64,000 nucleotides of DNA, taken from positions 3,410,001 to 3,474,000 of the forward strand of contig NC_014313.1 of NCBI RefSeq assembly GCF_000143145.1, given 5' to 3'. This document shows positions 1-64,000 of the stretch, one piece after another. The notes below the pieces were generated by a model that saw only the letters and a program-made list of their open reading frames with translations, was not told the DNA's origin and did not search any database. A program made the translations under genes and the position numbers. Position 1 is the first letter of the stretch, and each line of letters starts with the position of its first letter. Source of the stretch: Hyphomicrobium denitrificans ATCC 51888. Lineage in GTDB: Bacteria; Pseudomonadota; Alphaproteobacteria; Rhizobiales; Hyphomicrobiaceae.

Positions 1-41
1 CGCCGCAGCGGCGATCCAGATCGATCTCTGCATTTTCATGT

Positions 42-248
42 CTAGTCGATCGCAACCATGACGTCGGATGATTTGATCACTGCCGATGCCGTCATGCCTT
101 TGACGAGGCCGAGATCGTCAACGGACTCGTTCGTGATCGAGGCGGTGACAATCGTGCCGCCGACATCGATGCGGACGTGAGCGGTCGTCACGCCTTTGAC
201 GATGTCGACGATTTTACCCTTGAGGACGTTCCTGGCGCTGATCTTCAT
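42..248 (-). CDS. Mop-type molybdate-binding (TOBE domain) protein
   Basis: This 68-residue protein is a single TOBE/Mop domain. It has the usual N-terminal motif SARNVLKGKIVDI, then alternating strands, and ends with an SSDVMVAID-like strand. Such proteins bind molybdate, or act as the oxyanion-binding part of molybdate uptake or storage proteins, in the cytoplasm. It is the last gene of the leftward aguA-aguB group and starts 32 bp after the aguB stop, so it may be co-transcribed, although no link between molybdate and agmatine metabolism is obvious. Its length is normal for free-standing Mop proteins. The family call is firm; the role is inferred. Confidence 0.85.
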   Translation of the reverse strand: MKISARNVLKGKIVDIVKGVTTAHVRIDVGGTIVTASITNESVDDLGLVKGMTASAVIKSSDVMVAID

Positions 249-280
249 GGCGGCTCCGGCGTTGTCGCGCTGATCTATCT

Positions 281-1140
<860 letters not shown>

Positions 1141-1141
<1 letters not shown>

Positions 1142-2169
1142 CAGGCCGGCTCCTGTTGAGTGATGCAGTGGAACGAGCCGCCGCCCGCCTCGCCGCAGCC
1201 GAGCAGGCCGCGCGACGACACGCCGACGACGGCGCGATCCGGGAAGACGGTCTGCAAAGCTTGCAGCGCATCGGCTTCAGTCGCCGTTCCGTAGATCGGC
1301 ACGACGACGACGCCGTTGGCGATGATGAAGTTCATGTGCGACGCGGGCGAAACTTCGCCGAGCGCGTTGTGATAGAGGCCGACGCCCGGAATGCGGATGA
1401 CGTCGAGCTTGCGGCCCGCTGCGTCGGTTTCGCGCGCGAGCGTCGCGGCGATGGCGTCGAGCGTTGCGGCGTTCGGATCGTCGGGTCCGGCCGGCGCCTG
1501 GCAGACGACGCGGCCCGGCGCTACGAAGCGTGCGATGTTGTCGACGTGGCCGTCGGTGTGATCGTTCTTCAAACCTTCGTCGATCCAGATGACCTTCTTG
1601 GCACCGAACGCTTCGCGCAGCGCGGCCTCGGCTGCTTCCTTCGACCAGCCGTTGCGGTTCGGGTTCAGAAGCGTCTGCCGCGTCGTCAGGATCGTGCCTT
1701 CGCCGTCGTGATCGACCGCGCCGCCTTCGAGCACGAAGTCGAAACGGCGGATGGGCGTCCTGGCGATGCTTGCGATGTGATCGCCAACGATTGCGTCGTC
1801 GGGCAGATCGTACTTGCCGCCCCAGCTGTTCGTCCTGAAGCGCAGGGCAACCACGCCTTCGGGCGTTTGGGCAAAGATCGGCCCGGTATCGCGCAGCCAG
1901 ATGTCGCCGTACTTCGCCGGGATGATTTCCGCGACGTCGATCGGCAGCGCCGCGTGCGCGGTTGCCTCGGCTTCATCGCCGTTGGCAAGCACGCGGACCT
2001 TGTTGCCGGCGATGCTCAGAGCGCGGACCAGCGCGGCCACGTCACGGCGCGGCGTTTCGAGATCGTCGTTCCACTCAGCCGGATCGGCGGGCCATGCCGT
2101 CCAGATCGCTTTCTGCGGCGCCCATTCCGAAGGCGTTACGATGGGGGTGTTGGCAGGGGCCGTCGTCAT
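1141..2169 (-). CDS. aguA: Agmatine deiminase
   Basis: This is a 342-residue peptidyl-arginine-deiminase-like protein that converts agmatine to N-carbamoylputrescine. The C-terminal catalytic cysteine motif GGGSFHCITQQ (C335) and the internal stretches WLRDTGP and NDHTDGHVDN are typical. I chose the ATG at 2169 because family homology begins just after it (PSEWAPQ). The frame stays open further upstream, but that stretch looks non-coding. It is the first gene of an aguA-aguB unit giving a two-step agmatine-to-putrescine route; no arginine decarboxylase gene is in the window. Confidence 0.93.
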
Positions 2170-2317
2170 ATCTGTCCCTAAGTTTTCGCCGCAAGGCTTT
2201 GCAGGACGTGCGCTGACGCTCATCCTGCGTGAGACCGCCATGTCGTGGACCGGGCCGCGGGTGTCAAGGGTTAGCGTATCGTCACGGATCTGTCGCGCGC
2301 GGGGCGGCCGCGCAGCG

Positions 2318-2533
2318 TTAATGTTTTGCGAACATCGAGCCGAGCAGCGCGACGACGATTGCGGCCGGAATGGCGATCATCAGGACTGCGCCAAGCGTCA
2401 CCGCAAGTCCGAGCATGAGAAATACGACGGCAGCGAGCAAGAGAAGCATCACAACGAAGACGATGGCGCGAACGATCCATTCGCGCCATCCGTCGATGAC
2501 CGTCGTCTTTCCGTTTATGGTGATGACGATCAT
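2318..2533 (-). CDS. Small hydrophobic membrane protein of unknown function
   Basis: The product is 71 residues. A short polar N-terminus (ITINGKTTVIDGWREW) is followed by about 45 strongly hydrophobic residues that could form two membrane helices. It lies between argG and aguA on the same strand. I do not recognise a family. The clean division into polar start and hydrophobic body supports a real inner-membrane peptide, but the function is unknown. Confidence 0.5.
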   Translation of the reverse strand: MIVITINGKTTVIDGWREWIVRAIVFVVMLLLLAAVVFLMLGLAVTLGAVLMIAIPAAIVVALLGSMFAKH

Positions 2534-2575
2534 GGTCGCGTTCCGCTTGGCTGAGCCTGAAGGCAGGCGTGAAAC

Positions 2576-3805
<1,230 letters not shown>

Positions 3806-4247
3806 GCGAGCTGACTTTCGATTGATTTTCGGGTGAGGAACGCGCGGCACTATAGGGGCGACGGTGTCGGTCGCAAGTGCGGGCGAAGCGGCAACGCGAC
3901 ACGCCGCGAGCGCGACGGAATATGACGCTTTAACGAATGCGGGAGCGGGGCAAAGCGCGGCGCGTGCATTCGAAATGCGATTCGCGGCGGCGGATTTGCC
4001 GTCTCGGGGCGCGCGCGACCACTCTTGATCCTAGCCTGGGGCTCGCTTGCAGAAATGCGCCGGCGGGACTGAGGTTTTCACGTCTCATTATTTCACGCGA
4101 AATCCGTAGGTTAGGTTCCCCGCATTGCGATTGCGCATCGCATCATTGCCGTGAACATAAATTTGTCGTGGGCGCGCCGATTGGCGTAGGTCGCAGCGAG
4201 CCGAAATGCTAAGGAACTGGGAAGTTTTCTGTCGGGGGAGAGCGGCC
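3806..4247. other. Intergenic region between divergent genes
   Basis: This 442-bp stretch separates leftward argG from the rightward secreted-protein gene. It must hold at least two promoters, but I cannot point to a convincing -35/-10 pair. Short palindromic runs such as the TGCGATTGCGCATCGCA stretch near 4126-4142 are present. I see no tRNA, no persuasive ORF and no poly-T terminator. Confidence 0.5.
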
Positions 4248-5030
4248 GTGTCGAGACTGAGCGGATACCTTGCAGTGCTGGTTTTAGCCGGAAGCGCGTT
4301 GGCGCTTCCACTAGCGGCGGAAGAGATCACGGTTACCATTCCGACCGATCCGCCCGCGCAGGCTGTTGTCGAAGATAATTCCGTACCCGCACCGATGGCA
4401 GAGGACACGACGGCGCCGCCGCCCGAAACGCAGCAGGAAGCGGCCCCCGTCGCCGCACCTGAACCGCCTCAGGCCGAAAGCGCGCCTGCTCCTGCAGCAG
4501 AGCCGGTCGCTCCGAAGTCTGCAGCTAAAACGAAGAAAGCGGCAGCGCCTGCCCCAGCAGCGGATACATCCGAAATGCCCGCTCATGCAGACGCTGCTCC
4601 GGCGAAGCCCAAGGCGAAGAAGGCGAGCGCTGCGGCCTCTTGCAAAAAGCTCGATGAAACGGCGTGCGGCAGTAATTCGGCGTGCATCTGGGTGGTCGGT
4701 ACGCCCGCCGAAGGCACGAGCAAGGGTACAACGGCCGGATGCCGGTCGCTGGCAGCGATGAAGAAGGAAGCGGAAAAGGCCCAGAAAGCCGCTAAAACGA
4801 GCGAGCCCGAAGTTCTGCCGTGGGCATCGCATACGGGCAGCATTCCTGCGAATGGAGCCGCCGCATCGACGGGTGATGGCGCCGCGAAACCCGCGGGCGA
4901 GAAGAAGACGAAGACTGCAACCACGAAGAAAGCAGCCAAGCCGAAAGCGGTTGCACCCGCTGCCTCATCAGAGAACGGAGATCAGGCGGCTCCGCAGGTC
5001 GATGCGCCCGCGGCTTCCGGCTCGGATTGA
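4248..5030 (+). CDS. Exported Ala/Pro/Lys-rich protein with a four-cysteine core
   Basis: This is a 260-residue predicted exported protein. I prefer the GTG at 4248, eight bases after a GGGGAG ribosome-binding site, to the ATG at 4206. From the GTG the protein starts with a classic signal peptide (RLSGYLAVLVLAGSALALP, likely cut near LAA-EE). Low-complexity Ala/Pro/Glu and Lys-rich tracts flank a compact module around residues 125-155 with four cysteines in the order CKKLDETACG, SNSACIWV and GCRSL. The module could be a small disulphide-bonded or surface-binding domain. I do not recognise the family; a cell-wall or envelope role is a guess. Confidence 0.65.
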   Translation: MSRLSGYLAVLVLAGSALALPLAAEEITVTIPTDPPAQAVVEDNSVPAPMAEDTTAPPPETQQEAAPVAAPEPPQAESAPAPAAEPVAPKSAAKTKKAAAPAPAADTSEMPAHADAAPAKPKAKKASAAASCKKLDETACGSNSACIWVVGTPAEGTSKGTTAGCRSLAAMKKEAEKAQKAAKTSEPEVLPWASHTGSIPANGAAASTGDGAAKPAGEKKTKTATTKKAAKPKAVAPAASSENGDQAAPQVDAPAASGSD

Positions 5031-5069
5031 TTTTAGGGCCTTCGCGGGCTTCGCGCCGCTCGCGTCACG

Positions 5070-5633
5070 TCAGTGAAGATACGTCGAGCGCCGCCGTCTG
5101 CGCATCTCTTGATTGGTGTGCGGAGTGTTGTCGTTGAAGATCGAGCGCCATTGCGCGCACGCTGCGTCGGCGGCATCCATTGCGCAGGTACTCGCGCGCG
5201 CTGTTGGGGCGGCAACCGAATAGGGCACGCCGTAACTCAACATCATCGCCGTCAGCGGGCCCTGGTAGAAACTCCATGGCGTCGCGTTGAGAAATGCGTT
5301 TGCGGTGAGCGACGGCCAAGCCGAAGCACCGGCAACCATCGCCGTCGATGCGGGCGTCGCCCACGCCTGCCACATATTTGCGATTGAATTCGAATTCGAC
5401 CGGGGTTGAGCGCCGACGTTCGTCCAGCACTCGAGCCAGCTCTGCCATAGCGAGAACGGGTCGATGTTCGCCTCGGTCGCTGGGCTGGGCGTCGCCGCGT
5501 GAAGCGTATTAACCAACTCGTCATTGAGCTTGCTCTGCCACGCAATCTGGGCAGCAAATGTCGCCTGGCCCATTTCAAAAAGGGCTTCGGTGGCCTTTTG
5601 CAGGCATCGGAAATGGAGCGCAAAATCGAACAC
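5070..5633 (-). CDS. Unknown protein rich in Trp, Ala and Ser
   Basis: I set the start at the GTG at 5633, seven bases downstream of a GGGGGA ribosome-binding site, giving 187 residues (VFDFALHFRCLQKATEAL...). The frame stays open upstream to 5684, but no ribosome-binding site is visible there. The N-terminal 50 residues look helical; the middle carries repeated Trp motifs (SLWQSWLECW, MWQAWATP); the tail ends RRRRRSTYLH. The helical start loosely recalls phasin-like proteins, but I cannot support that. It converges on the exported-protein gene at 5030. Confidence 0.45.
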   Translation of the reverse strand: MFDFALHFRCLQKATEALFEMGQATFAAQIAWQSKLNDELVNTLHAATPSPATEANIDPFSLWQSWLECWTNVGAQPRSNSNSIANMWQAWATPASTAMVAGASAWPSLTANAFLNATPWSFYQGPLTAMMLSYGVPYSVAAPTARASTCAMDAADAACAQWRSIFNDNTPHTNQEMRRRRRSTYLH

Positions 5634-5792
5634 GGGCGAGTCCCCCGAAAACCCGATCTTAGCATATCTGTTGCATTGCAGCAATCATGATGCGGCACGG
5701 TAAGACAGCGTCAGAAGCGATGGAAATTGCTGGCGAGTTGAGCAATCAACGTTTCCCAGCCCAAAAATTTTGTTGCGGATAGGACGCGGAGC

Positions 5793-6452
5793 CTAGCGCT
5801 TCTCGCTGCTTGCAGGGCCTTTGGTCCCGCCTTCAGCATCGTGGTTGGCTGTCTCGTCTGCTCGGAAGCTCAGGCGTTTCAGCAGCGTGCGATAGGTCGG
5901 ACGCGGGGTTACCAGGGACGGCGATTGGCGGACGGGAGCAGGGTCGACGGTCAAGGCATCGCTGGGCGGTTGATCGGCAACGTCGGCGGAAGATGGGGGA
6001 TGGGCTGTCTCGACCGGCGCGCGACCTGCGAACTGGCCTGCCGCGAGCCAATAGACGAAGCCAGCGACGAAGCCTGTCGTCAGAAATGCTTTCAGCGCGT
6101 AGTTGTTGAAGATCGTCGGCTCGCCCTGAACCTCGCTCGCATATTGCGCGAGAAAACCGAGTGACGCGATCGCGACGCCGCCGATGAGATAGAAGGGAAG
6201 GCGGCGCAGCGAGAAGATTTCGCCGAGGCCTCCGACGATCAGCGCGAAGATGCAGGCGAAGATCGCCACATGCGTCGCGGTCAGCAGCGCCAGCTCGAAC
6301 GTTTCCCCGGCCGTGCGCGGCAAGCGGCTCATCGGCTGATTCAGGACTTCGCTCGGGGTGTTGACGAACAACATCGTGACGAACCCCGCCGCGATGCTCG
6401 CGAGGATGAACCCGAACGCCACCCGGGCGACCGATCCCAGGAACTTCAACAC
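5793..6452 (-). CDS. Four-helix inner-membrane protein, unknown function
   Basis: This 219-residue protein has four clear hydrophobic segments: about residues 10-30, 56-77, 84-103 and 122-142. A polar, proline-rich cytoplasmic tail of about 75 residues follows. A short segment with ETFELALLTATHVAIFA lies in the second helix. I do not recognise the family. It lies 100 bp downstream of rlmN on the same strand and could be the distal gene of that unit. Confidence 0.6.
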   Translation of the reverse strand: MLKFLGSVARVAFGFILASIAAGFVTMLFVNTPSEVLNQPMSRLPRTAGETFELALLTATHVAIFACIFALIVGGLGEIFSLRRLPFYLIGGVAIASLGFLAQYASEVQGEPTIFNNYALKAFLTTGFVAGFVYWLAAGQFAGRAPVETAHPPSSADVADQPPSDALTVDPAPVRQSPSLVTPRPTYRTLLKRLSFRADETANHDAEGGTKGPASSEKR

Positions 6453-6552
6453 TCGACCCTGCCCTGACCCGTCTTACACAAGGGATCAATTTACAGGGGC
6501 TAAGCTCAAGGTCTCAATAGAATTATCGGTGCCGGGCGGTGGAAGGTCCGGC

Positions 6553-7758
6553 TTATGCCTTCTCGGCACCACTGCGGCGTTCGCTGGCGCTGAGGCGCAG
6601 GCTTTCCGAACGCAATTGTCCGCAGGCGGCGAGGATATCGCGGCCGCGCGGCGTGCGGACAGGGCTGGCGTAGCCCGCCCGGTTCACGACCTCGGCGAAG
6701 CGCTCGATCGTTTCCCAATCGGAGCATTCGTAACGTGTATTGGGCCACGGATTGAACGGGATCAGGTTGATCTTCGCCGGAATGCCCGCGAGTAGCTTCA
6801 CCAGGGCGCGGGCCTCGGCGAGGCTGTCGTTGACGCCTTTCAGCATCACGTATTCGAACGTGATGCGGCGGGCGTTCGACAGGCCCGGATAATCGCGGCA
6901 AGCCTGCATCAGCTCGGCGATCGGATATTTGCGATTGATCGGCACCAGTTCGTCGCGCAGCGCGTCGTTGGTGGCGTGCAGCGAGATCGCGAGCATGGTG
7001 TCGGCTTCTTCGCCCCACCGCGGAATTTCAGGGACGACCCCCGAGGTCGACAGCGTGATGCGCCGTTTCGAGAGCGCGAGGCCGTCGCCGTCGGACGCGA
7101 CTTCCATCGCGGCTTTGACATTGTCGAAATTGTAGAGCGGTTCGCCCATGCCCATCAGCACGACGTTGGTGATCTTGCGTTCGCTGGCGGGAAGCAGGCG
7201 GCCGTCGTCCGGGCCTTTCGCGCCGGGCCAGTCGCCGATGCGGTCGCGCGCGAGCATGATCTGCCCGACGATTTCCTGGGCTTCGAGATTGCGCACGAGG
7301 CGCTGCGTTCCGGTATGGCAGAACGAGCATGTCAGCGTGCAGCCAACCTGGCTCGAAATGCAGAGCGTGCCGCGATCGCTTTCCGGGATGTAGACGGTCT
7401 CGACTTCCGGCGGGCGGGCTTCGTGCCCACGCTTGGCGAGACGCAGCAGCCACTTGCGCGTGCCGTCGACGGAAATCTGCTCCGAGATGATCTCCGGGCG
7501 ATCGAGCGTATAGATGGCATCGAGCTGACGGCGCAGATCTTTCGAGACGTCGGTCATGTCCTCGAAGCGCGTGATGCCGCGCACGTATATCCAGCTCCAT
7601 AGCTGGTTAACGCGCATGTTGAGCTGCTTTTCCGGAACGCCGCCAGCGGCGAGCGCTTCCTTCAGGCGCGCGCGCGTCAAGCCCGCGAGCGAGCGCTTCT
7701 CAGCGGCGGGCTCGGCCGGGATTTGTGCGTCGATTTCAACCAGTGGGGCAGCAGTCAT
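6553..7758 (-). CDS. rlmN: Dual-specificity 23S rRNA/tRNA adenine-C2 methyltransferase RlmN
   Basis: This is a 401-residue radical-SAM enzyme that methylates C2 of A2503 in 23S rRNA and A37 of some tRNAs. The iron-sulphur motif CX3CX2C is C140/C144/C147 (GCTLTCSFC), and the C-terminal [11 protein letters not shown] supplies the methyl-carrying cysteine. I chose the ATG at 7758; about 73 upstream in-frame codons come from the repeat element and carry no family similarity. Length is normal once this start is used. Confidence 0.95.
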
Positions 7759-7847
7759 GACGAAAATGGCTTCGAGCTTCGGGGAATGCGCACTTTTACA
7801 GGCGTTCGCGGGGAATGGATAGCGGGCACAATTGTCGTCACTAGAGC

Positions 7848-7995
7848 CGTCATCCTCGAACGGACGAGCAGAGCGAGGACGTTCGGGGATCCAGCGTAAA
7901 GTGTGCCGCAGGCTCCATATTATGTGTCTTTGACGAGCCCTACGCTGGATCCCCGACCTTCGACATGGCTGCGCCATGCTCGGTCGAGGATGACG
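7848..7995. repeat. 148-bp intergenic palindromic element
   Basis: The outer arms CGTCATCCTCGA (7848-7859) and TCGAGGATGACG (7984-7995) are perfect inverted copies. Nested inside is a second inverted pair around GGGGATCCAGCGTA and TACGCTGGATCCCC. The element sits between hslU and rlmN and ends two bases before the hslU stop codon, so a transcript leaving hslU would fold into a long hairpin. Intergenic repeats of this kind are common in alphaproteobacteria; I do not assign it to a named family. Confidence 0.75.
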
Positions 7996-7997
7996 AA

Positions 7998-9305
7998 TTA
8001 CAGGATAAATCGGCTGAGATCGGCGTTTTTCGAGAGCTGGCCGACGCGTTGCGTCACATAGGCGCCGTCGATCGCGAGCGTCTGACCGTTGCGGTCGGAG
8101 GCTTCGAAGGAGATGTCGTCGAGGACGCGTTCGAGGACGGTTTGTAGACGGCGGGCGCCGATGTTCTCGACGGTCGAGTTCACTTCAACCGCAGCGTCGG
8201 CGATGGCGTCGATCGCCTCGGGTTTGAATTCGAGTGTGACGCCTTCCGTTTCCATCAGCGCGACGTACTGCTTGATCAGGCTCGCGTGCGGCTCGGTCAG
8301 GATGCGCTTCAAGTCGTCCCGCGTCAGCGCGTTGAGCTCGACGCGGATCGGCAGGCGGCCCTGCAGCTCGGGAAGCAGGTCCGATGGTTTCGACACGTGA
8401 AACGCGCCGGATGCGATGAACAGGATGTGGTCGGTTTTCACCGGGCCGTACTTGGTCGAGACCGTCGTGCCTTCGATGAGCGGGAGGAGATCGCGCTGGA
8501 CGCCTTCGCGCGAGACGTCGGCGCCGCCGCGCGTGCCATCGCCGCGCGAGCAGATCTTGTCGATCTCGTCAAGGAAGACGATGCCGTCGTTCTGGACTGC
8601 CGCGACGGCCTCGGCCGTGATCTGATCGTTGTCGATCAGCTTATCGCTTTCATCGGCGATCAGGATTTCGAAGCTGTCCTTTACGGTGACGCGACGCGGC
8701 TTGGTCCGTTGGCCGAGCGCTTTGCCGAGCATGTCGCCGAGATTGATCGTCGACATCGACGCGCCGCCGGGCAGGTCGAACATCGGCAATTGCGGCGCCG
8801 TGTCGGCAACGAGGATGTCGATTTCCTTGTCGTTCAATTCGTTGTTGCGCAGCTTCTTGCGGAAGCTCTCGCGCGTCGCGGGCGACGAGCCGCTTCCGAC
8901 GAGCGCATCGATGACACGTTCCTCGGCGGACTTTTCGGCGCGGGCGCGCACGTCCTGGCGCTTGACGTTCTTGACGAGCGCGATGCCGACTTCGACGAGG
9001 TCGCGGATGATGCTGTCGACGTCGCGGCCGACGTAACCGACCTCGGTGAATTTCGTGGCTTCGACTTTGAGGAACGGCGCGCCGGCAAGCTTCGCAAGAC
9101 GGCGCGAGATTTCGGTTTTGCCGACGCCGGTCGGGCCGATCATCAGAATGTTTTTCGGCAGGACTTCGTCGCGCAATTCGCCGGTCAGCTGCTGGCGGCG
9201 CCAGCGGTTGCGCAAGGCGATCGCGACGGCGCGCTTGGCGTCCTGCTGGCCGACGATATAGCGATCGAGTTCGGAGACGATTTCACGGGGAGAAAAGTTG
9301 GTCAT
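7998..9305 (-). CDS. hslU: ATP-dependent protease ATPase subunit HslU
   Basis: This is the 435-residue AAA+ unfoldase ring of the HslUV (ClpYQ) protease. The Walker A GPTGVGKT (residues 57-64) is followed by the pore loop motif GYVGRDV, the Walker [11 protein letters not shown], and the C-terminal [13 protein letters not shown] and LSRFIL tail that docks into HslV. The ATG overlaps the stop of the upstream membrane-protein gene by four bases, giving hslV - membrane protein - hslU in one leftward unit. Confidence 0.97.
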
Positions 9306-10390
9306 TGCCTTGCCGGTGGAAGATTGCGCGCGAACGGCATGCTCTGGAGAAACGGCAGCAAGCGTTGCCGCAGCGGATGCCAGAAGACGCCAAGGAGAAG
9401 GACGAAGCCGCCGACGAGGGCGAGCGTCAGGATAAAGGATATCGGGATTCCGCCGCGATCCGGCAAGCCGACGCCACCGCTCAGGATGTCGTAGACGGCG
9501 ACGGTGAACGAGGCGAGGGACGAGACGAGCAGCGCCCGGCGGTCGATCGCGAGTGCGAAAATTGCGAGCAGCAGCACGGTCAGCAGAATGATCGCGGAGG
9601 TCGCGCCGCTGTTCGTCGCGTGCTTGATCAGCATGAGGGCGGGCGACACGATCAGAGGCGCGGCGACGAGATGCAGCCAGAAGGCGCAGTCGGAGAGCCG
9701 CGTCACGCGTTGCGGATCGCGGGCGTCGTAGGCGAGCGCCACGGCGAGCACGAGCAGGCCGTAACCGATGGCGGTGATCGAAAAACCGACGCCGATGTCG
9801 TAAAGGCTTCGCGCCGCGACTGCGTAGCCGAAGCAGGCGATCAGCGCGAGCGCGAACGGCAGGCGAAAGCGGAGATAGTAGACGAGCGCCGCGACCAAAG
9901 CGGGAATGCCGAAGACGAGTGTCGGATTACGCCAGAAGGCAAGCTCGGAAGCGACATCCCAGTTCGACGTTTTCAGGTTGTCCCAATGCAGCTGAATGAC
10001 GACGGCTGCCGCCGCGAACAGGACGAACAGGATCGACAGCACCATGCCAGGCAGGACGGCGCGCAGGCGGCCGACCAGAATTTCGCTTAGCGCCCAGAAC
10101 ATCGCTGCGCCGACGGCCATCGTTGCTGCCCAGCCGAGACCGAAGAAGGTCGTCGAGGTGGCGGCGAGCACGGCGCCCGCAACCAGCAGCACGCCGATGG
10201 TCAGGAAGACGTCGTTGAAGCCGTTGAGGAAACGAAAGCGTTCTTCGTCGGCGAGTGCCGGTTCGCCGTCCGGGCCGATCACGGGCGTCGAACCCCCGCG
10301 CATGGCGCGGAGCTTTTCGGCCTGCGCGGCGTCGATGACACCAGCATCGACGGCGGCCTGGAGGTCGTCAGGGGATCGTCTGTTGGCCAT
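9302..10390 (-). CDS. Multi-pass membrane protein (DUF2157-like) between hslV and hslU
   Basis: The protein has 362 residues from the ATG at 10390. A soluble N-terminus ([24 protein letters not shown]) resembles a short helical domain, and about ten hydrophobic helices follow, ending in a basic tail. The layout is like DUF2157-type membrane proteins, but I cannot confirm the family. The gene lies between hslV and hslU, with its stop overlapping the hslU start by four bases. That implies translational coupling with the protease ATPase. Its role is unknown. Confidence 0.75.
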
Positions 10391-10409
10391 GTTGGGGCTC
10401 TGGTTCGGC

Positions 10410-10982
10410 TCAGGAAGTTCGCGCGTCGAGGGTTTCGACCACGATGTTGCTGTTGGTGTACACGCAGATTTCGGCGGCAATGGACATTGCCTTGCGGGCG
10501 ATCGCCTCGGCGTCCAGCGGCTGGTCGAGAAGCGCGCGCGCTGCCGCGAGGGCGTAGTTGCCGCCGGAGCCGATGCCCGCGATGGCGTTCTCGGGCTCCA
10601 GGACATCGCCTGTGCCGGTCAGGACGAGCGTCGTCGTTGCGTCGGCAACGATCATCATGGCTTCGAGGCGGCGGAGGTAGCGGTCGGTCCGCCAGTCCTT
10701 GGCGAGTTCGACGCAGGCGCGGGTCAATTGTCCCGGGTACTGCTCGAGCTTGGCTTCCAGGCGTTCGAATAGGGTGAAGGCGTCGGCGGTGGCGCCCGCG
10801 AAGCCGCCGATCACGTCGCCCTTGCCAAGGCGGCGGACTTTCCGGGCGTTGGATTTGATGACCGTCTGGCCGAGGCTGACCTGACCGTCGCCGGCAACTA
10901 CAACCTTACCATCCTTGCGAACCGTGAGGATCGTGGTGGCGTGCCAGCTCGAACTGCCGGAATTTTGCGTTTCATGCGTCAT
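10410..10982 (-). CDS. hslV: ATP-dependent protease peptidase subunit HslV
   Basis: This is the 190-residue threonine peptidase that forms the proteolytic core of HslUV. The mature N-terminus is probably T16 in [10 protein letters not shown], giving a 15-residue propeptide. [14 protein letters not shown] and [16 protein letters not shown] are the usual family blocks. I used the ATG at 10982 rather than the earlier in-frame start. It is the first gene of the leftward hslV-hslU unit and is divergent from hisB. Confidence 0.95.
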
Positions 10983-11041
10983 ATGTATCGCGTCAGTTAA
11001 GCTCTTGCTGTCAGGATGCAAGGAAAGAGAGTTTAGGTTGG

Positions 11042-11120
11042 CTCGGTGACTCCCCCTCGGGGAAGCCGGCCGGAAGTTTCGATTTGCCTCGGCGACTCCC
11101 CTTCGGGGAGCCGGCCGCCG
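11042..11120. repeat. Two tandem copies of a short GC-rich palindromic repeat
   Basis: Copies at 11042-11072 and 11088-11120 share the pattern CTCGGyGACTCCCC, then TCGGGGA, then GCCGGCCG. The CCCC/GGGG core is palindromic. A diverged third copy lies at 25101-25132 after the FeeM-like gene. Here they sit in the divergent hslV/hisB spacer. A separate hairpin (CCGGCAAC 11184-11191 with GTTGCCGG 11201-11208) lies in the hisB leader. Confidence 0.7.
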
Positions 11121-11255
11121 AGGCTGTAGGTCTGGCGGGTCTTGGCCTGCCGGGCCTCAAGCTGATAAACGCTCGGGCGGCCTCCGGCAACGAAAGGCTT
11201 GTTGCCGGTCTGGGCGGCCTCCTGCGGGCGCCGGCCACAAGGCCAGGATTGGAGA

Positions 11256-11855
11256 ATGATTCACGTGAAGCGCCAAGCGACGATCACGCGCAAGACGAAG
11301 GAGACCGAAATCTCCGCGACCGTCCATCTGGACGGGACGGGCGCGTACGACATTTCGACCGGGATCGGCTTTCTCGACCATATGCTTGAGCAGCTGGCGC
11401 GACATTCGCTGATCGACATCACGCTCCGGGCCAAAGGCGATCTGCACATCGATTTTCATCACACGGTCGAGGACTCGGGCATCGTTCTCGGGCAGGCGAT
11501 CGCGCAGGCGCTCGGCGACAAGGCGGGCATCGTTCGCTATGCCGACGTGCACCTGCCGATGGACGAGACGCTGACGCGGGTGGCGATCGACGTTTCGGGG
11601 CGGCCGTTCCTGATTTGGAAGGCGGAGTTCTCGCGGCCCAAGATCGGCGAGATGGACACCGAGCTTTTCCGCGAGTGGTTCCAGGCGTTCGCGCAGAACG
11701 CCGGCATCACGCTGCACCTCGAAAACCTTTACGGCGAGAACAACCACCATATCGCCGAGACCTGCTATAAGGGGCTGGCGCGCGCTCTCAAGGCTGCGAT
11801 CGCCGTCGATCCGCGCCAGGCCGGCCGCGTGCCTTCGACGAAGGGCACGCTTTAA
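11256..11855 (+). CDS. hisB: Imidazoleglycerol-phosphate dehydratase
   Basis: This 199-residue single-function HisB dehydrates imidazole-glycerol phosphate in histidine synthesis. Its metal-binding histidine clusters are visible as [23 protein letters not shown] and [10 protein letters not shown]. The start ATG at 11256 follows a GGAGA ribosome-binding site at 11251; the frame is open upstream, but that part is repeat-derived. It heads the block hisB - DUF2628 - hisH, divergent from hslV, an order common in Hyphomicrobiales. Confidence 0.97.
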
Positions 11856-11909
11856 GCGTTGGCTGCGGAACGGAGTTTTGCTTTGAGGGGGTCAAGGAGT
11901 TTGTCTTCC

Positions 11910-12398
11910 GTGGTGACGTACACAGTGCATGAGCCGCCGCACGCCGGATCCGATCGCGTCGATCGCGGCGTTGACCTCGAGTTCGTCAAGGACGGGTTCT
12001 CGTGGCTGACGGCGATTTGTCCGCCGCTTGGACTGCTCGCGAACGGACTTTGGCTTTTCACGATCGCGTATCTCGTCGGCGCGGTTTTGCTCGCCTGGGC
12101 GCTCGCCGCGTTGAAGCTCGGTCCGCAGATGACCGGGTTCGTGTTCCTGCTGATCAATATCTATCTCGGCTTCGAGGTTTCGACGCTGAAACGCTGGATG
12201 CTGGAGCGAACCGGTTGGCAGGCGCTGGGTGTCGTCACCGGCAAATCGATCGCGGAATGCGAGCGGCGGTTCTTCGAAAGCTGGCTGCCCGCGCAGCCGA
12301 TCATCGCGGCCGAGACGGCTGGGCCGATGGGGACGTCGGTGCCGCCGGTTGCGCCGCGCCGTGGCTCGCGGTTCTGGCCGTTCAGCGCGCGGCACTGA
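11910..12398 (+). CDS. DUF2628 family membrane protein
   Basis: This is a 162-residue protein of the DUF2628 family, recognised by the motif FVKDGFSWLTAICPPLGLL followed by two or three membrane helices. I chose the GTG at 11910, ten bases after AAGGAG (11894-11899); a TTG at 11859 is less likely. It lies between hisB and hisH, where a gene of this family is often found in rhizobia and relatives. The function is unknown and the link to histidine synthesis is positional. Confidence 0.8.
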   Translation: MVTYTVHEPPHAGSDRVDRGVDLEFVKDGFSWLTAICPPLGLLANGLWLFTIAYLVGAVLLAWALAALKLGPQMTGFVFLLINIYLGFEVSTLKRWMLERTGWQALGVVTGKSIAECERRFFESWLPAQPIIAAETAGPMGTSVPPVAPRRGSRFWPFSARH

Positions 12399-12410
12399 TT
12401 TCGAGTAGCA

Positions 12411-13064
12411 ATGCAAAACGTCGTCATCATCGATTACGGTTCGGGGAACCTTCACTCCGCCGCGAAGGCTTTCGAGAGCGCTGCGCGCACGAGTTCCGTA
12501 GCCTCGAACATCATCGTCAGCCCGCATCCGGAAGACGTGCTGGCGGCGGATCGCATCGTGCTGCCGGGCGTCGGCGCCTATGCCGACTGCAAGCACGGTC
12601 TCGAGCGCGTTCCGGGATTGATCGCAGCGCTTGAAGAAGCTGTACGCGAAAAAGCGCGGCCGTTTCTCGGCATTTGCGTCGGGATGCAGCTTCTGAGCGA
12701 GCGCGGACTCGAATTCGCCGAGACGCCGGGGCTTGGGTGGATCAAGGGCGAAGTGCGCGCGATCGAGCCGAAGGACCCGTCGCTCAAAATTCCGCATATG
12801 GGCTGGAACACGCTGAATGTCGTCAACGCGCACGCGCTGCTCGACGGCATTCCGACGGGGCCTGACGGTTGGCACGCGTATTTCGTGCACTCGTTCGCGC
12901 TCGCGCCGAAAGAGCGCCGCGTCGTCGTCGCCGAAACGGACTACGGCGGGCCGATCACGGCGCTCGTCGCGGACGCGAACATCGCGGGCACGCAGTTTCA
13001 TCCTGAGAAGAGCCAGAAGCTCGGCCTCAAGCTGATCGCGAACTTCCTCAGCTGGAAACCGTGA
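12411..13064 (+). CDS. hisH: Imidazole glycerol phosphate synthase subunit HisH (glutamine amidotransferase)
   Basis: This is the 217-residue glutaminase subunit of the HisF-HisH synthase, which feeds ammonia to HisF. The class I amidotransferase triad is C89 (LGICVGMQ) with the His and Glu of FHPEKSQ near the C-terminus. It follows the DUF2628 gene by 12 bp. Its partner hisF lies 5 kb downstream instead of nearby, because foreign-looking genes and prfC intervene. Confidence 0.96.
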
Positions 13065-13150
13065 CGACTAGCGGCTGAAGTTCCTTCAGACATCGCGGCT
13101 CGCTTCGCCGGTCAGGTTGATCTGTGGGACGGTCGCCTTTCGAGGCGTCG

Positions 13151-13177
13151 TGGATGGCCGCCTACGCGGCCATGACG
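13151..13177. repeat. TGGATGGCCG...CGGCCATGACG palindromic repeat, copy 1
   Basis: A short dyad (TGGATGGCCGCC, then GGCGGCCATGACG-like arm) lies after hisH. Closer copies of the family, with a GGGTCAAGCCC centre, are at 18925-18952 and 20982-21010. All three lie between genes. The nearby spacer 13065-13231 holds nothing else I can identify. Confidence 0.6.
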
Positions 13178-13231
13178 TTGCGTGCCAAGCGTCGATAACG
13201 TTGGGATGCGTATCAGGCTATCGCCAACGTT

Positions 13232-13588
13232 TTAGTGAGAAGGGCGGGCCACCCCGCCCACTGCCGACTGAAACGCTGTCCAGACGCCGCGCGGCAATTG
13301 CCATGACGCGGCCGGCTCTTCGTCTTCGAGGCGGCCCTGCATCCATTGCATGTGAGCGGCGACGCGCTGGTCGGCGCGTCCGAGCTCGTGCACGGCGAGT
13401 TCATCGGGGTGATCGAACAGGATCGCGAGACGGCGCTTGATCTGATCGGCGCTGAGCCAGGTGCGTACATACCAGACGCCCGTTCCGACGGGCGCGTATT
13501 CGGAGGCGATGTAGGGGAGCGAGAACGAAACGGTCCAGGTGTCTTGGTCGGGCGATTTCGGGGTGTGATGGACGAGATACGTTTTCAT
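13232..13588 (-). CDS. Small protein resembling its Cas2/SinR-like neighbour
   Basis: This 118-residue protein begins MKTYLVHHTPKS. Its middle (GVWYVRTWLSADQIKRRLAILF...DELAVHELGRADQRV) can be laid over NTWYVMSDREEVELEADLRELL...GLLIQATKRDAVL of the protein at 13806-14174. That suggests a shared ferredoxin-like fold. The acidic residue after the first strand, usual in Cas2-type proteins, is missing here (HHT in place of YDL). It lies beyond a terminator, so it is probably transcribed on its own. Function unknown. Confidence 0.55.
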   Translation of the reverse strand: MKTYLVHHTPKSPDQDTWTVSFSLPYIASEYAPVGTGVWYVRTWLSADQIKRRLAILFDHPDELAVHELGRADQRVAAHMQWMQGRLEDEEPAASWQLPRGVWTAFQSAVGGVARPSH

Positions 13589-13683
13589 GGGTGTCTACCG
13601 GGGGCGTTGGGGGGCGAAGACAAGAACGCGGAACGCAACTCACTCACACGCAAGTCCGGCTTTTGGGTCGTAGCCGGTTGGAG

Positions 13684-13719
13684 AAAAAAGGAGGCCCGGG
13701 ATCGGGGGGGATGATCCCG
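13684..13719 (-). terminator. Intrinsic terminator of the Cas2/SinR-like gene
   Basis: On the minus strand, CGGGATC (13719-13713) pairs with GATCCCG (13703-13697). It is followed by GGCCTCC and a run of six T residues (the A-run at 13684-13689 on the plus strand). It lies downstream of the gene ending at 13806. Confidence 0.7.
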
Positions 13720-13733
13720 AGGCACTCCGTCCT

Positions 13734-13799
13734 GGTCTTTGAGCGGGACGGACCCATTGGACGACGAAGGGGGAGACGGTCCCGCCCCGCCCAAAGACC
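13734..13799. other. Long hairpin just after the Cas2/SinR-like gene
   Basis: GGTCTTTG (13734-13741) pairs with CAAAGACC (13792-13799), and GCGGGAC (13743-13749) pairs with GTCCCGC (13779-13785). The hairpin begins seven bases after the stop codon at 13806 on the minus strand and has no T-run of its own. It may protect the 3' end of the mRNA or form part of the double-hairpin terminator region. Confidence 0.6.
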
Positions 13800-13805
13800 T
13801 GAAAC

Positions 13806-14174
13806 TCAGCCTGCTCTGGCAAATGGCAGCTCGGGCTCGAGCGGCTCGGACGCAACGGCCGGCAGCGACGGGAAGGCGATGATGTTGCCATCCGGCGCAA
13901 GATCGAGACCGGGGCGGCGCTGACGGAACCAGCGGAGCGACGTGTTGGTCAGCACCGCGTCGCGCTTGGTCGCCTGGATCAGCAATCCATCGTCCTCACC
14001 AAGCAGCTCTCTGAGGTCGGCTTCAAGCTCGACTTCCTCGCGATCTGACATCACGTACCAGGTGTTGACGAGAGGGCGGGCCCACTTGTCGCCGAGCCCC
14101 ATGATGAGCTGAGCGATGACGTGCTGATTGCGGTTCGGCTTGGCGAGATCGTACGAGATCAGATAGGTGCGCAT
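13806..14174 (-). CDS. Cas2/SinR-like small protein behind SOS boxes
   Basis: This 122-residue protein starts MRTYLISYDLAKPNRNQHVI. A first strand ending in an Asp (YDL, D9), a helix, a second strand (NTWYV) and a late strand (GLLIQATKR) follow the ferredoxin-like plan of Cas2 and of SinR-like proteins. A charged tail of about 40 residues follows. I chose the ATG at 14174, which has an AGGAGAG site nine bases upstream. Tandem GTTC-type LexA boxes lie 77-149 bp upstream, and a terminator follows. There is no CRISPR array or cas1 nearby, so this is not a CRISPR gene. Its substrate is unknown; a role in RNA or DNA cleavage under DNA damage is a guess. Confidence 0.7.
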   Translation of the reverse strand: MRTYLISYDLAKPNRNQHVIAQLIMGLGDKWARPLVNTWYVMSDREEVELEADLRELLGEDDGLLIQATKRDAVLTNTSLRWFRQRRPGLDLAPDGNIIAFPSLPAVASEPLEPELPFARAG

Positions 14175-14250
14175 CGGGAGCTCTCCTAACGTGCGGGGAA
14201 GGGTCGATACGCTACGGTGACCCGGGACGGCGTCTGATTTAGGGCGCCGT

Positions 14251-14323
14251 GAACATAGGAAGAACATGCCACGACTCATCGCGCTTGTCCAGCGCTTGTT
14301 CTAAAAATGTTCTTGTGAAGTTC
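14251..14323 (-). promoter_or_regulatory. Cluster of alphaproteobacterial SOS (LexA) boxes
   Basis: Three GTTC half-sites lie at exactly 11-bp spacing (14298, 14309, 14320). They form two overlapping GTTC-N7-GTTC boxes with spacers TAAAAAT and TTGTGAA. A further box, GAAC-N7-GAAC (14251-14265), is the same motif on the other strand. GTTC-N7-GTTC is the established LexA site of alphaproteobacteria. The sites lie within an inverted repeat (GAACATGCCAC 14262-14272, GTGGCATGTCC 14332-14342), upstream of the leftward gene starting at 14174. The gene at 14363-14677 ends before this region. Confidence 0.75.
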
Positions 14324-14362
14324 TTAACATTGTGGCATGTCCAACCGCACGTCAGCGTGACG

Positions 14363-14677
14363 TCAGGCCTCAGGAAACAGGCTGAGCTGGCTGGGGGGAA
14401 TTGCGATCGGCACGCGGCGGTGGGGGCCGGGGTCGAAGCGAGGTTCGAGACCTGGAAAGCGGACCTGAAATTCCTCTAGGGCTCGCGCACGGCTGCCGGG
14501 AAATCGCGCCTCTTCCCAGATTTCGTACAGGCGGCGCGGATCGCAGGCGTAGCGCCGCTGCAGATCGATGGGCCGGATGCGGAGCCAGCGTGCGATCCAG
14601 ATGTCGACGGCATCGGCCTCCGTCAGCGGACGACGGGCTACGGCAGGCGGAGGTTCGACAAGGAACGCGGTGACCAT
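14363..14677 (-). CDS. Unknown protein, possibly DNA-binding
   Basis: This 104-residue product from the ATG at 14677 (MVTAFLVEPPPAV) has a helical, Arg-rich middle (TEADAVDIWIARWLRIRPIDLQ, then RRYACDPRRLYEIWEE) that could be a small helical nucleic-acid-binding domain. It ends with a PSQLSLFPEA tail. I do not recognise the family. QLSLF resembles a beta-clamp-binding peptide (QxxLF-like), which fits the neighbouring SOS boxes, but that is speculation. It ends 40 bp before the SOS-box cluster. Confidence 0.5.
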   Translation of the reverse strand: MVTAFLVEPPPAVARRPLTEADAVDIWIARWLRIRPIDLQRRYACDPRRLYEIWEEARFPGSRARALEEFQVRFPGLEPRFDPGPHRRVPIAIPPSQLSLFPEA

Positions 14678-14968
14678 AAGCAATACTCTTATCGCGTAAT
14701 GACCCGCCTGCGAGAAGCTGGCAATTTCGTGCGTTACGTGCTGCGACACCCCTGACGGGGAGCCGCCGCAGCGCGTGGGTCTTGACGCGGCGTGCGATAC
14801 GCGATTGATCGCGCCCAGAAGATTTATAGACCGAACAAAGCAAACTGATGGCCGTTGCGTTCACCGAACCGCGGTCACCGTTTCGTTGCCCCTCATCCGG
14901 CCTATGGGCACCTTCTCCCTGCGGGAGACGGAAGAGCAACGCAACGCCTCGACCTCGAAAGGGCTGAC

Positions 14969-15697
14969 TTGATCCTTTTTCCGGCGATTGACCTCAAAGA
15001 CGGCAAGTGCGTGCGTCTCCGGCTCGGGGAAATGGACGCCGCGACGGTGTTCAATGACGACCCGGCGGCGCAGGCACTCGCCTTCGAGCGTCAGGGTTTC
15101 AAATATCTGCACATCGTCGATCTCAATGGCGCGTTCGCGGGCAAGCCCGTCAACGGGGCGGCGGTCGAAGCGATCCTGAAGGCGATTTCGATGCCGGCGC
15201 AGCTCGGCGGCGGCATTCGCGATCTGGCGACCATCGAAGCCTGGCTCGACAAGGGCATCCGCCGCGTCATTCTCGGGACCGTCGCCGTGCGCGACCCGGC
15301 GCTCGTCAGGGAAGCCGCGAAGCGGTTTCCGGGACGCGTTGCGGTCGGCATCGACGCGAAGGGCGGCAAGGTTGCGGTCGAGGGCTGGGCCGAGACGTCG
15401 GAACTTACGGCGGCGGACCTAGCGAGACGCTTCGAGGATGCGGGCGTCGCCGCAATCATCTATACGGACATCGAGCGCGACGGCATTCTCAAGGGGCTCA
15501 ATCTGCCCGCGACGGCGGCGCTTGCCGAAGCGACCCGCATCCCCGTCATCGCGTCGGGTGGGCTCGCTTCGATCGACGACGTGCGCGAACTCATGAAGCC
15601 CGAATATCGCATGCTTGAAGGTGCGATCACCGGCCGGGCGCTCTATGACGGGCGCATCGATGCAAAAGAAGCTCTCGAACTTTTGGGGACCGCATGA
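14969..15697 (+). CDS. hisA: Phosphoribosylformimino-5-aminoimidazole carboxamide ribotide isomerase
   Basis: This 242-residue (beta-alpha)8 isomerase of histidine synthesis has the first catalytic Asp in [25 protein letters not shown], and the phosphate-binding GGGIR and ASGGLAS blocks. The most likely start is the TTG at 14969, five bases after AAAGGG, since family similarity begins at once (MILFPAIDL). Upstream in-frame sequence has no similarity. The next gene starts on its ATGA. Confidence 0.95.
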
Positions 15698-15918
15698 AGA
15701 TTGGTGACAAGGTCCGGGTCGAGCGGATGCCGGATGGCGTGCCGCCCGACAACAAGCAATTGCAAACTCTGTTTCGGAGCTGCCTCGGCAAGACGTTTCC
15801 GATCGTCAAGTTCGACGGTCCGCTCGTCGAGCTGCACGTCGGCGAAATCTTCGGAAAGCCTGCTGACTATCATCAGATCTGGCTCGAGCCGGATCGCGTC
15901 AAGCTGGTCGAGGCCTGA
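15694..15918 (+). CDS. Conserved-looking 74-residue protein of unknown function
   Basis: The ATG overlaps the hisA stop by four bases (ATGA), implying coupled translation. The protein ([20 protein letters not shown]...) looks like a small all-beta, SH3-like domain: a KIGDKVRV start, then [17 protein letters not shown] and [12 protein letters not shown] strands. I do not recognise a named family. It separates hisA from prfC. Confidence 0.65.
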
Positions 15919-15921
15919 ACG

Positions 15922-17553
15922 TTGAACGTCATGCCGCAATCTCAATCGGCCGCATCGGCGGCGCCTGCGATGCCGCCCGAGATCGCGCGTCGGCGCACGT
16001 TCGCGATCATCTCGCATCCCGACGCCGGTAAAACGACGCTGACGGAAAAGCTCCTTTATTTCGGCGGCGCCATTCAGATGGCGGGCGCGGTGAAGGCGCG
16101 CGGCGAACGGCGGCGCACGCGTTCCGACTGGATGCAGATCGAGCAGCAGCGCGGCATCTCGGTGACGTCGTCTGTGATGACGTTCGAGCGGAACGGCATC
16201 GTCTATAATCTGCTCGATACGCCGGGCCACTCGGACTTCAGCGAAGACACCTATCGCACGCTGTCGGCCGTCGACGCTGCGGTGATGGTGATGGACGCCG
16301 CGAAGGGCATCGAAAGCCAGACGCGCAAGCTGTTCGAGGTTTGCCGGCTGCGCGATATTCCGATCATTACCTTCATCAACAAGATCGACCGCGAGGCGGA
16401 AGATCCGCTGACGCTGCTCGATCAGATCGCGGCGGATCTGGCGCTCGATCTCGTGCCGATGGCGTGGCCGGTCGGCATGGGCACGGATTTCCGTGGTGTG
16501 CTCGATCTGATGAGCAACAGGATCCTGCTGCCAGAAAACGGCGAGCGCGGCGCGTCGTTCGGGCGCGTGGAGCCATTGAGTGATCTTGCCGATATCCGCA
16601 AGATCGAGGGGATCGACGAGCGCATCGCGGACCGGGCGCTCGAAGGCGTCGAGCTGGCGCAGGGTGCGCTGCCGACGTTCGATATCGAGGCCTTTCGCGA
16701 GGGGCATCTGTCGCCCGTCTTCTTCGGTAGCGCGTTGAAAAATTTCGGCGTCGAGCAGCTTCTCGATGCGCTGGCGCAGTGGGCGCCGGGACCGTTGCCG
16801 CGCAAGGCGACGCAGCGCACGGTCGAGCCCGGCGAAGATCAGGTCACCGGCTTCGTGTTCAAGGTGCAGGCGAACATGGACCCGAACCATCGCGACCGGG
16901 TGGCGTTCGTGCGGCTGTGCTCGGGGCGCTTCCGGCGCGGCATGAAGCTTTTGCACGTGCGCGACAACAAGCCGATGACCGTTTCGTCGCCGACGTTCTT
17001 CTTCGGACAGGGCCGGGAGACGGCGGACGAAGCTTATGCGGGCGACATCATCGGCGTGCCGAACCACGGCACGCTGCGCGTCGGCGATACGCTGACGGAA
17101 AAAGAGGGTCTGAAGTTCACGGGAATTCCGAACTTCGCGCCGGAGCTTTTGCGCCGCGTCGTCATTCAGGATGCGATGAAGGCGAAGCAGCTCAACCGCG
17201 CGCTCGACGATCTCGCGGAAGAAGGCATCGTGCAGGTGTTCACGCCGATCGCGGGTGGCCGTCAGATTCTGGGCGTCGTCGGGCAACTGCAGTTCGAAGT
17301 TCTGCAATCGCGCGTCGCGAACGAGTACGGCGTACCGGTGACGCTGGAGCAATCGCCGTTCGAACTGGCGCGATGGTTTTCAGCAGACGATCCGGCGAAG
17401 TTGCAGAAGTTCGTCGATGCGCATCGGGGCGAGATTGCAACGGATCGCGACGGCGCAATGGTATTTCTCGCCGAGAGCGCCTGGATGCTGAAATATAAAG
17501 GCGAGAAATTTCCGGATATCAAATTCGCCGCGCTCAGAGAACGCGGCGAATGA
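15922..17553 (+). CDS. prfC: Peptide chain release factor 3
   Basis: This 543-residue translational GTPase recycles RF1/RF2 after termination. The G1 motif is ISHPDAGKTTLTEKLLY, the G3 motif DTPGHSDFSEDTYR and the G4 motif FINKIDREAEDP, and the C-terminal RF3 domain follows. The TTG at 15922, eight bases after GAGG, or the ATG at 15931 could be the start. It is unusual to find it between hisA and hisF, four bases after the small gene. Confidence 0.95.
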   Translation: MNVMPQSQSAASAAPAMPPEIARRRTFAIISHPDAGKTTLTEKLLYFGGAIQMAGAVKARGERRRTRSDWMQIEQQRGISVTSSVMTFERNGIVYNLLDTPGHSDFSEDTYRTLSAVDAAVMVMDAAKGIESQTRKLFEVCRLRDIPIITFINKIDREAEDPLTLLDQIAADLALDLVPMAWPVGMGTDFRGVLDLMSNRILLPENGERGASFGRVEPLSDLADIRKIEGIDERIADRALEGVELAQGALPTFDIEAFREGHLSPVFFGSALKNFGVEQLLDALAQWAPGPLPRKATQRTVEPGEDQVTGFVFKVQANMDPNHRDRVAFVRLCSGRFRRGMKLLHVRDNKPMTVSSPTFFFGQGRETADEAYAGDIIGVPNHGTLRVGDTLTEKEGLKFTGIPNFAPELLRRVVIQDAMKAKQLNRALDDLAEEGIVQVFTPIAGGRQILGVVGQLQFEVLQSRVANEYGVPVTLEQSPFELARWFSADDPAKLQKFVDAHRGEIATDRDGAMVFLAESAWMLKYKGEKFPDIKFAALRERGE

Positions 17554-17575
17554 CGGTTGTTCGAGCGCAATTCGT

Positions 17576-17887
17576 TCAGACGGAAATATTTGGGCCGCGC
17601 GGAGTAGGCTCGTTGTAGCGGTGCTCGATCGACTCCAGCCAGTGCTTGAGTTCCTTCTCGAGGCTGTCCGTCTGAACGGTCGCTTTGCTATGCTGCAATT
17701 CCGTTACGGTGCCCTCGCTGTCGAGCGAGCCGCGAATGGCGTCGTGCTGGGTTGCGAATTTCGTCAGCTCCTCGGAGTGCTCGCCGACGGCGCCGTGCGC
17801 TTCGAGTTTCGTGCGCGCCTCAGCGATCCGGTCTTGCAGCGCCGAAAGACGGGCGCGAAGGTTTAGCGGAGCAAAGTCTTCGACCAT
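17576..17887 (-). CDS. Small coiled-coil protein, unknown function
   Basis: This 103-residue, highly charged protein has heptad-like helices (LRARLSALQDRIAEARTKLEA, and later DSLEKELKHWLESIEHRYNE). It runs convergent to prfC and lies between prfC and hisF. There is no signal peptide or membrane helix. I do not recognise the family. Confidence 0.55.
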   Translation of the reverse strand: MVEDFAPLNLRARLSALQDRIAEARTKLEAHGAVGEHSEELTKFATQHDAIRGSLDSEGTVTELQHSKATVQTDSLEKELKHWLESIEHRYNEPTPRGPNISV

Positions 17888-18060
17888 TTAGAGAATTCCC
17901 CTATGCAAGTGCAACTCCAGAGTTCCACGCAACTATGCAAAACTCCACAACACCGCCGGGCGTAAAGAGTTCCTCCGGAATTTGGTTTATATGCTCGACG
18001 GTCCCCGCACGCCCATGATAGCCGAATTCGGCCTGATCTCTGAGTGAAAAGAATTCCGTT

Positions 18061-18837
18061 ATGCTGAAGGTCCGCATCATTCCGTGCCTCGACGTGAAAG
18101 ACGGCCGCGTCGTCAAAGGCGTCAACTTCGTCGATCTCATCGATGCCGGTGATCCGGTCGAGGCGGCGGCGGCGTACGATGCGGCGGGCGCGGATGAGCT
18201 TTGCTTTCTCGACATCACCGCGAGCCATGAAAATCGCGACACGATCTTTGACGTCGTCGAGCGCACGGCGAACCGCTGCTTCATGCCGTTGACGGTGGGT
18301 GGCGGCGTTCGCACCATCGACGACATTCGAAAGCTGCTTGAAGCCGGCGCCGACAAGGTGTCGATCAACACGGCCGCGGTCACCAATCGTGCGTTCGTCA
18401 AAGAGGCGAGCGAGAAGTTCGGCGCGCAGTGCATCGTCGTCGCCATCGATGCGAAGAAGGTTTCAGGCGAAGGCGAGCCCAATCGCTGGGAGATCTTCAC
18501 TCATGGCGGACGCAAGCCGACGGGTATCGACGCCATCGCCTTCGCGCGCGAGGTCGCCGAGCTTGGGGCCGGCGAAATTCTACTGACCTCGATGGATCGC
18601 GACGGCACGAAGTCCGGCTTCGACGTTGCGTTGACGCGCGCGGTATCGGATGCCGTTTCGATCCCGGTCATTGCTTCAGGCGGTGTCGGGACGTTGCAGC
18701 ATCTCGTCGATGGTGTGCGCGATGGGCACGCGAGCGCCGTGCTTGCGGCGTCGATCTTTCACTTCGGCACGTATTCGATCCCCGAAGCGAAGGCATTCAT
18801 GGCGGACGCCGGACTTGCGATGCGCGTGGACGGCTGA
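18061..18837 (+). CDS. hisF: Imidazole glycerol phosphate synthase subunit HisF (cyclase)
   Basis: This 258-residue cyclase subunit partners HisH to make imidazole-glycerol phosphate and AICAR. The catalytic Asp in [22 protein letters not shown], the phosphate-binding VGGGVR and the second catalytic Asp in [14 protein letters not shown] are all present. It stands alone: hisE, which often follows hisF, is not here, and the next gene (nth) converges. The 173-bp spacer upstream probably carries its own promoter. Confidence 0.97.
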
Positions 18838-18924
18838 GCGCTAGCGCCGTCGGCACATACGTAGTGGCCACCTTAGAGGCGTTCATCCAGGGTCACACGC
18901 GATGCCGTTCGAATGCGCTGCCCC

Positions 18925-18952
18925 TGGATGGCCGGGTCAAGCCCGGCCATGG
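18925..18952. repeat. TGGATGGCCGGGTCAAGCCC... palindromic repeat, copy 2
   Basis: The arms GGCCGGG and CCCGGCC flank TCAAG, bounded by TGGAT and CATGG. The repeat is nearly identical to the copy at 20982-21010. It lies between the 3' ends of hisF and nth, where a hairpin could stop both transcripts. Confidence 0.75.
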
Positions 18953-19008
18953 AGAGGGCGATGGCACCTTTTCCGATCGGGCAAAAGAATTCAGATACGC
19001 GCCCACAT

Positions 19009-19770
19009 TCAGGGCGCGGGAGTCTTGTCGGGATAGAGGCAGATGTCGTTGACCAGGCAGCGCCAGCATTCCGGTTTGCGCGCCTTGCAGACGTAGCGGC
19101 CGTGCAGGATCAGCCAATGATGCGCGTGCAGGGCGTACTCGGGCGGCACGACGCGAAGCAGATCGGCTTCAACCGCCAGCGGCGTCGTCCCCTGCGATAA
19201 GGCGAGCCGGTTTGCGATGCGGAACACGTGCGTATCGACGGCCATCGTCGGATGTCCGAAGGCGATATTCATCACGACGTTCGCCGTCTTGCGCCCGACG
19301 CCGGGAAGCGTTTCGAGGACGTCGCGATCGCCCGGCACCTCGCCGCCAAACTCGTCGACGAGGCGTTGTGACAGCGCGATCACGTTCTTGGCCTTGGTGC
19401 GATAGAGGCCGATCGTCTTGACCAGGTCGCGGACCTTGTCTTCGCCGAGCGCCAGCATTTTCTCAGGGCTGTCGGCGAGCCTGAACAGCGCGGGCGTCGC
19501 CTTGTTGACGCCGGCGTCCGTTGCCTGGGCCGAGAGCACGACGGCGATGAGCAGCGTGTAAGGATTAACGTAAAGCAGCTCCCCCTTGGGCTCGGGGCTG
19601 GCGGCGTGAAAGCGGCGGAAGACTTCGTAAATCTCCGCTTCCGTCAGTAGGATGCGGCGGCTTCCTTTGCCTGCCGGTTTTTTCAGCGGCCGGAGGGTTT
19701 TTACGGGCTTGCCTCGGGAGCTGGAACTCGCGATGCTTGACGGACTTTTATCCTTCAGTGCTTTGGCCAT
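19009..19770 (-). CDS. nth: Endonuclease III
   Basis: This 253-residue base-excision DNA glycosylase/AP lyase removes oxidised pyrimidines. The helix-hairpin-helix LETLPGVGRKTANVV contains the catalytic Lys, the catalytic Asp lies in MAVDTHVFR, and the C-terminal 4Fe-4S cluster is CX6CX2CX5C (VCKARKPECWRCLVNDIC). The first 40 or so residues are a basic, Ser/Lys-rich extension that most bacterial Nth proteins lack. An internal start further downstream is possible. It is divergent from the DUF2244 gene. Confidence 0.95.
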   Translation of the reverse strand: MAKALKDKSPSSIASSSSRGKPVKTLRPLKKPAGKGSRRILLTEAEIYEVFRRFHAASPEPKGELLYVNPYTLLIAVVLSAQATDAGVNKATPALFRLADSPEKMLALGEDKVRDLVKTIGLYRTKAKNVIALSQRLVDEFGGEVPGDRDVLETLPGVGRKTANVVMNIAFGHPTMAVDTHVFRIANRLALSQGTTPLAVEADLLRVVPPEYALHAHHWLILHGRYVCKARKPECWRCLVNDICLYPDKTPAP

Positions 19771-19830
19771 CAGAAAGTCCGTATTTCAAATTGCGGTTGC
19801 GGACAACGACGTGAGTCAGAGAAGCCGAAA

Positions 19831-20328
19831 ATGACGGACAGTCTCGCAGAAAAGCAATCCGCAAACGTCACGCGGTTTGTGCTGCATCCTTACCGGTCGC
19901 TGACGCCGCGCGGCTTCACGATCCTGATGACTGTGCTCGGCCTCGTCAGCTTTGCTGTAGGGTCTGTATTTTTATTGATGGGCGCCTGGCCGGTGTTCGG
20001 ATTCTTCGGTCTTGACGTGGCGCTGATCTACTACGCGTTCAAGCGCAATTACCGCTCGGGCCGACTTTATGAAATGGTGACATTGTCGCCCGAGCTTTTG
20101 AAGCTGACGCGCATTCACCCGTCGGGCCGCTGCGAGGAGTTCGACTTCAATCCGTATTGGGCGCGCGTTCGCGTTTCCATCGATCATCCGGATGGACGGA
20201 CGTCGATGCGGCTCATGGCTCAGGGTAAGGAAGTATTGTTCGGCCAGTTTTTGACGGACGATGAGCGGCGCAACTTCGCCGATGCCTTGACCGGCGCGCT
20301 GGTGACGACGCGCGGATCGCTGTTCTGA
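19831..20328 (+). CDS. DUF2244 family membrane protein
   Basis: This 165-residue protein matches DUF2244: LHPYRSLTPRGF, two closely spaced membrane helices (about residues 29-70), then a beta-rich cytoplasmic domain with FNPYWARVRV and VLFGQFLTDDERRNFADAL. Members are often near nth in alphaproteobacteria. The function is unknown. It starts 61 bp from nth on the opposite strand. Confidence 0.85.
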   Translation: MTDSLAEKQSANVTRFVLHPYRSLTPRGFTILMTVLGLVSFAVGSVFLLMGAWPVFGFFGLDVALIYYAFKRNYRSGRLYEMVTLSPELLKLTRIHPSGRCEEFDFNPYWARVRVSIDHPDGRTSMRLMAQGKEVLFGQFLTDDERRNFADALTGALVTTRGSLF

Positions 20329-20329
20329 T

Positions 20330-20542
20330 TTAATCGTCGAGCATCGTGAGCGCGGCGCGGCGGTCGCCGGGCTTCAGGCGAAGAAACTGCGTGCGCGCCG
20401 CCTTGATGTCTTTTTCGGCGCCCGTTTCCGACGCGGTTTTCAGGGCTTTCGTTGCGGCGTGATCGGCGCCGACGATGAACGCCAGTGCGCCGGAAAGCCT
20501 GCCCATCATCGCCGCGTCGAATTTGAAGTCGTCGTCGGCCAT
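20330..20542 (-). CDS. Small helical protein, unknown function
   Basis: This 70-residue Ala-rich protein (MADDDFKFDAAMMGRLSG...) looks entirely helical and soluble. It ends one base after the convergent DUF2244 stop and lies four bases downstream of gloA on the same strand, so it is probably co-transcribed with gloA. I do not recognise a family. Confidence 0.5.
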   Translation of the reverse strand: MADDDFKFDAAMMGRLSGALAFIVGADHAATKALKTASETGAEKDIKAARTQFLRLKPGDRRAALTMLDD

Positions 20543-20546
20543 GGGA

Positions 20547-20942
20547 TTACTGGAACCTGCCGCCGCGCTGCAGAACCTCGATCTTGTAGCCGTCGGGATC
20601 TTCGATGAAGAAGAATTTGCCGAACGGCTTGCCGTCGTGCGTCATCGTCTTGATGTCCTTCGGCTGATAGCCCGCCGCTGTGATGCGGGCGCGCTCGGCT
20701 TCAAGATCCTCGACGGCAAACGCAACATGCCCATAGCCGTTGCCGAGATCGTAGGCGTCGGTGCGGCCTTTGTTGACCGTCAGCTCCAGCTCGAAATCGT
20801 TCTCCGGGTTCTTCATGTAGATGAGCGTGAAATCGGGCCAGTCGCGGCGGTCCGAAATTTTGAGGCCGAAGCAGTCCTCATAGAATTTCACCGAGCGGGC
20901 TTCGTCGAGCACGCGCACCATCATATGGATCGCTTTGGCCAT
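20547..20942 (-). CDS. gloA: Lactoylglutathione lyase (glyoxalase I)
   Basis: This 131-residue VOC-fold enzyme isomerises the methylglyoxal-glutathione hemithioacetal to S-lactoylglutathione. Metal ligands can be read as H7 (AIHMMVRVLD), Glu in FELELTVN, His in GYGHVAFAV and Glu in YKIEVLQR. The length is right for a GloA monomer half-barrel that dimerises. Confidence 0.85.
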   Translation of the reverse strand: MAKAIHMMVRVLDEARSVKFYEDCFGLKISDRRDWPDFTLIYMKNPENDFELELTVNKGRTDAYDLGNGYGHVAFAVEDLEAERARITAAGYQPKDIKTMTHDGKPFGKFFFIEDPDGYKIEVLQRGGRFQ

Positions 20943-20981
20943 CGTCTCGGATCTCCGCTGTTTTTGTGTTCCGCTTTTTCC

Positions 20982-21010
20982 TGGATGGCCGGGTCAAGCC
21001 CGGCCATGAC
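20982..21010. repeat. TGGATGGCCGGGTCAAGCCC... palindromic repeat, copy 3
   Basis: This is nearly identical to the copy at 18925-18952: TGGATGGCCGGG, TCAAG, CCCGGCCATGACG. It lies between gloA and leuD. Copies bounded by TGGAT and CATGACG look like a dispersed intergenic palindrome family. Confidence 0.75.
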
Positions 21011-21031
21011 GTGATGATTGGATATGGCCTC

Positions 21032-21640
21032 TCACAGCCAGGGACGCGACGTCGACGTCGACGTTTCGAAGGACGAGATCGCCTTCGATTTTTCGAGCGT
21101 CAGGCCGATGTTGTCGAGGCCGTTCAAGAGGCAATGCTTGCGGAACGGATCGATGTCGAACTTGATGACGCCGCCGTCGGGACCGCGGATTTCCTGCTTC
21201 TCAAGATCGACGGTCAGCGTCGCGTTGGCGCCGCGTTCGGCGTCGTCCATCAGCTTGTCGACTTCGCTCTGCGGCAGCTTGATCGGCAGAATGCCGTTCT
21301 GGAAGCAGTTATTATAGAAGATGTCGGCGAAGTCCGGAGCTACGACGCAGCGGATGCCGAAGTCGAGCAGGGCCCACGGCGCGTGCTCGCGCGAGGAGCC
21401 GCAGCCGAAGTTTTCGCCCGCGACCAGGATCGTCGCCTTGCGGTACTGCGGCTTGTTCAGAACGAATTCGGGAAGCTCGTTGCCGGTCTCGGGGTCGTAG
21501 CGCATCTCGTAGAACAGCGATTTGCCAAGACCCGTCCGCTTGATCGTTTTCAGAAACTGCTTCGGAATGATCATGTCGGTGTCGACGTTGCGGATCGGCA
21601 AGGGCGCCGCGACGCCGGTCAGAACCGTGAACTTGTCCAT
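21032..21640 (-). CDS. leuD: 3-isopropylmalate dehydratase small subunit
   Basis: This is the 202-residue swivelling small subunit of isopropylmalate isomerase (leucine synthesis). Family blocks include [33 protein letters not shown] and [16 protein letters not shown]. It acts with LeuC, encoded 3.5 kb away on the same strand; the two are not adjacent here. Confidence 0.96.
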
Positions 21641-21670
21641 GCTATCGTCTCCAATCAGCCGCGCCGTCGA

Positions 21671-22102
21671 TCAGGCGCGCAACGTATCCGCAAGCGCCCG
21701 GAAATATCCTTCCGCCGCCGTTAGGCGCCGCGCCTGCGGAAAGGCGCCGAACTCCCGGATGGCAGCTTCGAGATCAAACGGCTTCAGATGTTCCAGGCGC
21801 CGTTTAACGCCAGCCCGCTTGCGTCCGTCAAGATGCACGGCGAGCGCGGCCATGATGGTTTCGAGGTAGCCGGCGATGCGGCCAAGCTCGCGCGTGGCCG
21901 TCAGCACGGCCAAGCGGTCGTCGGGCGCGTTTTCGAGCGTGCCGAGGGCGGCGGCCGCCCGCGAGAGCGTCGCGGCGATCTCTTCGGCGTAAAGGGCCAC
22001 CTTTTCGCGGCGGAGTTCATCGAGGCGAGCGGCCTCTTCCAGCCAGCGGTGGATCGTCTCGGCAAAGCTCGATAGGCGTCGAAGGTAGGCGGCAAGCCGC
22101 AT
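21671..22102 (-). CDS. Helical protein of unknown function next to leuD
   Basis: The protein has 143 residues from the ATG at 22102, which has AGGA eight bases upstream. It is Ala/Arg/Leu-rich and probably all helical, with no membrane segment. It lies 30 bp upstream of leuD on the same strand. I do not recognise a family. Confidence 0.5.
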   Translation of the reverse strand: MRLAAYLRRLSSFAETIHRWLEEAARLDELRREKVALYAEEIAATLSRAAAALGTLENAPDDRLAVLTATRELGRIAGYLETIMAALAVHLDGRKRAGVKRRLEHLKPFDLEAAIREFGAFPQARRLTAAEGYFRALADTLRA

Positions 22103-22178
22103 TGGCAAAATCCTGAACTCTACGATCCAGGATTTTACGGCCGAGGCCGGGCGCGGGGATAAGATTCAGCTGCAGGCG

Positions 22179-22724
22179 CTATTTGATCGTCGGGTCGGCG
22201 TAGCATTTGCGCATGTAGGCGCAACGATAGGACCCCGAGAAGTGCATCGCGTCGCCCTTGGCCGGGGAAATGAAGGTGCAGACTTCCTCGAGCCCCTCAG
22301 GCTTCAGCCAGCCTTGGCGGCGGCCGCGCTGCACGGCGAAGCAATCGGCGGTTTCTTCATCGGGGCCGCGGAACTGGTGCCCGCATTCGTGGGCGTAGAT
22401 CCACTGTTTGACGGGCGTCGAGACCTTCTCGAGGTAACGCGGGTTCATGATCAGGAAGCCGGGGTAGGCGGCGCCGTAGTCGTCGAGCTTGTTGTCGATG
22501 ACCGTCGGCCGCTGGCCGCAATACTGCGTGTTGCCGTCAAGCTTGAATTCGCCGGGCTTCACAATGCGGCTGTCGCCGCCGACCGTCGCAACGTACTGCT
22601 CGGGCGTTGGAATGCCGTCGCCGAGGTTCTTGGCGTCCTGTGCATCGGCGCCGGGCGCAAGCATGAGCATCGCGCCCATGCACAGACCCAAGGCGATCCG
22701 GTGAAACAATCCCCGCGCTTTCAT
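22179..22724 (-). CDS. Exported HExxH protein, putative zinc metallopeptidase
   Basis: This 181-residue exported protein has a signal peptide ending ...LAPGADAQ (near residue 29). A zincin-like motif HECGH (residues 112-116) is followed about eight residues later by ETADCFAVQRG. In related zincins an acidic residue there supplies the third metal ligand. Several cysteines (CGQRP, HECGH, ADCFA, VCTF, RCAYMRKCY) suggest disulphides in the periplasm. I used the ATG at 22724. The exact family is not certain. Confidence 0.65.
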   Translation of the reverse strand: MKARGLFHRIALGLCMGAMLMLAPGADAQDAKNLGDGIPTPEQYVATVGGDSRIVKPGEFKLDGNTQYCGQRPTVIDNKLDDYGAAYPGFLIMNPRYLEKVSTPVKQWIYAHECGHQFRGPDEETADCFAVQRGRRQGWLKPEGLEEVCTFISPAKGDAMHFSGSYRCAYMRKCYADPTIK

Positions 22725-22856
22725 CCCCGCTTCCGTTCTCAAAACGACCCCACCGTTTTCGTGCACGTCCCTACAACATGGCGCGAAATGGCTTATTGCT
22801 CAATCCCATCTAACTTGTGACGTGTGGGAGGTTAACGTCGCGTGTTCTGGCCCTGG

Positions 22857-23267
22857 TCAGGACGCAGCCCCGGCTTCGATATGCTCCATATCCTCATCGG
22901 AAAAGCCGAAATGATGGCCAATCTCGTGGATGAGCACGTGCCCGATCAAGTGGCCTAACTCCTCCCCGTTTTCCGACCATTCGTCGAGAATAGCGCGCCG
23001 GTAGAGGAAAACCATATCCGGTTCGCGCGCACTTTCCATGACGCTTTGCTTCGTCAGGCTCACGCCCTGATAGAGGCCGGTCAGCTCGAAAGGATCCTCG
23101 ATGCCGAGACCATCCAGGATTTCGTCAGTGGCGAAGTCTTCGACGCGGATGAGAAGATCGCCGGCGATGTCGCGGAATTCAGGTGGCAGTTTTTCCCAGG
23201 CATCCATCGCGAGGGCCTCGAATTCCGCGAGCGTCGGGGCCTTGGCGCTGGCCCATTGCACTGACAC
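22857..23267 (-). CDS. Minimal MMP-like metallopeptidase family protein
   Basis: The start is the GTG at 23267, seven bases after a perfect AAGGAG, giving 136 residues. LIHEIGHHFGFSDEDM carries the HExxHxxGxxD/E zinc site (H114, H118) of the small cytoplasmic zincin family common in alphaproteobacteria. WEKLPPEFRDI and DMVFLYRRAILDEW are also family-like. Its substrate is not known. It is the second zincin-like gene in under 1.1 kb. Confidence 0.8.
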   Translation of the reverse strand: MSVQWASAKAPTLAEFEALAMDAWEKLPPEFRDIAGDLLIRVEDFATDEILDGLGIEDPFELTGLYQGVSLTKQSVMESAREPDMVFLYRRAILDEWSENGEELGHLIGHVLIHEIGHHFGFSDEDMEHIEAGAAS

Positions 23268-23349
23268 GTTTGCACTCCTTCTGCTGACGAACCGCAACTT
23301 ACCGAGATAGTGTCGCGGTGGGCGAATGAAAGGGCGCGAAACCGCCCAT

Positions 23350-24162
23350 TCAGGCGGTCTTGTCGGCAACAATCAGCAGTTCCTGCAGGCTGAAATGCAA
23401 CTCGCCGTCTTGATCGGTGCGCGGCTGCAAGAAGGTTCGCAGGTTCGACGGGCCGCTGGTGAGGATGCGCCGAAGTTCAGTGATGGTATCTGGCGCGCAT
23501 CGCATTCGCGTCACCCATGACGAGAAATCGAGTTCTTTGCCGAACTGCTCTCGCGCGACGATCCTGAAACCTGCGTCCGTCAGCAGGCTGATCCATGTTT
23601 CGGGCGGCGGCGCGAGGCCATGGCTCGGGTCGCGTAATTTCTCGAAGGCGTTGTAGGCGGCAGCCGTGTCCGCAATGTCGCTTTGAGATGCGTCCGGCAA
23701 CTGCTGCGCGTCCGGAGCGACGTTGTCGACGAGGGCGAAGCGGCCTCCTGCCTTCAAGACGCGGCGGACTTCGGCAATGAAACAGCGCAAGTCTGGGAAA
23801 TGGTGAGCCGCCAGGCGGCAACAGACGAGATCGAAGCGGGCGTCGTCGAAGGGAAGCGCCCCGGCTTCGGCCTTGGCGGTCGACACGTTGGCAAGGTTTC
23901 GGTCGGCGGCGAGCTTCGCCGCTTCGCCCAGCATCTCGTCGGTGATGTCGCTGGCTATAATGTTCGCCAGATGTGGCGCGAATGCCGCGGCCATATGGCC
24001 TGCCCCGGTAGCGACGTCGAGGCCCTGCCAGTGGCGCTGCGGCCGAGCCAGTTCCACGATTCGCGCGAGACTTTCGCCTTTAGCGTGCACATCCGAGGTC
24101 GCATACGCGGCGGCGGACGCGCCGAACTGCGAGCGGACGAGGTCGGTGCCGTCTTTCGTCAT
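23350..24162 (-). CDS. SAM-dependent methyltransferase (UbiE-like)
   Basis: This 270-residue class I methyltransferase shows motif I as GLDVATGAGHMAAAF, then the acidic strand IIASDITDEML, and CCRLAAHHFPD after it. The fold resembles UbiE/Coq5-type enzymes, but the substrate cannot be told from sequence. It is divergent from the FeeM-like gene, with a 176-bp spacer in between. Confidence 0.85.
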   Translation of the reverse strand: MTKDGTDLVRSQFGASAAAYATSDVHAKGESLARIVELARPQRHWQGLDVATGAGHMAAAFAPHLANIIASDITDEMLGEAAKLAADRNLANVSTAKAEAGALPFDDARFDLVCCRLAAHHFPDLRCFIAEVRRVLKAGGRFALVDNVAPDAQQLPDASQSDIADTAAAYNAFEKLRDPSHGLAPPPETWISLLTDAGFRIVAREQFGKELDFSSWVTRMRCAPDTITELRRILTSGPSNLRTFLQPRTDQDGELHFSLQELLIVADKTA

Positions 24163-24338
24163 GATGAGCTCAATTAAGCATTAACCGTTTGCTAAAATGT
24201 CTTTTCTACTCAGGAGCCTCGGCGCGTGTTCTTAACATCTCGCAAGAATATATGCCGCATCGTCGCGCATCGGTTGCATGCCTATGTTCCGCACCACTTT
24301 TCTGTGGGCCGTTTGCCATAACTGGTTGAGAGAATTTG

Positions 24339-25088
24339 ATGTCGAAGACGCTCGCGTTTCGCCCACGGCAGGAGTCTATGCCGATCGAAGAGGGCTCGTG
24401 GCACGGTAACAGCAATTCCTTCGAACTGCGCATTCTCGAAGACGAAAAAGACATTCGCGAAGCTCTACAGCTCAGGGGCCGCGCTTATACGGCCATCGGC
24501 TACGACATCGACAAGGCCGACGGCGAATACTCGGATCACTTCGATACGCTCGCGACGACCGTGTTGTTCGGCGTCTACGATAGCGGACGTATCGTGGGGA
24601 CGGTGCGCCTCTGCTTCTCGCTTCCACAGTCCGTCGCTTCGCTTCCCTGCGCCTCGCACTATCCGGCGCTGAGGGATATGCATCGCTCGCAAAGCCACGG
24701 CTTCGTTGAAATTTCGAGGCTCTCGATCGAGCCGGACATCGCCAATGTGTCTTACCGGACGACGCTTTATGCGTTTCTCGTCCGGGCATCGCTGACGGCG
24801 GCGCTGGCGACGGGTGTCTCGATGCTGCTGATTGCGACGCGGCCCGATTGGGTCAAGTTCTATCGCTATATGCTGGGCTTCCAGCAGATCGGCGAGCCGG
24901 CGTTCTATCCGCCCGGCGATTTCAAGATCACGCTGCTCGGCGGCAGCCTGGAGCAGGCGCGCATGCGCCAGCGGCTGCAGAACCGCTTCTTCAAGATCAC
25001 GGAAGAAGAGGTCGCCAGCATGAAGAACTCGATCGGACGGACGCTGGGCCGCGCCGATCAGGCCGAAGAGATCAAGATCGCGGTGTAG
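24339..25088 (+). CDS. FeeM/LuxI-fold N-acyltransferase-like protein
   Basis: This 249-residue protein resembles the FeeM N-acyl amino acid synthase core, related to LuxI. It has an N-terminal helix with EALQLRGRAYTAIGYDI, an acidic EYSDHFDT block, a GNAT-like strand GRIVGTVRLCFS, VEISRLSIEPD and a late TRPDWVKFYRYMLGFQQIG. These suggest acyl transfer from an acyl carrier protein to an amine. The true substrate is unknown. A charged tail of about 40 residues follows. I prefer the ATG at 24339 to the TTG three bases upstream. Confidence 0.65.
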   Translation: MSKTLAFRPRQESMPIEEGSWHGNSNSFELRILEDEKDIREALQLRGRAYTAIGYDIDKADGEYSDHFDTLATTVLFGVYDSGRIVGTVRLCFSLPQSVASLPCASHYPALRDMHRSQSHGFVEISRLSIEPDIANVSYRTTLYAFLVRASLTAALATGVSMLLIATRPDWVKFYRYMLGFQQIGEPAFYPPGDFKITLLGGSLEQARMRQRLQNRFFKITEEEVASMKNSIGRTLGRADQAEEIKIAV

Positions 25089-25100
25089 TTTTTGTTGGGC

Positions 25101-25132
25101 GACGGCGACTCTCCTGCGGAAAGCCGGCCGCC
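25101..25132. repeat. GC-rich palindromic repeat, third copy
   Basis: GACGGCGACT, then CTCCTGCGGAAAGCCGGCCGCC, is a diverged relative of the two copies at 11042-11120. It lies between the FeeM-like gene and leuC, which converge. Confidence 0.55.
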
Positions 25133-25148
25133 ATCGCCGTATGATTGA

Positions 25149-26555
25149 TTAAGCCTGCCAGCTCCGGACGTCGACGAAGTGGCCTTCGAGCGCGGCTGCG
25201 GCGGCCATGATCGGCGAAACCAGGTGCGTGCGGCCTTTGTAGCCCTGACGTCCCTCAAAGTTGCGGTTCGAGGTCGAGGCGCAGCGCTGGCCCGGCTTCA
25301 ACTGATCCGGGTTCATGCCAAGGCACATCGAGCATCCGGGCTCGCGCCATTCGAAGCCCGCTGCCTTGAAGATCTTGTCCAGACCTTCGGCTTCCGCCTG
25401 CTCTTTGACGAGGCCCGAACCCGGCACGATCATCGCGTAGGCGAGGCGTGACGAGATCTTCTTGCCATCGACGATTTTTGCGACGGCGCGCAGGTCTTCG
25501 ATGCGGCCGTTGGTGCAGGAGCCGATCCAGACGACGTCGAGCGGGATGTCGGTGATCTTTGTTCCCGGCGCGAGGCCCATGTAGTCGAGCGCGCGCTGCA
25601 TCGAGGCACGCTTGTTCTCGTCTACGACGTCGGCGGGATTCGGCACGACGCTGGTGATCGCGGTCACGTCCTCGGGGCTCGTGCCCCAGGAGACGATCGG
25701 CGGCAGCTTCGCGGCATCGAGACGGATTTCGCGATCGAAGTGCGCGCCGTCGTCCGAGCCCAGCGTTTCCCAGTATTTCATCGCCATGTCCCAAGCCATG
25801 CCTTTCGGCGCCTTGGGGCGATCCTTGATGAAGGCGAACGTTTTTTCGTCCGGCGCGATCATGCCGGCGCGGGCGCCGCCCTCGATCGACATATTGCAGA
25901 CGGTCATGCGGCCTTCCATCGACAGCGCGCGGATGGCGTCTCCGGCGTATTCGATGACGGAGCCGGTGCCGCCGGCGGTGCCGATTTCGCCGATGATGGC
26001 GAGGATGATGTCCTTGGCGCCGACGCCGTGCGGAGCGACGCCGTCGACGACGACGCGCATGTTCTTGGCCTTCTTCTGGATCAGCGTCTGGGTGGCGAGC
26101 ACGTGCTCGACCTCGGAGGTGCCAATGCCATGCGCGAGCGCGCCGAACGCGCCGTGCGTCGAGGTGTGGCTGTCGCCGCAGACGATCGTCGTTCCCGGCA
26201 GCGTGAAGCCCTGCTCGGGTCCAACGACGTGGACGATGCCCTGCCGCTTATCGAGCTCGTTGTAGTATTCGATGCCGAAGTCGCGGGCGTTCGTCGCCAG
26301 GGTTTCGACCTGGACGCGGCTCTGCTCGTCGGCGATGCCCTTCGTACGGTCGGTGGTCGGGACGTTGTGGTCGACGACGGCGAGGGTTTTCTCGGGCGCG
26401 CGGACTTTACGTCCGGTCATGCGCAGCCCTTCGAACGCCTGCGGGCTCGTGACCTCGTGGACGAGGTGGCGGTCGATGTAGAGGAGGCATGTTCCGTCCT
26501 CGGACTTTTCAACCACGTGATCGTCGAAGATTTTATCGTAAAGCGTTTTTGCCAT
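25149..26555 (-). CDS. leuC: 3-isopropylmalate dehydratase large subunit
   Basis: This 468-residue aconitase-family subunit binds the 4Fe-4S cluster. [12 protein letters not shown] and [10 protein letters not shown] carry the three cysteine ligands, and [21 protein letters not shown] is a diagnostic block. It acts with LeuD in leucine synthesis. leuB is not in the window. Confidence 0.97.
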
Positions 26556-26666
26556 GTTTTTATGGGCCTTAGCGGGCGTCGGACGGTGAAACCGGTTAGA
26601 TAGCGTCAGACCGGCATTTGCGCAAATAAGCCGTCGTCGCAGGTTCGATCAGGAAAGCTTCGCGGT

Positions 26667-27554
26667 TTACCGAAACCGGCTGATCTTGGATACCAGAAAG
26701 TCGCGCAAAAGCTGGACTTTTTTCGAGGCTTTCAATTCCTCGGCGTAGGCGAAGATCAGGTTCAGCGAGGGCTGCTCGAATTCGGCCAAGACGGGCACGA
26801 GGTCCGACTGCTCGTCGCTCATGTAGTCGGGGATCATGCCGATGCCGATGCCGGCCTGGATGGCGTACTTGATCGCGACGACGCTGTTGACCCTGAGCGC
26901 AGCCTCGCGCGGCGCCGCTCCTTCACGCCCGGCCTTCTCGATCCACGACATGGCGTCGAGGTGCTGCGCCGGAATGCCCGTGTAGGCGATAATCCGGTGC
27001 TGATCGAGTTCGGCCAGCGTTTTCGGCGTTCCGTGCTTGCGCAGGTACTGGGCGGACGCGAAGGCGCGAACCCGGCTTTCAAACAGCGAACGGCGGATCA
27101 GGTCGGCCTGTTCCGGCTCGCGCGTCCAGATCGCAACGTCGGCGGCACGCATGCCGATATCGACCTGGTCGTCGTTGAGGATCAGCTCGACGCGGATTTC
27201 GGGATAGAGGTCGCCGAATTCCTGCAGCCGAGGCGTCAGCCAGATCGTACCGAAGCCGATCGGCGCGGTGATGCGCAGATCGCCCGACGGTTTCGAGGTC
27301 GAGTCCGACAGCAGCGTTTCGGCGGTCTGAAGTTTCGCGAACACCTCGGCGACGGTGCGATTGAGAAGTTCGCCCTGTTCCGTCAGAACGAGGCCGCGGG
27401 CGTGACGATGAAAGAGCGTGACCTTGAGGTTCGCTTCGAGGGCCGAGATCTGGCGGCTGACTGCGGACTGGCTCATGTGCAGCTGCTCGCCGGCATGCGT
27501 GAAACTGCCGGCCTCCGCTGCCGCGTGGAAAATACGCAGTTTGTCCCAATCCAT
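26667..27554 (-). CDS. LysR-family transcriptional regulator
   Basis: This 295-residue regulator has an N-terminal winged helix-turn-helix (LRIFHAAAEAGSFTHAGEQLH, then MSQSAVSRQISALE) and a C-terminal effector-binding domain. I chose the ATG at 27554, since the family begins MDWDKLRIF; a GTG 11 codons upstream is possible. It lies downstream of trxB on the same strand, about 115 bp away. LysR regulators often control a divergent gene, but none is divergent here, so its target is not evident. Confidence 0.9.
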   Translation of the reverse strand: MDWDKLRIFHAAAEAGSFTHAGEQLHMSQSAVSRQISALEANLKVTLFHRHARGLVLTEQGELLNRTVAEVFAKLQTAETLLSDSTSKPSGDLRITAPIGFGTIWLTPRLQEFGDLYPEIRVELILNDDQVDIGMRAADVAIWTREPEQADLIRRSLFESRVRAFASAQYLRKHGTPKTLAELDQHRIIAYTGIPAQHLDAMSWIEKAGREGAAPREAALRVNSVVAIKYAIQAGIGIGMIPDYMSDEQSDLVPVLAEFEQPSLNLIFAYAEELKASKKVQLLRDFLVSKISRFR

Positions 27555-27669
27555 CTTCAACGCTTTCGGTAATTGGCCATGTTGCACCCGATCGGGCGCG
27601 GCTCTGAAGCGGCGGCGAAGTCTAGCGAAACACGGTCACGTTACAATGCAGTGTTGGTCAGTCGAGGCG

Positions 27670-28638
27670 TTATTCGGCTGCGTCCGCTTGGGCTTCGACT
27701 TTGGCGAGATACCGTTCGGCTTCGAGCGCGGCCATGCATCCCATGCCTGCCGCCGTCACAGCCTGACGGAAAACCTCGTCCTTGACGTCGCCTGCCGCGA
27801 ACACGCCCGGAATCGCCGTTGCCGTCGAGTCGGGCGCCGTAATCAGGTAGCCAGACGGCGTCGTCTCGAGCTGGCCTTTGAACAGCTCGGTCGCTGGCGC
27901 ATGACCGATGGCGACGAAAAATCCGTCCGCCGGAATTTTGGACGTCACGCCGGTTTTGACGTTCTTCAGAACGACGCCTGTGACGGACTTCGGCGTCGTC
28001 GTCCCGACGACTTCCTCGACGGCGCTATCCCAGATGACCTCGATCTTCGGGTTCTTGAACAGGCGCTCCTGCAGGATCTTTTCGGCGCGCAGAAAATCGC
28101 GACGATGGACGAGCGTCACCTTGTTGGCGAAGTTCGTCAGAAACAGCGCTTCCTCGACGGCGGTGTTGCCGCCACCGACGACCACGACATCCTTGCCCTT
28201 GTAGAAAAAGCCATCGCAGGTGGCGCAGGCGGAGACGCCGTGCCCCTGGAAATGCGCTTCCGACGGCAGACCAAGCCAACGCGCCTGGGCGCCGGTGCAG
28301 ATGATCAGCGCATCGCACGTGTAGATGTCGCCGCTATCGCCTTCGAGGCGGATGGGCCTAGCGCGCAGATCGACCTTGTTGATCTGGTCCATCACGATAT
28401 TGGTGCCGACGTGCTCGGCCTGCGCCTGCATCTGCTCCATCAGCCAAGGGCCTTGGATCGGCTCGGCAAAACCGGGATAGTTCTCAACATCGGTCGTGAT
28501 CGTAAGCTGGCCGCCGGGCTGGGAGCCCTGAATGAGCGTCGGAGCGAGCATGGCGCGGGCCGCGTAGATGGCTGCCGTGTATCCGGCCGGGCCGGAGCCG
28601 AGGACGATCACCTTGGAATGGTGCGGTTTCTTGGTCAT
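27670..28638 (-). CDS. trxB: Thioredoxin reductase
   Basis: This 322-residue NADPH- and FAD-dependent flavoprotein reduces thioredoxin. The FAD-binding GSGPAGYTAAIYAARA, the redox-active ACATCDGFFYKG and the NADPH-binding VVGGGNTAVEEA are all present. It is transcribed leftward, divergent from the MHS transporter, and may be read through into the LysR gene. Confidence 0.95.
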   Translation of the reverse strand: MTKKPHHSKVIVLGSGPAGYTAAIYAARAMLAPTLIQGSQPGGQLTITTDVENYPGFAEPIQGPWLMEQMQAQAEHVGTNIVMDQINKVDLRARPIRLEGDSGDIYTCDALIICTGAQARWLGLPSEAHFQGHGVSACATCDGFFYKGKDVVVVGGGNTAVEEALFLTNFANKVTLVHRRDFLRAEKILQERLFKNPKIEVIWDSAVEEVVGTTTPKSVTGVVLKNVKTGVTSKIPADGFFVAIGHAPATELFKGQLETTPSGYLITAPDSTATAIPGVFAAGDVKDEVFRQAVTAAGMGCMAALEAERYLAKVEAQADAAE

Positions 28639-28787
28639 GGTTCAAAGCTCCGGGAAGGGCAGATAATTAGGGGACGCGGGATCGGATCGTCAATGACAGG
28701 CAGGGCCGGCGCGGCAATAGGGGCATCCGTCAGGCGTGCGCGGAGAGCCGCTGGCCTATTTTGGTGCAAAACCGGGAGTCTGATTGG

Positions 28788-30092
28788 ATGAACGAGCAGC
28801 CGACAGCGCCGCCGGTGCTCGGAATGCGAGAGAGAATCAGGGCCATCCTGATCGGCTCCTCCGGCAATCTGGTCGAGTGGTACGATTTTTACGTCTACGC
28901 GGCGTTCTCGCTTTACTTCGCAAAGGCATTCTTTCCGGCAGGCGATCAGACGGCGCAGCTCCTCAACACGGCCGCCATCTTCGCAGTCGGGTTCCTGATG
29001 CGTCCGATTGGGGCATGGCTGTTCGGGCGCATGGCGGACCGCCACGGCCGGCGTGTGGCGCTGACGACGTCGGTTCTGCTGATGTGTTTCGGTTCGGCGC
29101 TGCTCGCCGTTACACCCGTCTACGCGACGATCGGCATCGCGGCGCCGATCATCCTGCTTGTGGCGCGGATGATCCAAGGTCTGAGCCTCGGTGGCGAGTA
29201 CGGCACGAGCGCCACTTATCTTTCCGAAATGGCGACAGCCGAGCGGCGCGGTTTCTATTCGAGCTTCCAATACGTGACGCTGATCGGCGGGCAGCTCGCG
29301 GCCATGCTGGTTCTGGTCGTGCTGCAGAAATTCGTTCTGACTCCGGCCGAACTCGATGCCTGGGGCTGGCGCATTCCGTTCGCGATCGGCGCGGCTCTTG
29401 CCGTCGTCGCTTACGTCATGCGGCGGGATCTCGCCGAGACGGAAGCGTTCCATCGCTCAAAGCGGCGTGAGGGCTCGCTCAAGGCTCTGTTCGCGCATCC
29501 GAGGGAAGTCGCGATCGTCGTCGGATTGACGCTCGGTGGCACGCTCGCGTTCTATACCTACACGACCTACATGCAGAAATTTCTGGTCAACACGTCGGGG
29601 TTTTCGAAGGATACCGCGACGCTGATCTCGGCTTCCGCGTTGTTCGTCTACATGCTGATGCAGCCCGTCGTCGGCGCGATCTCGGACAAGATCGGACGAC
29701 GTCCCGTGCTGATCACGTTCGGCGTGCTCGGCGTCCTGTTTACAGTGCCGCTGCTCACTGCAATTCAATCGACGCAAGATCCGCTTACAGCCTTTTTTCT
29801 TATCTTGGCTGGGCTCGCGATCGTATCATGCTACACAGCGATCAACGCCGTCGTGAAGGCGGAGCTGTTTCCGACTTCAGTGCGAGCGCTGGGCGTTGGA
29901 TTGCCCTATGCGCTGACGGTGGCGCTGTTCGGCGGCACGGCCGAATATATCGCGCTCTGGCTGAAGCAGGCCGGACGCGAGACGGACTTTTTCTGGTACG
30001 TTACGATCTGCATCGGCCTCTCGCTCGTCGTCTACGCAACGATGCGCGACACGCGCAACGACAGTGCGATCAATAAAAGCGAAGGTCCTTAG
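28788..30092 (+). CDS. MHS-family MFS transporter (dicarboxylate/alpha-ketoglutarate permease type)
   Basis: This is a 434-residue, 12-helix transporter of the metabolite:H+ symporter family. The signature [19 protein letters not shown], the loop [13 protein letters not shown] and the half-2 copy [10 protein letters not shown] are clear. Its likely substrates are dicarboxylates or alpha-ketoglutarate, as in KgtP relatives. The ATG at 28788 follows GGGAG by nine bases. Its 3' end overlaps radC by four bases on the opposite strand. Confidence 0.85.
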
Positions 30093-30853
30093 ATCAATCG
30101 CAATGCCTTGAGGCTGGCGTGGCCGTGGCGGCCGACGATGACGTGGTCGTGGACAGTGACGCCCAGCGGTTTCGCGGCATCGATGATCTGCTTCGTGACG
30201 TCGATGTCGGCGCGCGACGGCGTTGGATCGCCCGACGGATGATTGTGCACCAGGATGATCGCGGTTGCGGACAGTTCGAGCGCCCGCTTCACGACTTCGC
30301 GGACATAGACGGGCGTGTGGTCGACGGTTCCGCGCCCCTGGACTTCGTCGGCGATCAGCGCGTTCTTCTTGTCGAGGAAGAGAATGCGAAAATGCTCGCG
30401 ATCTTCGAAGCCTTGCGCGAGGCGGAGATAATCGAGGACGCCGCTCCAGGATGACAGCGCGGGGCGCGATTTGATCTCGCCCCTGGTCAGGCGTTCTGCC
30501 GCCGTCTTGATCAGCTTCAGTTCCTGGACGGCACGGTCGCCGACGCCTTCGATCTCCTTCAGGCGATCCGGCGGGGCCGAGACGACTTCCGCAAACGAGC
30601 CAAAGCGAGCGAGCAGGCGTTTCGCGATCGGCTTCGTGTCGATGCGCGGAAACGCCCGAAACAAGATCATCTCGAGAAGCTCGTAGTCGGGCACCGCATC
30701 CGCGCCGCCGTTCGTGAATCGCTCGCGCAAGCGCCCGCGATGTCCGGCCTTGTCGTCGACGGCTTTTTTTGTTTTGAGCGGCGCGCCGCCGAACAGCGCG
30801 CCCTGCTCCGCGGCACTTGCCTTATCGTCGCCAGACCCGTTCGAGTGCGACAT
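30089..30853 (-). CDS. radC: RadC/JAB-domain protein
   Basis: This 254-residue RadC-family protein begins with a helix-hairpin-helix-like segment ([14 protein letters not shown]). The C-terminal JAB/MPN metal motif is [14 protein letters not shown] preceded by [19 protein letters not shown]. Despite the name, RadC's role in repair is not established. It follows map by 12 bp on the same strand and converges on the MHS transporter. Confidence 0.9.
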
Positions 30854-30865
30854 CGGCTATGTCCG

Positions 30866-31699
30866 TCAGGCGGCGGCGCGCAACTTGTAAGGCGGGAAGT
30901 CGTAACCGGCGGGCGACGCGGTGAAGATTTCGCATCCCGTTTCGGTGACGCCGACCGTGTGCTCGAACTGTGCGGACAGCTCGCGATCCCGCGTGACCGC
31001 GGTCCAGCCGTCGGCGAGAATTTTGACGTGCGGCTTGCCGAGATTGATCATCGGCTCGATCGTGAACAGCATGCCCGGTTCCAGGATCACGCCTTCGCCC
31101 GGTTCGCCGTAGTGGAGGATATTCGGGCGATCGTGGAAGACGCGCCCAAGTCCGTGGCCGCAGAAGTCGCGAACGACGCTGCAGCGCTCATCTTCGGCGA
31201 AGGTCTGGATCGCGGCGCCGATGTCGCCGGTCGTGTTGCCCGGCTTAACGACCGCGATGCCGCGCACCAGGGATTCGTACGTCACGTCCATCAAGCGTTG
31301 GGCGCGGCGCGAGACTTCACCAGCGGAATACATCCGGCTGGTGTCGCCATGCCAGCCGTCGACGATCAATGTGACGTCGATGTTGATGATGTCGCCGACA
31401 CGCAGCGGCTTGTCGTTGGGCATGCCGTGACAGACGACGTGATTGATCGAGGTGCACGTCGCGTAGCGATATCCGCGATAGTTGAGCGTCGCCGGCAGTG
31501 CGCCATGATCGAGGGCGAAGGCGAGCACCAGATCGTCGATCTCAGCCGTCGTGACGCCGGGCTGCACGATGGGAACAAGCATATCCAACGCTTCGGCGGC
31601 AAGCCGTCCGGCTTTGCGCATTGCAGCAAAGGCTTCCGCATCATGGAGCGGGATTTTGCCGTCGCGCGTGGCGCTTCTATTTACTTCAACGTTCGACAT
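30866..31699 (-). CDS. map: Methionine aminopeptidase
   Basis: This 277-residue type I enzyme removes the initiator Met. The metal ligands lie in NIDVTLIVDGWHGDTSRMY, FCGHGLGRVFHDRP and LFTIEPMINLG. It is likely co-transcribed with radC 12 bp downstream. The divergent spacer toward the OmpA-family gene is 109 bp. Confidence 0.96.
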   Translation of the reverse strand: MSNVEVNRSATRDGKIPLHDAEAFAAMRKAGRLAAEALDMLVPIVQPGVTTAEIDDLVLAFALDHGALPATLNYRGYRYATCTSINHVVCHGMPNDKPLRVGDIINIDVTLIVDGWHGDTSRMYSAGEVSRRAQRLMDVTYESLVRGIAVVKPGNTTGDIGAAIQTFAEDERCSVVRDFCGHGLGRVFHDRPNILHYGEPGEGVILEPGMLFTIEPMINLGKPHVKILADGWTAVTRDRELSAQFEHTVGVTETGCEIFTASPAGYDFPPYKLRAAA

Positions 31700-31808
31700 G
31701 TTGCTCCGGACTGGAACTTATATGGCTGCGACTGCAATTTAGTGCCAAACTATCCCGCTATAAAAGAGCGCCTTTGCCAAGGGCGCCGCGAGCACAGGAG
31801 GAAAACCC

Positions 31809-32972
31809 ATGTTGCAATTCCGTGCGCCTCTCCTTGGAGGGGTCTCTTGCGTCGGGCTGATGTTTCAATTCGCGAGCGTAAATATAGGGCATGCGACGAC
31901 GACGGTCGAGATGCTGAGCGCTCGTGACGCGACCCGCGTGCAATCCACTTCCAGTCCACTGCCGCAGCTGATGCGCGACGGCGCTGTTCAGTTCAGTTCG
32001 GGAACGACCCGGGCGACGATCAAGGTTGCGCAGGACGACTCCGCGCCTCCGGCGACCGGCGGTCAGGCGACGACCGATTTCTACGGCGACAGCGCGGCAG
32101 CTGAAAACCCGGCGTGGGCGGCTGAGGCGAAGTTCAACCCCGACTACGCGGCGAACTCGTCGGACGCGCCCGCCGCGTCGGATGACGCAGCTGAGGCAGC
32201 GCCATCGGGAAGCGAAACATCCGGCGAAGCGGCTGCAACTCAGACGGCCGAGGATACGTCTCCGCCTCCAACGGGTGGGACAGCGACAACGGATTACTAC
32301 GGCGGATCGCCGTCGCCGCAGAATCCGGCGTGGGCCGCTCCGGCCAAGATGAACCCGGACTATTCGAGCGAGCCGGCCGCACCTGCGGAGACGGCTCAGC
32401 CAGCGGCAACGGAAGCTCCGGCTGCTGCTGCATCTCCGGCCGAGGAAGACGCAGCACCGCCTCCGACCGGTGGCAAGGCCACGACAGACTATTACGGAGG
32501 CAGCGCAGCTCCGAATAACCCGGCCTGGGCGGAACCTGCAAAAATGAATCCCGACTACAACGCCGCCACTGCGCCGGCGGCATCGGAAGCAGCGGCACCC
32601 TCAGGGGAAGCATGCCGCGAAACGGTTGCAACGAATGCCAAGGCCGCGACGCTGCGCTTTAATGAGGACAGCGCTGCCATCGCTCCGGCGAGCCGCACCG
32701 CGTTGTCGGCCCTCGTAACGGCGCTGAAGGCTTGTGCCGGTGTCGTCGTCGAGGTTCGCGGATTTACGGACAGCGTCGGCTCATCGGAGGGCAACCAGAT
32801 GCTGTCCGAGCTTCGCGCGAAGAAGATCGTCGATTTCCTGACGAAAGCGGGGGTCGAAGCGTCGAAGCTGACGGCTGTCGGCAAGGGTGAGGACGATCCG
32901 GTCGCCGACAATGAAACGCCGGAAGGCCGCCGTCTCAACCGGCGTGTCGAGTTCGTGCTTTCGGGTCAGTAA
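31809..32972 (+). CDS. OmpA-family protein with three tandem 35-residue repeats
   Basis: This 387-residue exported protein has a short N-terminal signal-like segment and an AGGAGG site 8 bases before the ATG. It then has three repeats (residues 79-113, 151-185, 217-250), each reading PPxTGGxATTD(Y/F)YG, then NPAWA and NPDY. Ala/Pro/Glu-rich spacers separate them. The C-terminal OmpA-like domain (about 269-387) ends with ETPEGRRLNRRVEF, the peptidoglycan-binding type. It probably sits in the envelope and touches peptidoglycan; the repeat function is unknown. Confidence 0.85.
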   Translation: MLQFRAPLLGGVSCVGLMFQFASVNIGHATTTVEMLSARDATRVQSTSSPLPQLMRDGAVQFSSGTTRATIKVAQDDSAPPATGGQATTDFYGDSAAAENPAWAAEAKFNPDYAANSSDAPAASDDAAEAAPSGSETSGEAAATQTAEDTSPPPTGGTATTDYYGGSPSPQNPAWAAPAKMNPDYSSEPAAPAETAQPAATEAPAAAASPAEEDAAPPPTGGKATTDYYGGSAAPNNPAWAEPAKMNPDYNAATAPAASEAAAPSGEACRETVATNAKAATLRFNEDSAAIAPASRTALSALVTALKACAGVVVEVRGFTDSVGSSEGNQMLSELRAKKIVDFLTKAGVEASKLTAVGKGEDDPVADNETPEGRRLNRRVEFVLSGQ

Positions 32973-32995
32973 AGGCCGCGATGAAAGACTGAGAT

Positions 32996-33027
32996 GCGGC
33001 GGCTTCATCGGCCGCCGCTTTTCTTTT
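32996..33027 (+). terminator. Intrinsic terminator after the OmpA-family gene
   Basis: GCGGCGGC (32996-33003) pairs with GCCGCCGC (33011-33018) around TTCATCG and is followed by TTTTCTTTT. It lies 24 bp past the gene's stop. Confidence 0.85.
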
Positions 33028-33058
33028 GGCTATCGCAGTCCTGCGTTTGCCCAAGGGC

Positions 33059-33093
33059 GCAAAAAGAAAGCGCCGGACACGAGATCCGGCGCT
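33059..33093 (-). terminator. Intrinsic terminator of rplS
   Basis: AGCGCCGGA (33069-33077) and TCCGGCGCT (33085-33093) form a 9-bp stem. Read on the minus strand it is followed by TTTCTTTTTG. It lies about 35 bp downstream of the rplS stop, back-to-back with the plus-strand terminator. Confidence 0.85.
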
Positions 33094-33126
33094 TCATCCT
33101 TGGACGTCGATTTCAGATCAGCCGAC

Positions 33127-33822
33127 TTATTCCTTGGCTTCCTCAGCCGGAACTTCAGCGGCCGTGAGTTCGGCGACGAGGCGCTGCGCCTGGCCGATCC
33201 AATCCTGCTTCTCGATGGCGCCTTTGAGGTTCAGCGTCTCATCGATGTTGGCGATGTCTTCGTCCGACAGGTTGGCGATCTGTTCGATCTTGTAGCAGTT
33301 GAGATGCTTCAGGCGGTTCTGCAGGTCGATGTCGATGCCGTTGATACGGGTCAGATCATCGGCCTCGCCCTTCGGCTTCTTGAAGCCCTTCCAAGCCGCG
33401 TTGAGACGGCGTGCGCGCGCGTCCGTGCGCTCGAAGATGCGGGCGGCTTTGCCGCGGCGGCCGCGGAGATAATAGAGCTTCGCGCGGCGGACCTTGCCGC
33501 GGCGGAGGACTTCGATCTCGGCGATGTAGGGTGAGTAGATCGGGAAAACGCGCTCGACGCCTTCGCCGTAAGAAATCTTGCGAACCGTGAAGTTCTCGTT
33601 GAGGCCGGCGCCCGAGCGGGCAATCACGACGCCTTCATAGGCCTGGAAGCGGACGGTCGGCTCTTTCTCGACCTTCTTCTTCTTGTCTTTCGGGTCGGCT
33701 TCGGCCGACTCGATGACCTTGACCATCACCTTAACGGTGTCGCCGGGGCCGAATTCAGGGATGCCGCGCTTGGAAAGGACGGCGTCCATCTGCTCGCGTT
33801 CGAGCTGTTGGATAATATTCAT
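33127..33822 (-). CDS. rplS: 50S ribosomal protein L19 with a C-terminal helical extension
   Basis: Residues 1-130 are L19 (the block [59 protein letters not shown]), located at the subunit interface. A 16-residue Lys-rich insertion (about 41-56) and a C-terminal extension (about 155-218) are extra. The extension reads [20 protein letters not shown] and [10 protein letters not shown], a helix-hairpin-helix-like plan. Standard L19 is about 115-125 residues. Similar extensions are seen in some Hyphomicrobiales. Confidence 0.93.
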
Positions 33823-34033
33823 CTTGTTGATTCCGTTTCGTTTTTTGATGACGCAGAGGATCGGCTGGCGGTATTTCGACCGAGCCGGTCATGCAAGCCC
33901 CTGATGGGCTACCCGTTTGAGGGGAAGTCTTGTTGGCCCCGCTGATACTCGAAGAGCCCCCCGTTGTCGAGTGGAAAGGGGCGCTCCGATGGTTTGTCGC
34001 GCAAGACTTAACGCGACGTTTCCAGCCTCAGCC

Positions 34034-35707
34034 TCAGAGCCCGAAGGCGCTGCCGATGATGTCCCCGAGCGTCGCGTTCGTTTGCGCGGAGCGCCGGGTG
34101 GCGGTGGCAGTGTCGCGGCCGCGAGACTTGGAAGCGACCGCGGCCGGATTGAAGCTCGGCTCGACCGGCGCGAGGTGATTGCGGCCCTTCTTGATTTTCG
34201 ACCATTGCCCGTCGAGCGCCAGCGTCACGCGCTTTTCGTGGCCGTAGACGTCGTTGAAGGTTTTCAGTTTGCCGTCGTCCGTGACCCAGGCGGTGAAATA
34301 GACGAGGTGGATCGGGATTTCCTTCGAGATCGGAACCTCGTTGTTGAGGGGACCCGAGCGATCGAGCTCGGCGATCTTGGCGGCATCCCAGCCCTTGTCT
34401 TCCTTCAAGACCATTTCGGCGAGCTGCATCGGATTTTGCACGCGCAGGCAGCCGTGGCTCAGCGTGCGCTGGGCGGGACGGAACATCCATTTGTCGGGCG
34501 TGTCGTGCATGAAGATCGTGTGCTGGCTCGGGAACGAAAACTTCACGCGGCCGAGGACGCTCTTCGGACCGGGCGGCTGGAGCACGATGAAGTTGCGAAT
34601 GTCGGTCGACGACCAATCATATTGGCGCCAGTCGACGCGGCGTCCGTCCTTGGTCTGGAGCTGAAGGCCATACTGGCGCATGAGCCCGCCGCCGCGAATG
34701 AGGCTCGGCCACAGCTCGTTGACCATGATGCTTTCCGGCACGCGCCATGCCGGGCGAAGCACGACGTATTTTAAAGGCCGCGAGAAAATCGTCGATTTCT
34801 TATCGACTTCGCCTGCAACGATCTTGGCGGAGCGAATGATTTCGCCGTCCTTGTAAACGTACTGCATGAACTCGGGGATGTTGTTCAGCACGTAGAAGTC
34901 GCCCATGTCGGGCCACATCCAGCGCCACATCTCCATGTTGGCGCGAAGACGCTTGGCGGCGGGGCTGAGCTTCGCGAGGTTCCCGTTGGCGGGCAGCATC
35001 GTCACGTAGAGCTGGCGCAGCTTTTCGAACTGCGGCTGTTGCGGATGCAGGCTGCGTAGGTAAGCGTCGGGTTCGTGCGAGTCCGCCAGAGCCTTGATCA
35101 CGGTTGCGGGGTCGATCCACTGCGGACGGCGGTCGAATTCGGTCGTCAGCATTTCGGCGGGGTCGGGAATGCGTCCGCCACGCGCGAAGCGCGCGTATTG
35201 CAGGGCTGCTGTCGAGTACTGGATTTCCGCATCGGCCAGCGTGTCGGTGTCGGTCGCGGTCAGCGCGCCGTTTTCGAGCATCGGAAGTTTGAAGGCGCTG
35301 GCGTCGAGACCGTAGGCGTTGGCGTTTTCGATTTCGGTGATGAGGGCTTTGGTTTCGGGTTTCACGCCGGACGCGGTCACCCAAAGTCCGTCGCCGTGGC
35401 GCGCCGCGTAAAATTCGGTGAGCGCCGTCTGATCCATTTTCTCGCGCTCGTCGTCGGATGCCTTCGCAGCGGCGAGCTTCGAGCGCGCGACGCCGAGGAC
35501 CGGATCGTCGGCGGCTGCCGCCGGCGCGACGGCGTCGGGCGTTGAAGTGGCTTCGGGGGTTGCTTGCGTTTCGGGCGTTGCTTCGGGCTGTGCGGGCGCA
35601 GGCGCTGCCTGTGCCGAAGTTTCGCTCGGCGTTGGGTCCGCGAAAGCTGGCTGGATCATTGCCAAAGCCGCAACCGCGCCGAACAGAATGCTCTTGAAGT
35701 TCCCCAT
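34034..35707 (-). CDS. L,D-transpeptidase (YcbB type)
   Basis: This 557-residue exported enzyme makes 3-3 crosslinks in peptidoglycan. After a signal peptide (GNFKSILFGAVAALAMIQPAFA) comes a Pro/Ala/Thr-rich stretch, then a YcbB-like N-terminal region, then the YkuD catalytic domain with LSHGCLRVQNP (C420). I prefer the ATG at 35707. It lies between trmD and rplS, which are usually adjacent. Confidence 0.88.
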   Translation of the reverse strand: MGNFKSILFGAVAALAMIQPAFADPTPSETSAQAAPAPAQPEATPETQATPEATSTPDAVAPAAAADDPVLGVARSKLAAAKASDDEREKMDQTALTEFYAARHGDGLWVTASGVKPETKALITEIENANAYGLDASAFKLPMLENGALTATDTDTLADAEIQYSTAALQYARFARGGRIPDPAEMLTTEFDRRPQWIDPATVIKALADSHEPDAYLRSLHPQQPQFEKLRQLYVTMLPANGNLAKLSPAAKRLRANMEMWRWMWPDMGDFYVLNNIPEFMQYVYKDGEIIRSAKIVAGEVDKKSTIFSRPLKYVVLRPAWRVPESIMVNELWPSLIRGGGLMRQYGLQLQTKDGRRVDWRQYDWSSTDIRNFIVLQPPGPKSVLGRVKFSFPSQHTIFMHDTPDKWMFRPAQRTLSHGCLRVQNPMQLAEMVLKEDKGWDAAKIAELDRSGPLNNEVPISKEIPIHLVYFTAWVTDDGKLKTFNDVYGHEKRVTLALDGQWSKIKKGRNHLAPVEPSFNPAAVASKSRGRDTATATRRSAQTNATLGDIIGSAFGL

Positions 35708-35740
35708 TGCCCCGTCCCGATCGGTCACGCACGCACTGGC

Positions 35741-35803
35741 GTTTAGCTCTTTGTTTTGTCGTGCTTCTTATCGGAAAACCGGTTCCCACTTTTCCGGAAG
35801 CAC
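35741..35803. repeat. CGTGCTTCT...GGAAAAC...TTTTCCGGAAGCAC repeat, copy A
   Basis: About 58 bp match a second copy at 49730-49784. Both read TCGTGCTTCT, CGGAAAAC, GGTT, then ACTTTTCCGGAAGCAC, so the ends form a stem (GTGCTTCT...GGAAGCAC). It lies between the L,D-transpeptidase and trmD. Similar elements are widespread in rhizobial spacers. Confidence 0.75.
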
Positions 35804-35914
35804 TTTCGCGCGACCCGCCGCATATGCCGCGACGGGCGCGCCCCGAATCTTTCCCCAGACGCATTTGTCCAGGAAAATCCTGACCATGCAAAGGCGAAGG
35901 TTTGATGGCGTGCT

Positions 35915-36673
35915 TTAGGAGCGCTTTTGGTGCGGCGGGTGTAGCAGATCGGGCCGCCGGTCGGCCGTCAATTTCTCAGATTGTTCCCGCCGCCACGCCT
36001 CGATTTTCTTGTGATCGCCGGAAAGCAGAATGTCCGGGATGGCACGGCCCTGCCAGTCGCGCGGCTTCGTGAACTGGGGATATTCGAGCAGGCCAGTCTC
36101 GAAGCTTTCGCTGGTGAGGCTTTCGCTGGCGCCGAGGACGCCCGGAAGCAAGCGGATGCAGGCTTCGATCAGGACCATGGCCGCGACCTCGCCGCCTGCG
36201 AGGACGTAGTCGCCGATCGAGACTTCTTTCAGCCCCTTGGCGGCGATGACGCGCTCGTCGATGCCTTCGAACCGCCCGGCGAGCAGCGTCACGCCCGGGC
36301 CTTCGGCCAGACTACGCGCCAAGCTCTGCGTCAGCGGTGTGCCGCGCGGCGACAGGTAGATCAGCGGCGCATCGGGCGAGAGCGTTGAGGCGTGATCAAG
36401 CGCCGGGCCGAGAACGTCGGCGCGCAGCACCATTCCGGCACCGCCGCCTGCGGGCGTATCGTCAACCTGACGATGCTTGCCGAGGCCGAAATCGCGGATC
36501 TGGAGCGTGTCGAGCGACCAGATGCCGGCGTCGCGCGCCTGGCCCGCGAGCGAAACGCCGAGCGGTCCCGGAAATGCGTCCGGGAACAGCGTCAGCACGA
36601 GCGCGCGCCACGGCGGACGGCCATCGCCCGAAGGAAAGTGCGGCATCGCAGGAGCCTCGCGTGAAGTGGTCAT
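35915..36673 (-). CDS. trmD: tRNA (guanine37-N1)-methyltransferase
   Basis: This 252-residue SPOUT enzyme methylates G37 of tRNA to prevent frameshifting. Family blocks include LYLSPRG-like IYLSPRGTPLTQ, GRFEGIDERV, and the trefoil-knot loop SIGDYVLAGGEVAAMVLIEA. The start could be at 36673 or at the ATG at 36646. rimM and rpsP, its usual partners, are not in the window upstream of it. Confidence 0.95.
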   Translation of the reverse strand: MTTSREAPAMPHFPSGDGRPPWRALVLTLFPDAFPGPLGVSLAGQARDAGIWSLDTLQIRDFGLGKHRQVDDTPAGGGAGMVLRADVLGPALDHASTLSPDAPLIYLSPRGTPLTQSLARSLAEGPGVTLLAGRFEGIDERVIAAKGLKEVSIGDYVLAGGEVAAMVLIEACIRLLPGVLGASESLTSESFETGLLEYPQFTKPRDWQGRAIPDILLSGDHKKIEAWRREQSEKLTADRRPDLLHPPHQKRS

Positions 36674-36706
36674 CCGATGCGATCGGCTTCGGATGACCGG
36701 AAAAGA

Positions 36707-36994
36707 TCAGACGCCTTCGACGACGGTGATGTCGAGCGTGCCGGCGCCCTGGCGGAGCGCTTTGGCTTCGGCGTATTCCGGCGACGTCGCATAGCCGTGG
36801 GCGTGCTCGTAGCTCGGGAATTCGAGGACGACGTTGCGCGCGGTGCCGTTGCCTTCGACGATCTCGTGGCGGCCGCCGCGCACGATCGGCTTGCCCTCGT
36901 ACTTGTCGAGCGCGATTTTCGATTTCGCGACGTAAGCCGCCCACTTCTCAGGGTCGGTTACGGTGGCGTGGGCGATGACATATCCCTTCGGCAT
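36707..36994 (-). CDS. DUF1330 family protein
   Basis: This 95-residue protein starts MPKGYVIAHATVTDPEKWAAY, the DUF1330 signature, and is a ferredoxin-like (dimeric alpha-beta barrel) domain. The ATG at 36994 follows AGGAAG. It lies 33 bp upstream of trmD on the same strand. Its function is unknown. Confidence 0.88.
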   Translation of the reverse strand: MPKGYVIAHATVTDPEKWAAYVAKSKIALDKYEGKPIVRGGRHEIVEGNGTARNVVLEFPSYEHAHGYATSPEYAEAKALRQGAGTLDITVVEGV

Positions 36995-37090
36995 TGCGGT
37001 CTTCCTGCTGTGATGTTCGAACGCCGTGGCATAGCCGGTGCGAGGCGGCTTCGGCAACCCGTGGGCAGAAAGACGGAAAACCGCAGCGGC

Positions 37091-38086
37091 TCAGGGATTG
37101 AGCAGCGGCTGCACGGCGCCGAGGCTGGCGTCGCTGCTCTGGCGGGACGGACGGCTGACGGTCGCCGTCGTCGAGCCCCAGCTCAAGCTCGTGAAAAAGC
37201 CGCCGATGCCGGATGAAGCTTCGGCCGATTTCAATTTCTTGCCCTGGGCTTCGAGACTCGGATCGTTCTTGGCGAGGCGCTTGGACATGCGCGGCGACAA
37301 CGGTGCGAGGCGTTTGCCGATCAAGGTCGGGCAGGCGGCGTTCGGGTCCATGCCGACCGGCGTCAGCGAATTGACGACGTAGCGCTTTGAGCACATGCCG
37401 ACCTTCGGCGGTTCCCGCGTCTCGGCAAAATCGTCGTAGGCCTGTTTCAGCGGAGCCCAGGTCGTGCGTGCGGGATTGTCGGCGTGGCGCTTGATGTTCG
37501 AAGCGGTCATGCGGAACGGGAACACGTGCACCGGAACGGATGGTTCGCCAGCCGCCAGCGCATCGCGCACGAAAGCGTAGATTTCTTCGATCAGCTTGTC
37601 GGACATCGCGAAGCAACCGACGCTGCGGCAGTCGCCGTGCACCATGATGTAAGCGCCGGTTCGTCCGAGCGCGCGGTCGAGCGCATTCGGATAGCCGATG
37701 TTGAACGCGAGATGGTATTTGCTGTCGGGCTTCATGCCGCCGGGTGTCGCCGCGTAAAACCCTTCGGGCGACATGCGGTCGCCCTGCGTCTGCTTCGGGC
37801 CGAGCGTGCCGCCCCAGTTGCAGATCGGGAATGTTTTCACGAGCGCGTAGCGGCCGTTCGGGCGCGCCTTCCAGACTTCGAGTTCCGACTCTTCCTTGAA
37901 GACGCGGATATAGACCGGCGCTTCCGGCACAATCTCTTTCATCAGGAGCGCGGCTTCGGTCGTGGCGGGAAGCGGTTTGGCGGCGGCTTGTTCCTCGGCG
38001 CGCGCGGCGTGAAGCGCAGGGAGCGTACCCAGCAAAAACAAAACCGCAGCGAGCCAATTTGCCCGCTCCATTGTACGCCACAACAT
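37091..38086 (-). CDS. L,D-transpeptidase family protein (YafK type)
   Basis: This 331-residue exported protein has an N-terminal signal peptide ending near LPALHAARAEE. Its catalytic motif MVHGDCRSVGCFAMSD (H150, C158) is the YafK (DpaA) variant of the YkuD fold. Some YafK-family proteins cut the lipoprotein-peptidoglycan bond. It is the second YkuD-fold enzyme close to trmD. The start is at 38086 or at the ATG at 38071. Confidence 0.85.
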   Translation of the reverse strand: MLWRTMERANWLAAVLFLLGTLPALHAARAEEQAAAKPLPATTEAALLMKEIVPEAPVYIRVFKEESELEVWKARPNGRYALVKTFPICNWGGTLGPKQTQGDRMSPEGFYAATPGGMKPDSKYHLAFNIGYPNALDRALGRTGAYIMVHGDCRSVGCFAMSDKLIEEIYAFVRDALAAGEPSVPVHVFPFRMTASNIKRHADNPARTTWAPLKQAYDDFAETREPPKVGMCSKRYVVNSLTPVGMDPNAACPTLIGKRLAPLSPRMSKRLAKNDPSLEAQGKKLKSAEASSGIGGFFTSLSWGSTTATVSRPSRQSSDASLGAVQPLLNP

Positions 38087-38231
38087 CTGCCGTGAACCCC
38101 GCGTGACCTGTTCCCCGGACTAGCGCTTAGCCTAGCCCCACAGACGGTTAATGCTTGGTAAATCGCGACTGTGCGCAGGGCGTGGTCAGAGCTTGGCGAG
38201 GATGTGGCGATGGTGCGTGCTATGCGCGCGA

Positions 38232-38927
38232 TCAGGCGCTTGCGATGCGAGCCAGGAAGGCTTCAGCGGCAGCCTTGGGATCTTTCGCGGCGTTGATCGG
38301 GCGGCCGACGACGATGTGGTTGGCGCCGTCGCGGATCGCCTCGTCCGGCGTCGTGATGCGCGCCTGATCGCCGGTCTCGCCACCGGGCAGGCGAATGCCG
38401 GGCGTGACGATGAGGAAGCTCGGCGAGGTCTTGGCGCGGACGGCGGCGGCTTCCTGTCCAGACGCGATGACACCGTCGACGCCGGCGTTGTGGGCAATGC
38501 GGGCGCGGCTCAGCACGAGGGCGCCGGGCGTTAGCGGAATGCCCTGTTCGTCGAGGTCGGTTTGATCGAGGCTCGTCAGTACGGTCACGGCGAGAATTTT
38601 CAGCTCAGAGTCGCCGCGTCCACGCACGGCGGCTTTCAGCGTTTTCGTATCGGGTCCGTGAACTGTGACGAAGTCGACGCCGAGTGCCGCGGCTGAAGAG
38701 ACGGCGCGCTCGACGGTGTTGCCGATGTCGAGAAATTTCAGATCGAGGAAGACGCGCTTGCCTTCCTGCTTCAGCTCGCTCGCGAGCGACAGGCCATCGG
38801 AAAACAGAAGCTCGAGCCCGATCTTGTAGAATGACACCGTGTCGCCAAGACGATTAACCAGCGCCCGCGCCTCGTCGTAGGAGGGCAGGTCGAGGGCGAC
38901 GATGAGTTTGTCTTTGGCGTCCGTCAT
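38232..38927 (-). CDS. pyrF: Orotidine 5'-phosphate decarboxylase
   Basis: This 231-residue class I enzyme makes UMP from OMP. The catalytic block FLDLKFLDIGNTV (Lys and two Asp) and the phosphate loop IVTPGIRLPG and IVVGRPINAAKDP are intact. It lies five bases downstream of the FMN reductase gene. Confidence 0.97.
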   Translation of the reverse strand: MTDAKDKLIVALDLPSYDEARALVNRLGDTVSFYKIGLELLFSDGLSLASELKQEGKRVFLDLKFLDIGNTVERAVSSAAALGVDFVTVHGPDTKTLKAAVRGRGDSELKILAVTVLTSLDQTDLDEQGIPLTPGALVLSRARIAHNAGVDGVIASGQEAAAVRAKTSPSFLIVTPGIRLPGGETGDQARITTPDEAIRDGANHIVVGRPINAAKDPKAAAEAFLARIASA

Positions 38928-38932
38928 CGGGC

Positions 38933-39532
38933 TTATCCGTGCAAAACGCGGGCGGCGCGAGCGAGCTTCTGAATGACCGTTTTCAGTTGCTCCTGCTGGT
39001 CCTTGTTTTTCAAGTGTCCGTGCTCGTCATAGGCGTCGACGGCGCGCGGGAGCAAGAACTGATCGGGCAGCACCAGCGCACCGATGCCAGTTTCCAAAAC
39101 CAGACGAAGCTGCGACAGGCCGCGTAAGCCGCCCATGCCGCCGGGCGATGCCGAGCCGATCGCGAACACCCGCGTGCGATAGACTTCCATCGGGGCTTCG
39201 CCATCGTCGCGAATGTGGCTGATCCAGTCGATGGCGTTTTTCAGCAGCGGCGTGAAGGAAGCGTTGTACTCGGGGCTGAGGATGAAGATGCCCGTGTGCG
39301 CCTTCATCAGATTTTTCAGCTTATGAGCATTCTCGGGCTGACCCGAGGTCACTTCGAAATCGCCGTCGTAAAGCGGCATCGGATAATCGGCGAGGTCAGC
39401 GAACGTCGACGGAATGCTGTTTGCTTCAGCGATTTGAGCAGCGAGACGCGCCAAGCGCTTGTTGTGCGAATTCTTGCGAGCGCTGCCCGCGAAGAAGAGC
39501 AGGCGAGGGTCCGACTTCGTCGATGCTGTCAT
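38933..39532 (-). CDS. NADPH-dependent FMN reductase family protein
   Basis: This 199-residue flavodoxin-fold protein has LFFAGSARKNSHNKRLARLA (FMN phosphate loop) and TGIFILSPEYNASFTPLLKNAIDW, typical of the ChrR/ArsH/azoreductase group. Substrates could be quinones, chromate or azo compounds. It lies directly upstream of pyrF. Confidence 0.88.
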   Translation of the reverse strand: MTASTKSDPRLLFFAGSARKNSHNKRLARLAAQIAEANSIPSTFADLADYPMPLYDGDFEVTSGQPENAHKLKNLMKAHTGIFILSPEYNASFTPLLKNAIDWISHIRDDGEAPMEVYRTRVFAIGSASPGGMGGLRGLSQLRLVLETGIGALVLPDQFLLPRAVDAYDEHGHLKNKDQQEQLKTVIQKLARAARVLHG

Positions 39533-39643
39533 GGAGAAAGAACTGTCCGTGTAGGATTGGCGGCGGATTGCGCCGGACCGTACCGAGGGATTGAGGATTA
39601 GGGAATAGGACCGGGCGCGCAGCTGAAGAGCGCGCCGCTCAGA

Positions 39644-40804
39644 TCAGCCGCTCTTGCCCTCGAAAAATTCCTTAACGCGGGAGAAGAAGCCGGCGCTTTC
39701 GGGGCTCGTTTCCTTGTGGCTCGCGCGTTCGAATTCTTCGAGCAGTTCGCGCTGCCGGCGCGTCAGGTTTTTCGGCGTCTCGACATCGACCTCGATGTAC
39801 ATGTCGCCGGTGACCTTGGCGCGAAGCACCGGCATGCCCTTGCCACGCAGACGGAACTGCTTGCGGCTTTCGGTGCCTTCCGGAATTTTGACCCGCGTCG
39901 TCGTGCCTTCGAGCGTCGGGACTTCGATCTGTCCGCCGAGGGCGGCCGTCGTCATCGCGATCGGCACCTTGCAGAAGATGTCGGCGCCATCGCGCTGGAA
40001 GAACTCGTGCGGCTTGATGGACAGGAAAATGTAGAGGTCGCCCGGCGTGCCGCCGCGAAGTCCGGCTTCGCCTTCGCCCGCTAAACGGATGCGGGTGCCG
40101 TCCTCGACGCCCGCCGGAATGTTGACGGAAAGCGTGCGCTCTTTCTGCACGCGACCGGCGCCGCCGCAATCCGCACACGGATCGTCGATCGTTTCACCGC
40201 GGCCCTGACAGGCTGGGCAGGAGCGCTCGATCGTGAAGAAGCCCTGGCTGGCGCGAACTTTGCCCATGCCGCCGCAGGTCGTGCACGTGCGCGGCTTGGT
40301 GCCGGGTTTCGCGCCGCTTCCGGAGCAGGTCTCGCATTTGACGCTGGCCGGGACGCGGATCTGCGCGGTCTTGCCGCCAAAGGCTTCGCTGAGGGTGATT
40401 TCGAGATTGTAGCGGAGATCGGCGCCGGCTTCGCGGCCGGAACGTCCGCCACGGCCCTGGCCGCCGCCAGCGCGGCGTCCGCCCATGAATTCGCCAAAGA
40501 GGTCGTCGAAAATGTCGGACATCGAGGAGGCGAAGTCGGGTCCGAATCCGCCCGGTCCGCCGCGACCGCCCATTCCGCCTTCAAACGCCGCATGGCCGAA
40601 CTGATCGTAGGCGGCGCGCTTTTGCGGATCCTTCAACGCCTCGTAGGCTTCGTTGACTTCCTTGAAGCGGCGCTCGGCTTCCTTGTCGCCGGCGTTGCGG
40701 TCGGGATGGAATTCCTTCGCGAGACTACGATACGCGGATTTGACCTCTTGTTCCGTGGCGCCGCGTTTGACGCCGAGAACCTCATAGTAGTCCCGCTTGG
40801 CCAT
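39644..40804 (-). CDS. dnaJ: Chaperone DnaJ
   Basis: This 386-residue type I J-protein has a J domain with the HPD motif (FHPDRNAG), a Gly-rich linker, four CxxCxGxG zinc repeats ([32 protein letters not shown]) and the C-terminal substrate-binding domains. It stimulates DnaK's ATPase. It follows dnaK by 152 bp, in which a hairpin lies. Confidence 0.97.
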
Positions 40805-40879
40805 GGTTTTGTTGTTCTGTGACCTGTTTGCAAAAAGGGGCCGGTTGTACGCCCGTCAGAATATCCGCGTTATATTCTT

Positions 40880-40938
40880 TCGCCCTCGACCCACCAGCGG
40901 CACCCTATGCAGGGATTTCCGCAGCGTGTCGAGGGCGA
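40880..40938 (-). promoter_or_regulatory. Hairpin between dnaK and dnaJ
   Basis: TCGCCCTCGAC (40880-40890) and GTCGAGGGCGA (40928-40938) are perfect 11-bp inverted repeats, with a smaller CCCT...AGGG stem inside. There is no poly-T on either side. It may set unequal dnaK and dnaJ mRNA levels. Confidence 0.65.
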
Positions 40939-40956
40939 TGAGACGTCGATCGGCCG

Positions 40957-42882
40957 TTAAGCCGATTTCTTCCTATCGTCTTTGACTTCCTCGAAATCCG
41001 CGTCGACGACGTCTTCGCCGCCGGCGGACTTCTCAGCAGATGGCTCCTCGCCTTCGACGCCGGCCGCGCCGCCTTTGGCGGTGTAGACGGCTTCGCCGAT
41101 CTTCATCGCAACCTGCGTCAGAGCCGTGGTTGCGGAGCGGATCGCCTCGGCGTCTTCACCTGCAATCGCGGTCTTGGTGGCAGCGATGGCGCTTTCGACG
41201 TCACCCTTGATCGCCGCGACAGCCGGGATCGACTCGTTTTCGCTGAGCGACTTCTCGGTGCCGTGGACGAGCGCTTCGGCCTGGTTGCGAAGCTCGACGA
41301 CCTCGCGCCGCTGCTTGTCTTCGGCCGCGTGGGCTTCCGCGTCCTTGACCATCTTGTCGATGTCGGCGTCGGACAAACCGCCCGATGCCTGGATGCGGAT
41401 CGACTGTTCCTTGCCGGTCGCCTTGTCCTTCGCGGACACATGGACGATGCCGTTGGCGTCGATGTCGAATGTCACTTCGATCTGCGGCACGCCGCGCGGA
41501 GCGGGCGGGATGCCGAGAAGATCGAACTGGCCGAGCATCTTATTGTCGGCAGCCATCTCGCGTTCGCCCTGGAACACGCGGATCGTCACGGCGTTCTGGC
41601 CGTCTTCCGCCGTCGAGAACGTCTGACCCTTCTTGGTCGGGATCGTCGTGTTGCGATCGATCAGGCGTGTGAACACGCCGCCAAGCGTCTCGATGCCGAG
41701 CGACAGCGGGGTCACGTCGAGCAGCAGCACGTCCTTGACTTCGCCCTTCAGGACGCCGCCCTGGATCGCGGCGCCGACGGCCACGACTTCATCGGGGTTG
41801 ACGCCCTTGTGCGGCTCCTTGCCGAACAGCTGCTTCACGACTTCCTGGACCTTGGGCATGCGCGTCATGCCGCCGACGAGAACGACTTCGTCGATTTCGG
41901 CAGCCTTCAGGCCAGCGTCCTTCAGGGCCTTTTCGCAAGGACCTTTCGTGCGATTGATCAGCGTTTCGACGAGGCTTTCGAGCTTGGCGCGCGTCAGCTT
42001 CATCGTCAGATGCTTCGGACCCGAAGCGTCGGCCGTGATGAACGGCAGGTTGATTTCGGTCTGCGGGGCGCTCGACAGTTCGATCTTGGCCTTTTCAGCG
42101 GCTTCCTTCAGGCGCTGCAGAGCCAGCTTGTCGGAGCGGAGATCGATGCCCTGCTCCTTCTTGAACTCGTCAGCGAGGTAGCTGACCAGCACCATGTCGA
42201 AGTCTTCGCCGCCGAGGTGCGTGTCACCGTTCGTCGACTTCACTTCGAAGACGCCGTCACCGATCTCGAGGATCGACACGTCGAACGTGCCGCCGCCGAG
42301 GTCGTAGACCGCGATGGTCTTGGCTTCTTTCTTTTTGTCGAGACCGTAAGCGAGCGCGGCTGCCGTCGGCTCATTGATGATGCGCAGCACTTCAAGACCG
42401 GCGATCTTGCCGGCGTCTTTGGTCGCCTGGCGCTGAGCGTCGTTGAAGTACGCCGGAACGGTGATGACGGCCTGCGTGACTTTCTCGCCGAGCTTGGCTT
42501 CGGCGGTTTCCTTCATCTTCTGAAGGATGAACGCAGAGATCTGCTGCGGGGAATACTGCTTGCCGTGGCTTTCGACCCAGGCGTCGCCGTTGGTACCTTT
42601 AACGATATTGAACGGGACCAGCTTAACGTCCTTCTGGACCTCCGGGTCGTCGAAGCGGCGGCCGATCAAACGCTTGATGGCGAAGAAGGTGTTCGTGGGG
42701 TTCGTCACAGCCTGGCGCTTGGCCGGCAAGCCGACGAGACGCTCGTCGTCGGACGTAAATGCAACGACGGACGGCGTCGTGTTCGCGCCCTCGGAATTCT
42801 CCAGAACCTTCGGCTTTCCGCCCTCCATGACAGCGACGCATGAGTTGGTCGTGCCGAGGTCAATACCGATTACTTTAGACAT
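40957..42882 (-). CDS. dnaK: Chaperone DnaK
   Basis: This 641-residue Hsp70 starts at the ATG at 42882 ([18 protein letters not shown]). It shows [25 protein letters not shown] phosphate motifs, [13 protein letters not shown], and the linker [10 protein letters not shown], with the substrate domain and a charged C-terminal tail ending in DDRKKSA. It is the first gene of the leftward dnaK-dnaJ pair and has a heat-shock-type promoter candidate upstream. Confidence 0.98.
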
Positions 42883-43000
42883 TCTCGTCAATCCTTCTGA
42901 GTTGCGGCAGACCGGGTGGACCCTTGTTTGGCATCCAACGTGCCCGCCCACGAGGGGCTCAAAGCACCGGTCCCCAGGATTTCAATGGTGTGACCGACGG

Positions 43001-43031
43001 TTATATAAGGAGCTGTTTTTCGCGTGCAACG
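43001..43031 (-). promoter_or_regulatory. Candidate heat-shock (RpoH) promoter for dnaKJ
   Basis: On the minus strand, CCTTATATAA (complement of 43001-43010) resembles the alphaproteobacterial sigma-32 -10 (CYTATNT), about 14 nt after GTTGCACG (43022-43030), a possible -35. It lies about 120 bp upstream of the dnaK ATG. I see no CIRCE (TTAGCACTC) element, so HrcA may act elsewhere. The rest of the spacer to grpE (up to 43225) shows nothing further. Confidence 0.4.
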
Positions 43032-43225
43032 GTTCACCCGCGCAACCGCACATCAACTTTAAGGCCACCGGGTCGCGGATTACCAGCACAAACCTTTCCC
43101 CTCAAACACGTTCGATTTTGGGCCATTTCGTCAGGAATAATTTGATCCGAAATGGCGCTTCAAGAGTACGAATTCCCTCGGATTTCGTCTGACGGCGGCT
43201 CTGCGCAACGTCGTCACAGCAGCGG

Positions 43226-43843
43226 TTAGGCCGCGGGAGGTGGTTCGTTGACGTCCTGTTTTGCGACCTTCGGGCCGCCCTTCGAGACGACGACCATCGC
43301 CGGGCGAAGGCAACGGTCCTCGATCAGATAACCGACCTGGAAAACCTGCAGCACGGTGCCGCTCGGGACGTCAGGATTCTCCTGCTCCATCACGGCCTGA
43401 TGATGATGGGGATTGAACGGCTGGCCGACGGGATCGTCGACGACGATGCCGTGGCGTTCGAGGGCGCCGCGATAGTCGCGTTCGGCGAGAACGACGCCAT
43501 CAAGCAACGCCGATAGCGCCGGATCGCCTTCGAGCGCGTCCTTCGGCACGGCAGCGATGGCGCGCTGGAAGTTATCGCCGACCGTCAGAATATCTTTCGC
43601 GAACTTCGAGATCGCGTATTTCGCCGTTTCCTCTTTTTCCTTTTCGAGGCGGCGGCGCACGTTTTCGGTTTCAGCGACGGCGCGCAGATAGGCGTCCTGC
43701 TTGGCCGCGACCTCAGCGGTCTTGTTGTCGATCTCGGCCTGCAAAGCGGCGACCATCGCCTTGAGCTGTTCCGGCGTTACATCGCCGTGCTCGGACGCTG
43801 CGTCCTCGATGGGCTCGTCAACCGGCTTGTTCTCGTCGCTCAT
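43226..43843 (-). CDS. grpE: Nucleotide exchange factor GrpE
   Basis: This 205-residue protein starts at the ATG at 43843 (MSDENKPVDEP). An acidic start, a coiled coil (about residues 30-75) and the head block GVVLAERDYRGALERHGIVVDDPVGQPFNPHHHQAV match GrpE. It resets DnaK. It lies 126 bp downstream of hrcA on the same strand and precedes dnaK. Confidence 0.96.
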   Translation of the reverse strand: MSDENKPVDEPIEDAASEHGDVTPEQLKAMVAALQAEIDNKTAEVAAKQDAYLRAVAETENVRRRLEKEKEETAKYAISKFAKDILTVGDNFQRAIAAVPKDALEGDPALSALLDGVVLAERDYRGALERHGIVVDDPVGQPFNPHHHQAVMEQENPDVPSGTVLQVFQVGYLIEDRCLRPAMVVVSKGGPKVAKQDVNEPPPAA

Positions 43844-43969
43844 GATTCTCTTCGCTTGGGATTGATGGGAACCCGATGCGCACACGAACGGGTCCCGGGA
43901 TATCGGCTGCAATGGCCGAAAAATCAAGGCGGTCGTGAACCGCAGTAGACGCTGGCGCTCAACGAACCC

Positions 43970-45061
43970 TTAAGGAATGAGACGGCTGACCAGCTTCGCT
44001 GTGTAATCGACCATCGGGATAATGCGCGCGTAATTCAGCCGCGTCGGGCCGATCACGCCCAGGACGCCGACCACGTGACGAGTTTGATCGCGGAACGGTG
44101 CGACGATCAGAGACGATCCGGACAGTGAAAACAGCTTGTTCTCGGAACCGATGAAAATGCGAACGCCTTCCGCCCTGTCGGAGGCGCCGAGCAGCTCGAC
44201 GATGTCCTGTTTCGCCTCGAATGCGTCGAACAGCTGGCGGATGCGTTCGAGATCCTCGGCGGCGGTCACGTCTTTCAAGAGATTGCTCTGCCCGCGAACA
44301 ATGAGACTCTTGCGGTCGTCGGAAACGCCGGACCATTCCGCCAGGCCTGCGGTGATGACCTTCTGCGCGAGCTGATCGAGCTCGGCCTTGGCGACGTGCA
44401 GCGATTTCTCAAGCTCGACCTTTGCCTCGGCGAGCGTCATGCCGCGGACGTGCGTGTTGAGATAGTTGGAGGCTTCCTGCAACGCGGACGGCGGCAGCCC
44501 CTCGGGCAGCGCGATGATGCGGTTTTCGACATTCTGGTCTTCGTCGACGAGAACGGCGAGGCCGCGTCCGGGTTCGAGCGGCACGAATTCGATGTGGCGC
44601 AGGCGCGCGACCTGCTTTTCGGCGAGCACAATGCCGGCGCAGTGCGAAAGGCCGGAAATCAATTCGCCGGCTTCGCTCAGCAACTGATCGACGGATTTGT
44701 CGCGGCGGTAGGCGATCTGCGTCTCGATCTGGCGGCGTTCCTCCGGCGTCACGTCGCCGACCTCGAGCAGGCCGTCGACGAATAACCGCAACCCGAGCTG
44801 CGTCGGCAGCCGCCCGGCGGAGGTGTGCGGCGAAACGATAAGGCCAAGCTGCTCCAGGTCCGACATCACGTTGCGGATGGATGCGGGGGACAGCGCGATC
44901 GGCAGAGCGCGCGACAGGTTGCGCGAGCCGACGGGTTCGCCGGTCGCCAGATAGCTCTCGACGATGCGCCGCAGGATCGTGCGCGAGCGCTCGTTAAGCT
45001 TCTGAAGCGGGCTTTTGCCGTCAAGCAAGGCTGCCGTCACGGCCTGATCGTCGATTTTCAT
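43970..45061 (-). CDS. hrcA: Heat-inducible transcription repressor HrcA
   Basis: This 363-residue repressor has an N-terminal winged helix ([16 protein letters not shown], then [36 protein letters not shown]) and a C-terminal sensing domain. HrcA binds CIRCE sites, usually before groESL. The start is the ATG at 45061. It is divergent from rph. Confidence 0.96.
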
Positions 45062-45187
45062 GACCTGAGAGTCTAGGAAGGCCAATGGCTTCCGTCAAAT
45101 CGGCTTGCAGGGTTTCGGGCTTTAGGGTTGAAGGGCGGGGACGACTTCTTTAGCCTCCAGCGAAATTTCAAGGTTTTCAGGAACATT

Positions 45188-45901
45188 ATGCGACCCTCCA
45201 AACGCAAGCCCGATGAGCTGCGCCGCGTTTCGATTGAACGTGCCGTGTCCAAGCATGCCGAAGGCTCTTGCCTGATCAAATTCGGGGATACGCATGTCCT
45301 CTGCACGGCAAGCCTCGAAGAGCGCCTGCCGCAGTGGCTCAAGGGTCAAGGCCGGGGTTGGGTCACGGCCGAATACTCGATGCTGCCGCGCGCCACGCAC
45401 GAGCGGACACGGCGCGAGGTGACGAGCGGGCATCCGTCGGGACGAACCCAGGAAATCCAGCGGCTCGTCGGTCGCGCGTTGCGTGCCGTCGTCGATCTGC
45501 CGAAGCTCGGGGAACGCCAGATCACGGTCGACTGCGACGTTATCCAGGCCGATGGCGGAACGCGGACAGCGTCGATCACCGGCGCCTGGGTGGCTCTGCA
45601 TGATTGCATCCAATGGATGAAAATGCGCGACATGGTGAAGGACGGCGTTTTGCGCGACCATGTCGCCGCCGTGTCATGCGGAATTTATAAAGGCGATCCG
45701 GTTCTCGATCTCGACTATGCCGAGGACAGCAACGCCGACGCCGATTCCAACTTCGTCATGACGGGCACGGGTGGGATCGTCGAAATCCAGGGGACGGCGG
45801 AAACGACGCCGTTTACCGAGGAGCGGTTTGGCGATCTGCTGACGTTGGCAAAAAAGGGTATTGGCGAACTCGTGCAATTGCAGAAGCTGACGGTCGGGTA
45901 A
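45188..45901 (+). CDS. rph: Ribonuclease PH
   Basis: This 237-residue phosphorolytic 3'-5' exoribonuclease trims tRNA 3' ends. The start is the ATG at 45188 ([12 protein letters not shown]). [36 protein letters not shown] and [17 protein letters not shown] are family blocks. It heads the rightward rph - DUF1772 - glyoxalase - rdgB - hemW run. Its spacer to divergent hrcA is 126 bp. Confidence 0.97.
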
Positions 45902-45925
45902 ACCAGACGCTCGGATGGAACGAGC

Positions 45926-46351
45926 ATGTTCGGAAACTTCGCACTCGTCGCTGCGTGCCTGTTCGCCGGAGCGGCGCTTTACATCAGCGTTGCCGAGCAT
46001 CCGGCGCGCATGGAGCTGGGCGATGGTCCGGCTCTGGCGCACTGGCACGTCGCTTACCCGCGCGGCGCGATGATGCAGGCGACGCTGGCGTTGCTTGGGT
46101 CCGTGCTCGGCGTTCTCGAATGGCTCGTCACCGGCAATTGGCTATGGTTGCTCGGAGCGCTCGTGCTGTTCGCCAACTGGCCCTATACGTTCATTTCGAT
46201 CATGCCGACGAACCGGGTGCTCGAGGCGACCGTCGTCGATCAGGCCGGTCCGGCGTCGCGGGCGTTACTCGAGAAATGGGGACGACTGCATGCCGTGCGG
46301 ACAGGGCTCGGCTTGGTGAGTGCTGGGATATTCTTATGGGTGCTGATCTGA
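45926..46351 (+). CDS. DUF1772 family membrane protein
   Basis: This 141-residue protein has four hydrophobic helices. Its blocks ALYISVAEHPAR, YPRGAMMQATLALLG and NWPYTFISIMPTN are typical of DUF1772. It starts 24 bp after rph and overlaps the glyoxalase gene by 16 bases. Its function is unknown. Confidence 0.85.
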   Translation: MFGNFALVAACLFAGAALYISVAEHPARMELGDGPALAHWHVAYPRGAMMQATLALLGSVLGVLEWLVTGNWLWLLGALVLFANWPYTFISIMPTNRVLEATVVDQAGPASRALLEKWGRLHAVRTGLGLVSAGIFLWVLI

Positions 46352-46770
46352 GCGTTGCCTCCCCCTTACTCTCAATTCTCGAAACGGTGCTTTATGCACG
46401 CGATCTGGTCGCGACCGAGGAGTTTTACCGGCGCGTGCTCGGACTGCAGCCGATCGCCGTCGTTCCCGGCCGGCATGTCTTCTTTCGTTGTGGAGAGCAG
46501 ATGCTTTTGATCTTCAATCCGGAGGCGACGCGCCATCCGCCGAGGCCGGGTGCGCTGCCGGTGCCGCCGCATGGCATGGAAGGCGAGGGGCATGTGTGCT
46601 TCCGCGTGACAGCCGACGATCTCGATGTCTGGCGCTCGAAGCTCCCTGAATTGGGCGTCGAAATCGAAGCCGATTTCGAATGGCCGAAGGGCGGGCATTC
46701 GATCTACTTCCGCGATCCGGCTGGCAACTGCCTCGAATTGGCCGAGGCGCGCATCTGGGGGATTTCCTGA
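46336..46770 (+). CDS. VOC-family (glyoxalase-like) protein
   Basis: This 144-residue protein starts at an ATG inside the last codons of the DUF1772 gene ([24 protein letters not shown]). It is a VOC fold with the first strand [20 protein letters not shown], then [15 protein letters not shown] and [17 protein letters not shown] (Glu ligand). Substrate unknown. Its stop overlaps the rdgB start (TGATG). Confidence 0.82.
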
Positions 46771-47660
46771 TGCGGCGCTTGACGCACGGATCGAAGCTTG
46801 TCGTCGCGAGTCACAACCCGGGCAAGGTTTGGGAGATCAACCAGCTTCTCGCGCCTTATGGTCTCAACGCCATTTCTGCGGGCGATCTCAATCTGTCGGA
46901 GCCGGAAGAAACGGAGACGACGTTCGCTGGCAATGCGCGGCTCAAAGCCTTGGCCGCAGCCGAAGGTTCGGGATTGCCGTCTCTCGCCGATGACTCCGGT
47001 CTCGAAGTCGATTGCCTCGACGGAGCGCCGGGGATCTATTCGGCGCGCTGGGCGGGACCGGGCAAGGATTTCGGGATCGCGATGAAGAAGGTCGCGGATG
47101 AAATCAGCGTGCGCAACGGCTGGGGTCCGCCTCACCCGAAGGCGAATTTCATTTCAGTTCTGTGTCTTGCATGGCCTGACGGCGAGACGCAAATCTTCGA
47201 AGGCAAAGTCTTCGGCCATCTCGTCTGGCCGGCGCGCGGCGGTAACGGTTTCGGATACGATCCGATGTTCGTGGCGGACGGCGAGAGCAAGACGTTCGGA
47301 GAAATGGAGCCCGCGGAGAAGTACGCGATCTCGCACCGGACGCGCGCCTTCGCCGTTTTTCAGGCGGCGATGCTGGATCATTTAAAGTGTGACAATGCGG
47401 GCGATGGCTCGACGGATGCGCGAGATCTTGCTGCGTTCTCGGCAGCGGCTGCCAGTCTTTCGACGCGCGTTGAAGTAGCGTCGTTTGTCGAGCGCCTGAA
47501 GGCCGATCTCGAAGCCAAGGAAAGTCAGTGGGCGAACACGACGCTCGCAGATTATCTCGATGCGCTTGCGGCGCGGCTCAACGATGCACCGGCGACGGAT
47601 GAACCGGCATGGCGGCAACTCGCAAAGGCGATGCTCGCGGCAAGTCAGAACGGTCGATGA
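46770..47660 (+). CDS. rdgB: RdgB/HAM1 non-canonical purine NTP pyrophosphatase with a C-terminal extra domain
   Basis: This 296-residue protein begins with a full RdgB domain (about 1-207): [45 protein letters not shown] and [12 protein letters not shown]. It hydrolyses dITP and XTP. About 65 further residues (232-296: [46 protein letters not shown]) resemble DUF7660. Standard RdgB ends near 200. Start overlaps the glyoxalase stop; stop overlaps hemW (ATGA). Confidence 0.93.
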
Positions 47661-49081
47661 CGGACGCGCTAACAGCTCCTGCCGCAATCTCCACCCCCGA
47701 CGCCTCCCCGCAGGAGAGAGGGGAGAAGTCGGAGCGTCGAGAGTCATCCTTTCTCACGCGGAGCAAGGGTGATCTGCAGTCGTCCGGGCTGCGAGATGAT
47801 GCTCCGTCGTTCGGGGTTTATGTGCATTGGCCGTTCTGCGCGCAGAAATGTCCGTATTGCGATTTCAATAGCCACGTTCGTTTTGGCGGTTGGGATGAGG
47901 CGCGATTTCTCGCCGCCTACGTTCGCGAGATCGACGCGACTGCGGATCTGATCGGCGCGCGGACGGTTTCGAGCATTTTTTTCGGGGGCGGTACGCCGTC
48001 GCTCATGCAGCCGGCGACGACGGCAGCCATTCTCGATCACATCGCGAAGCGCTGGACTATAGCGCCCGATGCCGAGATCACGCTCGAAGCCAATCCGAAC
48101 AGCGTCGAGGCCGCGCGCTTTCGCGGTTTTCGCGAAGCGGGCGTCAATCGCGTCTCAATCGGCGTGCAATCGCTGCGCGATGATGAGCTGCGCAAGCTCG
48201 GACGCATTCACAGCGTTGCGGAAGCGAAGGCGGCGCTCGATGTCGCGCACTCGACGTTCGATCGATTTTCCTTCGACCTGATTTACGCGCGGCCCAAGCA
48301 AACGCCTGACGCGTGGCGCGCGGAACTTTCGGAAGCGTTGGATCTGGCGGGCGATCACCTGTCGCTCTATCAGCTGACGATCGAGCCCGATACGGCGTAC
48401 GCGGCACTGCATGCGAAAGGCAAGCTCGTCATTCCCGACGACGACGCGGCGCGTGCGCTTTACGAAATCACGGACGAGCTGACGGCGGCGCGCGGACTCG
48501 CGGCGTATGAGGTTTCGAATTATGCGCGGCCAGGCTCCGAGAGCCGGCACAATCTGCTCTACTGGCGTTACGGTGAATATGCCGGCATCGGCGCCGGCGC
48601 GCACGGGCGCATCATCGTCAAGGGGCAGCGCACGGCAACAGTTACGGAACGCAATCCGGAAGCGTGGGCGGAGCGGGTGGAGGCCTCGGGAACCGGCGTC
48701 GTCGAAAGCACGGTGTTGACGCTCGAAGAACAGGCCGACGAAATGCTGCTGATGGGATTGCGGCTGAGCGAGGGCGTCGATCTCGATCAGCTCGCCGCGC
48801 TCGGCGGCGTTCGTCCTGCCGCGCATGTCGTTGGCGGTCTCATCGCGATGGGACTTCTGGAAGTCGTGGCCGCATCCAGCGCGGGGCGGTCTGGCGTTGT
48901 TCTCGCGCAAGACGACGACAGAGACATCATTCGCGGTTGCGCCGGACCGGGGCTTGCGCCGGAGACATTCGCTGCCCACGTAACTTCGCCGTCCCGCATT
49001 CGCGTCACACGCGCCGGGCGGCTGGTTCTTAACGCGGTCGTGGCGGAGCTTTCCAAAGGCTTCGTCCCGGCTGCCGCATAG
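47657..49081 (+). CDS. hemW: HemW-like radical SAM heme chaperone
   Basis: This 474-residue radical-SAM protein has CX3CX2C at C61/C65/C68 ([12 protein letters not shown]) and the HemN-family blocks [22 protein letters not shown] and [12 protein letters not shown]. It lacks the extra residues of coproporphyrinogen oxidase and is called a heme chaperone by family. The N-terminal 50 residues are a Ser/Arg-rich extension that looks repeat-derived. The ATG overlaps the rdgB stop. Confidence 0.9.
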
Positions 49082-49113
49082 ACAATTCACTGGACGCCAT
49101 TTAAGCACGCCGC

Positions 49114-49695
49114 ATGCTTCGGGGACTCTACGACTGGACAATGCGAAAGGCGGCAAGCGACAAGGCTCCGGCCGCGCTCGCTGGCGTATCGTTCGTCGAA
49201 AGCTCGTTTTTCCCGATCCCGCCCGACGTGATGCTGATCCCGATGATCCTCAGCCGGCGCGAGAAGGCCTGGTGGTACGCGACCATTGCGACCGTCGCCT
49301 CCGTGCTCGGCGGGCTTCTGGGCTATGCGATCGGTTACTTCCTGTATGACGCGGTCGGGCTGCCGATCCTGAAATTCTACGGGCGCGAGCATGCGCTCGA
49401 CAGCTTCATGGCGTTCGTCCGCGATTACGGCGTGCCAGCGGTCATCATCAAGGGCATGACGCCCATCCCGTACAAGGTCGTGACGATTGCGGCAGGGGTC
49501 GGGCATATGGACCTGCTGGCGTTCATCGGCGCGAGCATCGTGGCGCGGGCGATGCGCTTTTTCATGGTCGCCGCACTGCTATACTACGCAGGCGAACCGA
49601 TCCGCGAGTTCATCGAGAAGCGTCTCAGCCTGGTGATGACGGTCTTTTTCGTTCTGTTGATCGGCGGGTTTGTCGCGGTCAAGTATATCTTCTAG
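49114..49695 (+). CDS. YqaA/DedA-family membrane protein
   Basis: This 193-residue protein has about four membrane segments. Its blocks FVESSFFPIPPDVMLIPMIL, LGYAIGYFLYDAVG and FIKGMTPIPYKVVTIAAGV-like VIIKGMTPIPYK are typical of the YqaA branch of the DedA/SNARE-associated family. Family members may act as lipid scramblases. It lies 33 bp after hemW. Confidence 0.88.
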   Translation: MLRGLYDWTMRKAASDKAPAALAGVSFVESSFFPIPPDVMLIPMILSRREKAWWYATIATVASVLGGLLGYAIGYFLYDAVGLPILKFYGREHALDSFMAFVRDYGVPAVIIKGMTPIPYKVVTIAAGVGHMDLLAFIGASIVARAMRFFMVAALLYYAGEPIREFIEKRLSLVMTVFFVLLIGGFVAVKYIF

Positions 49696-49729
49696 AGCCT
49701 TCCGCAGAGGCTCGGAAACGCTCTAGTTT

Positions 49730-49784
49730 TCTGTCTGATCGTGCTTCTGACCGGAAAACGGTTTCGACTTTTCCGGAAGCACTA
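49730..49784. repeat. CGTGCTTCT...GGAAAAC...TTTTCCGGAAGCAC repeat, copy B
   Basis: This copy matches the element at 35741-35803 over about 55 bp, with a GTGCTTCT / GGAAGCAC stem. It lies between the yqaA and dsbB genes. Confidence 0.75.
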
Positions 49785-49798
49785 GCGGAGACCATCTC

Positions 49799-50320
49799 AT
49801 GGCGCTTGCTGCACATGCCGAACGTGGAGCCGACTATCGCTACGGCGCCGTAGCGCTGTTCCTGACCACAGGCGCCATTCTCGCGGCTCTCGGGTTCCAG
49901 TACATCGGCGGCTACGTGCCGTGCATGCTCTGCCTGATCGAGCGCTACGCCTACTACGCCGCGGTGCCGGTTCTTTTCGTTGCTCTCGCGCTGACATCGG
50001 GCAGCTACCGCGGGCTTGCCGCGATCCTGTTCTTTCTGGTCGCGCTGGCGTTCCTCGCCAACGCCGGTCTCGGCGTCTATCACGCTGGCGCGGAATGGAA
50101 ATTCTGGCCCGGCCCGGAGACGTGCGGGGGCGGGGAGTCGCTCAGCACGACGGCGGGCGGCCTGCTCAACGACATCCAGGGCATCAAGGTGATGCGCTGC
50201 GACGAGGCGTCGTTCCGGTTTCTGGGAATTTCGTTCGCCGGCTGGAACGTTGTGTCGTCACTGCTGATCATGGCGCTGGCGCTTCGCGCCGGGCTTGCCG
50301 CCGCTGCCGGACGCCGATAG
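49799..50320 (+). CDS. dsbB: Disulphide bond formation protein B
   Basis: This 173-residue inner-membrane quinone reductase re-oxidises DsbA. It has four membrane helices, the first periplasmic CxxC (VPCMLCLIERY) and the second cysteine pair in PETCGGGE and VMRCDEASF. It is followed by an 855-bp stretch that I cannot fully explain. Confidence 0.9.
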   Translation: MALAAHAERGADYRYGAVALFLTTGAILAALGFQYIGGYVPCMLCLIERYAYYAAVPVLFVALALTSGSYRGLAAILFFLVALAFLANAGLGVYHAGAEWKFWPGPETCGGGESLSTTAGGLLNDIQGIKVMRCDEASFRFLGISFAGWNVVSSLLIMALALRAGLAAAAGRR

Positions 50321-50535
50321 CGCGCGTCCCGCTTTTCCGCGCCTCCTGGACTTTGTCCACAATTCTCGCAACGCACGAAAACCTTGATTTCGTTGCGGGC
50401 TCGATACTGTCAATCGAATATCATCGCACTGACAGAATCGCGCCTTCGCGTTGCCTGAATGTGACGGCTATTCTCTCTTCGTTCGCGGAACACACAGCCG
50501 AGTTGGTGACGTTCCAAGCGTCGAGGGAGTTTCAA

Positions 50536-50919
50536 GTGGCGTTCGAGTTGCGTCTTTCGGGATCGGTTCCCGAGCTGCCTGCCCTCGGTGGTCCTTGCGA
50601 GCGTGTTCGCGTCCCGTCTTTGAGTGCGCGTTGCGTTGTTGCGTATCGTAAGCGTTTGTTGCGTAGCGTTGTGTCTGAGTGCGGACGGACGCCAAAAGAA
50701 GTTCTGTCCGGAACGTTCAAAAAACTAAGGCGAACCGCTTCGACAAACTCGTCGATGCGTATGTCCCGGCGGTTCGCCCGCACGCTGCCTCACGGTCCTT
50801 TGTCGGGCCCTGGGCTTCATGCGGGATCTGATGACTGGGATTGGCGTCCGGTTGGAGATGTTGCGCGCGACGTTCTGATGGCGGCTCGAAAGCCATCGGG
50901 AGATCAGTCAGCGCGTTGA
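50536..50919 (+). CDS. Candidate CDS after dsbB, doubtful
   Basis: The frame is open for about 200 codons past dsbB, more than chance would easily give. The best start is the GTG at 50536, six bases after GGGAG, giving 127 residues (VAFELRLSGSVPELPALGG...). The product is basic, with no membrane segment; it contains SDDWDWRPVGDVARDVLMAARK. Third-position GC is about 57 per cent, lower than in neighbours, and inverted repeats (GGCGAACCG 50729-50737, CGGTTCGCC 50770-50778) run through it. It may be a real, recently acquired gene or an RNA. No family recognised. Confidence 0.3.
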   Translation: MAFELRLSGSVPELPALGGPCERVRVPSLSARCVVAYRKRLLRSVVSECGRTPKEVLSGTFKKLRRTASTNSSMRMSRRFARTLPHGPLSGPGLHAGSDDWDWRPVGDVARDVLMAARKPSGDQSAR

Positions 50920-50988
50920 GTTTGGTAGTCGCGTTCCCGTGTCGGTATTGCGTGTCGCTGTTTGCGTTCGTCGAAACGAGATTTGGAA

Positions 50989-51119
50989 GGCAGCCGGCTT
51001 TCCCAATGAGCTGGCAGACACACGGAGCGTGATCGAGTTAGCCCTCAATCGAGACATCACGTGACAAGGTTTTGCGTAGTGGTGTCACAGCGCTCTGTGT
51101 GTCTGCCGCCTGCCGGGAA
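50989..51119 (+). ncRNA. Candidate structured RNA element
   Basis: GGCAGACACACGGAGCGT (51013-51030) pairs over 18 positions (two wobbles) with 51090-51107. Inside, GTGACA (51061-51066) pairs with TGTCAC (51083-51088). Outside, GGCAG and TTTCCC can pair with CTGCC and GGGAA. There is no T-run, so it is not an intrinsic terminator. It lies about 56 bp upstream of the gene at 51176 and may be a leader element or a small RNA. Confidence 0.45.
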
Positions 51120-51175
51120 CACGGAAGGCACCTTTCAAGTTCCCTCCAGTATGAAGTTTTATGCGGAGCTGTAAC

Positions 51176-51394
51176 ATGACCCCCTCGGTTCCTGATTATC
51201 TCAATCCCATCCAGTGGCATCAGGCCGTCGCCGTCAGCCGTCAGGAATGCGCGCGCATTTTCCGCGATGGCGGTGCGCCGCAGGACGCGCTCAAGGCGTT
51301 CGGATTGAATGCGGGCGATGTCGCAACGTGGGAGCGGGCCGTCGATCTCATCGCGACGGAAATTTGCGCGCATCCAATGCAGCGCGCGGCGTAG
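51176..51394 (+). CDS. Small protein of unknown function
   Basis: The ATG at 51176 follows GGAG by seven bases; the in-frame ATG at 51161 is less likely. The 72-residue product (MTPSVPDYLNPIQWHQAVAV) looks soluble and helical (SRQECARIFRDGGAPQDALKAFGL). No family recognised. It ends ten bases before the convergent HNH gene, with the structured element at 50989-51119 in its leader. Confidence 0.6.
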   Translation: MTPSVPDYLNPIQWHQAVAVSRQECARIFRDGGAPQDALKAFGLNAGDVATWERAVDLIATEICAHPMQRAA

Positions 51395-51404
51395 GAAGCT
51401 ACGC

Positions 51405-51974
51405 CTACGGTTCGAGTTCGGTATCCCAGTAGAGATAATCGAGCCAGCTTTCATGCAAATAATTGGGCGGAAAAAGCCGCCCATTTCTATGCAGATCGAA
51501 AACTGTCGGCCGCATCGGCTCATGCGCCGGAAACATTCCGGCGACCTTCGGCATCATCCCGCCCTTCTTGAGATTGCACGGCGCACAGGCGGTGACGACA
51601 TTGTCCCAACGCGTTTGTCCGCCGCGTGAGCGTGGAATGAGATGATCGAACGTCAGATCGCTCTTGTCGCCGCAATACTGGCAGGTGAAGCGATCGCGCA
51701 GAAACACGTTAAAGCGCGTGAACGCAGGATAGAGCGCCGGCTTTACATACGTTTTGAGTGAAACAACGCTCGGCAGCTTCAGCTCGAACGACGGACTTCT
51801 GACATAGCGTTCGTATTCGGAAACGATGTTGACCCGATCCAGGAACACGGCTTTGACCGCGTCCTGCCAGCTCCACAGCGACAACGGATAGTAGCTGAGC
51901 GGCCGGAAGTCGGCGTTCAGGACCAGAGCCGGACAATTATCCGGGATTGTCGCGTGAGCATTCACGGTAGCCAT
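51405..51974 (-). CDS. HNH endonuclease family protein
   Basis: This 189-residue protein has an HNH motif built on CQYCGDKSDLTFDHLIPRSRG, then WDNVVTACAPCNLKKGG, with four cysteines for a structural zinc. The N-terminal half (LNADFRPLSYYPLSLWSW) is typical of widespread chromosomal HNH proteins of unknown task. The ATG is at 51974. Confidence 0.88.
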   Translation of the reverse strand: MATVNAHATIPDNCPALVLNADFRPLSYYPLSLWSWQDAVKAVFLDRVNIVSEYERYVRSPSFELKLPSVVSLKTYVKPALYPAFTRFNVFLRDRFTCQYCGDKSDLTFDHLIPRSRGGQTRWDNVVTACAPCNLKKGGMMPKVAGMFPAHEPMRPTVFDLHRNGRLFPPNYLHESWLDYLYWDTELEP

Positions 51975-52315
51975 CAACCTCGCGGTTTTTGTTCCGTCGA
52001 ATCGCGTCTGCCTCGTCAGGGCGCCGGGATACTAGCCGCGCATATCAATTCTGTGAAGCATCCGCTCTAATGTAGGCTCTCGCCGAGATTTTTGCCGTAT
52101 TTGAGCGGCTTGCGCGGTCATATGACGCGCGGATTGCCGATTGTTCACCCGCATCGATGGCGTCGATGCGCCTGCGCAATCCTCGAAACAGTTTTTAGCG
52201 GCTGCCGATGCCGGGGTCACCAAGTCGTCACTGTTGGACGACACTTTTATCGCCGCCTGCGAGCGCTTAATCTGCGATTTCGAGCGGGCGTAGCTTGCGT
52301 AGAGGGATCTTGCGC
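51975..52315. other. Spacer between HNH gene and small membrane-protein gene
   Basis: This 341-bp stretch separates the divergent HNH gene and the small membrane gene at 52316. Short ORFs are present, but none has a convincing start or family features. I see no terminator hairpin or tRNA. A ribosome-binding site (AGAGGGA 52301-52307) ends it. Confidence 0.5.
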
Positions 52316-52462
52316 GTGGATGTGTTTTGGAAGCTGGCGCCGTCGGCGCTGGCGCTGGCGATAGGCTTATTGTTTGCGTTTATGATCGTGCATCGACGGC
52401 GCGAGATCGCGAAGGTCTCGCTCAATGCGCGCCGTTCCGCGGGCCGGACGGTTGGCCAATGA
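52316..52462 (+). CDS. Small single-pass membrane protein coupled to gluQRS
   Basis: The GTG at 52316 follows AGAGGGA by eight bases and opens a 48-residue frame: VDVFWKLAPSALALAIGLLF, a membrane helix, then a basic tail (HRRREIAKVSLNARRSAGRT). Its stop overlaps the gluQRS ATG by four bases (ATGA), so the two should be translationally coupled. No family recognised. Confidence 0.6.
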   Translation: MDVFWKLAPSALALAIGLLFAFMIVHRRREIAKVSLNARRSAGRTVGQ

Positions 52463-53322
52463 GTTCGATCACGCGATTTGCTCCCTCGCCGAACGGTCTG
52501 CTGCATGTCGGGCACGCGCTGTCCGCGATCATCGCGCACGATACGGCGCAGTTGAACGGCGGTCGTTTTCTGCTGCGGATCGAGGACATCGATCTCGAGC
52601 GCAGGCGGCCGGAATTCGTCGCTGCCATTTTCGAGGATCTGCGTTGGCTTGGGCTTGCATGGGAAGAGCCGGTGCTCGTCCAGTCGGAGCATTTCAACGA
52701 ATATCTCGCGGCGGCGGACAAGCTGATCGGAATGGGGCTTCTCTATCCGTGTTTTGCGACGCGCAGCGAAATCGCAGCCGCCGCTGATCCGGAAACGGCT
52801 GACCCAGATGGCGCGCCGCGCTATCCGGGGCTTTGGAAAGGCGCGTCGGCCGAACAGATCGGCGAGCGCATGGCAGCCGGAGATACGCCAGCACTGCGGC
52901 TCAATATGGATGCGGCATTGGACGTGTTGCGCGCCAAGCTTGGCGACAAACCTCTGACGTTCACGGAGATCGGTGAAGACGGGACAGCGCAGACGATTGC
53001 CGCCGAACCGCATCGCTGGGGCGATGCCATCATCGTGCGCAAGGATGTTCCGGCGAGCTATCATCTTTCGGTGGTGGTGGACGATGCGCGCCAGGGCGTC
53101 ACGCACGTCACGCGCGGCCGCGATCTTTTTGCAGCGACCGATTTGCAGCGGTTATTGCAAGAGCTTCTGGATTTGCCGGAGCCTCTCTATTCGCATCACC
53201 GCGTGATTTGCTGGGCGGATGGACGAAAGCTTTCGAAATCAAATCAGGATATGGGATTGCGCGCATTGCGGGACGAAGGCGCGACGCCTGCTGATATCCG
53301 AAAGGTCATTGGATTGGCGTGA
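52459..53322 (+). CDS. gluQRS: Glutamyl-Q tRNA(Asp) synthetase
   Basis: This 287-residue truncated GluRS paralogue attaches glutamate to queuosine in tRNA(Asp). RFAPSPNGLLHVGHALSA is the HIGH-type block and GRKLSKSNQDMGLR the KMSKS-type block; the anticodon-binding domain is absent, as in the family. The start is the ATG at 52459. It overlaps the small membrane gene. Confidence 0.93.
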   Translation: MSSITRFAPSPNGLLHVGHALSAIIAHDTAQLNGGRFLLRIEDIDLERRRPEFVAAIFEDLRWLGLAWEEPVLVQSEHFNEYLAAADKLIGMGLLYPCFATRSEIAAAADPETADPDGAPRYPGLWKGASAEQIGERMAAGDTPALRLNMDAALDVLRAKLGDKPLTFTEIGEDGTAQTIAAEPHRWGDAIIVRKDVPASYHLSVVVDDARQGVTHVTRGRDLFAATDLQRLLQELLDLPEPLYSHHRVICWADGRKLSKSNQDMGLRALRDEGATPADIRKVIGLA

Positions 53323-53614
53323 CCGGAATTGATTCCGGCGCGCATATGCTCGATTTGACTCTTTGATTATTCTCAGCAGCTCTTCTGGCCGCCAGCGAAC
53401 AAGCAGATAAAGCCCTTCGCTTCTCGCTCGCGCACCGAAGTTGGATATTACCAATCAGGGCCTTATTTGCGATTCCCGTCATTTGGTGTGATTCCAGGGA
53501 TTCACGCTCATTAGAAATAAATTGAAATAATGGCGGCGCCTCTACTTGTGTATTTTGACAAATCACCTCAAATTTTAACGGCCCGCTTATCTTTTCCCTA
53601 CATCCTTGGGAATC

Positions 53615-54016
53615 ATGCTCTATACATCGACAAATAGGCTTGTCGGGGATTCGGCCCTTTTATCGCGGATTTCGGCCTGGATTCGCCACGCGCGCCAGAT
53701 ATGGCCGGTCGCGAAACCGCAAAAGGCCGAGATTGCCCGGTATGTCGAGCCGCGCCGTCTGACATTCGTCGAGCAATGGGCCTGTCTCTCAGACACGGTC
53801 AAAGGTGCGCTTTCGCGTGCCGAAGAGGCGACGCGCTGCCACACGTCGGCGGCTCTACAACTCGATCTGGCCCAATATGCCCTGGCGTCGCTGGTCGATG
53901 AGCTTTCGGCGGTAATGGATATGGGCGGACGCCGCCGGCCTGCCAGCGTTCACATGCTCGATCTGCAGCCGCCGCCGTTCGCACCGCGCCCGTTCGGCGA
54001 CGCCATCGCGGCTTAA
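53615..54016 (+). CDS. Unknown protein behind an AT-rich spacer
   Basis: From the ATG at 53615 the product is 133 residues (MLYTSTNRLVGDSALLSRI), with a helical body (RAEEATRCHTSAALQLDLAQYA) and a Pro-rich tail. The ribosome-binding site is weak. The 292-bp spacer before it is AT-rich for this genome (53480-53600) and contains TTGACA at about 53558, a possible -35, but no clean -10. Family not recognised. Confidence 0.5.
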   Translation: MLYTSTNRLVGDSALLSRISAWIRHARQIWPVAKPQKAEIARYVEPRRLTFVEQWACLSDTVKGALSRAEEATRCHTSAALQLDLAQYALASLVDELSAVMDMGGRRRPASVHMLDLQPPPFAPRPFGDAIAA

Positions 54017-54118
54017 AGGCAGCCCCACGGTTTTTGCCGCCGTCGAGGCGGGCCATGCGAGAGCTTTCGCGCCTCAGACTATTTTTGCTATTGTTGCGCT
54101 CTTCGCGGCGGCAAAGGC

Positions 54119-55060
54119 ATGCTTGTGTCCAGAGATCCAAAACCGGCAGACAGGCAGCAAAACCCGGCGCAGACGTCAAAGGTCGCGGATCGCGCGCGCG
54201 AGGCGCTTGAGGACCTCGCCGGAGCGCCGCTTGCGTCGGGGATTTATCTCGTCGCAACGCCAATTGGGAATCTCGCCGACATCACGCTCAGAGCGCTGGC
54301 TGTTTTATCGCGCGCCGATATTGTCTACTGCGAGGACACGCGCCATTCGGCGAAGCTGCTTCAGCATTACAGCATCGCGGCGAAGACGCTGCCGCTGCAC
54401 GAACACAACGAAGATCGTGAGATCGAGCGCGTCTTAAGCGAAGCGGAGGCCGGCAAGCGCATCGCGATCATTTCCGATGCCGGAACGCCGTTGCTTTCGG
54501 ATCCCGGCTTTCGGCTTGTCCGGACGGCCGCGTCGCGCGGAATTCGTGTCACCTCGATACCTGGCGCGTCGGCGGTGCTCACGGCGCTGACGACGAGCGG
54601 GTTGCCGACGGACGCGTTTTTCTTCGCAGGCTTCCTGCCGCCGAAGCAGGCGGCGCGGCGCACGCGGCTTGCTGAAATCGCAAATATTCCCAGTTCTCTC
54701 GTGATTTTCGAAGCACCGCATCGCGTCCAGGAGGCGCTTGCCGACATGGCGGACGTGCTGGGCAATCGCGCCGCGGTCGTCGCCCGGGAACTGACGAAGC
54801 TGCACGAAACGATTGCGCGGGGCACGCTGAGCGCGCTTGCGGATGACTTCGCGGGCTCGGTCTTGAAGGGTGAGATCGTCATCGTCATCGGACCGGCGGA
54901 ACCGCAGGTTGTCAGCGACGATGCGATCAGCACGCGGCTCGATGAAGTGCTCGGCGCGATGAGCCTCAAGGATGCCGCGAAAACGATCGCCGGCGAACTT
55001 GGTGTGCCGAAGTCGCGGGTCTATGCGTTGGGCGTCAAGGCGAAGGATGAAAGTCCGTGA
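54119..55060 (+). CDS. rsmI: 16S rRNA (cytidine1402-2'-O)-methyltransferase
   Basis: This 313-residue tetrapyrrole-methylase-fold enzyme 2'-O-methylates C1402 of 16S rRNA. LVATPIGNLADITLRAL, YCEDTRHSAKLL, ISDAGTPLLSDPGFRLV and AGFLPPKQAARR are family blocks. It overlaps yraN by four bases. Confidence 0.96.
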   Translation: MLVSRDPKPADRQQNPAQTSKVADRAREALEDLAGAPLASGIYLVATPIGNLADITLRALAVLSRADIVYCEDTRHSAKLLQHYSIAAKTLPLHEHNEDREIERVLSEAEAGKRIAIISDAGTPLLSDPGFRLVRTAASRGIRVTSIPGASAVLTALTTSGLPTDAFFFAGFLPPKQAARRTRLAEIANIPSSLVIFEAPHRVQEALADMADVLGNRAAVVARELTKLHETIARGTLSALADDFAGSVLKGEIVIVIGPAEPQVVSDDAISTRLDEVLGAMSLKDAAKTIAGELGVPKSRVYALGVKAKDESP

Positions 55061-55446
55061 GTTCGAATGCCAATGACGATCAAGCCCGGCCGCTCTCCGA
55101 CATCCGGCGTCGACGCTATCGCAGCGGGCTCAATGCGGAGATGGTCGTCGCGGCTGTCTACATGGCGCTCGGGCATCGTATTCTCGGACGCCGGTTCAAG
55201 ACGCCGGTCGGAGAGATCGATCTCATTGCGATCAAGGGCCGGCGCGTGGCGTTCGTCGAAGTGAAGCGGCGGGCCTCGTCCGAGGAGGCTGAGGACGCCA
55301 TCACGCTCACCATGCGCCGCCGCGTGCGGCGCGCCGCCGACCTATGGCTGGCGCGCAATCCGCAATACCAAAGTCATGACGTCGGATTTGACCTCGTCTT
55401 CGTCCTGCCGTGGCGGTTCCCGATCGTGATGCGGGACGCGCTCTGA
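55057..55446 (+). CDS. yraN: UPF0102 (YraN) family protein
   Basis: This 129-residue nuclease-fold protein starts at the GTG overlapping the rsmI stop. It has GHRILGRRFKTPVGEIDLIA and VAFVEVKRR, the D...ExK pattern of the restriction-endonuclease-like fold. The biological task is not established. Pairing with rsmI is common. Confidence 0.92.
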   Translation: MSSNANDDQARPLSDIRRRRYRSGLNAEMVVAAVYMALGHRILGRRFKTPVGEIDLIAIKGRRVAFVEVKRRASSEEAEDAITLTMRRRVRRAADLWLARNPQYQSHDVGFDLVFVLPWRFPIVMRDAL

Positions 55447-55469
55447 ATCTGAGCAAATAGAGCCTGGGC

Positions 55470-55500
55470 AAAAAAATTGGGCCCGTTGAAGCGGGCCCAA
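55470..55500 (-). terminator. Minus-strand intrinsic terminator of an unidentified transcript
   Basis: TTGGGCCCG (55477-55485) pairs with CGGGCCCAA (55492-55500), and the minus strand then runs into seven T residues (55470-55476). Further upstream on that strand is a second hairpin (CGATCGG 55539-55545, CCGATCG 55552-55558). No established minus-strand gene ends here. Confidence 0.7.
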
Positions 55501-55567
55501 GTCCAGAGAGGCGAGTGCAAAGACGTAAAATTGCAAACCGATCGGAAACGACCGATCGAAATAAGGT

Positions 55568-55750
55568 TTAAACTCTGGCGGCTGAACGCGATTTGAACGG
55601 GCCTTGCAGCAAACGTTCATCTTTCGGGGCGGCGCGCGGGCGCGTTGAATGCCGGTCGCTCTTTTGCCGCGCCGATATTCGTGCTTCTCCGCCCACTGTT
55701 ATGCGGCAACGCGCCCCTAAAACGGCCGGTTGAAGGCGGCATGAGCGCAT
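55568..55750 (-). CDS. Candidate small ORF or sRNA upstream of the terminator
   Basis: A 60-codon minus-strand frame ends 68 bp before the terminator hairpin (RAAPKDERLLQGPFKSRSAA). It has no ribosome-binding site and no recognised family. The two hairpins and the T-run argue for a transcript, which may be a small RNA instead. I see nothing else in 55447-55890 apart from these. Confidence 0.3.
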   Translation of the reverse strand: MRSCRLQPAVLGARCRITVGGEARISARQKSDRHSTRPRAAPKDERLLQGPFKSRSAARV

Positions 55751-55890
55751 GTTAAGGGAACCGCGGCTTTCGAAGGGCGGCTGGTGGTTTCTAGCCCCTT
55801 GCGCCTTTATTTTAGCGAAGGCTTTTCCTTGAAGCGGGCGTAGTCTCGGGCTTTTTGTGCCCAGCCCCTTATGCGCCCAGGCGCGACGGT

Positions 55891-56463
55891 GTGAGCGACG
55901 TGGCTACTGACGATACCATCGTTGAAGGCGTGGCCGGGCGCTATGCCTCGGCTCTTTTTGATCTCGCGAGCGAAAGCTCCAAGGTTGCCGACGTCGAAGG
56001 CGACCTTAGAAAGTTTCAAAGTCTCTTGGACGAAAGTCCAGATCTCGTTCGGCTCGTCCGGAGCCCCGTGATCGCAGCGGACGATCAGAGCCGCGCCATC
56101 TCCGCGCTTCTCGAGAAAGTCGGAATCAGCGGTCTCGCCGCGAACTTCCTGAAGCTCGTTGCGAGCAATCGCCGTCTGTTCGTCGTTCAGGACATCATCA
56201 AGGCCTATCGCGCGCTCGCCGCCAAGGCGCGTGGCGAAGTCTCGGCCGAGGTCACGAGCGCCGTTGCGCTCAATGACGAACAGATCGCAGCGCTTAAAGA
56301 AACGCTGAAAGCATCGGTCGGCAAGGACGTGACGCTGCAGTCGCGCGTCGATCCGAGCCTGCTTGGTGGTCTTATCGTCAAGCTCGGCAGCCGGATGATC
56401 GATTCGTCGCTCAAGACCAAGCTGCAGAACATCAAACTGGCTTTGACCGAAGCCAGCACCTGA
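55891..56463 (+). CDS. atpH: ATP synthase F1 subunit delta
   Basis: This 190-residue subunit starts at the GTG at 55891 (VSDVATDDTIVEGVAGRYA); an upstream TTG is less likely. It has the N-terminal helical domain (GRYASALFDLA) and the C-terminal KLGSRMIDSSLKTKLQNIK block. It forms part of the peripheral stalk. It is the first gene of the atpHAG-ohr-atpD-orf-atpC operon. Confidence 0.95.
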   Translation: MSDVATDDTIVEGVAGRYASALFDLASESSKVADVEGDLRKFQSLLDESPDLVRLVRSPVIAADDQSRAISALLEKVGISGLAANFLKLVASNRRLFVVQDIIKAYRALAAKARGEVSAEVTSAVALNDEQIAALKETLKASVGKDVTLQSRVDPSLLGGLIVKLGSRMIDSSLKTKLQNIKLALTEAST

Positions 56464-56590
56464 CGCATCAGAATTCAAAATGCCGTGCGGGCGAACCGGG
56501 CGGCATTTTCGTTGACATAGCCGAGAATTGAACAGGGAGCCGCTTCGAGGCTCCGCCAACGAAACGACCAGGGAAGAGGGTCTTACGTCT

Positions 56591-58120
<1,530 letters not shown>

Positions 58121-58146
58121 TCGGGACCTCTTGAGGAGAGCGCCCG

Positions 58147-59037
58147 ATGGCGAGCTTAAAAGATATGCGCAACCGCATCGCCTCAGTTAAGGCGACGCGG
58201 AAAATTACCAAGGCGATGCAGATGGTGGCCGCGGCGAAACTGCGCCGCGCCCAGGAAGCTGCTCAGGCTGCGCGTCCCTATGCGGAACGCATGGCGACCG
58301 TGCTCGGAAGCCTCGCTTCCAAGGTCGCCGACAAGAACGGCGCTTCGCCGCTGCTCGTCGGCAACGGCAAGGACCAGGTTCACCTGCTGATCGTCATGAC
58401 GGCGGAGCGCGGTCTCTGCGGCGGCTTCAACTCGAATATCTCGAAGCTTGCACGTGCCGATGCACAGCGGCTGATTGCCAGCGGCAAGACCGTCAAGATC
58501 ATGACGGTTGGGCGCAAAGGCGCCGACAACCTGCGCCGCGACCTCGGCAAGAACATCACTGAGCGCAAGGATTTCCAGGGCGTGCGTCAGCTCAACTTCG
58601 GTCATGCCGAAGGTGTTGCGAACCGCGTGCTTGAAATGTTTGAAGCTGGCGAATTCGACGTCGCGACGCTCTATTTCTCGGAATTCAAATCGGTCATCGC
58701 GCAGAAGCCGACGGCGCTGCAGCTCATCCCCGCCAAGGTGGACGAAGAAAGCAGTGAAGCTGCGAAGAGCAGCGCTGCAACCGCGATCCACGAATACGAG
58801 CCGGGCGAAGAGGAAGTTCTTGGCTTCCTCCTGTCGCGCAATATCTCGACGCAGATCTTCCGGGGTCTTCTCGAGAACGCGGCGTCCGAGCAAGGCGCGC
58901 GCATGTCGGCGATGGACAACGCAACGCGCAACGCCGGCGACATGATCAACAAGCTGACGATCAAGTACAACCGCCAGCGTCAGGCGAACATCACGAAGGA
59001 ACTGATCGAGATCATTTCGGGCGCGGAAGCGCTCTGA
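58147..59037 (+). CDS. atpG: ATP synthase F1 subunit gamma
   Basis: This 296-residue central-stalk subunit has the N-terminal [24 protein letters not shown] coil and the C-terminal [17 protein letters not shown] coil that rotates in the alpha-beta ring. It follows atpA by 26 bp. Confidence 0.97.
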
Positions 59038-59053
59038 TCTGGAGGCTAGTCTC

Positions 59054-60914
<1,861 letters not shown>

Positions 60915-60973
60915 AACCGGCAAGCGCTGCGGGCGAACAGCCCGCATCGTCGCGGGCCCAGGAGATTGAATAC

Positions 60974-61246
60974 ATGGCGGATGCCGCGACATCGTTCGGA
61001 AGCTGCTGCGAGGAGCTGAAAGAGGCTCTCGAAGGCGGCGATTTCGAACCCCTGATTACGGTTGGACCCGACAGCGTGATCTACATGACTGTCGGGCTGG
61101 TCGATCTCGAGGAAGAAGAGCCGGGTCTCGTCGACCATCCGCTTTTCTTCTGCCCGTTCTGCGGAACCAAGCTGCAGACGCCGGAAGAGGTTCGCGCCAA
61201 GGCCGGAGCGGAAGGCGACGACGACGAGGAGACGAAGAGCGCTTAA
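60974..61246 (+). CDS. Small CxxC protein in the atp operon
   Basis: This 90-residue protein starts at the ATG at 60974, nine bases after GGAG. It has an N-terminal CC (residues 11-12) and a CPFCGTKLQTPEE motif (C60, C63), followed by an acidic tail (GDDDEETKSA). Two cysteine pairs could bind zinc or form a redox pair. No family name is certain. It lies 59 bp after atpD and 53 bp before atpC. Confidence 0.75.
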   Translation: MADAATSFGSCCEELKEALEGGDFEPLITVGPDSVIYMTVGLVDLEEEEPGLVDHPLFFCPFCGTKLQTPEEVRAKAGAEGDDDEETKSA

Positions 61247-61299
61247 GCCGCTCTGCGTCTCGAGAAATGAATTAGGGTTCCGGGAACAACGGACACGAC

Positions 61300-61698
61300 A
61301 TGGCAGGTACATTCAAATTCGAACTCGTCTCGCCAGAGCGGGTGCTGCTTTCGATCGACGCCGATCAAGTCGTCGTGCCGGGCTCCGATGGGGAGTTTGC
61401 CGTTCTCGCCGGTCATGCGCCGGTGATCGCGACGCTCCGTCCGGGCGTTCTCGACGTGACGGCGGGCGGCAGCAAGCGCCGGCTGTTCGTGAAGTCGGGC
61501 TTCGCTGAGGTCGATCCGTCTCGTCTGACGGTTCTGGCCGAGAAGGCTTATGACGTCGAAGAACTTTCGGCTTCGGCGATCGCGGAAGAGCTGAAGTTGG
61601 CAGAAGCCGAATTGGCTGCTGCGAAAGACGACAATGCCAAGCGCATGGCGGATACGCTCGTCAACGAACTGAAGCGTTTGTCGACGAAGGCCGCCTAG
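61300..61698 (+). CDS. atpC: ATP synthase F1 subunit epsilon
   Basis: This 132-residue subunit has the N-terminal beta-sandwich (KFELVSPERVLLSIDADQVVVPGSDGEFAVLAGHAP block) and the C-terminal two-helix hairpin. It regulates ATP hydrolysis. It ends the operon before a strong terminator. Confidence 0.96.
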   Translation: MAGTFKFELVSPERVLLSIDADQVVVPGSDGEFAVLAGHAPVIATLRPGVLDVTAGGSKRRLFVKSGFAEVDPSRLTVLAEKAYDVEELSASAIAEELKLAEAELAAAKDDNAKRMADTLVNELKRLSTKAA

Positions 61699-61729
61699 TC
61701 GTTCGTTCGGAATTTCTGGATTAAACAAA

Positions 61730-61758
61730 AGCCGGACCTTGCGTCCGGCTTTTTGTTT
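61730..61758 (+). terminator. Intrinsic terminator of the ATPase operon
   Basis: AGCCGGAC (61730-61737) pairs with GTCCGGCT (61743-61750), then a T-run. The A-run in front of the stem means it could also stop the convergent rppH-like gene. Confidence 0.9.
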
Positions 61759-61780
61759 GGCTGCAAGTGCTGCAGAGCCG

Positions 61781-62302
61781 TCAGCCTGTGAGATGTCCGA
61801 ATGCGGACGTGACGCGTTCGTAGACGTCGCGTTTGAACGGGATGATCAGCTTCGGCACGCTTTCGATCGGTGCCCATCGCCAAGCGTTGAACTCTGCTTT
61901 CGTAGCGCCTTTCGGTGCAATGTCGATCTCGCTGTCGTCGCCCAGAAAGCGCATCGCGAACCACTTCTGCCGCTGTCCGCGGTAACGGCCTTTGAGGGCG
62001 ATGCCGAGCAGGTTCTCGGGAAGCTCGTAGGTCAGCCAATCGGCATGTTCGCCGATAACCTCGACGCTGGTGACGCCTGTTTCCTCACGCAGCTCACGAA
62101 GTGCCGCGATGCGCGGCGGCTCATATTTGTCGATCCCGCCCTGCGGCATCTGCCAGATGTGGGCCATGTGATCGCTCGCCCATTTGGGACGGCGGCGCCC
62201 GACCCAGACCAGTCCATCCCGATTGAGCAGCATGATGCCGACGCACGACCGGAAGGGCAGGACGGCGCGCGATAGTTCCGACGGGTTGGGCAGCAACGTC
62301 AT
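61781..62302 (-). CDS. rppH: RppH-like Nudix hydrolase 1
   Basis: This 173-residue protein is of the RNA pyrophosphohydrolase group: FRSCVGIMLLN, a Nudix box GGIDKYEPPRIAALRELREETG with all key Glu residues, then [16 protein letters not shown] and [12 protein letters not shown] IPFKRDVYERV. It would remove pyrophosphate from mRNA 5' ends. The ATG is at 62302 with a weak ribosome-binding site. Confidence 0.9.
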   Translation of the reverse strand: MTLLPNPSELSRAVLPFRSCVGIMLLNRDGLVWVGRRRPKWASDHMAHIWQMPQGGIDKYEPPRIAALRELREETGVTSVEVIGEHADWLTYELPENLLGIALKGRYRGQRQKWFAMRFLGDDSEIDIAPKGATKAEFNAWRWAPIESVPKLIIPFKRDVYERVTSAFGHLTG

Positions 62303-62485
62303 ATGGACAGTCCGTGCATAACCTGTGGACAAATGGATGGCATGATTCGTCATTGTCCAGAAAAAGATAGCAGCCGTATGACATTACGCTGTCACATTTG
62401 GAACAGCGCAGACAATTCACAGGCGCCGTCGCGCGTTGCTGCGCGCGAGCGGCCGGTACGATCTGGAGTGTGAGCTTCGAGGCCC

Positions 62486-63019
62486 TTATCGCGCCAGCGG
62501 CTTAGCCAGCGGCACGAACGCGGCGAGCACGTCGCGATAGACGTCGCGTTTGAAAGGCACAATCAGATCAAGGAGTTCGGTTGCCGGACTCCAGCGCCAT
62601 TCGATGAACTCAGCGTCGTGTCCGGGCGGTGGCGTGATGTTGATTTCGCTATCATCGCCGAGGAAGCGATACGCGAACCAGCGCTGCTTCTGTCCGCGAT
62701 AGCGGCCACCCCAGGCCTTGCCGATCAATTCGGGTGGGAGATCGTAGGTCAGCCAGCGTGGAAGCTCAGCGATCGGGTCCACCGAGCGGATCGCTGTTTC
62801 CTCAAAGAGTTCGCGTCGCGCGGCGGCGGCTGGCTCTTCGCCGGGATCGATGCCGCCCTGTGGCATCTGCCACCATGTGCCTTTGCCCTCCGAGTCGTTC
62901 TGCGAGCCGGCGCGGCGGCCGATCCAGACATGCCCGTTCCAGTTGACCACCATCTGCCCGACGCAGGGGCGGTACGGCAGGCTGTTGGGATCTACCAGTT
63001 TCTCAGAGTTCTCGGTCAT
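62486..63019 (-). CDS. RppH-like Nudix hydrolase 2
   Basis: This 177-residue paralogue of the gene at 61781-62302 starts at the ATG at 63019, nine bases after [50 protein letters not shown] and FEETAI form the Nudix box, but the usual final Gly is Ala. [18 protein letters not shown] matches its neighbour. It may share or have split the RppH task. Confidence 0.88.
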
Positions 63020-63105
63020 CGGTTCGGGCCTTCCTGGCAAGTTCTGCGCAAACGAAGGGCGCCGCGAGGGCGCCCTTCAAAGCTTGGGTGTTTGACGGCG
63101 CGATG

Positions 63106-64000
63106 TCAGTTCGGCGTCGTCTTCTTCTCTTCCGGCGGCGTCGGCGTGGTGGTGCCGCTGCTGTTTGCCGCCGGAGGGGTCGTGGGCGCTGCCGGAGCGG
63201 TAGAGGCGTTGTTCGCCGCTTCCGGACCTTTGGCGGTGCCGTGCAGGAAGCTTAGCGCATACTGAAGCTGCGTATCCTTGTCGGCATCCTTGGCAACGTA
63301 TGACGACGAGCCGGATTCTTCATCCTTGCCTTCCTTGGCGCTGCCGTCGGGGTTTTTCAGGTGACCGCGAAGGCTCGCCTCGCCACGCGGCTTGTCAGCG
63401 CCGATCTTGTCCTTCAGATCGTCCGGGATCGCCTCGTCGATGACGATATCCGGCTCGATGCCCTTGGCTTGGATCGAACGGTTCGACGGCGTGTAGTAGC
63501 GCGCCGTGGTCAGGCGGATCGCACCATTGGCGCCGAGCGGAATGATCGTCTGGACCGAGCCCTTGCCGAACGAACGCGTGCCGATGATCGTTGCGCGTTT
63601 CTGATCCTGAAGCGCGCCGGCAACGATTTCGGATGCCGAGGCCGAGCCGCCGTTGATCAGCACGACGATCTTCTTGCCGTCCGAAATGTCGCCCGGACGG
63701 GCGTTGGCGCGCTGCGTTTCCTCGTTGTTGCGGCCTTTGGTCAGAACGATCGCGCCCTGCTCGAGGAAGTCGTCGGAAACGGCGATGGCCTGGTCGAGGA
63801 GACCGCCGGGGTTGTTGCGCAGATCGATGACCCAGCCCTTGAGGTTCGGGCCGATCTGCTTGTCGAGCGTTTCCACGGCCTTCACGAGATTGGCGTGTGT
63901 CTGCTCGTTGAAGGTCGAAACCTTGATGTAGCCGATATCGCCTTCGGCACGCGACTTAACCGGATTGATGCGAATGACGTCGCGCACGACCTTGACGTCG
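63106..64000 (-). CDS. ctpA: Carboxyl-terminal processing protease (S41), 3' part
   Basis: The gene runs off the window; about 298 C-terminal residues are visible. The S41 catalytic Ser is in INGGSASASEIVAGAL and the Lys in GTRSFGKGSVQTI; VIDLRNNPGGLLDQAI precedes them. The C-terminal tail is Pro/Ala/Thr-rich (ends PPEEKKTTPN). It degrades envelope proteins in the periplasm. Its PDZ domain and signal peptide lie beyond the edge. Confidence 0.93.
   Translation of the reverse strand, partial: DVKVVRDVIRINPVKSRAEGDIGYIKVSTFNEQTHANLVKAVETLDKQIGPNLKGWVIDLRNNPGGLLDQAIAVSDDFLEQGAIVLTKGRNNEETQRANARPGDISDGKKIVVLINGGSASASEIVAGALQDQKRATIIGTRSFGKGSVQTIIPLGANGAIRLTTARYYTPSNRSIQAKGIEPDIVIDEAIPDDLKDKIGADKPRGEASLRGHLKNPDGSAKEGKDEESGSSSYVAKDADKDTQLQYALSFLHGTAKGPEAANNASTAPAAPTTPPAANSSGTTTPTPPEEKKTTPN

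Follow-up and report, generated by a model that had tools for sequence, protein, structure and literature searches.

Each ingredient of the system described here is already known. The LexA regulon of Alphaproteobacteria, for example the SOS genes of Caulobacter, uses the operator GTTC-N7-GTTC, which the available part of PMC12700426 gives as the Caulobacter LexA motif. We detected the same operator in front of cas2A, a gene of the methylotroph Hyphomicrobium denitrificans ATCC 51888 whose product has a predicted Cas2-like fold. However, cas2A is not one of the known SOS genes, and in contrast to lexA with its single perfect box it has two opposed boxes set at fixed phasing around a GANTC-bearing promoter. 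The second point of comparison is the GcrA/CcrM promoters. According to the accessible portion of PMC7987155, Caulobacter GcrA activates methylated promoters with the motif YGAKTCG, and LexA boxes may overlap GANTC. The cas2A promoter likewise has GANTC between the putative -35 and -10 elements, its site in the window fits YGAKTCG, and the same genome has gcrA and a ccrM-like gene. In contrast, cas2A adds a double LexA operator, and only 28 of 74 orthologous regions fit the strict motif.

As for the protein, a close described counterpart outside CRISPR is BPSL1038 (PDB 7vxr), a divalent-ion-independent DNase that, as far as the available text of PMC10491678 goes, cleaves dsDNA in a host without known CRISPR. 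With such Cas2/VapD nucleases the cas2A product shares a Cas2-like ferredoxin fold, by prediction, and a conserved Asp in strand 1. Instead of the D(X20)SST motif of BPSL1038 it has D9(X28)T38 without SST, where the Thr is nearly invariant; its C-terminal tail is different, and SOS control is not mentioned for BPSL1038 in that part of the same source (PMC10491678). The CRISPR Cas2 proteins (5h1o, 1zpw, 4es3) also share the predicted fold and the Asp, and PADLOC places cas2A with Cas2b at E 1.3e-5. In contrast to them, cas2A lies in a genome without detected Cas1, its product has no Pfam Cas2 match and ends in a tail that contains NVIAFP, and its LexA operator is conserved. The fold of SymE, an SOS-induced small toxin, is not known to be related to that of cas2A. 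SymE and further small RNases or toxins induced by SOS resemble cas2A as small LexA-repressed proteins, possibly of fast turnover (PMC1891008, in the part available), but the antisense RNA of SymE has no counterpart shown at cas2A.

In the open-access literature no Cas2-fold gene controlled by LexA or linked to SOS came to light, which agrees with the sequence-only reading of this locus, where the gene was said not to be a known SOS gene. Nor did the open-access texts, as far as their available parts go, contain a report of a LexA-GANTC-LexA promoter. The roles of Cas2 relatives outside CRISPR are mostly unclear, and cas2A gives this question a concrete handle. The gene is kept beside his genes, and its double LexA operator holds across a bacterial family. 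Its promoter would be a compact natural case in which SOS and methylation-based cell-cycle control pass through the same few base pairs.

The window, that is, the whole analysed stretch of DNA, is 64 kb long. Here, cas2A lies on the minus strand at 13809..14174, with the ATG start at 14174 and the stop codon at 13806-13808, and codes for a 122-aa Cas2-fold protein with Asp9 and the C-terminus ...EPELPFARAG. An upstream in-frame ATG at 14279 was rejected as the start because the upstream in-frame starts of relatives differ or are missing, while M1-R2 counted from 14174 is invariant in 26 members. In the letters of the window GTTC occurs at 14298, 14309 and 14320 and GAAC-N7-GAAC at 14251-14265, exactly where the sequence-only reading had placed them. 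The proximal LexA-type box, GTTCTTCCTATGTTC (14251..14265, minus strand), overlaps the putative -10 element and start point. The distal box (14298..14312, plus strand) has the opposite orientation and lies 47 bp from it, start to start. The third GTTC half-site forms a second, tandem box (14309..14323, plus strand), which overlaps the distal one and is variable among relatives.

Taken alone, GTTCN7GTTC occurs 4 times in the 64 kb window, where 2.8 are expected. In the whole genome it has 136 sites and the reversed pattern 79, which means that a single site is often due to chance. The arrangement of the opposed boxes is not. We searched 60 genomes for GAACN7GAAC followed after 29-35 nt by GTTCN7GTTC and, as a control, for the reversed pattern, which had 0 matches in all 60. 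The opposed pair was present in one copy in the genome of the window and in one copy each in 27 of the 36 genomes of the family (this one included). In all 27 it adjoins the cas2A gene by its coordinates. Outside the family it was found in one of 24 genomes of the same order. A sample of 289 genomes from across the class, searched with a spacer of 31-33, had it in two of the 288 besides the window genome.

Looking for the array before orthologues, as the sequence-only reading had proposed, gave the same picture. We took cas2A orthologues without regard to boxes, dropped 22 of 96 loci as duplicates and aligned the remaining 74 distinct upstream regions on the proximal box, which was preferred on ties. 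The opposed pair was present in all 74, perfect in 62 and with one mismatch in 12, and the proximal box was perfect in 73. The spacing from start to start was 47 bp in 62 regions, 48 in 11 and 46 in one. No such pair occurred in 7,400 dinucleotide-shuffled regions or in 1,003 other 330-nt stretches from the same loci. An enlarged set, with 15 more loci from an order-wide profile search that added two new regions, had 64 perfect pairs and 12 with one mismatch among 76; an earlier set of 66 loci from named genomes had 58 perfect pairs and 8 with one mismatch, at 46-59 bp. The start of the proximal box is 53 to 228 nt ahead of the start codon, which means that the two boxes keep their distance from each other but not from the gene. 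Outside the 74, the divergent family orthologue L224 has perfect boxes but at 35 and 66 bp. In another family member, L225, the pair is perfect with a spacing of 46 bp. In the 300 nt upstream of nine distant loci the pair was found in none, and one perfect box in two.

The sequence-only reading had described both tandem and inverted boxes, and of this description the opposed pair is what holds among relatives. A perfect outer, tandem box is present in 9 of 30 loci, the columns of the half-site at 14320 show no conservation among the 74 regions, and we rejected the tandem boxes as an essential unit owing to this variability. The inverted repeat GAACATGCCAC/GTGGCATGTCC, which had been seen as a frame of the array, was over-read: its outer arm is present in one locus of 30, the window itself, and its inner arm overlaps the conserved -10 region, so it was rejected as a functional element.

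If the boxes are LexA operators, the same motif can be sought at the genes of the SOS response in this genome. Its own lexA has GTTCTCGTCTCGTTC in the upstream region, and the motif precedes lexA in 18 of 18 genus loci among those listed, a count that leaves out further LexA-like matches (second copies, G016 and G020). It was also found ahead of ssb, the gene of NrdJ, a class II, adenosylcobalamin-dependent ribonucleotide reductase, two radical SAM genes (TIGR03916 and PA0069), one of which is named as DNA modification/repair, and the gene of a Beta_protein (PF14350). It likewise precedes a probable imuA-imuB pair recognized by eye, whose first gene has no family match. The stricter form GTTCN6TGTTC has 22 sites in the genome, eight of them in promoters named here, including two at cas2A; the remaining 14 lie within reading frames or have no assigned promoter. 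The Beta_protein and ribonucleotide reductase genes are possible further SOS genes.

The sequence-only reading had also called for scoring with a LexA matrix. Our matrix was built from six sites of this genome, none from cas2A, and gave the cas2A boxes 18.3, 15.0 and 13.5, with the proximal box at the top; among all matches in the 64 kb window they take ranks 1, 3 and 6. The control, five single-base shuffles of the window only, reached 14.2 at best, and the third box thus does not exceed what chance can give. The second-best match in the window is ATTCTCTCTTCGTTC at 50470-50484 on the plus strand. The LexA control of cas2A is very likely because lexA, ssb and further repair genes have this motif in front of them, and conservation together with these boxes upholds the assignment of GTTC-N7-GTTC to LexA made in the sequence-only reading. 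For the whole statement, LexA control of a Cas2-fold product, we estimate a probability of roughly 0.82. The motif is short, and a different direct-repeat regulator might bind it; with the identical motif upstream of lexA and several repair genes of this genome, we consider this very improbable.

Between and under the boxes conservation and spacing point to a promoter. The putative -35 element CTGGAC (14287..14292, minus strand) follows the form CTNKAC in 66 of 74 spacers, with few changes on the tree, and in 64 of these 66 it is exactly 21 nt from the proximal box. The putative -10 element CATGTT (14263..14268, minus strand), placed by spacing, is 17 nt from TGGACA in the window and overlaps the proximal box, and its columns -3 to 2 are conserved. 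The -10 is poor, a consensus promoter/terminator scan gave no promoter match at cas2A, and the promoter is thus an inference from conservation and spacing. With such placement, transcription would start within the proximal box.

The spacer of this promoter has GANTC, the CcrM methylation site, at 14273..14277, in the context TGAGTCG on the minus strand. It lies between the putative -35 and -10 in 68 of 74 spacers (70 of 76 in the enlarged set), whereas the control CTNAG was found in 6 of 74. Over 81 sites the N base was 27 times C, 25 times T, 19 times G and 10 times A. On the tree, which took in the 62 regions with 47-bp spacing, the columns G, A, N, T and C changed 1, 4, 10, 2 and 2 times, compared with 11-24 changes in each of the 30 columns that follow the box downstream. 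The variable N beside steady G, A, T and C is the pattern left by a GANTC-specific reader. The site lies outside both LexA boxes, 8-12 bp from the proximal one, so that the two inputs can be mutated separately. As to possible readers, the genome has gcrA (PF07750, 172 bits) and, as the ccrM-like gene, a 384-aa methylase-like frame with a RAMA domain over the cut-off, a domain that CcrM also has, its methylase part recognized by eye. GANTC is probably functional in the cas2A promoter, judging from this conservation, and the combination suggests joint control by damage and the cell cycle. The sequence-only reading had contained neither the conserved GANTC and the promoter-like elements nor the downstream paralogue cas2B and the C-terminal signal considered below.

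It could be objected that GANTC is not read by GcrA at all and has been kept for another reason, such as spacing or LexA contacts, with cas2A purely under LexA control. LexA sites can easily overlap GANTC, and SOS genes such as imuA keep it without apparent GcrA effect (available part of PMC7987155). In Brucella, the ChIP targets of GcrA include lexA and uvrA, yet lexA was induced by an alkylating agent independently of GcrA (PMC6813329, in the part at hand). The absence of GANTC from 6 of 74 spacers also speaks against reading by GcrA. However, the cas2A site lies clear of both boxes and has the substitution pattern of a GANTC reader, and 15 of 18 listed lexA upstream regions have no GANTC within 190 nt, though six of seven other LexA-box stretches of this genome have one in 280 nt. 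We therefore regard a GANTC without GcrA as rather unlikely. The same six of seven, at a general rate of about 1.5 GANTC per kb, mean that cas2A may not be the only gene with the two sites close together, and the LexA-GANTC pairing may be wider. A fixed, conserved position of GANTC relative to a LexA box is demonstrated at cas2A only. In two of the six stretches, at the NrdJ and PA0069 radical SAM genes, GANTC is seen 11-12 nt upstream of the LexA-type box.

The Cas2-like nature of the protein, proposed in the sequence-only reading, agrees with the fold search and with the PADLOC match. The predicted model has the Cas2 fold with the Asp in strand 1, at pLDDT 71 and with low confidence in the C-terminal third. 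Fold matches include the CRISPR Cas2 structures named above, and 7vxr ranks 7th; the best Foldseek E is 1.8e-3, so no match reaches E <= 0.001, and by VIA the score is 9.4, with unrelated ferredoxin-like folds nearly as high at 8.1-8.4. A sequence search against solved structures gave 0 matches for cas2A. Pfam and NCBIfam gave no credible match, only weak and unrelated rows, and Pfam CRISPR_Cas2 matched one of 26 members at E 0.28, with 0 families for the window protein. We take a Cas2-like fold as predicted. Cas1, the CRISPR integrase (PF01867), had 0 matches in this genome, while 9 of 14 control genomes were positive, and a role in CRISPR adaptation was rejected because no Cas1 was found in the genome. 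The pair Tyr8-Asp9 is kept in 74 of 74 orthologues, and L224 has Glu in place of Asp9. All 74 also have a penultimate C-terminal alanine, and this small-residue C-terminus may be a ClpXP-type degron. The C-terminus fits [QE]x[EQ][LF]P[FLM] in 53 of 74, with Glu at position 1 in the window, and resembles the hexapeptide form of the beta-clamp motif; such a motif in cas2A is no more than a lead.

Only two genes adjoin cas2A. Downstream lies cas2B (13235..13588, minus strand), a diverged Cas2-like paralogue without the Asp, which hhalign relates to cas2A at 97% probability (E 8.8e-11) and which 20 of 30 loci have in their flank. Upstream, beside hisA, is the gene of a small helical protein (14366..14677, minus strand), which we do not count as part of the LexA unit. 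The protein matched no family, and its fold search gave nothing confident (best E 0.84). It ends in QLSLF, a textbook beta-clamp-binding motif, and Q[LMP]x[LMF]F closes 20 of 20 full ATG-started copies.

How might the cas2A product act? By analogy with its described relatives it could be a nuclease, at odds only a little short of even, and the Tyr8-Asp9 pair in every orthologue is as expected for catalysis. The same residues argue against a non-catalytic adaptor that binds nucleic acid or protein, perhaps at the replisome, as does the lack of the clamp-like motif in 21 of 74 orthologues, with Glu, not Gln, at its position 1 in the window. On the other hand, the clamp-like C-terminus of the other 53, the similar ending of the upstream neighbour, the lost Asp of cas2B and the Glu of L224 would all suit such an adaptor, which we keep as a tentative possibility. 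A damage-induced toxin that arrests growth or translation, an action suggested for SOS-induced RNases, and that is held back by cas2B or an RNA, appears unlikely. Its appeal lies in the double LexA operator, the possible degron, the VapD/Cas2-type fold, the strong predicted hairpin between cas2A and cas2B and the example of SOS-induced SymE, which LexA, Lon and an antisense RNA keep down (PMC1891008, as far as its available part goes). However, neither gene adjoining cas2A was recognized as an antitoxin-like partner, 10 of 30 loci had no detected cas2B within a flank of roughly 1.5 kb, and hisA or hisH lies in the cas2A flank at 29 of 30, unlike mobile toxin-antitoxin pairs.

With LexA control as the preferred reading, the following course of events may be proposed. 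Two LexA dimers on the opposed boxes would flank and cover the promoter and silence it, and after DNA damage RecA-stimulated LexA cleavage would open it; conservation and the regulon of the genome strongly support this step. Methylation of GANTC, read by GcrA with sigma70, probably tunes the strength or cell-cycle timing of the promoter to the replication state of the locus, a step that is fairly supported. The product, expected to be a CRISPR-independent Cas2-fold dimer with the Asp9 pair at its centre, would most likely cleave or bind nucleic acid during the SOS response, as analogy with Cas2, VapD and BPSL1038 weakly suggests. A ClpXP-type protease that recognizes its small-residue C-terminus would probably clear it afterwards. 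With two opposed LexA boxes and a likely cell-cycle methylation site in the promoter, the protein probably works at times of chromosome damage. In its fullest form the proposal is that a CRISPR-free branch of the Cas2 fold was recruited to SOS as a cell-cycle-gated damage effector, whose LexA and GANTC/GcrA promoter reads damage and fork passage and releases a short-lived nuclease, brought by a sliding-clamp peptide to the replication fork beside a second clamp-binding protein encoded just upstream. We consider this full version a speculation with small chances.

As for the distribution of cas2A, orthologues were found in 32 of 60 related genomes, 32 of the 36 in the family and 0 of the 24 outside, and also at 66 loci of named genomes. 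These are mostly titled Hyphomicrobium, Filomicrobium or Hyphomicrobiaceae; the rest are Proteobacteria, Alphaproteobacteria and Hyphomicrobiales bins and five titled Devosia (3), Bradyrhizobiaceae and Hyphomonadaceae. Of the close proteins, the best-named one is that of Hyphomicrobium denitrificans 1NES1 (93%). A profile search of the order matched 37 of 397 genomes, 21 in the family and 16 distant ones in other families.

Several further features were seen in these sequences. The hairpin between cas2A and cas2B (13589-13808) is long and GC-rich, with a predicted -91.6 kcal/mol over the whole 220 nt; similar sequence is present in several relatives, and it could attenuate or process the transcript. 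Upstream of recA, GAAC-N7-GTAC takes the place of the canonical box in 18 of 18 listed loci (of 22; among L091-L110), a set that excludes the recA of the window genome. The lexA upstream regions of this genome and of 17 other loci have a second conserved element, GTACA-N9-TGTAC, which begins 7 nt downstream of the LexA box.
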